Shown here: one piece after another, positions 1-64,000 of the stretch
How the letters are laid out: every line of letters starts with the position of its first letter
Position numbering within the stretch: position 1 is the stretch's first letter
Assembly (NCBI GenBank): GCA_029582155.1
Contig: CM055902.1
Location: 19,829,748 to 19,893,747, forward strand
Length of the DNA stretch: 64,000 nucleotides
Source: Panopea generosa
Lineage: Eukaryota; Mollusca; Bivalvia; Adapedonta; Hiatellidae
Direction of reading: 5' to 3'
Position numbers and translations under genes: made by a program
Notes under the pieces: generated by a model
The model's input: only the letters and a program-made list of their open reading frames with translations
Database searches by the model: none
What the model was told of the DNA's origin: nothing

Positions 1-530
1 ATGTTAAACGACACGTTAAGTCGTGCCACTGAAATGTTAACTGAAATGTTAACCAACACGTTAAGTCATGCCACTGAAATGTTAACTGAAATGTTAACCG
101 ACACGTTAAGTCATGCCACTGAAATGTTAACTGAAATGTTAACCGTTATGTTAAGTCGTGCCACTGAAATGTTAACTGAAATGTTAACCGACACGTTAAG
201 ACGTGCCACTGAAATGTTCACAGAAATGTTAAACGACACGTTAAGTCGTGCCAGTGAAATGTTAACCGACAAGTGAAGTCATGCAACTGAAATGTTAACT
301 GAAATGTTAACCGACACGTTAAGTCATGTCACTGAAATGTTAACAGAAGTGCTAACCGACACGTTAAGTCATGTCACTGAAATACTGAAGTGCTAACCGA
401 CATGTTAAGTCATGTCACTGAAATTTTAACCGACACGTTAAGTCATGCCACTGAAATGTTAACTAAAATGTTAACCGACACGTTAAGTTATGTCACTGAA
501 ATGCTAAATGAAATGTTAACCGACACAATT
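1..530. repeat. 45-bp minisatellite, truncated by left edge
   Basis: About eleven to twelve head-to-tail copies of a 45-bp unit built on ATGTTAACCGACACGTTAAG are visible. The first copies start exactly 45 bp apart (1, 46, 91, 136). Because 45 is a multiple of three, the plus strand reads as a 15-residue repeat (MLTDTLSHATEMLTE) for 91 codons before a stop. Later copies carry small indels that break the frame. There is no non-repetitive coding sequence beside the part that can be seen, so I read this as non-coding satellite. A repeat protein entering from the left cannot be fully excluded. Confidence 0.9.
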
Positions 531-1118
531 GTGCGACACGAATGTGTAACTGAAACTTGTGAACACAAGGATCGGATGATGACGGAAGAAGATGGGAGAT
601 GAGATAATTAACTATATTGTACCTTATCCGCCATAATCGTATCTGTCAAAACCGCAAATTTGGAAACAGATCTGGTCATTAACATTAGGTGTGAAAAAGA
701 TTATGTGACAAGTAGGACTCGCACACTTGATACCAAGGGTTCGGTATACGTCCATCAAAATTCAGAGTTTAAAAATCAGAATCTGACTCACAGTTCTAAA
801 GTTTGAATTCACATTAAAAGCAATTTAAAAACTTATACTATTTTACTACATTTGTACTTGCGGCGTTCCAGTTAGAGTAATCTAAGGTGATTAAATATAA
901 CAGAAGGAGATACTGAATATTGCTATTTCTGTGTTCAAGAATGAAATGGAGTGGATTTTTTTCCAACAAATTCAACCATTTTTATTTCTTTTTAATTTTT
1001 AAAACCAGTGAAATTATCTGTTTTAATATTTCAATATTTGTAACAATGGCATTATCAATAATAAGTACATTCAAAATATTTTAACCCAATGCCAGAAGAA
1101 CGCGCGAGTCGTGTAATA
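531..1118. other. AT-rich spacer, no gene seen
   Basis: Non-repetitive AT-rich sequence between the 45-bp array and the mariner relic. I see no ORF, RNA or repeat that I can name. Confidence 0.6.
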
Positions 1119-4100
1119 CGAGGGGTATTCAATAAGTTTTTAGACTGACTTTATGGAATACGACTAAAGCTGATTTACGGCAAATTTCTTATATCAATCC
1201 TTCAAAATATTCTCCCTTCACAGAAATGCACTTTTCCATCCGAGATATCCATGACCTGAACACCGCAGAGTAGTCTGCCCTTGGTATACTCTGCAGACAC
1301 TGATGCACAGCACTGTCAAGGGCGACTCTGGAGCTGTAGCGACACCAAGCAAGTATCTTCTGCAGACACTGATAAACAGTACTGTCAATGGCGACTCTGG
1401 AGCTGTAGCGATGCCCAGAAAGCATTTTCTGCAGACACTGATACACAGCACTGTCAAGGGCGACTCTGGAGTTGTAGCGACACCCAGCAAGCATCTTCTA
1501 CAGACACTGATACACAGCACTGCCAAGGGCGAATCTGGAGCTGTAGCGACGCCCAGCAAGCATCTTCTGCAGACACTGAAACACAGTACTGCCAAGGGCG
1601 ATTTTGGAGTTGTAGCGACAACCACCAAGCATCTTCTACAGACACTGATACACAGCACTGCCAAGGGCGAATCTGGAGCTGTAGCTACACCCAGCAAGCA
1701 TCTTCTGCAGACACTGATACACAGCGCTGTCAAGGGCGATTCTGGGGCTGTAGCTACACCCAGCAAGCATCTTCTACAGACACTGAAACACAGTACTGCC
1801 AAGGGCGATTTTGGAGTTGTAGCGACAACCACCAAGCATCTTCTACAGACACTGATACACAGCACTGCCAAGGGCGAATCTGGAGCTGTAGCTACACCCA
1901 GCAAGCATCTTCTGCAGACACTGATACACAGCGCTGTCAAGGGCGATTCTGGGGCTGTAGCTACACCCAGCAAGCATCTTCTGCAGACACTGATACACAG
2001 CACTGTCAAGGGCGATTTTTGGGCTGTAGCGACACCCAGCAAGCATCTTCTGCAGACACTGATAAACAGTACTGTCAAGGGCGACTCTGGAGTTGTAGCA
2101 ATTCCCAGCAAGGATCTTCTGCAGACACTGATACACAGCACTGCCAAGGGCGGCTCTGAAGTTGTAGCGATGCCAAACAAGCATCTTCTGCAGACACTGA
2201 TACACAGCACTGTCAATGGCGATTCTGGAGTTGTGGCGATGCCCAGCAAGCATCTTCTGCAGACACTGATACGATACACAGCACTGCCAAGGGCGACTCT
2301 GGAGCTGTAGCAATGCCAAGCAAGCATCTTCTGCAGACCCTGATACACAGCACTGCCAAGGGTGACTCTGGAGCTGTAGAGACACCCAGCGAGCATCTTC
2401 TGCAGACACTGATACACAGCACTGCCAAGGGCGACTCTGGAGTTGGAGCGATGCCCAGCAAGCATCTTCTGCAGACACTGATACACAGCACTGCCAAGGG
2501 CGACTCTGGAGCTGTAGCGACACCCAGCAATTATCTTCTGCAGACACTGATACACAGCACTGTCAAGGGCGAATCTGGAGTTGTAGCGACACCCAGCAAG
2601 TATCTTCTGCAGACCCTGATACACAGCACTGCCAAGGGCGACTCTGGAGCTGTAGCGACGCTCAGCAAGCATCTTCTGCAGACACTGATACACAGCACTG
2701 TCAATGGCGATTCTGGAGTTATAGCGATGCCCAGCAAGCATCTCCTGCAGACACTGATACACAGCACTGCCAAGGGCGACTCTGGAGCTGTAGCGAGGGC
2801 GACTCTAGGGCTGTAGCGATACCCACCAAGCATCTTCTGCAGATATGCTACACAACACTGCCAATGGCGACTCTGGAGCTGTAGCGATGCCCAGCAAGCA
2901 TCTTCTGCGGACACTGATACACAGCACTGCCAAGGGCGATTTTGGAGTTGTAGCGACACCCAGCAAGCATCTTCTGCGGACACTGATACACAGCACTGCC
3001 AAGGGCGAATCTGGAGTTGTACCGACACCCAGCAAGCATCTTCTACAGACACTGATACACAGCACTGCCAAGGGCGACTCTGGAGTTGTAGCGACACCCA
3101 GCAAGCATTGCCTGCAGACACTGATACACATCACTGTCAAGGGCGACTCTGGAGCTGTAGCGACACCCAGCAAGCATCTTCTACAGACACTGATACACAG
3201 CACTGCCAAGGGCGACTCTGGAGTTGTAGCGACACCCAGCAAGCATCGCCTGCAGACACTGATACACAGCACTGCCAAGGGCGAATCTGGAGTTGTAGCG
3301 ACACCCAGCAAGCATCTTCTACAGACACTCATACACAGCCCTGCCAAGGGCGACTCTGGAGTTGTAGCGACACCTAGCAAGCATCGCCTGCAGACACTGA
3401 TACACAGCACTGCCAAGGGCGATTTTGGAGTTGTAGCGACACCCAGCGTGCATCTTCTGCAGACACTGATACACAGCACTGCCAAGGGCGACTCTGGAGC
3501 TGTAGCGATGCTCAGCAAGCATCTTCTTCAGTACAGGAAAGAGAAAGAAGTCACAGGGACTCAGGTCTTGCAAGTATGGAGGGTGCTGCAATTGTTTGAT
3601 TTTTTGGTCCCACAGATATTGCTGCACAATATTACTCTTGCATGCAGATGCATTGCCATGCGTGCATATGACAGATTATTCTCAAATCAGTCCGTTGGCG
3701 AAGTTCAACGTAACGTTATCAAGTCCCTATCTCTATAAAACTTTCCAGTAACGAATCTGTCAGATACACTGTTTTGTTGTAATCGGTCTTCCTTTCCTTA
3801 GTCGATGTTTATTATTTACCCGTCTTTGTGATTTGAAATAATATATTTCATCACCTGTGAGGAGCTCATTTATTCTTTTTTCAGCATGTTTATACACCTT
3901 TGTAACATTTCGCCCGTTGGGCCTTTTGCTCTTTGGTCAGAAGGTGGATACCCTCCATGCACATATCTTTGATAATTGTGTTTTGTCAGAATAGCGTGAA
4001 CACTTCCCAATGACATACACACTCTATTTGAGAAAATATATTACGCGAGTCCTTCTGCCACCGTGGCATCTTCAGCACCAATGTTCTTAGACGACAATGA

Positions 4101-4260
4101 TTTTTGGGGCGCACTACGCAAGGCAAGTGTTTGACTCTAGATTTTCCTTAATCAAATACGTTTACCCATCTATAAACATTCACTTTGGAAGACCAAGAAT
4201 CATTATAAACATTTTTTAACTTCTTCTTTTTTTTACAGAATCTGTATTGGTATATTCAAA
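1119..4260 (-). pseudogene. mariner-family (DD34D) transposase relic with internal 69-bp repeat expansion
   Basis: Read on the minus strand from about 4220 to 1190, the pieces follow mariner transposase order. They are a helix-turn-helix-like part near 4170 (SSKVNVYRWVNVF), SLGSVHAILTKH near 4020, LLTKEQKAQRAKCYK near 3930, the first catalytic block LLTGDEIYYF near 3860, HGNASACKSNIVQQYL near 3640, and HPPYLQDLSPCDFFLFP near 3570. The C-terminal motif RMEKCISVKGEYFEG lies near 1220. There are exactly 34 residues between the second and third catalytic positions, which is the mariner DD34D spacing. The second Asp is Gly here (HGNA for HDNA), and frameshifts and stops are present, so the copy is dead. 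Between FFLFPVLKKML and the C-terminus one 23-codon segment is amplified about 32 times. The 3' terminal inverted repeat starts after TA at 1117-1118 (CGAGGGGTATTCAATAAG). No matching 5' terminus was found, so the upper boundary is approximate. Confidence 0.88.
1287..3530. repeat. 69-bp minisatellite inside the mariner ORF
   Basis: About 32 copies of a 69-bp unit; PstI-like CTGCAG sites at 1291 and 1360 give the period. On the minus strand, in the mariner frame, one unit reads MLAGHRYSSRVALGSAVYQC plus LQK (23 residues), the segment normally present once after the third catalytic Asp. Indels such as the extra ACGAT near 2272 and a scrambled copy near 2790-2850 shift the frame. Other frames and the plus strand are also open, which creates several spurious ORFs of 200-500 codons. 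Within it a three-unit block of 207 bp is duplicated (about 1636-1842 and 1843-2049). Confidence 0.93.
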
Positions 4261-4930
4261 GCACAACGCGTCTCTTATGTAAGACTTACCTTCTTTTTTT
4301 TTCTGCAAAGTTCATGCTTACAAAAATAGTGTCAGTGTATACGAGAATGCTGTGTTTAAACGCAACTTTGTGTTAGCAAAACCAATTGTGTTGAAATATT
4401 CGGTGTGCATGGCTTTAATACGACCCATCAGTTCATTTTAGCAGATGGACGTTTGTTAGTTAATTGCTTTTCGTCTTGCATGTATATGTACTTCTTCAAT
4501 ACTGGAGGTTACTAAGGTTAGTGTTAGGACCAAGTTAAATACCGAAATACGAATAACCGACTGCTGATCAATTATTAGGCAAGGAGAGATATACGTATAT
4601 TGGTGGTCCAGTGTTTGTCGGACATGGTGATTCCAGTTTAACACTCTAAAACTCTGTTGCGGATTTCATTGCATGGGTATACGATAATGACAAAATTACA
4701 GACAGGACACAAATACCACTTTCTACACCCATGTTCATATGTAAGGTCATGTTTGACCTCGAAATGTTACACTGGCCTTTGAGCTACGGAGACTATAACT
4801 ATAAACATCAAATTCTCAATTCCTTATTTTAATAACTTTTATTTACTACAATGCGTTTCAAAATAAATAAAAACATCATTTCATCATGGTTTTGGTGTGG
4901 CGTGTCACTAATTTACCGGGTCGATAACTT
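4261..4930. other. spacer without gene; mollusc-type repeat trace
   Basis: AT-rich sequence. At about 4742-4800 there is a fragment of the 'GGTCATGTTTGACCTC ... CTTTGAGCTACGGA' repeat type, with a related fragment near 17110-17330. Nothing else can be named. Confidence 0.45.
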
Positions 4931-4943
4931 CGTTCGCATTGAA

Positions 4944-5261
4944 TGTTGTAGGTTGTTGTATGGTGTTTAGCGTGCTTTCAACAATTTTTCAGTCATATAG
5001 CGACGGTGTCTACTTGAGACAGTATTCTGAGCGCTGTCACACTGGAGTATCATGCCGCAGACACATGGTATGATACCCCACCCAGTCACATTATACTGAC
5101 ACCGGGCCGACCAGACCTAGAACTCTCCTCTAAATGCTGAGTGTCAAGCGAGGAAGCTTCTAGTACCAATTTTAAAGTCTTTGGTATGATCCGGCCGGGG
5201 ATCGAATCCACGACCTTCCGCATGCGAGGCGGACGCTCTACCACTTGACCACGCCGCGGTC
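4944..5261 (-). mobile_element. SINE family A, tRNA-Ala-derived
   Basis: Read on the minus strand, the head is tRNA-like. The A box is TGGTCAAGTGGTAGAG, the anticodon arm TCCGC-CTCGCAT-GCGGA gives anticodon CGC (Ala), and the B box is GGTCGTGGATTCGATCC. A non-tRNA body of about 240 bp follows. The near-identical flanks CGTTCGCATTGAA (4931-4943) and CGTTAGCATTGAA (5262-5274) look like a 13-bp target-site duplication with one mismatch. A second copy lies at 50239-50538. Confidence 0.85.
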
Positions 5262-5408
5262 CGTTAGCATTGAAAGGAATTAAAAACGAATATTTGCACA
5301 TATGGGTCATGTGACGTAGAAGAACAGTATGCTTACACTCCATATATAGCAATACTCGAAATGGCTATTTAAAATAATACAATTCAACGCCACTTAACTC
5401 AGCCAAGC

Positions 5409-5700
5409 TTTAAAGGAAGTATATCAGCTATAAATGTCTTGAATATAAAAGCATCTCATTGCATTAGCTCATTGAGAACACCACAAAATATGTTGCAATT
5501 TCCAGCGGGAAATCTATCTCAGTCTAACACAGGCGCGTGGCCCAAGTTACGACATCGCATTACAGTATATTATTTACTATACTATACTAGTAGCCTCTTG
5601 GCAAGACGGGATCGGTGAGTATATATAGGCATGCTACATATGAAAAAAAATGTTTTTAACAATTTCAAACATTTGAAAACTCATGATAAATTCCCGTTAT
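5409..5700 (+). mobile_element. TTTAAAGGGA inverted-repeat element, internally deleted copy
   Basis: Short relative of the 562-bp element at 33373-33934. It keeps the left end (TTTAAAGGAAGTATATCAG), the internal stretch around GCGGGAAATCTATCTCAG and GGCCCAAGTTACGA, and a decayed right end (CATGATAAATTCCCGTTAT). The central part is deleted. It is non-autonomous, with no coding capacity. Confidence 0.75.
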
Positions 5701-7628
5701 CTTTACTCAAAAAGATCATTTATATTAAATACAAACACATTTGACTGTCCGGTTGTTGACAAAAACACTTCTGAAAATTCTTTTTGTTTATCGTTTCGAG
5801 ATCCCCACTGGGCCCTTAATGCAATTCAATCTTCTTTTACTGAACCAAATATCATTAGCTATCACTAAAATATGCTTCAAACTGAATACTATTTTTTTCT
5901 ATAAATAAATGTACAAGCACTCCTTTATTAAAGATAAGTTCCCTTATATGACCCGTATAAATCTTATACGCGTGATATGAACAAGCTCAATTAGTCCTCA
6001 TATGAGTAATTTGTTTTATCAAATATAAACATATTTAACTGTACGATTACTGAGAAAGAAGATTTTTCTCAAAGTTCTCCTAATTTACCATTTCAAGGTT
6101 CTACTGGACTCCTTATTGAAATTTAGTTTACTATGACTAGGTAATGATGCCGATCTCAAACAAATTATATTAAAATATTTTAACAAATGGTTGAAAAAAA
6201 TGAGAATTTTTAATTTCCCCATACATTTCTTATACAAAATTCCTATTTTGTGGACCATAAAGTCTAGCCATTTTTTCCTACAAACTTAAGATACTTACTT
6301 ATAGTGATGACTCTATTAAATATGAACATTTTTGACTGACTAGTTGTTGAAAAGAGGATTTTTGAACATTCTCAATCTTTACCATATTGAGGCACCATAT
6401 CTCAGTTGTCAGAACTAATTCGTATTTTCTATGACTAGGTGGTTCACATCCCAAAATGAATGATATTTAAAAATGATATCTTCTATTCAAAACTCTAAGC
6501 TTCTTTTATGGTATCTGTCGGTGGCGTAGCTTCCTAAGGGCGACTGTGTCTTTACTGGATTAAGCTGTGAAACAGCCTAGCTTGAAACTATGTTAAACAG
6601 TTTTTTTCAAACTATATATGTTTCAACAACACACATAACTAACACAGAAAGCAGGACTTTCTATATATATATATAAATATTTCTTACATAATTACAACTG
6701 CCATTTAAAATTTAATAAATTCTATTAACACATGCACGCTTTTAAGATATAGTTTAAACATAAAAGTTCATATTTAAAACCCAACTATGGTTTGGTTGTT
6801 GTCGAAATGCGGGGTAAAATGCAGTTGGGTTTTAAACTTTCTATATATATATATTTATTTAAACTTTAATAAATTTTATTAACATATGTACGCTTTTAAA
6901 ATATAGTTCAAACACGTTCCCAATTTTAGTATCATAGTTCATATTTAAAACCCAACTGCATTTTAACCCGCATTTCTACAACAATCAAACCATACTAAAC
7001 CCGTCTTTCCATCTTGCCTCCCAAAGTAAAACTCTCCCGAAAACTCATCTAACTTGTCCTATTTAAAGGCCTCGCTAGAATGCTATACAGTCACACCTGG
7101 ACCATTAAAAATACATTAGTCAGGGTTGCATCTCTGAGTGCGTACATTTGTTTAATTATCAACATGTAAAAGTCTCCGGAATTGATCACCCTGTCAGAAA
7201 CTAATCGTTTACACCCAGCCACAAGAAGTACCATATATTTTTAACATGACGTTTGTATTTGGTGAATACACTTTAGCTCGTTTAACAAGTACTAGCCGTC
7301 AATCATCTGGTCATCTCACAAGAGTGTGTCCATTTTTGCTTTCTTGTAAAAGATAGAAATCATACAGACAAATGACCATACCATTACCTACAGTATAATA
7401 TTTCAAACCTTTATAGTGTTGGACTAACCAGTCAGGACCTACACGGCTATTTCAGTGCGCAGCTTTGCTCAGCATAGCAACGGTGAAAAAACTTCGCTTT
7501 CAGCATCCAAAGCTACCATAAATCTATTTTGGTTGTCATTTTTGGAGGTAAAATGTAGTGTAAATTGAAAATGTGGTCTCAATACCACAATTTCAGCTTG
7601 ACGTTCGATTTGAAAATATTTAGTTTAA
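5701..7628. other. AT-rich spacer with degenerate duplicated segments
   Basis: No gene is seen. The stretches around 6690-6790 and 6850-6960 share blocks (e.g. TTTAATAAATTTTATTAACA and CATATTTAAAACCCAACT), as if an old element were duplicated there. A short (TA)n run is present near 6661-6675 and another near 6842-6854. Confidence 0.4.
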
Positions 7629-7778
7629 TCCGGTCTCGTAGCCCAAGTTAGGAAATCCCTTTTCAGTATATTAGTGTGGCATGTTTAATATCAAATATAT
7701 GTCCTTTTGGCAATATGGGGTTTGTGAGTCTATATAGACATGTAAAGTAGCAAAAACATGTTATATTCCCTTTAAAGC
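7629..7778 (+). mobile_element. TTTAAAGGGA element, right-end fragment
   Basis: Matches the right half of the element at 33373-33934: GTAGCCCAAGTTAGGAAATC, then GGCAATATGGGGTTTGTGAG, ending TTATATTCCCTTTAAAG. The left half is missing or decayed. Confidence 0.65.
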
Positions 7779-8899
7779 AAGTATGCTAGCCACTTTTTGA
7801 AAATCAAATGGGCATCTTAAACTAATTTTGACATTAGATTAATTTTCTGTTCCAATTAACAAAATCAGAAAAAAAATGTGGAAGGGGACTTTTTAGAATT
7901 TGCATCATTTTTAATACAGTTTGACTCAAATAGTCAATATATTTTGAAACATGTCTTAAAATTTCGAGGACTTTGCTTATGTCAATATCTCAATATATTG
8001 AATTCAATATAGAAATGTAACTTCAATTAAAAAGCGTGCGCTCCTTTGTTATGACTTTTTTTTATATTAAACTACTGTAGAAAAATGAGATATTACTTTG
8101 GTTAATTCACGTTTTTTTTTGTTCTCCTGGGTCCTGACTGAACTGTTATTCAACACTACTCTTTATAATGAGACCAGCTATTCAGACAATGTGTGTGAAC
8201 AACATATGTTTGAGCATTGTTTCAAGCTCAAACCAAAACCAACTGAGATAATGTGCATGAAACAAAGCCCAGTTTCAGCACAAAAAAAACTTAAAGGTTT
8301 GAGAACGGTTTAAAACTCAAAGCATGAAACAATCCCCAGTTCCGGCACAATAGTTTCAAACACTACGAGTTTCAAATACCAAGCCTTTCCAAATCTTATA
8401 GCCCCTCCCCATATTTGATTATAATATTATCCTTCATCTTTTTATGATAAATGATTTTTTAAAACCTATACATGTTGTAATATTCTACAGTAATAAGGAA
8501 AAATAGACTTTATTTTCTCTCGTTATAATAATTGCTATATACAGACATTAATACTGTAAAACAACGACGTTATTTCGACAGCCACGTATTGTTTAATTTC
8601 AATGAAGGTCATTGACCGAATAACAAAGAAAACTGTATTATCTTTTTGATGGTGCAGTGCAAATAAAAACTATTCGAATGCAATACAAACATATTGAGCT
8701 AAGTTAAACCTCCTACAATCCACCAAAAATCCACAAAATATAATTCACAGGGACGGCAAACTAGGAAGAAAATCGTTGAAAGTATTATCAATTTAGAGAA
8801 TTCGAAAACTTGTCTTAAGAATATAATTACATGTATATAGTTGACGTGAACTCCAACTCTAAACAACAACGATATGACAGCTGATTCCTTATAACGTAC

Positions 8900-8900
<1 letters not shown>
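7779..8900. other. AT-rich spacer, no gene seen
   Basis: Short ORFs here (e.g. plus strand 8098-8313) have no recognisable domain and start with no coding context. I see nothing supported in it. Confidence 0.45.

Positions 8901-8942
<42 letters not shown>
8901..8942. repeat. (AC)21 microsatellite
   Basis: Uninterrupted AC dinucleotide run. Confidence 0.98.
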
Positions 8943-8946
<4 letters not shown>

Positions 8947-9206
8947 CATGTTGCACGTCTGATAAACGACTACATTCACTATCATTGATACAAATGTCAA
9001 GGACATCCAACAATGACAGGGCAACGGGGTCGATCGATGCTTGAAATTATACGATCTATCTTTTATTGCCAATTAAATTCCTCACCACAAAAGTAAATCA
9101 ATGTACCCGAGGTACTGAAACCTGTGCAAACAACGGTGAAGTAGAAATGAAATAATGAAGGCTGTGTCAAATGTGGCGTAGCATGATGAAAAGTTATTTA
9201 GTAGGT

Positions 9207-9231
9207 GGGGGGGGGGGGGGGGGGGGGGGGG
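9207..9231. repeat. G25 homopolymer
   Basis: Uninterrupted run of G on the plus strand. The length is likely to be unreliable in any assembly. Confidence 0.95.
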
Positions 9232-9859
9232 CCGGCGTTTTTTTTGTTTTATGGGCATATAACAGGATAATAATTTGTTTTAACTTAATATTTAAAATAT
9301 TAAACTGTAAAGTTAAATGTCCGAGATGACATTAAAAAATATGGCAGCGCTTAGAATATTGTCTTAGATACAAGTATCACCATTTCAAATTTAAATATGT
9401 GAAAACACACAATTAAACATAATATTTATCACATATTTGGAATGTTGATATCGAATATAATCACAAAATAGTATCAAAAACATAACGGTGACACATATAT
9501 TGTGCTTGCTGTGCAATTGTACGAACAGTCAGACATGCAATATCCAACCACTTTTATACAACATGTCTGTACGAGCATATTAAAGTTCTATATTGTCGTC
9601 GGTTCCTAATTATTTGTTAGTGAAGCGGACATACTCGGATCACGCACAAAACGTACTGACGATATTTCTAAATCATTGAAAAAGGTTACTATCTTTGTGA
9701 AAAGGTTGAAAAAAACTATACTTGAACCACTAACCCCAGGGATTTCCAAAATATTAAAATGCACCTTTTGCATTGACAATTATGAAAAGAATATACATGT
9801 ACATACCATGGACCCATATGAGAGGTCAAAACAATGAAAAAAGGTGCTATTGCAGAGAA

Positions 9860-10036
9860 AGTAGTAAATGATATTAATGAAGAATGACTCAACTATCACG
9901 AAAATAGTAAATGATATCTATGAAGAATGACTCCTACTATCACGAAATTAGTAAATGATATCTATGAAGAATGACTCCTACTATCACGAAAATAGTAAAT
10001 GATATCTATGAAGAATGACTCCTACTATCACGAAAA
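9860..10036. repeat. 44-bp minisatellite, about 4 copies
   Basis: Tandem unit beginning ATAGTAAATGATATCTATGA and ending CCTACTATCACGAAA, four near-identical copies. The flanking sequence 9232-9859 and 10037-10440 holds no gene that I can support. Confidence 0.9.
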
Positions 10037-10444
10037 AATCTGACTATTTTGGACCCTACTTCTGACTGAAACCTCATCGATCTATTCACTTGTAAAACTC
10101 GATGAAACATTCTACCCATGCTCACAACAGTCCTTGTAGTTCTAGTAATCTCTGCTGTTTCGTCATCTCTATGTTTGTAGTATCCGTAGTTTGAGTATTT
10201 AATGTACGTCATAAAAATGGGTATATGGGTTGCTGCTGATTGGTTTGAGAAGAGATGATCGAGTATGTGATTTTTGTGTCGAATTTTCATGAATTGATTT
10301 CAAATGTTTAACACGTATGTAACAATGATGGATCTTGGCGTGTGATGAATGTTAGTGAATGTTATTTCTCTGTCATTTAGAGATAACGATAGTCAACGTA
10401 ATTCTAGATCGCCTCTTATATAGTTTTTGCGTGTATTATAAAAA

Positions 10445-13400
10445 AGGCAGTCATGAACCCTGGATCACACTTCGTATGCTGTTTGTGTGTATTGTATTGT
10501 TATAGTGGCGGTCGTGTATGCTGGATCAACCCCTCGTATATCTCTTGTGTGTATTGTTTTAGTGGCAATCGTGAATGCTGGATCACTTCTTGTCAAATGT
10601 GTGTGTTGCTTTTAAATAGTGATGATCGTGAATGCCGGATAATTGGTCATATAGTTTTGTGTGTACTACTTTTCTGGTGATCGTGAATGCTGTATCACCC
10701 CTCGTATAGAATTTGTATGTATTGTTTTCGTGGGGGTAGTTGATGGTGGATTACCCCTCGTATAGATTGTGTGTGTATCGTTTTAGTGATGGTCATGAAT
10801 GCTGGATCACACATCGTATAGTTTTTGTATGAATTGTTTTAGTGGTAATCGTTAATGTTGGATTACCTTTCGTATAGTTTTTGTATGTATTGTTTCAGTG
10901 GTGGTTGTGAATGCTGGAATAAACCCCTCGTGTAGTTTTTGTATGTATTGTTTTAGTGGTGGTCGTGAATGCTGGATCACCCCTCGAATAGTTTTGTATG
11001 TATTGTTTTAGTGGTGGTTGTGAATGCTGGATAAACCCCTCGTGTAGTTTTTGTATGTATTGTTTTAGTGGTGGTCGTGAATGGTGGATCACCCCTCGTA
11101 TAGTTTTGTATGTATTGTTTTAGTGGTGGTCGTGAATGCTGGATTACCTCTCGTATAGTTTTGTATGTATTGTTTTAGTGGTGGTCGTGACTGCTGGATC
11201 ACCTCTCGTATAGTATTTGTATGTATTTTTTAGCGGTGGTAGTGAATGCTGGATTACCCCTCGTATAGATTGTGTGTGTATCGTTTTAGTGGTGGTCATG
11301 AATGCTGGATCACACCTCGAATAGTTTTGTATATATTGTTTTAGTGGTGGTCGTGAATGCTGGATCACCCCTCGTATAGTTTTTTTATGTATTGTTTTAG
11401 TGGTGGTTGTGAATGTTAGCTAAACCCTCGTGTAGTTTTTGTATGTATTGATTTAGTGGTTGTGAATGCTGGATCATCCCTCGTGTAGTTTTTGTATGTA
11501 TTGTTTTAGTGGTGGTCGTGAATGGTGGATCAACCCTCGTATAGTTTTGTATGTATTGTTTTAGTGGTGGTCGTGAATGGTGGATCACCCCTCGTATAGT
11601 TTTGTATGTATTGTTTTAGTGGTGGTCGTGAATGCTGGATTACCCCTCGTATAGTTTTGTATGTATTGTTTTAGTGGTGGTCGTGACTGCTGGATCACCT
11701 CTCGTGTAGTTTTTGTATGTATTGTTTTAGTGGTGGTCGTGACTGCTGGATCACCTCTCGTATAGTATTTGTATGTATTTTTAGTGGTGGTCATGAATGC
11801 TGGATTACACCTCGTATAGATTGTGTATGTATCGTTTTAGTGGTGGTCATGAATGCTGGATTACACCTCGTATAGATTGTGTATGTATTGTTTTAGTGGT
11901 GGTCGTTAATGCTGAATTACCTTTCGTATAATGTTTGTATGTATTGTTTTAATGGTAGTTGTGAATGCTGGATAAACCCCTCGTGTAGTTTTTGTATGTA
12001 TTGTTTTAGGGGTGGTCGTGGATGCTGGGTCACACCTCGAATAGTTTTGTATGTATTGTTTTAGTTGTGGTTGTGAATGCTGAATCACACATCGTATAGT
12101 TTTTTTATGTATTGTTTTAGTGGTGGTCGTGAATGCTGGATCACCCCTCGTAAAGTTTTGTGTGTATTGTTTTAGTGGTGGTCGTGAATGCTGGATCACC
12201 CCTCGTATAATTTTGGATGTATTGTTTTAGTGGTGGTTGTGAATGCTGGATAAACCCCTCGTGTAGTTTTTGTATGTATTGTGTTAGTTTAGGTCGTGAA
12301 TGCTGGATCACCCCTCGTATAATTTTGGATGTATTGTTTTAGTGGTGGTTGTGAATGCTGGATTACACCTCGTATAGATTGTGCATGTATCGTTTTAGTG
12401 GTCGTCGTGAAGGCTGGATCACCCTTGTGTAGTTTTTGTATATATTGTTTAAGTGGTGGTCGTGAATGGTGGATCAACCCTCGTATAGTTTTGTATGTAT
12501 TGTTTTAGTGGTGGTCGTGAATGCTGGATCACCCCTCGTATAGTTTGGTATGTATTGTTTTAGTGGTGGTCGTGAATGCTGGATCACCTCTCGTATAGTT
12601 TTGTATGTATTGTTTTAGCGATGGTAGTGAATGCTGGATCACCCCTCGTATAGTTTGGTATGTATTGTTTTAGTGGTGGTCGTGAATGCTGGATCACCTC
12701 TCGTATAGTTTTGTATGTATTGTTTTAGCGATGGTAGTGAATGCTGGATCACCCCTCGTATAGTTTTGTATGTATTGTTTTAGCGATGGTAGTGAATGCT
12801 GGATCACCCCTCGTATAGTTTTGTATGTATTGTTTTAGTGGTGGTCGTGAATGCTGGATCACCCCTCGTGTAGTTTTTGTATGTATTGTTTTAGCGATGG
12901 TAGTGAATGCTGGATCACCCCTCGTATAGTTTCGTATGTATTGTTTTAGTGGTGGTCGTGAATGCTGGATCACCCCTCGTATAGTTCTGTATGTATTGTT
13001 TTAGTGGTGGTTGTGAATGCTGGATCACCTCTCGTATAGTTTTGTATGTATTGTTTTAGCGATGGTAGTGAATGCTGGATCACCCCTCGTATAGTTTTGT
13101 ATGTATTGTTTTAGTGGTGGTCGTGAATGGTGGATCACCCCTCGTATAGTTTTGTATGTATTGTTTTAGTGGTAATCGTGAATGCTGGATCACCCCTCGT
13201 ATAGTTTTGTATGTATTGTTTTAGTGGTGGTCGTGAATGCTGGATCACCTCTCGTATAGTTTTGTATGTATTGTTTTAGCGATGGTAGTGAATGCTGGAT
13301 CACCCCTCGTATAGTTTGGTACGTATTGTTTTAGTGGTGGTCGTGAATGCTGGATCACCCCTCGTATAGTTTTGTATGTATTGTTTTAGTGGTGGTCGTG

Positions 13401-14045
13401 AATGCTGGATTACCCCTCGTATAGTTTTGTATGTATTGTTTTAGTGGTGGTTGTGAATGCTGAATCACCCCTCGTATAGTTTTGTATGTATTGTTTTAGC
13501 GATGGTAGTGAATGCTGGATCACCCCTCGTATAGTTTTTGTATGTATTGATTTAGTGGTGTTAGTGAATGCTGGATCACCCCTCGTATAGTTTTTGTATG
13601 TATTGTTTTAGTGGTGGTCGTGAATGCTGGATCACCCCTCGTATAGTTGTGTATGTATTGTTTTAGTGGTGGTCGTGAATGCTGGATCACCCCTCGTATA
13701 GTTTTGTATGTATTGTTTTAGTGGTGGTCGTGAATGCTGGATCACCCCTCGAATAGTTTTGTATGTATTGTTTTAGTGGTGGTTGTGAATGCTGAATCAC
13801 ACCTCGTATTGTTTTTGTATGTATTGTTTTAGTGGTGGTTGTGAATGTTAGCTAAACCCTCGTGTAGTTTTTGTATGTATTGTTTTAGTGGTGGTCGTGA
13901 ATGCTGGATCACCCCTCGTATAATTTTGCGTGTATTGTTTTAGTGGTGGTCGTGATTGCTAGATCACCCCTCGTATAATTGTTGTTGTGTTCGTGAGTGC
14001 TTGATCACCCCTCATATAGTTTTTGTATGTATTGTTTTCGTGAAT
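10445..14045. repeat. 55-bp minisatellite, 3.6 kb
   Basis: Roughly 65 head-to-tail copies of a unit of 55-56 bp containing GTATGTATTGTTTTAGTGGT and GTGAATGCTGGATCACCCCT. Both edges are degenerate and the centre (about 12500-13700) is the most uniform. Two unit subtypes alternate in patches: GTGGTGGTCGTGAATG and GCGATGGTAGTGAATG. Short ORFs on the minus strand inside it are by-products. There is no sign of coding or of unique spacers, so it is not a CRISPR array. Confidence 0.95.
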
Positions 14046-14582
14046 GATACTGCTCCAACTGCGGTAGATGCAGCATTCAAATTACAAACCACACCATGCT
14101 ACAGTGCAACAACAGGGCAATTAATAAATACAAATTGAAATCGATTCGATACATTTTGATATCAGTTTCATAACAATTTATTAGACTAGACAAAGCAACA
14201 CCTGGCGGGAATCATGGTAACATCAGATCTTTATCTTCATTACAGTGGCATCTATGCATAAACGAACATTAATCAAACTACATATACAATATTGATTGGG
14301 ATGTATATTTCTGCAGACGTTTGTTAGTGTCTTTTATAATACAATTTAATGACATTGATATGGAGATAATTATTTGTGAATAACCAGACATAAATGTACA
14401 GACCAGACTACGGCGATCGCGCCGAGCTACAATGCAAACCACAGACACAAGATCAAGGCATCTAACAATGGAACATATTTGATTATATACTATGGTTTAA
14501 CACGCTACACATTTGGACAGGACGGACAATTTACATACATTAACTGATAGCTTTTGATCAGTAGGATTAATATATATATAAA
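14046..14582. other. spacer, no gene seen
   Basis: AT-rich unique sequence with nothing I can name. Confidence 0.4.
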
Positions 14583-14650
14583 CAGTATAACTTCCATATA
14601 TCGAAGTTCAGGGGACCGTCATGAAAAGTTCGATATACCGGGACTTTTTT
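14583..14650 (+). mobile_element. pogo/Tigger-type terminal inverted repeat, isolated
   Basis: CAGTATAACTTCCATATATC is followed by the GGGGACCGT core and by TTCGATATACCGGGA. This has the layout of pogo/Tigger ends (CAGT..., TCGAA..., GGACCG..., TTCGA). No transposase ORF follows, and the partner end was not identified. It is probably a solo end or a heavily decayed MITE. Confidence 0.5.
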
Positions 14651-14939
14651 AAAAAAAACAAAACACAGTGAATGGATGGCTCGTATTGCCTTAATATTAC
14701 TTAATTCAGTATGAAATATCTAGGCAATATGCACTAATTTCACTTCAGAGGGCAATATATCGATACCAGTTCATGAAAATTGATCTATAGTTGAAATAAT
14801 CTTGTACCACAGCAGGATACCCTGTAATGAAAATGAAGAAAATAAATCTAAAAAAGAAAAAGAAAAAGGATTAAACTTTACAAAAAAAGAAAAAAAAGAT
14901 TTAAGTTAAAAGAGAATTTTTTTTTACCCCTTATTGCCT

Positions 14940-15360
14940 GCCAATTTTGCCCCCAGGGTCATGTATTTGAACAAATTTGAGAGAGAACCACAAACTGACC
15001 CTATTTGTTAAACATCTAAGATCAAGGCCTTGTACTGCAAACTTTAACCTGCTAGAATCAAAATTTCTAAGTCTAAAAGAGAAATAATTCTGCCAAAATG
15101 CAATCAAGATTTATGATTCTTGTCTCTATGCGTTTCCTAGAGGATGTTGAACACACATGTGAAGTTTCATTCATGCCCAATTATAGGATAATGAAATTCC
15201 AAAAGGGCCATAACTCTGCGAAAATGCAACTCAGAGTTATGGTGCTTGTGTTTGTGTGTTAGATTGATGATGCTGAAAACACATGTAAAGTTTCATTCAA
15301 ACTGAATGAGTAGTTACATAGATATATTTACTGATAAAAAACTTTAACCTGAAAAATTAT
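14940..15360 (+). repeat. mollusc-type interspersed repeat fragment
   Basis: Contains the recurrent phrases AAAGGGCCATAACTCTGCGA, CACATGTGAAGTTTCATTCA and GAGTTATGGTGCTTGT. The phrase 'GTGAAGTTTCAGTTTAATTG' occurs in the element at 36765-38056, and similar 'GGGCCACAACTC' blocks occur at 45085-45260. It has no coding capacity, and its class is not determined. Confidence 0.5.
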
Positions 15361-15828
15361 ACATGTATGTCATTCAAAAGATTGTTTTACCCACAAAATC
15401 ATTTCTTGTTTCAAATGGTGGTATTATGCTTTAAAGGAAACCTTAAATTGTTTACATATATAAATAACGTCCTCTTGTTGCACGCATTAAATGCTTAAAC
15501 TTTGTCAGAATACCATTTTTGCATGGTCATATACAGGCGCGAGATGTCAGCCGATATGAAATGCATATCAAGGCATGTTGTAGAACTAATTTTTTTATTT
15601 TTTAGTTGATCATCTGCTACAATGTAAAGGGGCTAGTGTCTCCCTATAACGGCGGTTAAATGAGACTAGGCTGACATGCAATTTTATGCCGTTCACTTTT
15701 TTAAGCAAAAAAAGTTTTAAACCTAAATTCAACTAAAATATTATTTAGTAGCTACTTACCCACCCACATGCGATAAATGGTCAGTCGGGCTAGCATAATT
15801 AAGTACACTTACTGTATTTGACGTAATA

Positions 15829-15853
15829 CGGGTTAGTACTTGGATGGGTGACC
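15829..15853 (+). repeat. 5S rRNA box-C-like fragment
   Basis: GGTTAGTACTTGGATGGGTG plus ACC matches the 3' internal promoter (box C) part of animal 5S rRNA. The rest of a 5S gene is not recognisable around it, and no A box or terminal stem pairs. It is best read as a fragment of a 5S-derived SINE or a dead 5S copy, not a functional gene. Confidence 0.6.
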
Positions 15854-15899
15854 ACTGTCACTTTAACAGCCTGCTGTGTACTGACATTGTAAATATATA

Positions 15900-18040
15900 A
15901 ATATACAATGTCGATTAATGAGAGAATCTCAACTATTAACGTGTTACTGTCGTCACTAAATTGAGACAGTTTTCATTAAAAACTATAATGTTTATGATAT
16001 GACATTGGAAGTAGAGTTAACTTACGAGTTCAAAGAAACGGCGATTTCCTGCCAACATGTCTCCTTCTCTTTTGCCCCCGATGACGCACCTCGGAACTTT
16101 CCAAACAGGGTGTCGCTATACTGCAAAAATAATTTTACAGCCGACACCCTTTCCGACTCTGTCCAGTTGCATGAACGTTTCTTTTGAATGTCTTGATCCA
16201 TTGTCAGATTATCCGACCAAACGATTACAAAAAGGTGACAGTTTTTCCCGTACTTTCTGCTTTAATTAAACTCCGTTAAGGAGAGTCACCGGAAATAGAG
16301 TCCTTTGCGTCGTTAAAAGAATAATATAGTTGAGTTCGTTTTCTTACTTAACAAAGTGATTACTTAAGTCACTTCGTGAAACGGTCTTAAGTTGCTTACT
16401 CAGCTGAGTCATTTAGTGGACTTAAGTCAGTTAATAAGTTTTTAAATGAGTAATAAGTTTTTTTTCGTAAAACCGGGGCCAGGAAAGCTTACGTGAGGCA
16501 GTTGCATAAAGGCGATTATAAGTAATCATTGTTATTTTAATGCTTTTTTTATTTGAATGGCATCATTGACATATTTTGAACATTTTGAAAGCATGATCAT
16601 TATTTGAATTGTCATTTTACCGAACAAATTGATGCTTGGAAATTGTGATATGAAATTATACATGATTTCGGAAGTCTATTTCCATTTTGTCAACAGTGTA
16701 CACTCAACAGAAACACAAACTCTCTTGGATGACATATGATCCATATTTTTCTCATCGTATCTGGGTTGTGCAAAGGTTGACAAACAGTAAAATGTAAGTT
16801 TCACTCTTTGCATTTGGGTATCTCAATGAATGAAAAGTCGGCAAATTGTTTTTATTTACTATGTTATAAAGAACAAAAATCGATGGCGTGTTAACATTTA
16901 TAAGAGATGTTCATATATTTTACCTCTGACATTTTTAGCTATAGCCCTGGGTTATGTTGATCATTACTCTCATTTGGGCAAAATTATTTTAAGATCTATC
17001 TATATATAACAAAGTGAGAGATCAGACACAGAATCTGGGATGGATTAACATCCCAACCTTTCAAAACATTAAACTATCAACAAGGAATGTCACTGTAAGA
17101 TTATCTATGTGACCTGACCTTGTAGGTAAGGGCCTTGGTTTTTCTCGCCACAAATCTGTTTGTTATTGTGAACATTTTAATTCAATTTATTTTGAAACGC
17201 TTGATAAAAGCCACAGTAATAGGTTGGTCACGAAACAGGAAATATAAGTTTATGACCTCTGTGACCTTGGAGCTACGGACGTGGGTCTTGCGCAATACAA
17301 GGTCACGTTAAAAACAGAAAATATATTTGTAGATTTATGTAACTCTTGAATTGCTGAAACTAGCTTTAAATGCACAGAAAAATTTAATAAAACATGCTTC
17401 ATAGACACAAACTACGTTTGGCAGAATAATCTTCAAATGTAGCCAAGATATAGTCAAATTGATTGACATACAAACATTGGTAATGAAATAATAAGATCAG
17501 GGACATATCTGACAGAAATTAAAATATTCCAGGACTGAAACTGTGATGTCAAGAAGATCATCATAATTGTCGTCATCAGTATCAACTACATCATAACTTG
17601 TGGTTTGGTCTCCCATCAAGAAATATATGTGTATGCTTTATTATTTTCCAAGCTCCATCACAAAAATAAAAGGATAATGTTATTTTGTAATATTGAAATA
17701 CATAAACTAAAGAAAAATATATTTATATATTTTAACTGCTACTTCAAGTTGTCAAGGTTAGATAAAATTACCAAACATTAAGTTGAACTGAGTAGAAACA
17801 ATAATGACTTTATCAAATATTAAGTCAAAAAGGGGTAATAACTCCTGTAAAATGAGACCAATGTTATTCCTTATTGAAAATGGCCGGTACTTCTTAAATC
17901 AAACATATATCTACAAACCAAATATAAATTAAATATAAATGAACATACTATGCAGAAATGTTCTAAGCTAATATATAATTTAAAAACTTCATTCAGAGTA
18001 TTTTACGGTAAATTAATATTACAAGAGCTTCTTGTTCTAG
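15900..18040. other. AT-rich spacer with repeat traces, no gene seen
   Basis: Around 16330-16460 are imperfect inverted repeats built on ACTTAAGTCACTT/AAGTCAGTTAA. Around 17110-17330 is a repeat fragment ('GTGACCTTGGAGCTACGGAC', 'CTTGCGCAATACAAGGTCAC') of a type common in mollusc DNA. Short ORFs at 15999-16269 show no domain. Confidence 0.4.
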
Positions 18041-18044
18041 TTTA

Positions 18045-18260
18045 TGTTTTACAGTGGTGTTCTATTTCTATACAGTAATTAAGCTTTCTATTTACATACA
18101 CTAATAAGCTTTCGTATTCGATACACTATTAAGCCTTTCTATTTACATGCATTACTTAGCTTTCTATTCCTATACAATCCTAAGCTTTTTATTTTTATAT
18201 ATTTACTTAGCTTTATTTTTGGTACAATACTAAGCTTTCTATTTCGATACAGTACTGTTC
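18045..18260. repeat. degenerate ~31-bp tandem repeat
   Basis: About seven diverged copies of a unit with TAAGCTTTCTATTTC and GATACAATAC. Copies differ by many substitutions, so the array is old. Confidence 0.7.
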
Positions 18261-18789
18261 AAGACCCTTACCGCCTCAATGTTTCTGCACGTGTTTACTG
18301 TTTAACTTAGAGTTGTGAGTTTTGGTGAAATGGTAAGCAGTTTAAGACGAATGATTATATATCTAAATAAAATGACTATAATATCAGTACGTTTAACAGA
18401 GCCGTAACTAGAACGTGCCCTGATGTTTATGAAGTTAAATACACTCACTCATGCAACATCTATTGCGGTTCAACCGTTTATGCATATCCACATGCTTATG
18501 ATTTATATGAGCTTGCGTATGTGTCATTCTTGAACCCTTCCAAGTTAAGAGATAACGAACAAGAAACAACATAAAGTAATTAGTTGATGTTTATTCAGTA
18601 TGTATTTATTTAATATTTGTAAAACATAATACATCATTTATCAATGTGCACAATCATTTTTATCGTTATGCACCATTAAAAATTAAATCTAGAATATAAA
18701 AAAACATATGGTAGTTTTAGTGAAGCAAAGAATAAGCTTAAGTTCAATCAATACGCTTATTTTGTCTTTTCACTTGAGCAAGTTTCAAA

Positions 18790-19520
18790 ACAAATCTCTC
18801 TCATCGACAATGACACGGTATGGTTTAGACTTATAAACAAGACTAGGAATGGCTTTTAGGCCAAATTCCTCATCGTCTGCTTTTCTAAGTGTGCACGTTT
18901 GTAACAGTGTTACAAAGAAAAAAAAGATTTCAATCTTCGCGAGGTGCTCTCCAACAAATCTGCAACGGCCAAGTCCAACCGGCAGAATATGGAAGCATGA
19001 CTCGTCAAAAACTTGTTTTCGTTATTTATCAGGCGTTCTGGTCGAACATTTTCAGGATCTTTCCAAAATCCCTTATCATGTGCGACAGAGTGAGAATTGA
19101 ACAATACTATGGTGATGTTATGTCGAACCCGTTTAAATTGGTGTCATTTGTCGCAAGGTGTGGAGCAATTAATGGCACGATGGATGTTAGTATCATTATT
19201 TAGTGTATTGTAGCATCAACAAAAGGAAGATTTGTTATATCGTCTATTCCACATTTCGTCTATTTCCAATTACATTATCGATTTCTCTCTGCACACATTT
19301 TAAAAATGTTTCAGTTGGATTTTCAGTCTTCGAAATGTTTTAGGTGGATTATCGCCAAAAAATGACAAATGCCAAAAACTGGCAGGCCCTTAGGAATTCG
19401 CTTATCACCAAATAGACGTAGCGACTTAGCAAAGCACAATCCAACGACAAACGTACATACTAATATTGTTGTGGACGACACGTCCATCGTTGCGTTGTTT
19501 ACAGTCAATATTGAAATGAC
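18790..19520 (-). pseudogene. cytochrome P450 pseudogene, tandem copy of the 23019 gene
   Basis: Aligns by eye with the intact P450 at 23019-24530 in the same orientation. The 3' part (about 18795-19310) matches the last ~175 codons and the 5' part (about 19330-19515) matches the first ~60. About 800 bp of the middle, including the I-helix, is missing. The junction lies near 19310-19330, around AAAATGTTT. SVAHDKGFWKDPENVRPERL survives, but in the heme loop the Cys codon TGT is TTT (GRCRFVGE instead of GRRRCVGE) and the following frame is shifted. It cannot make a working enzyme. Homology continues into the 5' flank (about 19560-19740 versus 24590-24730), so this arose by segmental tandem duplication, not by retroposition from the neighbour. 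Confidence 0.92.
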
Positions 19521-20110
19521 AAATGTACTATCTCGATATGAACACTACTATCATGAAACGTAAACATATCAGTTCAAATATACAATATACATTTGATGGT
19601 ACGATATAACTAGTCACGAATAAACTGAATGCACATTCTGATTACTGATTAATGCTGTCTGTAAGAGATAATATATGTGTTATTGTCAGTCTTTACCTTG
19701 AGGTTGATGATATGGTATAATATATGTGTATGCATTTATACCAGCTCCTGTTGTAGAACCAGTTGACTTTATAATTCAGTCAATCCAATTCAACTCTAGT
19801 TTAGTTTATACATATCATATACATGTAAATTATCCCGATTACGAACCGAGTTGAGAGCTTGTTTGAATTGTATTAATCCGCTTCATGGTTAAAACCTGCA
19901 ATAAGTGTTATATCGTGAGAGGCCATCATTTTTAGTTTTGAAACTACTTTTAAACATTTAAATGAATTTCGAATTTAAAATAAAGTTAGAAATGTATGTG
20001 ATATACCAGTTCATTTATAGTGTACTCGCTTTGCATTAGTGAAATACTTGTCTGGCGGCACGTCGAGAGGATTAATTAAGCTTCTTGCATTGTTTATACA
20101 CCATCACGGA

Positions 20111-20403
20111 CCAAGTTAGCTAAGGGGATAGCACGTCTGACTATCAATCTAGATGTCTTGAGTTTGATGCCCATTGTGAACACTGTCTCTTTTATGAATG
20201 ATATACGACGTTACATCTCATTGTCATTTGTCTCTCAACGCTGATTCAAGTAGTATAACTATCAGTTACATGATATTGGTGAACAGACCATATACGAATA
20301 CTGGATAACCTTATGTGATCCAAAGAAACAGTTGTTGGGTTAAATGGTCACATGTTAGCCTTCGATGGCATAACAAGACGCTGAATATTCAAACAAGCAA
20401 TCA
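20111..20403 (+). mobile_element. SINE family B, old copy
   Basis: tRNA-like head (GACCAAGTTAGCTAAGGGGA, then TGACTATCAATCTAGATG and a decayed B box), followed by the family body: GATATACGACGTTACATCTC, CTGATTCAAGTAG, TATCAGTTAC, and near the end ATGGCATAACAAGACGCTGA and ATATTCAA. It is diverged from the copies at 31487, 46684 and 63241. Confidence 0.75.
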
Positions 20404-20969
20404 AGTTGCCTTCAGTTCGACATTATCTATCATATATGTCAACATTATCAATTTAAGTCCCATATAAAGAATATATAAATATTCTTATTGTGGTTGTTAT
20501 TCATCACCTTGCCCATATCCCAATGACAACATAACCGCTTATGTAAAACAGCATAAGCAGTTTCTGAAGATATCTTTATAAAGACATAAACACCTTGTTG
20601 ATGTATGACATGTTCGTGAATTACCATGACCTGCAATGGATTATTAACAGCTGATACATATCTTGCACGTGAATAAATCGTGTTTCGAATTAATGTTTAC
20701 TGATCAGTTATTCTTATATGCAAATTAGTTGCTCCTCGGACAGAAATCATCGTAAAATTTCCGATGATATTTGCGCTTACCTTTCGTAAACGTACATATG
20801 CGTTAATAGCATAAATTATTTAAGCTAACAACGTATTGTTGCTAGATGTGTGAAAAGATGTCATTCTTTTGTTTTTATTCAAACATGCTCAATAGGACAA
20901 CGCGTGTCAATTAATCACATTAATATTGTTTGTAAGAAGTTCATTATATGCAGCCGGTCGCCTTGTGTA

Positions 20970-21380
20970 ATTTGCAGGGGCAGAAGCAAGTGATCATGAC
21001 ACTGGGGGCAAGTTCTCTTTATTGACGAGTCTAAATACAGCTCAGCCCAGACATGCTCAATAGAAACTTTGTCCGTAGAAAACGAGGGCCAATACATCAC
21101 AAAACTGGAACGGCGGGTTTGTGACGTGTGTCTCCGCAAAACAACGTCAGAGAACTACGCGACGTCCTCGTTCATGAACGGATCAGCAGTTAAGAAGATC
21201 GTTTAGCTACCGTAGTGTTATCTGTAAGGCGTAGAGGTCTAAGCGGTATTACGAGTGGGGGATCATGTACGTGGTATGAATTTGTGAATTTGACACGAAA
21301 CACCGATTGCATTCAGAACGTAATTTGCCCATTTATTGCGATATACCAATGAAATTATGCGTTTTATATTGTTTTTTTTT
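20970..21380 (+). pseudogene. Tc1-like transposase relic, copy 1
   Basis: The plus strand near 20998 reads HWGQVLFIDESKYSSAQ, matching the Tc1/mariner block around the first catalytic Asp (VLFTDESRF). After it the frame is broken; a GGS-like block and NTDCIQNVICPFI follow. On the opposite strand the shadow contains IEHVWAEL, which resembles a Tc1 motif by chance or from another fragment. No terminal repeats were found. It shares about 270 bp with copy 2 downstream. Confidence 0.55.
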
Positions 21381-21574
21381 TTTAATTCTGTACGACATTT
21401 GAATGAGTTTGAGTAGTGTTAACACTGTGAAAATCATCAGTGTATAACATTTGCGTTTATAAATCGACGAAGTCGTTTTTAGTCTGTAATGAATTGATTT
21501 ATCGTAACGGATGGATACATAACAACTCCCTGAAAACCATCAGTGTTTCATGTCAATAAAGCGTTTAAAATATT

Positions 21575-21875
21575 TGCATCGTCAAATACATCAACGCTGT
21601 CCTATACATCACATAGCTCGAACGGCGAGTTTGTACACGTGTGTATTCGCCAAAATATGTCAGAGAACCACACGTCCTCGTTCATGGGTAGAACAACATT
21701 CCAGAACATACGATAGTATTATCTGTAAGGCGTTCTGAAACGGTATTGGGGGGGGGGGGGGGGGGGGTCATGAATTTGTGAATTTGACATGAATCACCGA
21801 CGGTATTCAGAACGTTGTTATTTACCTAATTATTGCGATGTACCAATGAAATTTGCACAGATTATGCGTTGAACA
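21575..21875 (+). pseudogene. Tc1-like transposase relic, copy 2
   Basis: Diverged duplicate of 21080-21360. Shared blocks are CACGTCCTCGTTCATG, GTATTATCTGTAAGGCGT (with an indel) and GAATTTGTGAATTTGACA. A G20 run (21748-21767) replaces the region around GTGGGGGATC of copy 1. It is non-coding. Confidence 0.6.
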
Positions 21876-23018
21876 GATACCTAAATTTTACGGGACTATG
21901 TGTTCAAATAAGTATTATCCTGTACTCGTACAATTCTATGCATTTTTACATATTTTGCATAGATCAAGGTTGGGATTGATTTAAACCTACACACGTATCA
22001 CTCAGATAAATGCCCACGTAATGAGATAGTGATACCAAACACTTGCATTACTTGTTGTTTATTCAGCAGTTCCATATGCATTCGTAAAACAACAGATATC
22101 TCATATCAATAAATTTCTAAAATCGATTTCTATACTTATATCATTTCAGTATAACTAGCTGTCTGTATTCAAATTATATTTCTTATATTTCCGTTTTAAT
22201 CAAAATACACTAGAATAACATGTATAAAAATGCAATGATGAAAATAAAGAAATGCACGTTCAATAAACACCTCCTACTGGGTTGTTTACAATTACTGACA
22301 TTGTATTTAACCCATAATATTGATTGTTTGATACACTGGAGAAATTATTTAGTTCATTTAATTGTTCCATCTATACGTTCTTGTGTATGTTCCAAACAGT
22401 GTTTTTATATCGGTGAGTAATGTGCGCATGCAAACGTTTTCTTGGAATTATTTTACACATGTAAATACATTTACATTTCACAATGTAAATAAACTTGCAT
22501 TAGAGTATTTCTGTTTAATACACTATATACATATGCATCCAGCCATATTTGTAAGGATAAAGTAGGACACGGAGAAAATGTTATGTGCACAGTCTCATGT
22601 AATGCAGTTAGGATGAGGGAAGAGCAAGTTTTGGAGAACCCATAAAACAGCTCCTTAAATTGCTTCTGACTGTTCATATGAGGCAAGCCCTGTTGTCCAT
22701 ACATCTCTATTTGTGCTGTCCTTATAATGGTGGCTATGTTCTCTCAATGCTCCGTCGTTTTGTATGAATGCAGACAGTTTTAAAATGCGTTAAAATAATT
22801 GCATTGTTTAACTGCATTTTTTAAAACAATCATCTACTTTGTACTTAAATATGCCCTTTGTAATAATTTAAACAAAAATCAAATATGGCCGTCGAAATTA
22901 TAGTTATGCAGCAATACTGACTATTAAAGCTTATCTGTATAACAGTTATTGTGAAGAAAAAAAGTAAATTATTTATATTACATCAATTATGATATCCATC
23001 CTGGTAGTGGAGCTTGCT
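21876..23018. other. 3' flank of the P450 gene, no gene seen
   Basis: AT-rich. Small ORFs (22220-22704) lack any recognisable feature. Confidence 0.4.
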
Positions 23019-24530
23019 TCAGAAAGAATTTCTCTCATCGACAATGACACGGTATGGTTTTGGCCTGTATACGAGACCAGGAATAGGATTCAGGTCAAAT
23101 TTCTCATTATCGTCTTCCCTTCTGAATGTACACCTTTGTAATAGTGTAACGAAGAATATGAAGATCTCCGTCTTTGCTAGCTGCTCTCCAACACATCTTC
23201 GACGACCAAGTCCAAACGGCAGAATATGGGCGCATAACTCCAGGTCAAGCTCGTTTTTATTATTTATCAGACGTTCTGGTCGAAAATTTTCAGGATCTTT
23301 CCAAAATCCCTTATCATGAGCAACTGAGTGAATATTGAACAGCACTACGGTGTTGTTGTTTATGTCAAACCCCTTTAACTTGGTGTCCTTTGTTGTAAGA
23401 TGAGGAACAACAAAAGGCACGATGGATGTCAGTCTCATCATTTCGTGTATTGTAGCATCAACAAATGGAAGATTTGTCCTATCTTCTATTTTCACATTTC
23501 GTCCATTTCCAATGACATCATCGATTTCTCTCTGCACACGTTTTTGTACATCTGGGAATGCACTCATGTACAAAATCATCCATTCTAGTGTCCTGTTTGA
23601 AGTTTCAAATCCTGCACCGAGCAAATCTGTAAGTGTTGCCATAATACGATCCTTTGTTAGCCCAACAGATGCATTCAATTGCTTGCCATTTATATCGGCG
23701 GCTAACAATGCATGCGTGATGTCATCAATATTTTTTTCATCGTATGTTTCGAGATGTTTCTTGATTTGATTGTGTTTTATATATTCAGTCATTTGTGCCA
23801 TATTTATAAATCTTTCGATTTTGCCGGGCATTATATATCTCAGCCAAGGCAAAACATCAAATGGATTGCCGCTTCTTGTAAACTCGATGAACTCGTTAGT
23901 TGATGTAACAATATCCTCTAAGTGTTGCTTTTCTTTGACACTTTCACCTCTACCATACAACACTTGATAAATGACACTACCAACCGCTTCCTGTAAATCA
24001 TCTGCAATTGACATAGGCCTTCCATTACTTTTCATTGTCAAATGTTCTACTAGACTATTCGCTTCTTCGGAAATAAGTTCATACATTAACTTGCTCCGGT
24101 GGTGAGTAAAGACCCTCAATGCGTTTGCTGTGATTTTCCTGTGTAGAAGATATGTTGAATTAAATTCACCAAAACCGAGACTGTCTTCACCATTATTTCG
24201 ATCTTTTAAAATTTGCTGAGTTAAGAACTTTGGTCTTCCAGAAAAAGAGTCGTCTTTGCTTTCAGCTGCTTCCTTTATTGCCTCATAACCATTAAGCACC
24301 ACCGTATCCCAACTTCCCATCCGGATCTTAAACACGTCGCCGTATTTTTCTCTCCATCTTTGAAATGTTTTAGGTGGACATTCTCCAAAAAATGGTAAGT
24401 GCCCGATAATTGGCAGACCCCATGGTCCATTAGGAAATCGCTTATGACTAAATAGCCGTAGCCATTTAACAATGCATAATGCAGCCACAAACGTACATAG
24501 AAATGCTGTTGTTGATGAAACATCCATCAT
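23019..24530 (-). CDS. cytochrome P450, clan 2 (CYP1/CYP2/CYP17-like), intronless
   Basis: A complete 503-residue ORF, the normal size for a microsomal P450. From the N-terminus there is a membrane anchor at residues 8-22 and the proline-rich hinge PNGPWGLPIIG (33-43). The I-helix oxygen-binding block GAGFETS is at 305-311, the K-helix ExxR as EMMR at 363-366, and the PERF-like FRPER at 416-420. The heme loop FGLGRRRCVG is at 439-448 with axial Cys446. The C-helix has HRK at 130-132, with Tyr127 where many family members have Trp. It should be an ER-bound, NADPH-P450-reductase-dependent monooxygenase. The clan-2 style fits xenobiotic or steroid-like substrates, but the substrate cannot be told from sequence. 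The start is the first of two adjacent Met codons. No intron interrupts it, which is unusual for clan 2. A dead copy lies 3.5 kb downstream. Confidence 0.95.
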   Translation of the reverse strand: MMDVSSTTAFLCTFVAALCIVKWLRLFSHKRFPNGPWGLPIIGHLPFFGECPPKTFQRWREKYGDVFKIRMGSWDTVVLNGYEAIKEAAESKDDSFSGRPKFLTQQILKDRNNGEDSLGFGEFNSTYLLHRKITANALRVFTHHRSKLMYELISEEANSLVEHLTMKSNGRPMSIADDLQEAVGSVIYQVLYGRGESVKEKQHLEDIVTSTNEFIEFTRSGNPFDVLPWLRYIMPGKIERFINMAQMTEYIKHNQIKKHLETYDEKNIDDITHALLAADINGKQLNASVGLTKDRIMATLTDLLGAGFETSNRTLEWMILYMSAFPDVQKRVQREIDDVIGNGRNVKIEDRTNLPFVDATIHEMMRLTSIVPFVVPHLTTKDTKLKGFDINNNTVVLFNIHSVAHDKGFWKDPENFRPERLINNKNELDLELCAHILPFGLGRRRCVGEQLAKTEIFIFFVTLLQRCTFRREDDNEKFDLNPIPGLVYRPKPYRVIVDERNSF

Positions 24531-25830
24531 TGTTTACAGTCAATAGTTAAATGAAAATGTAAAATGTATCCCGATTTGGACGCAATCTGATTTGAGCTTA
24601 AACGTAAACAGGTGAAGCATTTGGTTAATATACTTGGTCACGAACGAATTGAATAAACAAATAATTTACCTGTAAGAGGAGATATGTGCCCGTGTTTACA
24701 TTGAGGTTGATGATCACAAATAAGGTTTTATTATGTTTATTGCTGCATACAATAAGTACCTGCTGTAAAACTTTTGACAGTATGATAAAGTATACAATAA
24801 AATATATCAATTCAGTCCTAGTTTAATTTATATTATTTTAGCGCAAACGCAAAGAAATCTCAGATCTTGTATTAGCGCTTCGAGTTTTTTTGTTTTTTTT
24901 TGAGAGGCCATCAAACCTTGTTTATATCCTATATTTATATAGAAATTTTAACCGAGTGTTCGCGGAAATTTCCGAACATTTATGGAAGAACGACTAAACT
25001 ATTGGCGTTATGCCTTTGGTCAGGTCTTCTTCAAATATCTACGATAACATATACAGATAAAAACGCTATATAATTATATGTACAACATATTGTCATACAT
25101 GCACTAACAACTTCATAACCATCTCATTAAATGCAAACATATCTCAGAAACTGATATCTCCAAAATCAGGTTTATTAACCGCCAATAAAAACAGGGCATT
25201 CTATGCCTGTTACACAATCCATAGCAACTGAACGCTTACTTAATAGTGACGCCATTCATGTTCAAACTTTCAGCTTTTTAACGGACCCAGTTGGGAGAGA
25301 GTTGGGTCCATTCTACAGTCTAGTTTTCGTTAATTAATTAATCTATCATTACAAATTTTAACATATTTTATTCAATTTTGCTATAACGCAAACGGTAGTG
25401 AATGGCACTGCAAAACATTTTAATGTTTTTTAAAGAAAATCCTTCAATGATAGTTTTGATTGTTATATTAACAGGAGCTTAGTTATGACTATTGTTCGGT
25501 GAAACTCAATATAATTAGTAATGTATTCTCATCAAACATTGTAGACTACAATCACTACACTGAAGATAGTACAAAGAACGAAAAAGGGTTGTGTTGATTT
25601 GACATTACATGAAGTGTAACAAAATTAAAACGTTCCACTTCTGCTTCGAAATCACCTGTTGAAGACCTACATATAATGTAATAATGATGATGATAATGTA
25701 TTTTTTATTTAAAGAAGTACAGCCACTTAATCTTCCTTAAAGTACTTTAGTAAAACTTTGATTTATTTTACAAAACCATTACTATTTCCTTCAGTTCAGT
25801 TCAAACATACAATTGACAATTGAAAGAAAA
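24531..25830. other. 5' flank of the P450 gene
   Basis: The first ~250 bp resemble the flank of the pseudogene (CCTTGAGGTTGATGAT-type block near 24695 versus 19695). It should hold the promoter, but I see no confident TATA or initiator. The rest is AT-rich with nothing that can be named. Confidence 0.4.
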
Positions 25831-26000
25831 GGGCTGTAGCTTATGGTTAGTGTTGACCGCTCACGCAAGAGGTTGTGGGCCTAAAACCTTGACACCTGCG
25901 TATGTACCACAAAGATTGATGTGGCAAGATATATTAAATTCACATTAGCTCCGATACTACTCAACTTCCATTTTTATTGACGAGCCTTATTGCGATGAGC
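25831..26000 (+). mobile_element. SINE family C, diverged copy
   Basis: Head GGGCTGTAGCTTATGGTTAG followed by GACCGCTCACGCAAGAGGTT and GTGGGCCTAAAACC (decayed B box). The tail is ATTGCGATGAGCTCGAC. It resembles the better copies at 46262-46475 and 60170-60365. Confidence 0.5.
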
Positions 26001-26339
26001 TCGACATAATCGTCACAATGGTTCGGTGTTTGCGGATTTATTCTCCCGACCTTTTCCGGGCTATAACTTACTTATTCATTCATGGAATTTGTAGTACCTT
26101 GGCAAAAATGTAAACCATAATCAGTATTGCACGCAAGTCCAGGTCCGAAACTCAAAGGTCAATGTTACACTTAGAGGCTCATTGCCATAAGTACGTAATG
26201 TCTACATAACCTTTCAATTTGTTTGTTTGTTGAACCAAAGCGTCCAGTAATCTAGGGAAGGGCCTGGTATTGAACCCGGGGAATAACTAGATCGGCACCG
26301 ATCTTTGGAACAGGTGAGCAATACAGTGAAGGACCCAGT

Positions 26340-28368
26340 GCCATTTGAGAAGCAGAAAAAAAGAACAAAGTCACAGAAACAGATTGTTGCAGATTTTTCC
26401 ATAGGTCCACATCATCAACATGGCTTAAAAACAAAGAAGAAATTAAACGAAGTATTTGTTTAGAGAGATGGGATCGCAACGTTAAAAAGACAGAGGTGCA
26501 AAATTCCCTGAACTCGAGGAAGATTTATTGTACTAGTTTATAAATGCCAGGGAACAAAATGCCACGATATCTGGGAAAATAATGAGAGAGAATGCACTCT
26601 ATTTTGCCAAACGTCTAAATATACCAACAGAACTTGAATATTCTAATGGTTGGCTAGAGCGCTTTAAAGCCCGCCATGATATTGTTTTCAGGAGGGTTTG
26701 TGGCGAAGCCAACTCTGTCGACACCAAATCCGATCAAATGAACAACTCGAGCAGACAACTTGCCAGTGCACTCCTGGAATATGTTCCATCAGATATTTTT
26801 AATGCTGACGAAACTGGCATGTTAGCGTCTGCTTCCAGATAAAACGTTGTTATTCACTTGCCACTAGCTGCCATGCTGGCAAAATAAGCAAGAACCAGCT
26901 AACGGTGATTGTTTGCGCCAAGACGGGTTCTGAAAAACTGCCATTACCTGTAGTAGAGAAGTCGGAAAAACCTCGTTGTTTTAAAAATATAAAATCTCTG
27001 CCAACATAATACATGGCAAATAAAAGATATGGATGACTCTTGAAATATTCGCATAGTGGCTGAGGAAAGTCGACAGTAAAATGGCCAGAAAGATTGTCAT
27101 TATTGTAAACAATTGTCCAGCTCACCCTAATGTAACTACACTTATCGCTACAAAGCTGGTCTTTCTGCCGCCGAATACAGCCAGCATATATCAGCCATGC
27201 GACCAGGGCATTATAAAAGATTTAAAAAATTTTTTTTAAAGGAAACAGATTGTGCATAGACAAATACGCGCAATTGGCAGCAACAAAAAGTTTCCCAAGT
27301 TGTCTGTCTTAGATGCACTAAGAACGGCACGAGTACGTGTTTCTAAAAATGAAAATAATCTTAAATTGTTATCATCATGCTATTCACAATGCATACTGTT
27401 TCGGCAGACAGCGACGAAGACTAGCCAGGTGATGACATTCCTCTGGCTACCCTTATCAGGGTTACATTGGGTATAAAGCTGCCCGAATTTGCAGACAATG
27501 ATATCCAGACGTGCGTGGACATCATTGACGATACCATCGCCGAAGAAATAACTTCTAGACACAACAACGACGATGACGACGAGCCCAACAGCAATGAAGA
27601 ATCGGATCCGCAACCAAAACCAACCCATCAAAGTGCTATGGCAGCGGTAAAATAGCTGCATAGATAAATGGAATTTCAACCAGATTCAATGCCTGTACTA
27701 CGAGCGTTTGGTGTCAGTTCGCCAGATGAGGGAATTTTGTTCAAAGCAAACTGAAATCATGAGGTTTTTTTTATGAGAAATGAATCAACAAGATATTAAC
27801 ATTAGATACTCTATGAATTCAATTCAATTCAAGTTGTGACGAACTCTTAGAAGACGTGTGTGCTGTTTGTTCGTCTTATTATTTTGTTTGTAAAGTTGTT
27901 GTTATAATTTCTTGTATATGACTAATGTCTATATTTCTGTTGCATATTCTATTTATTTGATATCCATGTAAATATAAAGTATAAAAATTGAAGAAAAAAA
28001 AAACCGTTTTGTTTATCTATTATAACACACTTTATTACAATGTTCACGCACCGGGCATATCAACGAAAACAACATACGTTGTAAAGAAGAAAATGACACA
28101 TATAAAAAGTAGAATTTACCACAATTTCAGATAAATTTACAGTTACACATCGATAAAATCAAAGTTTATAGCATATGTAAATATAACAACATGTTATATG
28201 GATTAAAAAACAACAAATATAGGTATTTACATGTACACATATATTTTCAACCATTTATGAAGTAGGACAACGATAAAAAGTTGCACAACACTAGACTCCT
28301 GATAAATCGAAATATTTCGAATTATTTTTACGGTCCCATGGAAACTAAAATTACGAGTTTCCACTGTA
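26340..28368 (+). pseudogene. pogo/Tigger-like transposase relic
   Basis: Plus-strand fragments follow the order of pogo/Tigger (CENP-B-related) transposases. They are KQIVADFS and STSSTWLKNKEEIKRSI (26370-26460), NGWLERFKARHDIVFRRVCG (26647-26706), DIFNADETGM around the first catalytic Asp (26794-26823), and GKISKNQLTVIVCAKTGSEK (26878). KMARKIVIIVNNCPAHP (about 27080-27130) follows, where the second catalytic Asp is Asn (NNCPAHP for DNCPAHP), then FLPPNTASIYQPCDQGII near 27165. The C-terminus is acidic (DDDDEPNSNEES, 27573-27608). Stops and frameshifts separate the pieces. The right terminal repeat (28297-28366, ending CCACTG) abuts TA at 28367-28368, as pogo insertions do. No left end was found. 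Confidence 0.85.
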
Positions 28369-29590
28369 TTTTCAATTTTTCAGCTAACCTTTCTAAGGCG
28401 ACCTGTTTTGGTCATGTCCGTCATCTGGGCTTTTTCTTAAAACTAATGGCGTGAATAAAGCTTTTTGTGATAGATACATTTGATACGACCATCGACTTTT
28501 TTCTGTCATACCGTTCAAAGTGAATGAAATCAAAATTCGTTTCACACTTTTTTTGTCACAGAAAATCACACATTTGATAGATCTATATAGAACTCCTTTC
28601 AACACTTTAGAGTTGTGCCCATCGCTGAAAAATGAAACAAAGATTCTGCATTCAGACTCGGCCATTTTAATGTCATTTTTTGCTATTTTCAGAAACTAAC
28701 ATTAAGTGAAAATTCATCAAAATTGCCGTACGTCGCTTTAAACATTATGCACGTACAATCATATATTTCTTTTTAAAATTGACGATGTTTATGAATAGCG
28801 CTGTGTAAGTTAAACCTTTATGCACGTTGTAGACGCATAACAAAGTACCATGCATCTGTTTAATCACGTATACCACAATGTGCGTGCTTATTCTAAACCC
28901 CAGTGAACATGTATCACCGTATGTATAAACAGCTGTTACATATGACCTTGATAATAAACAATTATTGTTTAAAGACCCAACCTGAGTTTAAAAGTGAGGT
29001 AATGGCGGTGGGAGTGTTTTCCCTTATTTTTTCAAAACACATTCAGATCTGGGAGAGTAATTTTCAAATCTAATATAAGATCATGGATTGAAAAATTTGA
29101 AATTTGTCATGCAACAGTCTTAATATTACTCACAGTTCAAGAAAATTTCAGAATAAAATCTGCAATAATTTATTACTTATTGCTTTCAACAGACAATCAG
29201 ATACACAGAAATTTGAATTTTGTGGGAGAAGCAAACTGGTCAATATTTGTCATGTGTCCAATGTTTGTAAATAAACTGGCATGCTGTAGCTCACATGGCT
29301 GTATTTAAGATATAATAGTTAAATACAAACTACAAATCATACAAGACTTACCAAACTTTTAAATGATTCCTTCTATTATCCTTTTTTTAATCACCAACAG
29401 TTGTATATCACCATATTTAATTGAATTATACAATTGTTCCTTTTCTTTATTAAAATAAATTATGGTGCCACATGAATGAATCATTTTGCATGTGTATTAT
29501 GTCACATGAAATGATAGTTTTAGATTAAAACTTAAGATAGTGTTTTCACCAGGAATATCATGAATATATATATATATACCACGATATTTG
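28369..29590. other. AT-rich spacer, no gene seen
   Basis: The 28380-28745 stretch (ending GCCGTACGTCGCTTTAA) looks like a repeat by composition, but I could not pair it with another copy here. The 90-codon minus ORF inside it has no recognisable domain. Confidence 0.35.
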
Positions 29591-29593
29591 CAA

Positions 29594-29775
29594 ATACATG
29601 GTCATATATAACAAAAAAGTAACAAACATTTTATTTTCAAAATTTTTTACCAGTTTGATAGCAAAAAAAAATCCAGTCAAATACCAATTAGCGTTTTTTA
29701 AGAATTTTATTCACAATTTCAGAATTAATAGTGTCTAGAAACTGACTATCATCTGAAAAAGAGTATCATATTTAT
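29594..29775 (+). repeat. repeat R, uninterrupted copy (empty site)
   Basis: Shares about 180 bp with the flanks of the element at 36765-38056: CATGGTCATATATAACAAAA, TTACCAGTTTGATAGCAAAA, CCAATTAGCGTTTTTTAAGA, AATAGTGTCTAGAAACTGAC. Here the left and right parts are joined directly, so this copy shows the pre-insertion state of the other one. The nature of repeat R itself is not known. Confidence 0.85.
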
Positions 29776-31486
29776 GTAACTCTAGAGAAAAAGAGGACGA
29801 ATTTCATGTAATAATGAAATGTGCGTATTATGATGATTTGAGAAATCAGTATCATTTAGAATTTTTGAATGGTAACCATAATGGATTAAATTTATTCTAT
29901 AAATTAATGAGTACATAAAACGATAATTTGTTGATAAAACTCTCCAAATGTATACTAGAAATGTTCAATAAACGGAAATACTTTATTCAAGTCCAAACTG
30001 AAACAAACTAAAATATGATTATGCTACATCGTTATAAGATTCAATTAACATTTGTAAAGATATAACATTTTAGACACTCTATGTTTGATAATTCATACGT
30101 GTTTTCTCTTTTTATTCCTGAAATTGCGTTTATCCTTTCGGCACATTGTTGTATTATTATAATATTTGTGTGTATTTGTTTATGGGCCGGTGGCCTAAAT
30201 TACTTGAATAAACTATTGTCATTATATTAGAAGAGTCCTTGAATCGGACAAGACTTTACAGAGTTATGACCCTTGGATGTATAAAACTTACTACACACAT
30301 GCTGGTTTCCATCTTGTAAACACTGTTGTTGTTATATGATGTGTCGTTTTCAACTTTTATCAGTCATTACTTCAGACAGTTTTGCAAGTGCTGCCATACT
30401 GAAATATGCCTCGACATCAAAAGTAGACTTATAAATAACATCATCAAAAACGTTTTTGAAAACTGAATATAATCACTATCCCAGATCTGCAATCATTCCA
30501 TGTTCATGTATGTCGATCACAATTAATATGTTAAACTAAAGTTTTTAAATTGATGTAATTGTTGGAATAAAATTGAAAAAAAAAGGTAAGAAAATTTTGT
30601 CTTGGTTTATTATCCACATCATATATATATTTGATACAATACCCGTTCTTACGTTTTTAAAGACGTTAAGCAAATATTACTTATCATCCCATCTGGACCA
30701 AACTTGGTCAATATGTTAATATGATTAGTCCTTGAACCGTCCATATTGGATGGGCAAAGTTATGGCACTGGATTACTTCAAACATAATTATTTTTGCCTT
30801 TTAAACAGTGTATCATCTGCCCTCTTAATTGGTTGTTAGGATAATTGACATTATCGGACGAATGAAAAGAATAGAACAATGGTTTATGACGAAATATTTC
30901 GTTTCCTTTAATATATTTTGATGGAATGTTCTGTACAAGTTCCAATGAAAACCAAAAGTAGCAATGTTTGGATTGGTTTCTAGGTAAATGTTGGCTGCAT
31001 TCAGCACCGTTAAACAGCAAACAAGTTTAATGCCTTGTTCCCTAAAATTATCGCATATTATTATGAGGTTTAGCCAGTGTCCAGAAAAAATATGTTAGCT
31101 AACGCTATCAAACGTTTAACCAAACTGACCGCAGCCGTCGTCAATGGTAAGTTACGGATAGGTTAATAAAATGTTGTTTATAGCCTACTTACATGATATG
31201 GACGCTTGTTTTTGGTTTTGAAGTATTAGGGTTAAGGTCAAGTTCAATGTTACTAAAATAAAAACATCGCTATTGGTCCTTTTGTTTTTCAGTCAGACAG
31301 AAATAAACAAGGACGTTTCAGTAACAATGATATTAACCAGCAGATCACTTACCTCAAAGTAAACCGTGGCATCCTTTTAATTTAAGCGATCTTGTAGTAT
31401 TTTGTACATTTTCAAGCAGGATCTGTAGGAATTGTATTTCACAATGAGAAAAAAATACTTGGATTAATTTAACTTAAAAAGTGTCT
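29776..31486. other. AT-rich spacer, no gene seen
   Basis: Only short ORFs without domains. A phrase near 30180 (ATGGGCCGGTGGCCTAAATT, AATAAACTATTGTCATTATA) looks like a polyadenylated repeat tail. Nothing else can be supported. Confidence 0.35.
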
Positions 31487-31664
31487 GGGCCCGATTAGCT
31501 CAGTTGGTAGGGTTTGTGACTATCAATCCAAGGGTCGCGAGTTCGAATCCCCATCCATCCACAGGTTAACCTTCCAGGATCCCAGGAAACAGTGGTTAGG
31601 TTAACTAATCATCTGCAAGTCCTCGGTGGCATAAACTGACACTAAATATTATCAATCAATCAAC
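31487..31664 (+). mobile_element. SINE family B, short copy with intact Pol III boxes
   Basis: Head GGGCCCGATTAGCTCAGTTG with A box TAGCTCAGTTGG and B box GGTCGCGAGTTCGAATCC. About 80 bp of the family body are deleted. The tail ATCAATCAATCAAC ends in the (CAAT)n motif. Flanks AACTTAAAAAG (31471) and AACTTAAAGAAG (31663) look like a target-site duplication. Confidence 0.85.
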
Positions 31665-32260
31665 TTAAAGAAGAGAACGAGTTATTTCCCTTTTATTACA
31701 ATTTCCTTAAATTTCAATTTAAGTCTAATATATTATTTATTTTCATGAGGTGAGACTCAAGTTTTAACATACAAATGTGATCTAAGTTTTGCAGCTTTGG
31801 CTGCCATTTTGGATTCTCTCTAAGACCAGTCAGTGCAATATTTGTGCAAAGTTTGGTGAGTTTCAGCAAGTCACTACAAACACGATTCTCTGGTCAGATG
31901 GACGCAAAACGCAGCATTACAGCATTTTAAAGTCAGCTTATCTTTGATCAGTACATGTATATCCATCCAATCCAAGCACTAAAGTAGCCAGACTTCAATA
32001 AGTATTCATACATAATATCAGTTACATTTGGTTTATCTTATGCAATATTTAAAAAAAAAAACATAATACGATGTCCACAATACATATATTTATTTCATTG
32101 TTTATATAATTACATATATAAAATACATGATAAAAAAAAGACCACTGAAAAGTTGTCTGTTGTATATGATTATTTTGGTGATGCAAAGTGTGATTACACC
32201 AATGTAAGCAGAGCTGTACCTTTGTCATAAAGCCCGTCAAAAATCAGTTATTATACAATA

Positions 32261-32468
32261 GGCCATTATAAATTAATTGCTAAATTATCATCCAAATTTC
32301 TCTTGAAAAGAGGAAAGGTCGGGGGAGGATTTCATTTTATTTATTTATATAATTATATTTTTTTAAATTATTTTTTTTTTCTTTTTATGAAAAATAAAAA
32401 GAGTCGAGGACGGCATAAAAATTAGGGGGCAGGCGAGATGATAATCTAGCAATTAATTTATTATGGCC
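32261..32468. mobile_element. 208-bp MITE with 31-bp TIR, copy 1
   Basis: The ends are inverted repeats of about 31 bp (GGCCATTATAAATTAATTGC... at the left, its complement ending ...TTTATTATGGCC at the right). Flanked by the 3-bp duplication ATA (32258-32260 and 32469-32471). It has no coding capacity. The 3-bp target duplication points to a PIF/Harbinger-like mobiliser, which is an inference. Confidence 0.85.
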
Positions 32469-32996
32469 ATACTCAAATATAGAAATAAAATTGTGTAAAT
32501 AATTGATTTTTTCATTTAGAAATACATAACAAATATAATAGCATAATGAGATTCTGAAAAGACAACACAGTAGAATGCACAACATGACATTAAATATTTT
32601 ATGTGAGAATTGAAAAATGTTTGCATGGATAAGAATCTATTAAATATAAAGATCTAGTAGCTAATCTTTAATCTATGTAGTTTTTTAATAGCCGATGTAA
32701 TCCATAGAAATTGATGAAAAAAATTAAGTATTTTTTTACTTAGTTCTGTCCTATAGTATAACTGTTTTCGAGGTAACTCAGCAGAGCCTCATTTCTGCAT
32801 AAAAAGTTGTCCCTCGGGACATAATATTTATCCAAACCTCAGCCCCATGTAAGATTCTTATATTATCCATGGCTGGTTTATTGCAACTTTAAGATAGTTA
32901 ACTATGATTTCTTGATTACATGTTCAAAAGACACATTGTAATACAACATAATGCTTCCAAAATGATCCCAAGGTCAGACATGCTCCTTTTTTTGAT

Positions 32997-33064
32997 GGCT
33001 CAATGCAACACTGCTCTATTTCCTTATTTGTTAACATGTAGGTGGAACAGTGTTGCGCTGAGCC
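32997..33064. repeat. inverted repeat, 17-bp arms
   Basis: GGCTCAATGCAACACTG (32997-33013) and CAGTGTTGCGCTGAGCC (33048-33064) pair with one mismatch across a 34-nt loop. The loop edges (CTCTATTTCC / GGTGGAA) give partial extra pairing. It could be a fold-back element end or a structured transcript. Confidence 0.75.
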
Positions 33065-33372
33065 CTTGATTTATAACCAATATATTATCTACAAGTGCAC
33101 ATAAACATTACATAATACACAACTGCTTATTATAAACATAACTGGTACATTTCTATATAAACAATACCAAAAGAAAGCAATACAATAAATGTGAAACATA
33201 TCCAAAGAAATAAAAAAGTGGTTCATACTCTTAACATTAACCTATTATGCCCTTTCCAACGACTACTTCTCACTTCTATAATATATAGACCAATGCATAT
33301 TATGTAATTGACCATTTTAAAGGTAGACGGTAGAGTGCTAATCGTTGTGGGGGTGTAAATTAACTGGCACTG

Positions 33373-33934
33373 TTTAAAGGGAGTATATCAGGAAAAAACA
33401 CTATAAATGTCTTAAAAAATAAAAATATTTTTAAAATGGTTAAAATACATCTCATTACCATAAACAAATAAAATCCGAATAACTTAGTATGTCATATTTA
33501 GCAAAATGTGACCAAAATCGCTATTTAAATCGGAATTGTAAACATGAAACGAAATCCCCGTTCTAAAAATAGACAACACTTTACTACTACTAAACGACCA
33601 CAAAATTTTCAATCAGACTCTTTCTATGATGAAACCATTTTTACTATATGTAAACCTGTATAACGGATCACGTTGAAATCAAAATGAAACCATGTGAGTC
33701 ATTTAAAACGTCACAAAATATGTTGCAATTTTAAGCGGGAAATCTATTTTAGTCTAACCTAGGCGCGTAGCCCAAGTTAGGAAACCCCCTTTCAATATAT
33801 TAATTTGGCATGTTTAGATAGATAGGTTTTGTCAATATGGGGTCAATGAGTATATATATAGGCATGATATATTGGGAAAAAATGTTTATAGCCAATTTTA
33901 AACTTTTGAAAAATCCTGATAAATTCCCTTTAAA
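33373..33934 (+). mobile_element. TTTAAAGGGA inverted-repeat element, full 562-bp copy
   Basis: Left end TTTAAAGGGAGTATATCAGG and right end TCCTGATAAATTCCCTTTAA are inverted repeats. The internal landmarks TGTTGCAATTTTAAGCGGGA, GTAGCCCAAGTTAGGAAACC and GTCAATATGGGGTCAATGAG recur in four other copies in this window (5409, 7629, 38452, 51846). No transposase is encoded. A clear target-site duplication was not seen. The minus ORF at 33800-34042 runs through its right end and is not a gene. Confidence 0.85.
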
Positions 33935-34149
33935 AAGACTGCCAATGTGTAAGAGAGACATATTGTACATTTCAAGAAGCTTTTCGTCAATTTTATTTTC
34001 GAGTCTCTGAGATTCTGTTATGGACAGCACATTGGTTATCATAATAATATCGTCATATGTTACAGATTGTTACTGTGTGTGAAGATAGATTGATATAAGA
34101 ATAGTCTTATTATGAATGCATGTGTAGATGTATTGCTTTTGTACGAACA

Positions 34150-35575
34150 CATTTTTACTATTCAGATAGATTTCTACTACCGGTATATGATTGTAAAGAC
34201 AGATTTCTACTATAAACTTATATAGATATATTTCTACTATGTAATTGTAGACAGATTTCTACTATATAATTGTATAGTCAGATTGCTACTGTCTAGACAG
34301 ATTGCTACTGTGCAACTGTATAGACAGATTGCTACTGTTTAGAGAGATTGCTACTGTATAACTGTCTAGACAGATTGCTACTGTATAACTGTCTAGACAG
34401 ATTGCTACTGTTTAGAGAGATTGTTACTGTATAACTGTCTAGACAGATTGCTACTGTCTAGACAGATTGCTACTGTTTAGAGAGATTGTTACTGTATAAC
34501 TATCTAGAGAGATTGCTACTGTATAACTGTCTAGACAGATTGCTACTGTATAACTGTCTAGAGAGATTGCTACTGTTTAGACAGATTTCTTCTCTTTAGA
34601 GAGATTGCTACTGTATAAATGTCTAGACATATTGCTACTGTCTAGACAGATTGCTGCTGTAAAACTGTCTAAACTGATTGCTTCTGATTAGAGAGATTGC
34701 TACTGTTTAGACAGATTGCTTCTGTTTAGAGAGATTGCTACTGTATAACTGTATAGACAGATTGCTACTGTTTAGAGAGATTGTTACTGTTTAGACAGAA
34801 TGCTACTGTACAAATGTATAGACAGATTGCTACTGTCTAGACAGACTGCTAATGTATAACTTTCTACACAGCTTGCTACTGTTTAGAGAGATTGCTACTG
34901 TATAACCGTCTAGACAGATTGCTACTGTTTAGACTTATTTGCTACTGTTTAGACAAATTCCTATTGTTTAGACATATTGCTACTGTTTAGACAGATTGCT
35001 ACTGACTAGACAGACTGCTAATGTATAACTGTCTAGACAGATTGCTACTGTTTAAAGATTGCTACTGAATACCCGTCTAGACAGATTGCTACAGTTTAGA
35101 CTTATTGCTACTGTTTAGACAAATTCCTATTGTTTAGACAGATTGCTACTGTCTAGACAGACTGCTAAGCTATAACTACTGTCTAGACAGACTGCTGATC
35201 TATAACTGTCTGGACAGATTGCTACTGTTTAGAGAGATTGCTACTGTATAACCGTCTAGACAAATTGCTACTGTTTAGACAAATTCCTATTATTTAGACA
35301 TATTGCTACTGTTTACACAAATTGCTACTGTTTAGACAGATTGCTACTATAGACAGATTGCTACTGTTTAGACAGATTGCTACTATAGAGAGATTTCTAC
35401 TTTTTAGACAGATTGCCACTGTTTAAACAAATTGCCATTGTATAGACAGATTGCTACTGTATAACTGTCTAGACAGACTGCTACTGCTTAGACAGGTCAC
35501 TACTGTTTAGATATAATTCCTATTATTTAGACATATTGCTATAGTTTAGAAAGATCGCTACTATAGACAGACTGA
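34150..35575. repeat. compound 19/27-bp minisatellite rich in GTCTAGAC
   Basis: About 60 irregular units, either AGATTGCTACTGTTTAGAC (19 bp) or AGATTGCTACTGTATAACTG + TCTAGAC (27 bp). Many junctions contain the palindrome GTCTAGAC. Divergence rises towards both ends. Confidence 0.92.
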
Positions 35576-36764
35576 GTATTTTTATATAAATAAATTTAAT
35601 AATGCTAACTATCACAGAACAGTTCATATCAATACTAAAGTTGTATATTTGTAGTTTTACATACAGTAGTAAAAATGGCACATCCGAGAGAACACAGTAT
35701 TGAATTATTGTTGTTCAGCTGCCCCTTGTCCGGATACCTCTTGTTCTGTAACCCACTTGTTGTCACTATACCCTTTATTGTCTGGACACATCTTGTTGTT
35801 CAGATACTCCCAGAACTAAGCCAGTAAACATTTCCTTCCACTAGCTGGCATAATGACAAACAAATCAATGTCATTGCTAACAAACCTAAACCGTGGTGTT
35901 TTAACACATAACTATAGCAGCAAACAACAATTTTACAAACATTTTGGTTAATTATGATTGTTTAAACATAAAGTTGACATGGTTATTAATAGAAGACTGA
36001 TCTAATCCATGTATTTTGTCTGTGGAGTATCTGAAAATTTGAGAATATAACAAGTTTAAGATATATCACAATTTGAGATCTTCAGTAATGAATGTCATTA
36101 AATAGATAGACGATAAAGTTGGTTTCACTGAAGTATCATTTTTATTTGAATAAATGAGCACTAAAGGTTGCATGGCCATGTGGTGCGAAGCCACAAGGTG
36201 TGAAGCCATGAGGCATGAAACCACGAGGTGTGAACGAATCGTAAAGTGAACATGCCAAAATCAGTTTTCATATGTGAAATTTAATTGATACCTCACCCAA
36301 ACCAAAGAAAAATCTTTATTTATGATTGAAAGCAGTGAAAATACCTTTTATAATTTCACTAAACTGTTTAATAGTGACATTATCTATTATAATTTGCAAA
36401 GAAAATTCTTTTATTCATTGAGCATATAAAATAAAAAAAGTTTTATAATGTGTGACTGTGTACTAACCACACAGTTAATATCAACATTTAATTGTTACCT
36501 GACCTGAATGGTGGTAACCTTGTATTAAAGGGACACACTGTCATTTTGATAAATATTCACTTAATATTACTTCTAAAAATAGCACGCACACACATACATA
36601 TATATATACCATGTGTACAGAATTATGTTTCCTTTTAATTTCGAAAGGCAGATAACTGTTATAAATGGTTGAAAGTTATCATAATTTGCACATACATGGT
36701 CATATATGACAAAAAAGTAACAAACATTTTATTTTCAAAATTTTTTACCAGTTTGATAGCAAAA
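35576..36764. other. AT-rich spacer ending in repeat R
   Basis: No gene is seen. From about 36690 the sequence is the left flank of repeat R (compare 29594). Near 36165-36235 there is a short direct repeat of GGCGCGAAGCCA-like words (TGCGAAGCCACAAGGTGTGA, AAGCCATGAGGC). Confidence 0.4.
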
Positions 36765-38056
36765 CAAGAGGCCCAAGAGGGCCTGAGGATGCTCTACTGA
36801 CTCATAGTGGCCATAGCACTGTTTGAAATTCTACTATGCAATAAAAACATCGGGGCGGGGTCATTTTTAACTCTAGGGACACCATTTGAACAAATCTAAC
36901 AAAACTATAGTTGGTCATCATTACTACAAAAACATTTTGAAAATCTGTTGGACCGTTCATGAGAAGAAGATTTTTAAAGTTTTGGACTATTTTTAGTAAA
37001 GGTGGCCATCTTGAATTTCAGATCGAAATAAAAAATCTTCTGTATAGTCCTGACCCCTTAAGACATAGGAACCACGTCATTTTTACAAATCTTAACCCTT
37101 CTTTACCTAACAATGCTTTAGTGAAAATATAGGCAAAATTATTTCCATTTAAAAAAAAAATATATTATATTGACATGTGTCCCCTTATTGAACTCTCGGG
37201 GCAGGGTCATTTTTAACCCTAGGGACACCATTTGAACAAATCTAACAGAACTATAGTTGGTCATCATTACTACATCAACATTTTGAAAATCTGTTGGGCC
37301 GTTCATGAGAAGAAGATTTTTTAAGTTTTGGACTATTTTTAGTAATGGCGGCCATCTTGAATTTCAGATCGAAATAAAAAATCTTCTGTATAGTCTCCTA
37401 TGCAATAGAAACACCCATGTGAAGTTTCAGTTTAATTGATCTAGTGGTTTAAGACCAGATGAAAGAAAAAGAGAATTTTCTGTTTTCCAATAGTATCCCT
37501 ATGTAAAATTCTAAGATCCCTTACAGGGCCCCTATAAATTTTAGCCCCTAAATTCTTATCTGCAATCAAACCCCTACACATACGGATAATTTATGCCAGA
37601 TATGAACAAATCTGACATACCGGTTCTTAAGAAAAGGAATTTTGTAATTCCCAGTTTTTACCCTTTTAGGGCCCCTCCTGACCCCTTAAGACAGTGGAAT
37701 CCAGTCATTTTTACAAATCTGAACCTCCTTCACCACACAATGCTTCTGTGAAGATATAGGCAAAATCATTTCCATTTTAAAAAAAAAACACATAAACATT
37801 TTGAAAATCTGTTGGGTTGTTCATGAGAAGAAGATTTTTTAAGTTTTGGACTATTTTTAGTAACGGCGGCTATCTTGATTTTCAGATCGGAAAAAAAAAT
37901 CTGCTGTATAGTCTCCTATGCAATAGAAACACCCATGTGAAGTTTCAGTTTAATTGGCCTAGTGGTTTTAGAGAAAGTCATGCTAACAGACGACAGACGA
38001 CGGACAACAGACAACGTGCCATCGCATAAGCACTTCTGGCCTTTGGCCAGTAGAGC
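36765..38056 (+). mobile_element. hairpin-ended non-autonomous element (Helitron-like?), copy 1
   Basis: Begins CAAGAGGCCCAAGAGGGCCT (AGGCCC-AAGA-GGGCCT stem-loop) and ends CTGGCCTTTGGCCAGTAGAG + CTAA (CTGGCC-TTT-GGCCAG stem-loop). The boundaries are exact, because the same flanks are joined without it at 29652-29672. Inside, a ~190-bp module (GGGGTCATTTTTAAC, TAGTTGGTCATCATTACTAC, TGGACTATTTTTAGTAA) is repeated about three times (36845, 37198, 37790). A near-terminal hairpin followed by CTAA is the 3' signature of Helitron-type elements. The class remains an inference, as no Rep/helicase is present. Confidence 0.75.
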
Positions 38057-38168
38057 TAAAAATCCAATGAAATACCAATTAGCATTTTTTAAGAATTTTA
38101 TTCACAATTTCAGAACTAATAGTGTCTAGAAACTGACTATCATCTGGAAAAAAGAGTATCACATCTTA

Positions 38169-38372
38169 GGCTTTTATAAATTAATCGCTAGATTATCCTC
38201 CAATTTTTTCTTAAAAAGGGGGAGAGGTGGTGGTGGTGGTGGTGGTGGTGGTGAGGGGGGGGGGGGGGGGGGGAGAATTTTCTGTTTTCTTTTTAATTTA
38301 AAAAGAGTCGAGGAGGCATGAAAATTAAGGGGTGTGCAGGGATGATAATCTAGCAATTAATTCATCATGGCC
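38169..38372. mobile_element. 204-bp MITE with TIR, copy 2
   Basis: Same family as 32261-32468. Left TIR GGCTTTTATAAATTAATCGC, right end ATTAATTCATCATGGCC, flanked by TTA (38166-38168 and 38373-38375). It has inserted within the right flank of repeat R. Its middle has been replaced by a (GGT)n tract (38226-38252) and a G run (about 38255-38273). Confidence 0.82.
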
Positions 38373-38451
38373 TTATATTGGCTATCACCTTAAAATTGGT
38401 ATCCTCTTAAACTAGTCTTAATACATTAAAATGATTATCATCTTTAATCAT

Positions 38452-38916
38452 CTTAAAGGAAATATACCAGGATTTTTCAAAATTTTAAAATTGGCTTTTA
38501 TTCCGAATATATCATTAATCATGCCAAAATAATATATTGAAAAGGGATTTCCTAACTTGGGCCACATGCCTAGTTTAGAGTAAAATAGATTTCCTGCTTA
38601 AAATTGCAACATATTTTGTGATATATTAAACGAGTCGCGTGATTTCATTTTGATCAGTTAAACAGGCTTACACAGTAAAATTGTTTCATCTAAGAAAGAG
38701 TCTGAATGATGATTTGAGGGTTATCAAGTTGTTTTTAAATGCTGTCTATTTTTAGAATGAGGACTTCATTTCAGGTTTACCACTACAATTTAATATATTA
38801 ATTTTGTCACCTTTTTGGATTTGACATACAAAAGCATTGGACATTTTATCCATTTTAAAAATGATTTCATTCTTGAAGACATTTATAGTGTTTTTTCCTG
38901 ATATCCCCCTTTTAAA
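38452..38916 (-). mobile_element. TTTAAAGGGA inverted-repeat element, reversed copy
   Basis: Inverted relative to 33373-33934. Starts CTTAAAGGAAATATACCAGG and ends TTTTTTCCTGATATCCCCCT + TTTAAAC. Shares CCAAAATAATATATTGAAAA and TTTCCTAACTTGGGCCACAT with the copy at 51846. Confidence 0.82.
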
Positions 38917-39885
38917 CTGAATGTCATCACAAACTGAGTTGTACGTTAAATTGAGAACCATCCTACATGGACATCATTTAAACTTTGAATTATCTTTAAC
39001 TGAATATCCTATAATTATAATAAACTGAGTACCCGTATCTAAAATTGAGAAGTACTTAAGCTAAATATCTAGACATGAGAATTTTTTTAAACTGAGTATT
39101 ACGCCTTTGAAATCATTTTCTTTTATATCACGAATCTACTTTCTAATTTATTATGTTTTAAGTGGTTACAGGGTTGCAAGTTACCATACAGCCAAATAAA
39201 TATAAGTAAATATAATTAGATATAAGAGTTAGTGCCAATATTAACAAGCATAGAAGTGCAAACTACATTGTTAGTTAATTGGGGAGAAAGGAAACATGTC
39301 ACCCTTTAAAGAAAACACGAAATGTTTTCGGAAGTTTAGCCGAGTCAGTTCATATTCAGTGAAATAGCTTACATTGAGCTAAAGTTATGATAATCTACAA
39401 TTTGATACAAGTTACCATGAAAGCTATGCTAACTTGATATTATTGCACAATATTCTGATTTGTATATAATTAGGTATAGATGTTGTATCGACATGAAAAA
39501 TATTTTATTAAAATATATCAGTTTATATAATTCTATAAGTTGTTGAGAATAGGAGGTCCTGAAATACCTATACATGACAAACACCTTGACAAGCTATTTA
39601 ATTGATCCGACGTGAGAATGACTATCATTCTTCCCACTTGCAACGTGGAATTGTTTGTCCAGTATATAAAATGTAAGGTTTACTTTGACAGTTTGTTTGT
39701 CTAAAGAAAATGGTGGCAAAGCAATCAATAACGATCACTGATTGGACTATCGACTTGTTTGACTGACAGCGCATGTCAGGTCGATTCTATAGGCAGTAAT
39801 TGTTGAGAATCATTTAACCCTGATATACTCTGCACTCAGTTTCTGTACCCTCAAAATACTTGTAACTTGGTAACCATAAGTAGGA
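38917..39885. other. AT-rich spacer, no gene seen
   Basis: Nothing that can be supported. Confidence 0.4.
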
Positions 39886-40345
39886 GAGAAGGTAGGAAAA
39901 GAATTAGCTACCCTCCACCCCACAGGAAAGAATTGGAGGAGGAGTTAAGAATCAACTAGCCAATCTATCACCACCCCACAGGAAAGAATCAACCTGGGGG
40001 AGGAGTTAAGAATCAACTAGCCAATCTATCACCACCCACAGGAAAGAATCAACCTGGGGGAGGAGTTAAGAATCAACTAGCCAATCTATCACCACCCCAC
40101 AGGAAAGAATCAACCTGGGGGAGGAGTTAAGAATCAGCTAGCCATTTTGACCCCACCCCACAGGAAAGAATCAACTTGGAGGAGGAGTTAAGAATCAGCT
40201 AGCCAATCCCCTCTACCCCACAGGAAATAATATACTTGGGGGAGGAGATAAGAATCAACTAGCCAATCTATCACCATCCCACAGGAAATAATCAACTTGG
40301 GGAAGGAGTTAAGAATCAGCTGGCTAATTTCTTTTCCTAGCTAAT
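39886..40345. repeat. 61-bp minisatellite, 7 copies
   Basis: Unit of 60-62 bp with CCCCACAGGAAAGAATCAAC and GGAGGAGTTAAGAATCAACT. The first copy is truncated. The three central copies are almost identical and the outer ones diverged. Confidence 0.93.
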
Positions 40346-41132
40346 GAAATTTTCAGACAGAGCAAAAATGAACTCTTTGTATGTTAGAGACCAAACGATC
40401 ATTGTGATAAAGTGTTTCAAGGAAGAAGTTTAAACCAATGCTTTAAGTCAGATTAGATCATATTGATGATGCTGTAATATTAACCAAAAGGACCATTCTA
40501 TAAAAGGTGAAACCAGCTGGCACTTAAACATACTAAAAGCACTAACAATTTAAAAAGTACTTGTTACTATGGCAACAGAGTTTTGACAATAGCAACAAAG
40601 CATGCAAAGGTCAGGACTTACAAGTGCACATCTGACCTGCCCTTTTTTATCATCTGGAAAAGTACTTCATGTAAAGCTGCAAATGATACAAACATTTGTA
40701 AGATTTTAAAATGGCATGATAATGGGAAACGAAATTGCTGTAACAAGGGAGATGTGGACAAAATTAAACCCCCTCTAAATGTCCAGACATAATTTTTAAT
40801 TATCTTTTTATAGCAACACATATCTTTATATATTGAAAACAAACGAACTGAATACATTGTTGATATCTATCAAAATGTCAAAAAATCATTATTCTCTCCT
40901 ATTTTATCATATTTGAATTTATGTCAAATATACCAGTCAGTGCAGGCTGATGTCAATGAAGAAATCAAGTTTGAAACTTAAAATCAATTTTTTTTAAGCA
41001 TATTCGGCAGAAGTGCATGTCAACAGATAAATTTTCCTTTCATACAGATATATTAAAAGAAAATTTTCATTTTAAAACTACTTTCCAAATTGAACAGTTC
41101 AGTAATTAATATTGATGAATATGAATTAATTG
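40346..41132. other. downstream of ALDH3 last exon c; no exon recognised
   Basis: If the donor-like GTAAAT after exon c is used, a further exon should lie here or beyond, but none is recognisable. The small ORFs at 40583-40857 show no domain. Confidence 0.4.
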
Positions 41133-41277
41133 TTAATTTACCTTCAATAAAACAGCAAACAATGTTCCAAAAAAGAAGTAAGGTGCCAAGGATATTAGAC
41201 CAGTCTTTTTAATGTGCTTTTTTGTGAGCCAGTTCACCCTTATGGCCTTTTGATCAGTAAATGGAGGATAGCGGATT
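41133..41277 (-). CDS. ALDH3 alternative last exon c (hydrophobic tail anchor)
   Basis: 145 bp to the stop TAA, with the best acceptor of the three (TTTTTTCTCTTCAACAG). With AA from the shared exon it gives K, then IRYPPFTDQKAIRVNWLTKK, HIKKTG and LISLAPYFFFGTLFAVLLKV, N. The last ~20 residues are hydrophobic after a basic cluster, the layout of a C-terminal ER tail anchor as in vertebrate ALDH3A2. After ...VLLK there is a donor-like AAG|GTAAAT, so the exon might also splice on. Human ALDH3A2 likewise has an alternative end after its ...VLVK. Confidence 0.88.
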
Positions 41278-42090
41278 CTGTTGAAGAGAAAAAAATTTTT
41301 TGGATACGAGGTCACATGCCATTATTAAAGGGTACATGTATGTTTGTATCTATCACAGCTATTCAAATAAATACCTTACAAGAAGAACTAAGGGTTGTTC
41401 ATAGAGTCAATAGATAACATGCACTACTGCAGACTTAAATACATGACTACGATGAAATCTCGAGAAGAAATTATTTTTCTAAAGGGCTGTTCATCAAATT
41501 CACTGAAGTTAGCTGAAAGCTCTGCAAAGTTAGATTACATATAAAGAGAGTTAAAAAAAGGTATAGGCATTCTGGTGTGGTTAACAAAAAGTCCATAGAC
41601 ACAATTTAACTGATTTCCAGTCTCTAACAACAACCCTCAGTACTGCTTCTACTAAGGAAATGGACTCAAGTGTAATCCATAGAAGTTCTGAGTTTTTTTT
41701 GAGTTACGATAAAATAAACTAGCCGAAACGCCAATGAAGTTCTACTGTATTTATAATTAATTAGAGAATTGATTCTGTTTTGTTGCATTTTGTTTTTTTA
41801 CCATTCGCGAGAGCTTTATTTTCTGCCATTGTCTATGAACATTTTGTTAGTATAAGCAGTTGTTTTACAACACAAAAAGCAAAGCAAAACAATAGCACAC
41901 ATATATATAGCCACAAGAAATAAACACTACCAGTATTTCTTTCTTTTTAAAAACCCGAACTAATTTTACCTTTGAACATGTACCACAGTTTATTTTGTAA
42001 AAAAAACCCACAATTACTATTGTTTTGCAGTTAATTTTGTTATATCCAACATTTACTTTCCATATACCATATGATTTTTTTTAAGACTAA
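41278..42090. other. ALDH3 intron before exon c; no named feature
   Basis: AT-rich with several homopolymer runs. Short ORFs have no domain. Confidence 0.4.
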
Positions 42091-42362
42091 AGTACCACAG
42101 TACATTCGTTATGTAGACTAGATACATTTGTAGACCATTTACATTTCTGTACCACAGTTACATTTTGTTAGGTAGACAAAATACATTTCTGTACCACAGT
42201 TACATTTCTGTACCACAGTTACATTTCTGTACCACAGTTACATTTTGTTATGTAGACAAAATACGTTTGTAGACCATTTACATTTCTGTACCACAGTTAC
42301 ATTTTGTTATGTAGACAAAATACGTTTGTAGACCATTTACATTTCTGTACCACAGTTTACTT
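42090..42362. repeat. compound minisatellite (19 bp and ~60 bp units)
   Basis: ACATTTCTGTACCACAGTT (19 bp) is repeated, interleaved with ACATTTTGTTATGTAGACAA and AATACGTTTGTAGACCATTT blocks. About 7 short units and 4 long blocks. Confidence 0.88.
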
Positions 42363-42661
42363 TGTTAAGAACATCAATTATATTATAATACATTTTTAAA
42401 ATTCACTTTCCCAATTATTTTTGTTATACTTCAAAAGATTTGTTACTTTTTTTAATCTCCCAATATAGATTACCAACATTTAATTTTTATAAATATCTTA
42501 TTTGTTTTTTTCTTTTCTGAATTTCTGCGTAATGAAATGAAGAAAGTGTATAAAACAACCTGAATTAATTATATTTTCAAGATTTAAAGACCATAATTCA
42601 GACAAAAGTTATCTAAATTGCAGTGTTGAAGAATTTGTCTAAAATATTATGATCCAATAAA

Positions 42662-43380
42662 CAAGAGGCCCAAGAATTGCTCTACTGGTGACAGATGAAC
42701 ATTTCAGGATATGTTTTCTGCAGGTTTCTCTTCAACAAATCTTTTAGGAGACCACCATGCAATGCTACAATTAAAATATCTAATGTCTAGGCCTTGAACT
42801 TTCAGAGAAAATGTAAAATTTCGCTTAAAATGTGCTTATAAGCAGGGACATTTGTGGTCGAATCACGCTGGTTCAAGAGCATGTCTGTAATCTTGTGGTT
42901 ACATCACTACTGTGCTAGTTTGGTTAAGATACAATGAAAAATGGGGATGTTATTGTGTCTACAGAAGTTTTCTTATATAACTCTATGTAAAACACTGACC
43001 TTTGTGGAACCCCCAAATTTGATTTCAGGGACCTCAACTCAACAAATCTTTTAAGGGACCTCAATGCAATGCTACATGTAAAATATCTAAGGTCTGGGCC
43101 TCAAACTTTCAGAGAAAATGTTTTTAGAGTTTCTCTTAAAATGTGATTATTAGCCCTGTTGCGGGGGCATTTGTTGTCAGATCATGCTGGTTCAAAAACT
43201 TATTCAAGATCTTGTCCTTATATAACTGCTGTGTAAGTTTGGTTAAGATTTAATGAAAACTGAAGGTTCTATCATGTCTACAAGAGAAAGATTAACAGAC
43301 AGATGACGGACGGACAGATGGATGGAAGACAGACAATTTACCATGACATAAGCCCTGCTGGCCTTTGGCCAGTAAAGCTA
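42662..43380 (+). mobile_element. hairpin-ended non-autonomous element, copy 2
   Basis: Same ends as 36765-38056: CAAGAGGCCCAAGAATTGCT at the left (hairpin partly lost), CTGGCCTTTGGCCAGTAAAG + CTAA at the right. It contains the typical purine-rich AGACAGATGACGGACGGACA stretch before the right end. The interior differs from copy 1, with its own duplicated module (about 42725-42900 versus 43025-43210). It lies in the ALDH3 intron between exons b and c. Confidence 0.75.
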
Positions 43381-43651
43381 ACATTGCTGAAAGTTAACAG
43401 ACCCTTTTGACTCATGTGAGCAACATATTTATACTATTAAGATTTTTTAAGAATTTGAAAAATGAAGAATCCATTAAATGTTTTATCAAAGATGTTTCGT
43501 TTTTCATTCCCAAAATCCAAAGGATAGTGCACAGTGCAAACACATGCATATCATCAGATGTCTGTATATATTGGGTATTATATTGTGTATTAAGCCAACC
43601 ATTAGTGTTTCCATGGTAACACAACAGAATAAAATCCTATACCTATACAGG

Positions 43652-43760
43652 TCAGGCGATAGTGCAAGATCCTGTCTCACTATTCCTCGGCTTTTTCGCA
43701 TGTCCTTGTAAAATTTTGATGGCAGTCATCTTGCCATTTGTGAACGGTGGATAGCGGACA
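43652..43760 (-). CDS. ALDH3 alternative last exon b (CAAX-type end)
   Basis: 109 bp to the stop, preceded by GGTAATTGTTGTAG. With AA from the shared exon it gives N, then VRYPPFTNGKMTAIKILQGH and AKKPRNSETGSCTIA, stop TGA. The last four residues CTIA fit a CAAX prenylation signal, preceded by a basic stretch (KKPR). Mammalian ALDH3B enzymes end similarly (CTLL) and are lipid-anchored. This isoform is therefore predicted to be lipid-modified and membrane-attached; that is inference from the motif. Confidence 0.85.
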
Positions 43761-44029
43761 CTACAACAATTACCGACTACATTTACAGATAATTAAGAAA
43801 GTATTGAAGGTCATTTTGTTTGATAATCTGCAGCTCAAAGGTCATACAATGTCACAATATGTACGTAATGCATTCAGAGAAATATTTATTGTTAGTAGTC
43901 CAGCTAGTGTAACATATTGCATGTCTCTAAGAAACCTTTTAATGATTTTTATAGACAGCAGATCGGATATCCAAATAATAACAAAACTGTCCATTCACGA
44001 CTTATTTGATCAGGCTAGCAGTCCAGCTA

Positions 44030-44090
44030 GCTCAGGTGGTAAAGCATTCACCTTGTCAGGGAAAGGGTTCACAATTGCTTCATATTTTTC
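44030..44090 (+). mobile_element. tRNA-like SINE head, fragment
   Basis: GTCCAGCTAGCTCAGGTGGT has a good A box (TAGCTCAGGTGG), and GGGTTCACAATTGC resembles a B box with the wrong last bases. The anticodon arm does not fold cleanly, so this is a SINE fragment and not a tRNA gene. It lies in the intron between exons a and b. Confidence 0.55.
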
Positions 44091-44462
44091 TCTCTGAAAG
44101 GTAGCGTACAAACTGTGACATAATATACCACATTCCAAAGGCACGTACAGTGTACATGGTGTCACTCATAAATTTACATCTGTAGTAACCAATGAACAAA
44201 GCTATGATTCTGTTTCCTTCATTTGCTTACCAATTATCTCCCCTGCACTGAATTATTGTTATTACATAAATACACCACCTAAATATCTGAAAGCTAAAGT
44301 CACAATAACATATCAACATATCAACAACAGTTTCTTTCACATGCTTGTATGAACATGGGACAAAACAATACAAGTACTGTGCTGTGTGTTAGTGCAAGGT
44401 AGGCATTTGTAAGCATGGGAAAAAAACAGAGTAGCTGTTACTGAATAAGCGTTACCTTCAAA

Positions 44463-44571
44463 TCACCAGAAATATGACAGAATCCCTCCAGATGATTTGG
44501 GTTTCTTTCCATAACCTAAAAGCCAGTCTATGACTGTTTTCTTTTTATCGGTGAACGGTGGGTACCTGATC
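44463..44571 (-). CDS. ALDH3 alternative last exon a (no membrane motif)
   Basis: 109 bp to the stop, preceded by AATATTGATAG (weak polypyrimidine tract). With AA from the shared exon it gives K, then IRYPPFTDKKKTVIDWLLGY and GKKPKSSGGILSYFW, stop TGA. RYPPFT is the conserved ALDH3 C-terminal block, so this is a genuine ALDH3 end and not a chance ORF. The basic tail has neither a CAAX box nor a clear transmembrane segment, so a cytosolic or weakly associated form is inferred. It is exactly as long as exon b. Confidence 0.85.
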
Positions 44572-45009
44572 CTATCAATATTTCAAACACTGCTTAGCAA
44601 ACAGAATACATTTCCTATGTCATAGACAATTAAAGGGACGAGTACAGATAAAGCATCAAGATTCATACATAGTATGCCAGCGACCAGAATGTTCACATAT
44701 TTTATTTTAATTTTCACTGATCATTTAATTTTTCAAATTTTGCTGACAAACTCTCAACTCTGGAAAAATATAAATAAATATGCTTATACTGACAAATGTC
44801 AACAACAGATTAGGTAGATAATGGAAACAGGTGTATATTGGCTCTTGGTGGTTTTAATCAGATGGGCTTATGAACTTGTCTGAATTCAATCAATGACATT
44901 TTGACTTGACCCTACACCAGTGAACACCAACAGCTCATCCTTTTTTGTCAGTACACCGTGTCAGTTCGGGAACATCTCCTAGATACTAGTATTATAGTTA
45001 TATATGCAT

Positions 45010-45620
45010 TGACTGGTGAGGATCCAATGAGAACTCTAGTACTTGAGTAACCATAAGGTCAAATTAAGCATTTTTTTACAATTAAAGGGCCACAACTCAA
45101 ATATTTATTATCCAATTTGGCCATTTCAAGAACTTATTTGAAATATTATGGTTATATAAGTATTGCATAAGTTTGGTGAGGATCCATTGAGAACGCGGAT
45201 ACTTAAGTGTACAAGGGTCAATTAATTTTGACGATTCAAGGGTCACAACTCTGACATTAATTGCTGATTTGGCCATTTTGAGAAGACAAAATTACTGTGG
45301 TGAAGACCAAATGAAAACTGAAGTATTCGACAATTGCCAACATTAATCATCCGATCTATTGGCCAATTAAAAAATTTATAATCATTATCCTATTTGACCA
45401 GTTCCATAACTTGCCCAAGATATTGTGGCATTTATGTAAATGTAGTGTAAGTTTTGTGAAAATCCAATGAAAACGCAGGTGCTAGAATGCATACAACATA
45501 AAAGTTAACAGGGTGCATCTGAATAGCTTGTTTTGGGCTTTGCTTATGTTGTATAACTTCTGTATAAGTTTAATGGGGGTGAAATGAAAAATACACACTG
45601 GTGAAATATAGCAATTTTCA
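45010..45620 (+). repeat. mollusc-type interspersed repeat with internal modules
   Basis: The phrase family AAGGGCCACAACTC / AAGGGTCACAACTCTGACAT and GGTGAGGATCCAATGAGAAC recurs three times (about 45020, 45170 and 45300-45480). It is non-coding and sits in the intron before exon a. Confidence 0.5.
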
Positions 45621-46059
45621 ACATTCAAGGGCAGCAACAGCAGGGCTTTTGCTTGCACTCTTCAGAACGGGGTCGAGGTCCCTGGCTTCGGGAAAATAAT
45701 CGTTATTTTTAAAGAAATTGGGAAAATGACATAGCACAGGTTTCTTCAATATACGAAACAATATATGAAGGGCTGACGGATGAATGTGGCTATGCTATAT
45801 CGGCAAAATACTCTGATTTTTTTTTTTCTGTTTAGAAAAAAAATTTTTTTTTAATGATTTTTTAAACATGTTTTGGAGGTAATGGCGCATGCATTGACAC
45901 GTAACATTTAAGATTTGCCAGGGCTTGTAAATGTGAATATTAATAGGACTGTTGCAATATGTTTTGATGTTCCACAATGCAAAACACAAAATAAAATTAT
46001 TTCTCTCATTTTGAAGAGTTGAATGATTTAACAATATGTGACTAACAATTTAACAGGAG

Positions 46060-46225
46060 GTTGGTATTACTGCGGGTAGTGTGTTGGCCGCTCGTGCCAG
46101 AAGTGAAGGGTTTAATCCCGGGTTCAATCATCTCAAAAACAACGGTCTGTACTGGCTCAACCAAGGAAAAAGACTCGATCTAGTCATTCATATAAGCTTG
46201 GATTTTTATCCGCAGTTTGCCAAAA
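46060..46225 (+). mobile_element. SINE family C, plus copy of an inverted pair
   Basis: Head TTACTGCGGGTAGTGTGTTG, then GGCCGCTCGTGCCAGAAG and B-box region TTTAATCCCGGGTTCAATC. The body CAACGGTCTGTACTGGCTCA and ATATAAGCTTGGA matches the other copies. It faces the minus copy 37 bp away. Confidence 0.7.
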
Positions 46226-46261
46226 ACTGAATAAATGTTGTTAACGGTACACATTAATTAG

Positions 46262-46475
46262 CGTTCCGCTTTCTGTAGACGTTAGTTTATACTAATTTAT
46301 TTGAGCTTGATTGCGATGAAAGCTCAGAGCTTATATTAACCGCTCTTGAGTCCGTTTCCTGGGTAGAACCAGTACTGAGTGTTGTTTTATAAGAGGCATG
46401 AAGTCGATCAAGGATTGAACCCACAACCTCTGGCATGAGTGGCTAACTCTCTATCCATTACACTACCGCCCCGCT
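46262..46475 (-). mobile_element. SINE family C, minus copy
   Basis: Read on the minus strand, the head is GGGGCGGTAGTGTAATGGAT, with TTAGCCACTCATGCCAGAGG and B box GGTTGTGGGTTCAATCC. Then come CAGTACTGGTTCTACCCAGG and ATATAAGCTCTGAGCTTTCA, tail CTCAAATAAATTAGTATAAA. It is the best-preserved head of this family in the window. Confidence 0.85.
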
Positions 46476-46683
46476 TTTTTTTTTCATAAAACATTGTAAC
46501 AAAATATTAAAGTGCATGATCGTGAATGGATGAACGATCAATACAAAAAACTAAGACACAAATGAATGAATAACTATTATACTTAATGAATTAATGAATA
46601 ATGCATGAGCAATATGATGATTATCAAATGATTGAATGAATGAAAAAAGTGACGGGAAATATCTGTTAATTCAATATATCGAA

Positions 46684-46963
46684 GCCGTGCGCGATTAGAT
46701 CAGTCGGTTACGCGTTTGACTATCAATCCAGGGGTCATGAGTTCGAATCCGCGCCCGGCAACAGTCTCAGTGATGATTGATATACGACATTGTGTCTCAT
46801 TATCATTCGTCTTTCATCACTGATTCAAGTGGGAAAGTTATCAGTTACTTGCTGAGATGGGGTGTGCTCGAGTACTGGTTAATCCAGGAAACAGTGGTTA
46901 GGTTAACTGATCGTCTGTTAGCCCTCGATAGCATAAAATGATGCTAAATATTCAATCAATCAA
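46684..46963 (+). mobile_element. SINE family B, full copy with 13-bp target duplication
   Basis: tRNA-like head GCGCGATTAGATCAGTCGGT, B box GGTCATGAGTTCGAATCC, body GATTGATATACGACATTGTG and CTGATTCAAGTGGGAAAGTT, end GATGCTAAATATTCAATCAA. The perfect duplication TCAATATATCGAA flanks it (46671-46683 and 46964-46976), so the insertion is recent. Confidence 0.93.
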
Positions 46964-47103
46964 TCAATATATCGAAATTCTATATTGTCATGTTATGTTT
47001 GTGTGTATATGCATAAATAATAAATTGGTCATTAATCTTGGGTAAAAAAAACAATAATTCTTGATCTTGCAGAAAATATACCAGTAGGTATTTATATACT
47101 TAC

Positions 47104-47233
47104 TTGTTTACAGACTCCATTTTTAAATCCCTCTCCATGCACGCCCGCTTGTGTGAAAAGGCTTCAACTGAGAATCTGCCATGGTAGCTGCCAGTGCCAC
47201 TGTTACCCACACCACCAAACGGAAGAGATGGTA
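47104..47233 (-). CDS. ALDH3 exon: PFGGVG block, last shared exon
   Basis: 130 bp, acceptor CCATATTTTAG, donor GTAAGTATAT (strong). Encodes [20 protein letters not shown] then [20 protein letters not shown] and VN. It ends in phase 2 (AA), so the final codon depends on which last exon follows. If the donor is ignored, the frame stops at once (AAG TAA), which would give a minimal protein ending VNK. Confidence 0.95.
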
Positions 47234-47557
47234 CTAAAATATGGCAAACATGGGCATCATTATTCTCTGTAAATTTTTCATGGAAACAAAAAAAGAATTT
47301 TAAAATCTGATTCAACACGTTAAGGATTATATTCTGAATGGAGCAGCTAACCAGCCACTTTTGTATAAATATCCAATATTCTTGTAAAAATTTTGAGTAG
47401 CAATATTCAAATTTGCATACAACGTTAACAGAAAGTTTTGGTCTATATTATCCTTAATGTTCTTTCTTATTCAAGTTCAAAATTCAAGAAAATGACTTGG
47501 ATGCTTGATGAGAAAATACATAAAAAGTTGGCGGGTTAGCTGTTCCATTCAGCATGT

Positions 47558-49131
47558 ATCTGACATGGGATTGGCACATTCTATCAACCTCAGTACATAT
47601 CTGATATGACACATTCTAACCAAATTGGTATATATCTGACATGACACATTATAACCAACCTCAGTATATATCTGACATGACACATTCCAACCAACCTCAG
47701 TATATATATCTGACATGACACATTCCAACCAAACTTGGTTTATATCTGACATGACACATTCCAACAAACCTCAGTATACATCTGACATGACACATTCCAA
47801 CCAACCTCAGTATATATCTGACATGACACATTCCAACCAACCTTGTTTTATATCTGACACGACACATTCCAACAAACCTCAGTATACATCTGACATGACA
47901 CATTCCAACCAACCTTGGTTTATAGCTGACATGACACATTCCAACCAACCTTGGTTTATAGCTGACATGACACATTCCAACCAACCTTGGTTTATATCTG
48001 ACATGACACATTCCAACAAACCTCAGTATATATCTGACATGACACATTCCAACCAACCTTGGTTTATATCTGACATGACACATTCCAACAAACCTCAGTA
48101 TTTATCTGACATGACACATTCCAACCAACCTCAGTATATATCTGACATGACACATTCCAACCAACCTTGTTTTATATCTGACACGACACATTCCAACAAA
48201 CCTCAGTATACATCTGACATGACACATTCCAACCAACCTTGGTTTATAGCTGACATGACACATTCCAACCAACCTTGGTTTATATCTGACATGACACATT
48301 CCAACAAACCTCAGTATATATCTGACATGACACATTCCAACCAACCTTGGTTTATATCTGACATGACACATTCCAACAAACCTCAGTATATATCTGACAT
48401 GACACATTCCAACCAACCTCAGTATATATCTGACATGACACATTCTGACAAACCTCAGATATATGACATGGCATATTCTAACCAACCACAGTATATATCT
48501 GACATGACACATTCTGACAAACCTTGGTTTATATCTGTCATGACACATTCCAACAAACCTCGGTTTATATCTGACATGACACATTCCAACCAACCTCAGT
48601 ATTTATCTGACATGACACATTCTGACAAACCTCCGATATATCTGACATGGCATATTCCAACAAACTTCAGTATATATATATGACACGACACATTCTAACA
48701 AACCTCAGTATATATATCTGACACGACACATTCTAACAAACCTCAGTATATATATCTGACACGACACATTCTAACTTACCTCAGTATATATATCTGACAC
48801 GACACATTCTCACCAACCTCAGTATATATATATCTGACACGACACATTCTAACTAACCTCAGTATATATATCTGACACGACACATTCTAACTAACCTCAG
48901 TATATATATCTGACACGACACATTCTCACCAACCTCAGTATATATATCTGACACGACACATTCTAACTAACCTCAGTATATATATATCTGGCACGACACA
49001 TTCTCACCAACCTCAGTATATATATATCTGACACGACACATTCTAACTTACCTCAGTTTATATATCTGACACAACACATTCTAACTAACCTCAGTATATA
49101 TATTTGACACGACACATTCTCACCAACCTCA

Positions 49132-49177
<46 letters not shown>

Positions 49178-49748
49178 ATCTGACACGACACATTCTAACT
49201 AACCTCAGTATATATATATATCTGACATGACACATTCTCACCAACCTCAGTATATATATCTGACACAACACATTCTAACTAACCTCAGTATATATATATC
49301 TGACACGACACATTCTAACTAACCTCAGTATATATATCTGACATGACACATTCCAACTAACCTCAGTATATATATCTGACATGACACATTCTCATCAACC
49401 TCTGTATATATATATATATATATATATCTGACAAGACACATTCTAACCAACCTCAGTATATATATATCTGACAAGACACATTCTTACCCAACCTCAGTAT
49501 ATATATATATCTGACACGACACATTCTAACCAATCTCAGTATATATATATGACACGACACATTCTAACTAACCTCAGTATATATATCTGACACGACACAT
49601 TCTAACTAACCTCAGTATATATATCTGACAAGACACATTCTCACCAACCTCAGTATATATATATCTGACAAGACACATTCTAACCAACCTCACAATATAT
49701 ATATCTGACACGACACATTCTAACCAACCTCAGTATATATATATATCT
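47558..49748. repeat. 36-bp minisatellite in an ALDH3 intron
   Basis: About 58 copies of a unit around TCTGACATGACACATTCCAA + CCAACCTCAGTATATA. In 47715-48683 the units are exactly 36 bp and so stay open in frame on both strands, giving spurious ORFs up to 322 codons. From 48660 to the end the (TA)n part of each unit expands variably (longest 49133-49170) and TGACATG changes to TGACACG. The array fills two thirds of the intron between the exons at 50556 and 47104. Confidence 0.95.
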
Positions 49749-50238
49749 ATGCGGTTCACTTATAACGGAAGTATTGAAAGAAGAAATATTAAATTATTTG
49801 TCATTTTTTTATACATTTTCCTATACATATGCAACTTTGCATCCCTTTGCTGGTCTTCTAAAATATTATAAAAAGATGAAAGAAAAAAAAACAATAAACT
49901 TGAGACTAGATTGACTCATCGTACACATCAAGTTTGATCAAAATTGGGAAAAAGTGTTTCAGCAAAAGTTCCCCAACTTCAGTTAATTTTTAGTACCAGT
50001 AATAGCAGCTATGTTTGACAAGATGCAGTAACAAGAAAAACAAATTTGAAGTTGAAAAGTCTTCACCTAAGAAACAATGTGACCAAGTTTCAATTAAATC
50101 TTTTCAGTGATTGCAGAGGATGAGCAACTATTGTAGATGACAATGAACATTAAATACAGAGTTATGATGGAGAGACTGTAGATATGGCTCAACTCAGATA
50201 TAGCTCAACTGAACTAAAAAGGCATATATTTTATTCAT

Positions 50239-50538
50239 GTTGTATGGCGTTTAGTGTCGCTTTCAACAATTTTTCAGTCATATTGCGACGGTGTCTACTA
50301 GAGGCAGTATTCTGAGAGCTGTCGCACTGGAGTATCATGTACCATACTGCAGACACATGATATGATACCACATCCAGTCACATTATACTGACACCCTGCT
50401 GACCAGATCTAGAACTTTCCTCTGAATGCTGAGCATAAAGCAAGGAAGCTTTTAGTACCATCTTTAAAGTCTTTGGTATGACCCGGTCCGGGATCAAACC
50501 CACAACCTTCCGCATGCGAGGCGGGTGCTCTACCACTA
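50239..50538 (-). mobile_element. SINE family A, copy next to an ALDH3 exon
   Basis: About 85% like 4944-5261 by eye: body GACGGTGTCTACTAGAGGCA, GTCACATTATACTGACACC, GGAAGCTTTTAGTACCATCT, head complement ACCTTCCGCATGCGAGGCG. On the minus strand the tRNA-Ala-like anticodon arm and B box are kept. The head's outer end is lost at the exon-proximal side. Confidence 0.88.
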
Positions 50539-50555
50539 GTGTATATTGTACTTAC

Positions 50556-50671
50556 TGGAGGCTTGCATCAAGCTATCATTTACACACACACCTCCAGATG
50601 ATACGTTCTCTATCAGTTTCTGTGTCACACTGCGGTTGGTGGAATATATGTAAAACGCAAGTGGTTTTTCC
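50556..50671 (-). CDS. ALDH3 exon: SSGGV..ND segment
   Basis: 116 bp, acceptor CAATTTCAG, donor GTAAGT. Encodes EKPLAFYIYSTNRSVTQKLI then ENVSSGGVCVNDSLMQAS. Its donor lies only 15-17 bp from the tRNA-like head of a SINE (50239-50538) inserted in the same orientation in the following intron. It ends in phase 1. Confidence 0.95.
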
Positions 50672-51528
50672 CTGAAATTGAAAATATAATTACCAATTAC
50701 TGGTCCCAAGATTATAAATATCTTTACAGTGGCATAGCTTCCTTTACAGCACAATGCCCAAACTTGTACATATTCCTGCGAATGCATTACAGTATTTTAT
50801 GCAAAATGCAAAATGCCCCCCCAGGACACTGAAAATACAAGTATCCTAAAAATTTTTTTTTTTCTGGTGGGCCATACCCCCCAAACCCCTCTACAACCTG
50901 GTGGACTGTCAAATCATTTTAGGATCAGTTACGACATTGCTTTAGATAAGCTAAAACCAACCAATGAATGCTTGTCTTTTATTGTAACACAAGTTTTTAT
51001 TGGTTGATTTGAGCCCAACTTAGTAAAGTATGAACCCAAGAGTTTTATAACCATAAAGGTCTGCTGTGTTTTCACAAAAAAATATAAAAATATGTAAACG
51101 TTAACCAACAATTATTCATAATATTTTTAATATTGATCAGAATGAATCCAAAGTTGGCCCATATCATGCAGAACATTATATACATGTATTTACTTTAAAT
51201 ACAATCATTTTAAACATCAAAAACTAAACATCATCATCTTGACTTACCAATATTTTTAATTATTTTTTAAAACGCAAGCCTGGTCTAAATTAAAAACAAT
51301 TTCTCATCACAAGCTACCTTTCTTTATAACACTTTGTGTAAGTATTAATAACACCGTTCAATTTTTGTAGCTCGACAATTTTTATTTAAACATACTGATT
51401 GGGTTACTACTGAACATCCCAATCTCTGGGTTTAACCCTTAACTTCATATAGACGCCTTTGGACACCTCTTATATAGAAGGCTTTTGAATTATTGGGTGA
51501 ATTATGTTTATATTAACTGACAGAGTGG

Positions 51529-51593
51529 AAAACAGTGCAGGAAGCGTTCAGATTGCTCGTTACGAGCAATATGAAATCTTCCTGTACTGTTTT
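51529..51593. repeat. 65-nt near-perfect hairpin
   Basis: AAAACAGTGCAGGAAG pairs with CTTCCTGTACTGTTTT (one G-U on the plus strand). Then, after a small internal bulge, ATTGCTCG pairs with CGAGCAAT around a TTA loop. The overall stem is about 28-30 bp. It could be a fold-back mini-element or a small-RNA-like hairpin in the ALDH3 intron. No other copy was seen here. Confidence 0.75.
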
Positions 51594-51639
51594 AAAAGGC
51601 TTTCTGTGATTGGTGGGGGAAAACGCGTATTTATGGAGT

Positions 51640-51832
51640 AAAGGGTTAACACCATTTCCAACACACATTAGTTTATTTATAGCATTTTTAGTTTTATTTG
51701 TGAAGAAAAACCTCACAAATAAATCTGAGTTAAACCAGCAACGACCTACAGCGAGTAAATTTTTCTCACAAAAAATATTTGAATTGAGTGGGACTTGAAC
51801 CTACCTCAATGATAAGAGTAGAACTGTGTATT
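51640..51832 (-). mobile_element. SINE family D, degraded copy
   Basis: GTTAACACCATTTCCAACAC and TTTGAATTGAGTGGGACTTG + AACCTACCTC match family D (compare 56830-56885), with the middle decayed. Confidence 0.5.
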
Positions 51833-51845
51833 GGCATTACATTTA

Positions 51846-52268
51846 AAATTGGCTATAAACATTATTTTCTTATATATCATGCCTATATATACTCATTGAC
51901 CCCATATTGCCAAATGGATATCTATTTAAACATGCCAAAATAATATATTGAAAAGGGCTTTCCTAACTTGGGCTACGCACCTAGGTTGGACGAAAATAGA
52001 TTACCCGCCTATAATGGCAACATATTTTGTGATGTATTAAATGAGTCATGTGATTTCACTTTGATTTCAATTTAATCCATTATGTTTTACGAAGCAAAAA
52101 TTGTTTTATCTTAGAAAGAGTCTGAAGGTCGTCAAACAGTATTTTACTACTGAAATGTTTTCAGATTTCATTTATAAACGATAATGAGATACTTTTTATC
52201 CATTTTGGTAATTAGTTTGTTTTTTAAGATATTTATAGCGTTTTTTTCCTGACATACAACCTTTAAAA
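51846..52268 (-). mobile_element. TTTAAAGGGA inverted-repeat element, intronic copy
   Basis: Inverted relative to 33373-33934: ATGCCTATATATACTCATTG, CCAAAATAATATATTGAAAA, TCCTAACTTGGGCTACGCAC, ending TTTTTTCCTGACATACAACC + TTTAAAAGG. The opposite terminus is decayed. Confidence 0.8.
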
Positions 52269-52928
52269 GGATGCATATCAATTTGAATAAATTTTCATTT
52301 AACTCCATTTCAGATATCATATTTATCATGCAACTTTTAACTTTACCATTACATAATACAGCTGACTGCTACCAGCATAATATTTTCCAAGCTGCATTAT
52401 GCTAAGTAGCTTGAACTCTTTTTTTCCCTCATCTATTTTTAGATTTAAAGTTAATGCAGTATTTGCAAGGAAACTTCGTAATCAAATCAGGTAAAATATA
52501 TATTTTAGGTAAGAAACATTAAATACACGTAGCGAACTCAAAACTGCTGTAATATTTGGTTCCATTATCGCACTATTACCTTTGCTGTAGGTAAAAGGCT
52601 CGCATTTATTACTTTTCTTAGTTGCCAAAAATAAAAAACAGCTGATATTTTACGCAACCATGTAATTCGTATACAGTATGACTTCGTGTATAAAATGAGA
52701 ATAAACAAAAATGTGTACAGACCCGTAAATTTCCAAGGGACATAACTCTTGTATATGGTTGAAAGGCATCATATTTCATATATTTATGGAAAGAAATGTT
52801 TATTTTTTAAAAAATTAATTTTAACCTATATTTTCAAAACTCTGATGATGGCCCTAGTAAAGTAATATGTAATATGGTGTGTGTTTTACGTTTGACCCCC
52901 CTTTTCCATCAAATATTTGATAGCTTAC

Positions 52929-52999
52929 CCATCCACTATATAGGATATGGCCTCATCAACATTTGCAACAGGAATTATGGGTAAAAGTGGTCCAAATAT
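52929..52999 (-). CDS. ALDH3 exon: IFGP block
   Basis: 71 bp, acceptor TTATTTTACAG, donor GTAAGC. Encodes IFGPLLPIIPVANVDEAISY then IVDG. The preceding exon supplies MESE, giving the E[EX]IFGP motif that contacts the cofactor ribose. It ends in phase 2. Confidence 0.95.
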
Positions 53000-53113
53000 C
53001 TGTAAAATAAATCAAGGTTCAACTGCAACATGCATAAACCATTAGAACATCGAGCTAATATACAGGATTCAAACCCACAGTGTTGTTGCGGTGGCGCAGT
53101 AGATAGATTTGTC

Positions 53114-53182
53114 GTCATAAACGTGCTAGACGCTGATGCCATAGGGGCATAAACGTGCTAGACGCTGATGCCATAGGGGCTT
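53114..53182. repeat. 34-bp tandem duplication
   Basis: ATAAACGTGCTAGACGCTGA + TGCCATAGGGGC occurs twice head to tail. It lies within a tRNA-like head (GGTGGCGCAGTAGATAGA at 53091), probably another SINE fragment. Confidence 0.8.
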
Positions 53183-54087
53183 CCGGTTGATCCTAAAGAT
53201 GTAAGAAAAATATTGAAGAAATTGTCCGTGGTCAAGTTTAAAGACATGTGTCACTCTTCTCCATTGAGTCATATAAAATAGGAATAATACAAAAAATAGA
53301 ATTTAAATATGCTCATATAGTTTGTTCAGTCATGTGATATTATATTGACAATTATAAACAAGAAAATTAAATTCCACAGATTTAAAAGCCTTGCCTATAT
53401 TGATTTAGCACAACATGAAGCTTAGAAGAAGTCTACAATTCTACCCATTACAAAACTCTGAGCGAAATTTGGTGACCTCTGAGCAAACAATGACAGTTTA
53501 ACACAAAATCTTAACATTTTATTGGCCAAGTTAATTGTGCTTAAATTCCAAGATCATCTAAACAAATGTTGCATATTTAAGGTATTACATGTATATATAA
53601 CAACACAGTTGTGGACCAAATTTGGTGTCTCTGAATGAAACAGTTTCTGTGCAAAAACTCAACACTGAAATGTTGATGTTAGTGCTGGAAAAGAAACACC
53701 TATGTCTATTTTTTTCTTTCAAAAAGGTGACAATAAAAGCATAATCTCACAAGTACATTACATGTATCTTGAGTAAAAACTTACAGTATAACGTTTTATA
53801 ATTTGGACTTATGACCTGACATTTGACCCTAAAATTCTGCATTTTATCTTGGCCAATAGTCTAAACTGTGTAAGCGGTGACCTCTATTAAGTAGCCATAG
53901 GAAAAAAATTACAAAAAACATAGACCACTTTTGCTCCTTCCCTTCACCGGCTGCTTAAGACAAGTTTGACTGTAGTAGTTTTTAATTGTATTTGCATGGA
54001 AATTAAACATAATTAAGACGTATTTTCAATAGCATGTTTATAGTTACAGGTCGAGGGCTAAGAACTACATGTATCATACTATTATAC

Positions 54088-54220
54088 CTCAGATTCCATG
54101 ATGGGGTCTGTAAAGGTAACATCTGATAGGACAGTTGGTGCTATAAACCTTTCAGATTCAATCATGTCTCCACCGGTAACAACTGTTCCTTTTGTCTCGT
54201 CCAATAGTTTCTTTATTCTC
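54088..54220 (-). CDS. ALDH3 exon: substrate-side segment
   Basis: 133 bp, acceptor CTATTACAG, donor GTATAA. Encodes RIKKLLDETKGTVVTGGDMI then ESERFIAPTVLSDVTFTDPI and MESE. The IAPT[VI]L..V block is conserved in the family. Phases match on both sides. Confidence 0.95.
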
Positions 54221-54271
54221 CTGTAATAGAACAACAACAATTCACCATCATGAAGTAAACAATTCATAGCA

Positions 54272-54455
54272 CTTTCGACTCACCATTAAAGTCAAAAGTT
54301 TGAGTCTTGCTCCAAAAACTTTGCCAGTTACTTGTGGAAGGGCAGTGGTTTATTCAGATGCATTCTGATGTCTTCCTCAACCAATAAAGCTAGATATGCC
54401 ATATATAGCCTGAAATGTGTTGAAAATAGCGCTAAAACCCATTAAAAAAATTCAT
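54272..54455 (+). mobile_element. SINE family D, diverged plus copy
   Basis: TTTGAGTCTTGCTCCAAAAA, TTTGCCAGTTACTTGTGGAA, ATGCCATATATAGCCTGAAA and TGTTGAAAATAGCGCTAAAA follow the family order. The tRNA-like head is mostly lost. It begins 50 bp upstream of the exon at 54088-54220 in gene direction. Confidence 0.7.
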
Positions 54456-55233
54456 AAAGGACCTGCCAAGTTTCAGAGAATAACAAAATCAGGTAATCAC
54501 TTGCTTGTTTAACACATCAAATGTCATGACAGTCACAGCCAGTAAGTTTCTAACAAGTTGTTTCTCCTTCGTCTTCTTCTTCTTCCAGATAACTTCATCT
54601 GCCAGGTCTGCTGAGTATAATGAACGTCATGGAACAATCTTAGGCTTCCTTTTAGTTAAGTAAATTATCCACAAAATTTCATCAAAATATCTTAAGGAAA
54701 CAGAATTTACCAAATCGAAATGGTAGTGATACTGACAACAATGACTTGTGCCAATGGACAAACAATCACTAAATGTCTACAAGCTACACAATATAATGGT
54801 TCATTTAATAAACAACAACTGTCAACAGTTCAACCTAAAACAAGACACTGGAGTATTGCAAGCAAAACATAAGTACCCATTCTGGTTTACAGATAGAAAC
54901 CTCAATTTTTGTCTGACTTTTGTCTGCATTATCTCCTTATTACACTCTTATCTACATGCACAGTTTTAAAAACCTAGCTTGGATAACTTTTTAAGTATTC
55001 TTTCAAGATGACTGGAGGCTGGACAGATGGAGGTTAACCAAGAATCCCATCGGATGAAACTGATAGAGGACTAATAACTGTGATCATTGTTAATGTATTT
55101 CTGAATTATCCATAATTTGTTTGAACCTCAATGTAGCATCAATGGATATTGTGAACTTTTAGTTGAATCTGACAGCAGTTCAAACAGAGACGCATGAAAC
55201 ACAAAATAAAGTGTAAATTAAAGGTGCACTTAC

Positions 55234-55337
55234 TGAAAATGTCTATCATTAACTATTCTACCATAATCAGGGGACTTGGCAGCTCCATCTGGATAAAATT
55301 CTTCCAAAGTTGCTTTAAACTTCTCTACAAGAGCATC
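55234..55337 (-). CDS. ALDH3 exon: helical linker
   Basis: 104 bp, acceptor CTATTTCAG, donor GTAAGT. Encodes DALVEKFKATLEEFYPDGAA then KSPDYGRIVNDRHF, typical of ALDH3 (YGRI[VI]N..HF). It ends in phase 2 (CA of Gln). Confidence 0.95.
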
Positions 55338-55395
55338 CTGAAATAGAAAAAGTTTAATTTCAGAGGGGACTTTTATTTCTTTCTTTTTTTTTTTT

Positions 55396-55626
55396 GAATG
55401 GGTTTAATGCCATTTTTAACACATTTCAGGTTATATATGGTATATCCAGTTGTAATGGTGGAGGAAGACCTCAGACTGAATAGAACCATGTCCTTCCACA
55501 AGCAACTGGAAACTTTCTCACAAAATTTTTTGAGTGAGCAGGACTCGAACCTATGACCTTAGCAGTAAAAGGTACACGTGTAAGTGATCTTAAGATGGCG
55601 CCTTAGACCACTCAGCCACGGAGGAC
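55396..55626 (-). mobile_element. SINE family D, tRNA-Leu-derived, best copy
   Basis: On the minus strand, the head is GTCCTCCGTGGCTGAGTGGT, CTAAGGCGCCATCTTAAGAT with anticodon loop CTTAAGA (TAA, Leu), then a long variable arm and B box GGTCATAGGTTCGAGTCC. This is a class-II tRNA layout. The body includes CCATATATAACCTGAAATGT and GGCATTAAACCCATTC. Confidence 0.85.
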
Positions 55627-56263
55627 TTTTTCTCTTTCATATTCATTTACTTCCTCTTTTTAAACTTTTTAAATTAAATGCAAGAGTATAAACAGTATCA
55701 ATAAATTTATGTATTTCTCATACAAAAAAATCCACTCGATAATGGTTATGGTTCAATCAGATTGTCCATATATCATTTCACAAAGTATGATTACTATAAG
55801 ATGAAAAGCTGAGGTGCGGTTGTGATATACCCACGGGTGACAATTCTGATACTCTGCATCACCCATGGATAGTTACACTAGCTTTGCATCATTTTATTTG
55901 AGCAGAACAGAACAAAATACAGCTAACGTTAACATCTTATCAAAACGGTGTTTGCATGAAACTAGTGTTGCGATTGGATAACGTTCCCTTCATATAATCG
56001 TGAAGGAACCAATCATATTGCTGCATTGTGGCTTGGTAGAAATGATGCAAACCTAGTGTAAGATGCTGTGGGTGAAAAATGGAGGATATCAGAACTGATT
56101 ACACAGTGGGTATCCAAAGATGTACCAAATTATGCAATCTTTGATGTTGACAGGAAATATCCATGACAGTAATTGTCTGATTGGTCAGTTAAAACACCTG
56201 TCTGAGATAGAATAGTAACATAACTACTGTACAAATTTGTTCAGGATCCAATGAAAAATGCAG

Positions 56264-56423
56264 GATTGATTGATTGATTGAATATTAAGCATCATTTTTA
56301 TGCCATCGAGGGCTAACAGATGATCAGTTAACCTAACCACTGTTTCCTGGGATCCTGAAAGGTTAACCAGCACTTGGGCACACCCCATCTCTGCAAGTAA
56401 CTGATAACTTTTCCACTTGAATC
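56264..56423 (-). mobile_element. SINE family B, 5'-truncated minus copy
   Basis: (GATT)n tail at 56264-56280, then ATGCCATCGAGGGCTAACAG, GTTAACCTAACCACTGTTTC and ACTGATAACTTTTCCACTTG. The tRNA head is missing, which is the usual mark of incomplete reverse transcription. Confidence 0.85.
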
Positions 56424-56706
56424 AAAATGAAGGAAGAGGATACAGTCATTGTCTTATTGTAAAGGTGGGTGTCTTCAAGTTATGCCTTTAAAATTGCAAG
56501 TTTTTGAATATTAAATATTGTTTTATCCAAGATCTTCTATCATATTTATCGGTTCATATATGTCAACCAAAATTTATTTGTTAAATTTGTGTTTCAAAAC
56601 GATGAAACTATTAGAATAAAATTGATAAAAAAACAAGGAAAGAAAGATTTGTCTTGATTTATCATTCATATCATTTCTAGATTTTATATAATATTTATAT
56701 TTTTTT

Positions 56707-56923
56707 AAAGAAGTTTAACACCATTTTCAACACATTTCACATTATATATGGCATATCCAATTTTATTGGTGGAGTAAGACCTCAGAATGAATCACAGTAG
56801 ACCACAGTCCTTCAACAAGTAATTGGCAAACTTTTTCACATAAAGTTTTTGGAGCAAGCGGGACACAAACCTACGACTTGAGTGGTGAGAGATAAGTAAT
56901 CTGTGGACAGCCTCGGAGGACCC
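56707..56923 (-). mobile_element. SINE family D, minus copy
   Basis: AAGTTTAACACCATTTTCAA, TATATATGGCATATCCAATT, AGCAAGCGGGACACAAACCT, ending CCTCGGAGGACC. The head is degraded. Confidence 0.8.
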
Positions 56924-57322
56924 TTTATTTCATATAATATCCATACAGGCCTTGGTTTAGTATTATTGTCATCATCATTTTTTCACCACAATTTTCCATA
57001 GCTTCCTGGCAGGAATCTCAAATTAATATACCAAGATCAAGGTTTCCCTTGCATAGAGTTAAAACATCAAGCGTCTAATTGAAACCGATCATTTTTTTCA
57101 ACTGTCAATCAGAGTTTTCCATGAACAAAGTAACTTTCCACGTATGACGTAATCATCCTTTGTGTTTGCGAGATGCATAGTTGATTGACAAGAGTGTAAT
57201 TCAATTCTGCACTTTGGTGTCATTGTTCATATAGACTGTTGCTGAAACTGAAATTCGACGTTCAAAACTTCAGTAGGAGCTGACCGTTGGTAAAAAAAAA
57301 TCATCACTCGGGACTAGGACGG

Positions 57323-57385
57323 GGCCATAAGTCGAGTAGGGATTCAGAGAGTGATTTTGGAGTCTGAAAAATTCGACTTATGGCC
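57323..57385. repeat. inverted repeat GGCCATAAGTCGA
   Basis: Perfect 13-bp arms GGCCATAAGTCGA (57323-57335) and TCGACTTATGGCC (57373-57385) with a 37-nt loop. It lies 54 bp from the end of the ALDH3 exon at 57439 (that is, in the next intron). Function unknown. Confidence 0.8.
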
Positions 57386-57438
57386 GACGATATACGGTAA
57401 TATAATGAAGGAGAAACATGATTACTATATCATTTCAC

Positions 57439-57565
57439 CTGTGTTTCCTTGGTACACATGATGTAGTCTGGAGCAACACATATCTGGCCAGCGTTCGAGC
57501 ATTTCCCCCAAATAATTCTGTTAGCGACAACTCCAAGATCCGTTCCTTCATCAACATATACAGGA
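57439..57565 (-). CDS. ALDH3 exon: catalytic Cys
   Basis: 127 bp, acceptor CTTTTTTCAG, donor GTGAAA. Encodes SPVYVDEGTDLGVVANRIIW then GKCSNAGQICVAPDYIMC. The Cys of GQICVAPDY is the catalytic nucleophile position. Vertebrate ALDH3s have GQTC[IV]APDY. It joins as AC|T in phase and ends in phase 0. Confidence 0.96.
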
Positions 57566-57636
57566 CTGAAAAAAGAACAGACAATGTCAATTGTTTTTTT
57601 ATACATTACTTATAGACAAACAGTCAATGCTTATAC

Positions 57637-57832
57637 GGGCCCAGTTAGGTCAGCTGGTAGCCTGTTTGACTATTTAACATTGTGTCGGTCCAGCCAGTCT
57701 CCATGATGATTGGTATATGACACTGTCATTCATCTTTCGATGTGGGAAGTTGGAAGTTATCAGTTACTTGCATATGGGTGTGGTTTCCAGGAAGGAGTGA
57801 TGATCCCTTAAGGCATAAATATTCAAACATCT
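57637..57832 (+). mobile_element. SINE family B, diverged copy
   Basis: GGGCCCAGTTAGGTCAGCTG head, TTTGACTATTTAACATTGTG, ATGATGATTGGTATATGACA and GTTATCAGTTACTTGCATAT body, AAGGCATAAATATTCAAACA end. The B box is decayed. Confidence 0.75.
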
Positions 57833-57839
57833 GATCTAA

Positions 57840-58045
57840 TACAGTACTGAAATGTCAAACAGTCGATGCTAAAAAAGTTCTGAAATGTCAAAATGTCAAT
57901 GCTAAACCAGAACTGAATTGTCAAATGGCCATTGCCAATACAGGAATGAAATGTTAAATAGTCGCTGTGAAAAACAGGAATGTAATCCCAAACAGTCAAT
58001 GTCCATATGGGCCTTTTATGCAAAACAGTCAATATCAATAAACTT
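57840..58045 (+). repeat. degenerate short tandem repeat (about 30 bp)
   Basis: Five to six diverged copies with CTGAAATGTCAAACAGTC(GA)ATGCTAAA, e.g. at 57847, 57881, 57912, 57945 and 57977. It starts directly after the SINE B copy. Confidence 0.7.
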
Positions 58046-58306
58046 TTTAAGATCTGTTAGATCAACCGGCCATTGCTTATACAGATTTGCAGCTGCTAAA
58101 GTGGTTCAAGTTTAAGGAAGAAATCTAGCACATCTTGTAAATATATGTCCAGATTATGATTATTTACCCTGAACCCAAGCCTTACACCTACAAAACAGGT
58201 AGTATAGACTGTCCAAACACTATAAACTATGCCACGCAGCCCTTATGAAAAAGACACTAAAAAAACATAAATTTTATAACGATGAATTTAAAATCAAGTT
58301 CATCAC

Positions 58307-58470
58307 GTTTTGCCGCCAAGTTCAAGAATAACTGGTGTGAGATGCTCGGCAGCTGCCCTGGCAATGATCTTTCCCACCGCAGAACTTCCCGTGTAGAAGA
58401 TGATATCCCATTTCTCCTGCAACAGAGCTGTAGTCTCGGGGATACCTCCGTTGATACACATGATAGCTTC
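58307..58470 (-). CDS. ALDH3 exon: Rossmann GS..VG and ELGGK general base
   Basis: 164 bp, acceptor CTATTTCAG, donor GTGATG. Begins [17 protein letters not shown], then [20 protein letters not shown], the NAD pyrophosphate region, and ends VILELGGKT, whose Glu is the general base. It starts in phase 0 and ends in phase 2 (AC of Thr). Confidence 0.96.
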
Positions 58471-58520
58471 CTGAAATAGAACCTCAATATTATAGATAAC
58501 AATACTGATTATTACCAAGG

Positions 58521-58740
58521 GTCCTCCATGTCAGAGCGACCTTGATACCATCTCAAGATCACTTACATCTCGCAGTTAAGGTCGTAGGTTGGAGTCACGC
58601 TTTATGTGAGAACGTTTGCCAGTTACTTGCGGAAAGATGGTGGTGCTACGGACTCATTCGGAGCTTTTCCTCCACCTTTAAAACTAAATATGCCATATAT
58701 GACCTGAAATGTGTCGAAAATGGCATTAAACCCCATTCAA
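58521..58740 (+). mobile_element. SINE family D, plus copy
   Basis: GTCCTCCATGTCAGAGCGAC head with CATCTCAAGATCACTTA anticodon region, B box GGTCGTAGGTTGGAGTCA, body ATGCCATATATGACCTGAAA and GGCATTAAACCCCATTCAAA. It lies 51 bp upstream (gene direction) of the ELGGK exon. Confidence 0.85.
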
Positions 58741-59409
58741 AAAACAAATAACACCATGTTTAGAATCACTTGGCATTTAATGCTTGTGGTCAGTTTTTTT
58801 TCTTATGGATAACATGTATAAAGTATTTGTCTGAATGGTGTTTATGCTATTTACAGAATATAATATATCATATAATGGCAACTAATTTATAGTTGAATAT
58901 GAGCAAACTATCTTTCCCCCAAGTTTTTAACTGGCTTTCACATAAGAGATACATGTATCTGAACGCTTATTACAGCTTAAACCCAAGACTTCAGTGGTAA
59001 GAGGTATTAAGTGCTCATCAATCACTCCGAGACCAGCTTGCTACCAAAACTGTTGTTTTTCTGTGCATTTTAAGTAAACAAAGCACAAAGAAATAATTAT
59101 ACATTCAACTTAATATAAAAAGCTTAAATGTTCAAAATTAATCGAAAATAATCTTAGACTTTTTTTTCAAGCATTTATTGATTTCATATTTTATAATCAA
59201 CATTTACATGTACATGTAGCTTGCTCTGATCAACCTATCAGTTACAAGCAATCCCAGGTACGCTGATCTGGTGGTACATAGACCACTGTTTAATTACAGA
59301 AATACTGTTGAAAAACTTGGGGGTGGGGGGGGGGGGGACACTCTATCAAATAACAATCAAATACACGCTTTTCTGAAATTTATTTAAGATCATGAAAGTA
59401 AATTATTAC

Positions 59410-59495
59410 CGTGTCAAAGTATTTAGGGAACAATTCTTTCATCAGGCCTGAAGTATTGACACACAGTTCTGACGGTTTAATGACAACACAGTTTC
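59410..59495 (-). CDS. ALDH3 exon: KPSE cofactor-binding block
   Basis: 86 bp, acceptor TTACATTTCAG, donor GTAATA. Encodes GNCVVIKPSELCVNTSGLMK then ELFPKYFDT. The KPSE motif binds the cofactor's adenine ribose in ALDHs. The split Gly codon (G|GA) joins it in phase with the exon at 62940, and it ends in phase 0. Confidence 0.95.
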
Positions 59496-60054
59496 CTGAA
59501 ATGTAACGTAAATCAAAATGATGTAGTTTTTAAACATCATTTCATTTAATTATTTAACTTATAACAGTCGACCAGTTCTTACATATTCCAAAACCAAGCC
59601 TAGGAGAATATTGAATAACACTTTCTTACTCTGGTGCAATTTGGAATTGTTTTGTTAGTACATGTATCAGTAATTCTACATGTGTAGTTAAAGTCAAATC
59701 TATGTAAGCGGCCACCTCTATTAAGCAGCCACTTGTATGCTTTCATGACAAATTAACCTGTATTAAGCAATAACCTCTCTTAAAAGGTCACTTTTGCTCC
59801 TTCCTTTGACTGGCTGCTTAAGATAGGTTTGACTGTAATTTCAAAGCAAACTTATATCTTAACTGTAAAATTTTGCTGATTAAATGCTAAATTGTAGCCC
59901 ACAATAAAGTTACTCATTGACAAGCATTGGGTTATGCTAAAACATTGACAAATAAAATGAAAAATGCCAACCTGTGGTTTAATGAATTTCTCATTTAAAT
60001 TACAAGGATAGAATCAACTATTATCTTTGAATGGGACCTTCCTCTATGTGTTTC

Positions 60055-60152
60055 AATAAATTAATTTTGAAGCCCTCCTCCACCAATAATACTGGGTATG
60101 CCATATATATTAATCTGGAATGTGTTGAAAATGGCATTAAACCCCATTCAAA
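60055..60152 (+). mobile_element. SINE family D, 3' fragment
   Basis: CCCTCCTCCACCAATAATAC, GTATGCCATATATATTAATC and TGTTGAAAATGGCATTAAAC + CCCATTC. Only the body is present. Confidence 0.75.
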
Positions 60153-60169
60153 CAAACATAAAAGGGGTG

Positions 60170-60368
60170 GGGGTGTGGGGGGGTAATATAATGGATAGTG
60201 TTGGCTGCTCACGCCAGAGGTTGCTGGTTTGATCCCCTGTTCGACCCAATGCCTCTCGTAAAACAATTCTCTGTATTGGTTCTACCCTGGAATTGGACTT
60301 AAGAGCGGATCATATAAGCTCTAAGTTTTCATCGTAATCAAGCTAAAATAAATTAGTATATAACGGAA
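60170..60368 (+). mobile_element. SINE family C, plus copy
   Basis: GGGGTAATATAATGGATAGT head, GCTGCTCACGCCAGAGGTT, B box GGTTGCTGGTTTGATCCC, TGTATTGGTTCTACCCTGGA, ATATAAGCTCTAAGTTTTCA, tail CTAAAATAAATTAGTATATA. Confidence 0.82.
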
Positions 60369-60423
60369 CAAAAATGCATTGTTACAAATATTGGAAATCA
60401 ATTCTAGATGGAAAATAACATCC

Positions 60424-60424
<1 letters not shown>

Positions 60425-60476
<52 letters not shown>
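60425..60476. repeat. (TA)26 microsatellite
   Basis: Uninterrupted TA run in an ALDH3 intron. Confidence 0.97.
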
Positions 60477-60479
<3 letters not shown>

Positions 60480-60588
60480 TAACATATATTTTATACTGTG
60501 TATATAGTCTGTAAAACTTGTATTGTCTAACAGTTTATGTTTAATATTCTGCAGGTTAATCAATAAACATGCAAATATATATATTTTT

Positions 60589-60809
60589 GAATGGGGTTTA
60601 ACAGCATTTTCAACACATTTCAGGTTATATATGGCATATACAGTTTTCCTGGTGGATGAAGACCTCAGACTGAATAGAACCACCGTCCTTCAGCAAGTTA
60701 CCGGAAAATTTCTCACATAAAGTTTTCGGAGTGAGCAGGACTCAAACCTACAACCCTAGCAATGAGAGGTAAGTGATCTTGAGACGAGGCCCTAGACCAC
60801 AGAGGACCC
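60589..60809 (-). mobile_element. SINE family D, minus copy with Leu-type anticodon loop
   Basis: GAATGGGGTTTAACAGCATT, GGTTATATATGGCATATACA, AGTGAGCAGGACTCAAACCT, TAAGTGATCTTGAGACGAGG, CCCTAGACCAC. On the minus strand the anticodon loop reads CTCAAGA (CAA, Leu). Confidence 0.82.
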
Positions 60810-62939
60810 TAAATATATATAGTAATATGGATATGTGATACATTGGTTTAAAATATGTTGTGACATGTTTTTAATATTATAGTCAAATATAATTCTTTAT
60901 AGAATGGCAAGGTTATTTGTTAAATGTAAAGATTGTTTCATATTGTGCATATACAGTGTATTAACCATGATGACACTTATATAAAGTTAAATGATTGGAA
61001 GGCAGTGGGTTCGACCCATGGTCATAAAGAATAAAATCTCTAATCTATTAAGAATAAAAAAAATATATTGCAATATTTGACATAGAAGACATGTTTACAA
61101 ATTACATAATTATGCATTTTGGGGGAAACAAGAAAATATCAACCAATCGGTGACTATATGCTTATTAAAAAGAAAAAAAGCAGGTACTGTTTTCTATATA
61201 ATTACACAAGTTTGCCCTTGATCACCTTTTAAATATTTGACATACATGTATTACAAACATTATTGCAAATATATACAAACACATGAATTAATCTAATTAG
61301 TTCAGCTGTTGTTGTATAAAAACAGCTGAACTAATTGAATGTTTTATCCAATTGTTTACTTTAAAGCACCAATTATCTAATTAAAGTAAACCCATTCTTT
61401 ATTTAATTGAAACTGAAAAAATGCATTATGGAGGTATTAATTTAGATAATAAAATTTGATTTAATTACAAACCAAAGAAAAATATAAGGAATAAATCTGG
61501 TAATTACTTGGCAAACATTTAAAAGAAAACAAACAACTCAAATCAACATCTATATAAATAATGAAATTTTCTTTTTATCATTTTATTATGCTATTATAGA
61601 ATACATATATGCATTAAATGTGATTTAGTTTAATTTGATTTCTTTATATATATTAAACAGTTTTTTGAAATATTTTTGGGATATTGGACTTTGTGAGGTA
61701 AGCTAAGGTTTAAATTTTAGCTTTTAGTCTTTTTCAAATAATGTCCCATTGCCATATTTAATATTAGTATTATACACATCATATTTTTTCTCTTATATAG
61801 GAGAGTATATCTCGGATCCTTGGTACAGAAAAATCAGTCACTGATTTTATGCCAAAAGAATTTAGTCTATAAGTTATTTCAGTCACACAATTAGCTTTAA
61901 TAGTATAAACTTATTTATTTTACTTTAATTGTGAAACAAGTTCTTAAAAATCAAGCTCAAAATCTTCCTGGTTAGAACCAGCTCTAAACATATGCGGAAA
62001 AGTGCTTGCTCAAGGACACCACACAAATCAAAGGAGGATCTACCACTTGACGGCGCGCTCCACTTTCATCTGAAGGGCATATGGCAGTTTTTAATTTTTT
62101 TTACTTAAAACTTTACTTTTTGCTGGGAATGGTCAGTATTGTAAAGAATTCCATTGTTCAGTGAAAGAATTTTTATTTGAATTTTTGAGATGAATAGAAT
62201 ATTGGGTTATTCAAAAAAACGAAATTTTACGTGAATATTTGAGTGTTCATAACATCTCAATTGGTTGTTTTTCCTTCTCCAAGTCCATGACACATGTGAC
62301 ATATAACAATTATATTGTCCAACAACGACAAGAGTATTTTTTCCTTGTTAATGGGAAGAGGGCCAAGCTTTTGAGATTGGATAAAAAACAGCACAATCGT
62401 GAATTTGGGAATTTTGTAGGTTTCATCAAGCTGGAAAATAAAATTTTCTCATTTTGGAAATTATTTTTTCCTCAATTTGGAATGAACATGATTTTCAAAA
62501 GTATCCAAATATATGCCTCTATTTAATTATCTAAAGGTAAAAAAGCCCTGTGCCTGTATTACTTTTGTTGATTTTAATAATACCAGTATTGACAGCCACT
62601 AAGCTGTGATATGTTTTATAACAAATAAGAATATTCTGATTTATTTATTTCAATAATATTTAAAATATATGTAGAACTCTACCATATTGTATTGGTAAAT
62701 CTTTTGTTCTATAAATCAAAATGAATAGTACATCAGCTTAGGGGATATTCTGTATTATGTGTACTGAACTATGCATACTGTTCTACATGCAAACTGAACT
62801 GCATATACTGCACTTTGTGAACTATACTGTATTGATGTACTGCATTACGTGTACAATATATTGTACTTAGTGTACTCGAGTCCTGTGTGTTATTTGTTGT
62901 CCTTTGTGTACTAAGCAATTATATGTAAAGTGTCCATAC
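60810..62939. other. large ALDH3 intron, AT-rich; hairpin inside
   Basis: No exon is seen. A hairpin (61295-61336) is listed separately. 62750-62880 contains loose repeats of GTACTGAACTRCATATACTG-like words. The 95-codon plus ORF at 62239 has no recognisable domain. Confidence 0.4.
61295..61336. repeat. perfect hairpin, 16-bp arms
   Basis: AATTAGTTCAGCTGTT (61295-61310), loop GTTGTATAAA, AACAGCTGAACTAATT (61321-61336). No mismatch. Confidence 0.9.
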
Positions 62940-63075
62940 CTGCTGCTATAGCGCCCATCATGGGTAACAACGTAGTCTGTATGGGGTAGTTCCATGGCGC
63001 TATCACCAGACTGACACCAAGAGGTTCACGGCGGATGTATACACTGTCCATTATATTCAATAACCCTTTTTTTAC
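62940..63075 (-). CDS. ALDH3 exon (first in window): WNYP block
   Basis: 136 bp, acceptor TTTTACCTAG, donor GTATGG. It reads from [20 protein letters not shown] to PMMGAIAAG. It contains APWNYP, whose Asn forms part of the oxyanion hole in ALDH enzymes and corresponds to about residues 85-130 of an ALDH3 protein. The exon ends in phase 1 (G of Gly). The next exon upstream is outside the window; 63076-64000 shows only intron with a SINE. Confidence 0.95.
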
Positions 63076-63240
63076 CTAGGTAAAATAATTATAAACAGTG
63101 ATAGCATATTGTCACCCAGTCTGCTATGGTTACAAGAAGAAAAACACCAATACATGGTAAACAATACACTGTACCCACATGGCAAAATGTATCCTTGAGT
63201 GTTCTATCAGGTAGACCAACAGCCCAAGGCTCAGAAGGTC

Positions 63241-63491
63241 CGATTAGCTCAGTCAGTCAGCGTCTGACTATCAATCCAGGGGTCGTGAGTTCGGAGCTCG
63301 TGATGATTGATATACGACATTGTGTCTCATTATCATTCCTCTATCACCACTGATTCAAGTGGGAAAGTTATCAGTTACTTGCGGAGATGGGGTGCGCTTG
63401 AGTACTGGTTAATCCCAGGAAACAGTGGTTAGGTTAACTGATCACCCTCGATGGCATGAAAATGACGCTAAATATTCAATCAATCAATCAA
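63241..63491 (+). mobile_element. SINE family B, copy with 10-bp target duplication
   Basis: CGATTAGCTCAGTCAGTCAG head, GACTATCAATCCAGGGGTCG, B box GGTCGTGAGTTCGGAGCTC (damaged), body as at 46684, tail (CAAT)n. Flanked by TCAGAAGGTC at 63231-63240 and 63492-63501, so the insertion is recent. It lies in the intron upstream of the first ALDH3 exon in the window. Confidence 0.92.
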
Positions 63492-63886
63492 TCAGAAGGT
63501 CATAGTCTGCCCCCCTCCCCCCGCCACTGTATGTACGGTATGATGTCCAGGAAAAATGATTTGTTGCAAAAGCTTGTTTCACGATCTATATAAAATAAGT
63601 TACAGTAGTCTTAAAATGTGATTGCCATACAATAACTGTTATTGTAACTGTGTTATTAATATTGTAATTGAACACTACTGTTACAACATAAAATAATACA
63701 AAATACAATTGTATTTCAATGGACTGTACAGTATGTAAAACTGTGGTTCATGGGGCGGGGATAAATGTGTACCTTGGTTTAACTGTACACAAGGCTTTTT
63801 TCCTGTAAATTTTGTTGAGCACCATTTTTCAGCACTAGTAACAAGTATGATACATGTATGTTTTGGTAAATGTATGAATCATCTTA

Positions 63887-63986
63887 AATAAGGCTACTAC
63901 AATATCATGTATTAATAATACATGCTATCAAGGAACTATAGAAGGATATACTATAGTTCCTTGATGAGATTGTAGTAGCCTTATTA
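63887..63986. repeat. large imperfect palindrome at the right edge
   Basis: AATAAGGCTACTACAAT (63887-63903) pairs with ATTGTAGTAGCCTTATT (63970-63986), and TCAAGGAACTATAG (63928-63941) pairs with CTATAGTTCCTTGA (63951-63964). A self-complementary ATGTATTAATAATACAT segment (63908-63924) sits only in the left arm. The structure may continue beyond the window. Confidence 0.85.
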
Positions 63987-64000
63987 ATAATACATGATAC

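What the first reader, a model, noticed from the sequence alone, without database searches (positions are those of the whole stretch)
41133..47233. One ALDH3 catalytic domain with three tandem, phase-matched alternative last exons
Seen: after the last shared exon (donor at 47102-47103, phase 2) there are three separate exons on the same strand. Each is preceded by AG, starts with one base completing the split codon, opens with [IV]RYPPFT, and ends in its own stop (44463-44571, 43652-43760, 41133-41277). The tails then differ completely. Known: ALDH3A2 in vertebrates has alternative C-termini that decide its membrane location. Inference: splice choice here routes the same dehydrogenase to different compartments.
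Basis: partly seen in the sequence, partly recalled or inferred. Interest (0 to 1): 0.88.

Follow-up and report, generated by a model that had tools for sequence, protein, structure and literature searches.

The report
One clam enzyme, three swappable tails
A clam gene for a fat-aldehyde detoxifying enzyme carries three alternative ending exons, copied long ago from one exon, that would give the same enzyme a membrane-spanning tail, a short greasy aromatic tail or a probable lipid-attachment tail, endings that backboned animals partly divide among separate genes.

Summary
The three exons are real and at the stated coordinates. They belong to an intact ALDH3 gene of a heterodont bivalve: nine shared exons in the window, two N-terminal exons just beyond it, open frames of 479, 479 and 497 residues. 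All three start at the same residue and look like old copies of one exon.

Exon C is a transmembrane tail. It probably does not end at 41133: it has a donor after 41142 and a further exon at 40676-40650, matched by a Dreissena protein. Exon A is a short aromatic tail found in several bivalve groups and in a paralog in this genome. Mercenaria and Ruditapes each have annotated isoforms with one core and either tail, so the A/C choice is well supported. Exon B ends in CTIA, a CaaX-like box; it was found once in the genome and in no other bivalve protein fetched, and its use is unproven.

The exons swap the gatekeeper-helix segment with the anchor, so splicing may change substrate range and location together. 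Mammalian ALDH3A2 and worm ALH-4 are close precedents, but there the transmembrane helix is shared. No RNA was examined.

The parts
62940..63075 (-). ALDH3 exon E1 (VKKGLLN...WNYP...AAG)
   Evidence: GT-AG and frame
59410..59495 (-). ALDH3 exon E2
58307..58470 (-). ALDH3 exon E3 (ELGGK)
57439..57565 (-). ALDH3 exon E4 (GQIC, catalytic Cys)
55234..55337 (-). ALDH3 exon E5
54088..54220 (-). ALDH3 exon E6
52929..52999 (-). ALDH3 exon E7 (IFGP)
50556..50671 (-). ALDH3 exon E8
47104..47233 (-). ALDH3 exon E9, last shared exon, phase-2 donor at 47103-47102
44463..44571 (-). Alternative 3' exon A: IRYPPFTDKKKTVIDWLLGYGKKPKSSGGILSYFW*, short aromatic tail
   Evidence: bivalve relatives; paralog copy
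43652..43760 (-). Alternative 3' exon B: VRYPPFTNGKMTAIKILQGHAKKPRNSETGSCTIA*, ends in a CaaX-like box CTIA
   Evidence: one full-length match in the genome
41142..41277 (-). Alternative 3' exon C: gatekeeper segment plus transmembrane helix (GLISLAPYFFFGTLFAVLLK), donor at 41141-41140
41133..41141 (-).
40650..40676 (-). Probable terminal exon D after C: LYMKYFSR*
   Evidence: Dreissena LYMKTF
43885..43943 (-). ATTAAA and AATAAA after exon A: possible polyadenylation signals, at a density I judge ordinary for AT-rich DNA (no control was run)

Best explanation
An intact bivalve ALDH3 (fatty-aldehyde dehydrogenase type) gene whose last exon was duplicated in tandem. The shared donor at 47103 can be joined to A, B or C+D. 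Each exon supplies the gatekeeper-helix segment beside the substrate entrance plus a different end: C+D a tail-anchored transmembrane helix (as in ALDH3A2), A a short aromatic tail that probably lies in a membrane or lipid-droplet interface, B a CaaX box that would be prenylated (as in vertebrate ALDH3B1). Weak acceptors at A and B against a strong one at C suggest regulated choice. Shown: gene structure, intact frames, homology of the exons, relatives of A and C, A/C isoforms annotated in other clams. Inferred: use of B, prenylation, compartments, change of substrate range, regulation.
Confidence: 0.6

Rival explanations
1. Only A and C+D are used. B is a local duplicate of A that is decaying or silenced, and its CTIA ending is accidental.
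For: B has one full-length match in this genome and was not seen in the 40 kb fetched around the paralog, where 637 bases separate A from C; no B-type tail in 23 named bivalve records; a CaaX-like ending has a chance of about 0.5% by composition, small but to be weighed against my having looked at three tails for any motif; B's acceptor is weak; 7.7 against 3.3 changes on B-only codons.
Against: B stays open, in phase and the same length as A and paralog A with no indel although synonymous sites are near saturation; pN/pS 0.40 against A (p 0.0015) and 0.49 against paralog A (p 0.012).
Confidence: 0.28
2. A and B make soluble cytosolic enzymes. The switch is membrane-bound (C+D) against soluble, with the swapped gatekeeper segment changing substrate range, and A's aromatic end folds back onto the protein.
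For: A has no helix long enough to span a membrane: best 19-residue Kyte-Doolittle window 0.13 against 1.96 for C. ALDH3A1 also has only a short tail after RYPP.
Against: The aromatic ending recurs, with 2 to 6 aromatic residues in the last 9, in 11 of 11 class members that I had picked, more than expected of a mere stub; B ends in CaaX.
Confidence: 0.3
3. Exon C can itself be terminal (VN*), giving a fourth variant beside C+D by intron retention, comparable to the ER and peroxisome forms of ALDH3A2.
For: The VN* frame is open; FALDH forms differ after the transmembrane helix; Sinanodonta P0013 stops at ...LFQVH and unnamed P0053 at ...LLKV, near the same point.
Against: 11 of the 12 named bivalve transmembrane-tail records run on beyond that point, and Dreissena reads LYMKTF. 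The donor 41142|gtaaat and the acceptor before 40676 fit. P0013 is labelled partial.
Confidence: 0.15

Closest known systems
Mammalian ALDH3A2 (FALDH) ER and peroxisome splice forms
   Same: One ALDH3 gene whose alternative 3' ends decide the membrane address (passages of PMC5450235); a splice joint right after the transmembrane helix, as here between C and D (inferred there from forms that share the helix and differ in the tail).
   Different: The FALDH forms share the transmembrane and gatekeeper helices; here both are exchanged.
Caenorhabditis elegans ALH-4 isoforms A, B, C (PMC8291716, passages)
   Same: Three C-termini from one ALDH3 gene reach different organelles.
   Different: Its three C-termini follow a common transmembrane helix; none replaces it with an aromatic or CaaX tail.
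Vertebrate ALDH3B1/ALDH3B2 (prenylated paralogs)
   Same: A CaaX box ends a tail that starts with RYPP: 86 of the 113 proteins first listed (best 120 of 334 matches) end in C-x-[ILVMTAF]-x; geranylgeranylation of ALDH3B2 is needed for lipid-droplet location (review passages).
   Different: There it is a separate gene; here it is one of three exons. From RYPP to the end tail B has 34 residues, turtle P0139 28.
Annotated isoforms of bivalve ALDH3 (Mercenaria, Ruditapes and others)
   Same: A-type and transmembrane tails on one core.
   Different: No B-type tail among the fetched representatives.

Membership tests
ALDH3 (class 3 aldehyde dehydrogenase) | Sequence belongs with class 3 aldehyde dehydrogenases | tested here: met
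   Exon E3 alone matches ALDH3A1/FALDH chains best. Pfam Aldedh was run on the relatives P0002 and P0006, not on the window protein. The window core is 61-67% identical to the heterodont ALDH3 proteins compared and falls among them in a tree.
ALDH3 (class 3 aldehyde dehydrogenase) | Catalytic residues: Asn of WNYP, Glu of ELGGK, Cys of GQxC | tested here: met
   WNYP, LELGGK and GQIC are in the assembled protein; these positions are invariant in an alignment of 49 relatives. Their catalytic roles are recalled.
ALDH3 (class 3 aldehyde dehydrogenase) | Enzyme activity on aldehydes | not testable with these tools
   No assay.
Alternative last exon (splice-selected terminal exons) | Two or more terminal exons in the same phase after one donor | tested here: met
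Alternative last exon (splice-selected terminal exons) | More than one form present in RNA | not testable with these tools
   No RNA of this species; A and transmembrane forms are annotated isoforms in two venerid clams.
Tail-anchored ALDH3A2-like form (C+D) | Single C-terminal hydrophobic helix of about 20 residues | tested here: met
   Kyte-Doolittle 1.96 over 19 residues; fits transmembrane tails, z 17.2. Insertion itself not tested.
CaaX prenylated protein (B) | C-a-a-X at the very C-terminus | tested here: met
   CTIA*. The second residue is Thr, not aliphatic; the rule as printed gives X = Ser, Cys, Gln or Met for farnesyl and Leu or Ile for geranylgeranyl (passage). X = Ala as a farnesyl site is recalled.
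CaaX prenylated protein (B) | Lipid attached in the cell | not testable with these tools
   Needs labelling or mass spectrometry.
Vertebrate ALDH3B subfamily | Orthology to ALDH3B rather than to other ALDH3 | tested here: not met
   In the tree vertebrate 3A2 and 3B1 group together (93/62) and with Ptychodera (98/94), while the window gene sits with bivalves. So B works like, but is not, an ALDH3B.

The most novel reading that the evidence does not exclude
One protostome ALDH3 gene performs by splice choice what vertebrates share out among paralogs: a transmembrane form, a CaaX-prenylated form and an aromatic-tailed form, each with its own gatekeeper segment, so that address and substrate range change together. 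The CaaX tail arose by duplication of the aromatic-tail exon, convergently with vertebrate ALDH3B.
Probability: 0.42. Interest if true: 0.7.

Novelty: new variant of a known kind. Interest (0 to 1): 0.57.

Why it matters
ALDH3A2-type enzymes clear reactive fatty aldehydes at membranes, and mutations of human ALDH3A2 cause Sjogren-Larsson syndrome (passages). A gene that swaps gatekeeper segment and anchor as one cassette would be a natural experiment on how location and substrate preference are coupled, and a case where splicing in one lineage parallels gene duplication in another. The aromatic tail, recurring in several bivalve groups, is a candidate membrane- or droplet-binding motif; I found no description of it in the listings of searches.

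Tried and rejected
Pseudogene or chance: rejected, since the eleven shared coding exons are open with splice signals and tails A and C have relatives. Read-through origin of the A tail: unlikely in Mytilus, where A-type (M. edulis P0015) and transmembrane (M. trossulus P0014) tails differ from just after RYPPYT on cores 439 of 442 identical. Recent exon duplication: rejected, because the 300-base flanks score below the best of 100 shuffles in all comparisons and the exons themselves score about at that level in DNA. An earlier flank comparison (A with B, 600-base flanks) compared overlapping sequence and was discarded. Phage blast of exon C gave 7 records with short chance-level matches.

Papers (passages only): PMC4133159 on Drosophila names an ALDH-III isoform Q and nothing on C-termini. 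PMC11718799 on Sinonovacula lists one ALDH3 of 481 residues and no isoforms in the passages seen. PMC9478949 on Arabidopsis G6PD5 concerns N-terminal variants. Keller 2014 (PMC4109017) is not held, so the gatekeeper facts come from the review PMC8160307. Kitamura 2015 and Ashibe 2007 were seen only as cited references.

Not obtained: a structure of a transmembrane-tail protein; whole-genome searches with the full protein, tail A and tail C. Only exon E3 and tail B were searched genome-wide, each with 3 candidates scored, so further ALDH3 loci are not excluded.
Full report
What is there. The minus strand of the window carries most of an ALDH3 gene. Nine exons (63075-62940 to 47233-47104) join with GT-AG signals into one open frame. 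The window lies at C9:19829748-19893747 of a 1.47-Gb assembly. Two more exons, the first with an ATG, lie just beyond the window (L007 3109-2942 and 2289-2194, minus strand). With the tails the frames are 479 (A), 479 (B), 491 (C ending VN) and 497 residues (C+D), each with a single stop, at the end. WNYP, ELGGK and GQIC are present. The host is a heterodont bivalve by this protein: of 12 relatives compared, Mya is nearest at 67.3%, then an unnamed record, Mercenaria 65.5%, Mactra 65.3% and Dreissena 65.1%, and a tree of 35 rows places it inside that clade (100/99 for a set of 13 rows). The species was not determined.

The three exons. All coordinates of the finding hold. A and B are each 109 bases; C is 136 bases to its donor. 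A and B are 15 of 35 identical without gaps, A and the paralog's A 18 of 35. C differs in length but shares IRYPPFTD and the pattern after it. I read the three as copies of one old exon. DNA similarity is nearly gone and the flanks show none, while protein similarity remains.

C needs a correction. At 41142 the sequence is TTGAAG|gtaaat, and cag|CTTTACATG follows at 40676; joined they read VLLK-LYMKYFSR*. Dreissena P0006 ends VLLKLYMKTF, and Mercenaria P0004 ends NFFSR after a longer stretch. Against this, Sinanodonta P0013 (labelled partial) stops at LFQVH and unnamed P0053 at LLKV, close to the VN position; the other 11 of 12 named bivalve transmembrane tails run on.

Relatives. One search listed the best 120 of 7809 matches. 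Of these, 23 carry a bivalve name in the truncated label: 9 with an A-type tail (P0001, P0002, P0011, P0012, P0015, P0020, P0021, P0028, P0084), 12 with a transmembrane tail (P0003-P0008, P0013, P0014, P0017, P0035, P0044, P0045) and 2 with neither (P0032, P0091). I sorted them by eye. None has tail B; P0032 has Cys at -4 in an ending without RYPP. Mercenaria X7 and X3 share 440 of 441 core residues, Ruditapes X6 and X2 441 of 441: in each case one gene, two tails. Among the 117 proteins of the list with a RYPP-type motif, 17 have 36 residues or fewer from it to the end, including a Lingula form ending WAYSLF.

Class tests. For each window tail I compared the part after RYPPFT with members that I chose from the listings (13 transmembrane, 5 of them unnamed; 11 aromatic, 2 unnamed; 14 CaaX, 1 unnamed) against 300 shuffles. 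A: aromatic mean score 46.8 (z 10.1), transmembrane 13.1 (z 5.6), CaaX -7.0 (z 2.5, reached by 3 of 300). C+D: transmembrane 91.2 (z 17.2), aromatic 15.4 (z 7.0), CaaX -13.8 (z 1.7, 20 of 300). B: CaaX 7.6 (z 4.7), aromatic 1.3 (z 4.0), transmembrane -13.4 (z 1.5, 22 of 300). So A and C are clear; B lies between the CaaX and aromatic classes, as expected if it was copied from A and then changed its end.

Constraint, by Nei-Gojobori counts. A with paralog A, 27 codons: pS 0.76, pN 0.19, Fisher p 9e-6. A with B, 24 codons: 0.78 and 0.31, p 0.0015; over all 35 codons 0.82 and 0.45, p 0.001. B with paralog A, 24 codons: 0.70 and 0.35, p 0.012. I cut the shorter regions before the diverged ends. 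A with C over 24 codons gives 0.63 and 0.43 (ratio 0.68), B with C 0.65 and 0.51 (ratio 0.78), where ungapped pairing is doubtful. Codons changed only in B hold 3.3 synonymous and 7.7 non-synonymous changes, codons changed only in A 2.5 and 1.5. No indel separates A, B and paralog A. Counts are small and synonymous sites near saturation, so this supports A firmly and B moderately.

The paralog. A second ALDH3 locus 25 Mb away on the same contig groups with the window gene (89/88, below the tool's starred level). It keeps an A exon (IRYPPYTDKKMSTIAWVQGSGKNPKSPGFFSFLWS*) and a transmembrane exon whose frame is broken just after RYPPF, the rest being readable in another frame. That may be a real loss or an assembly error. 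No B-like exon was seen in the 40 kb fetched. Genome-wide, tail B has one full-length match, the window; the other two matches are window A and paralog A, at E 0.037 and 0.59.

Addresses. C+D: a hydrophobic segment, GRAVY 1.83, with a +3 tail after it; tail charge steers FALDH between ER and peroxisome (PMC5450235, passages). B: CTIA; the CaaX rule and the need for geranylgeranylation of ALDH3B2 at lipid droplets come from PMC13314531 (passages), which cites Kitamura 2015 on two C-terminal tryptophans and lipid modification; I did not see that paper. By composition a CaaX-like end has a chance of about 0.5%. A: aromatic ending, by loose analogy with those tryptophans.

Comparison. Worm ALH-4 and mammalian ALDH3A2 vary after a common membrane helix, and each worm isoform alone rescued the mutant. 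Vertebrate 3A2 and 3B1 group together with modest support (93/62), apart from the protostome rows (98/94), so the bivalve gene is no nearer to 3B1 than to 3A2 and the CaaX box of B may be convergent. Ten paper searches, read as listings plus passages of seven papers, showed no report of transmembrane, aromatic and CaaX exons in one ALDH3 gene; the library lacks most subscription papers.

Verdict. A/C switch real with about 0.9; B functional about 0.6; the full three-address model 0.4 to 0.5. A new variant of a known kind.

Noticed in passing
window 23019-24533, minus: Single open frame of 504 residues, nearly the whole cytochrome P450 profile (Pfam p450 positions 1-461 of 462, E 1.5e-97).
   Followed up: partly
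window 47575-49740: 36-base minisatellite of about 59 copies in the intron before the last shared exon.
   Followed up: no
window 10488-13985 and 1290-3531: Long tandem arrays: 55-base unit, 63 copies; 69/207-base units with open frames on both strands.
   Followed up: no
L005 (paralog locus, about C9:44988900): The paralog's transmembrane exon has a broken frame just after RYPPF while its aromatic-tail exon is intact: possible division of tails between two gene copies, or an assembly error.
   Followed up: partly
window gene as a whole: The window copy has a longer end branch (0.36) than its paralog (0.16) in the tree.
   Followed up: no
P0095: Unnamed record with a CaaX tail among the hits; its best match is lungfish ALDH3B1, so it is probably from a vertebrate.
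   Followed up: yes
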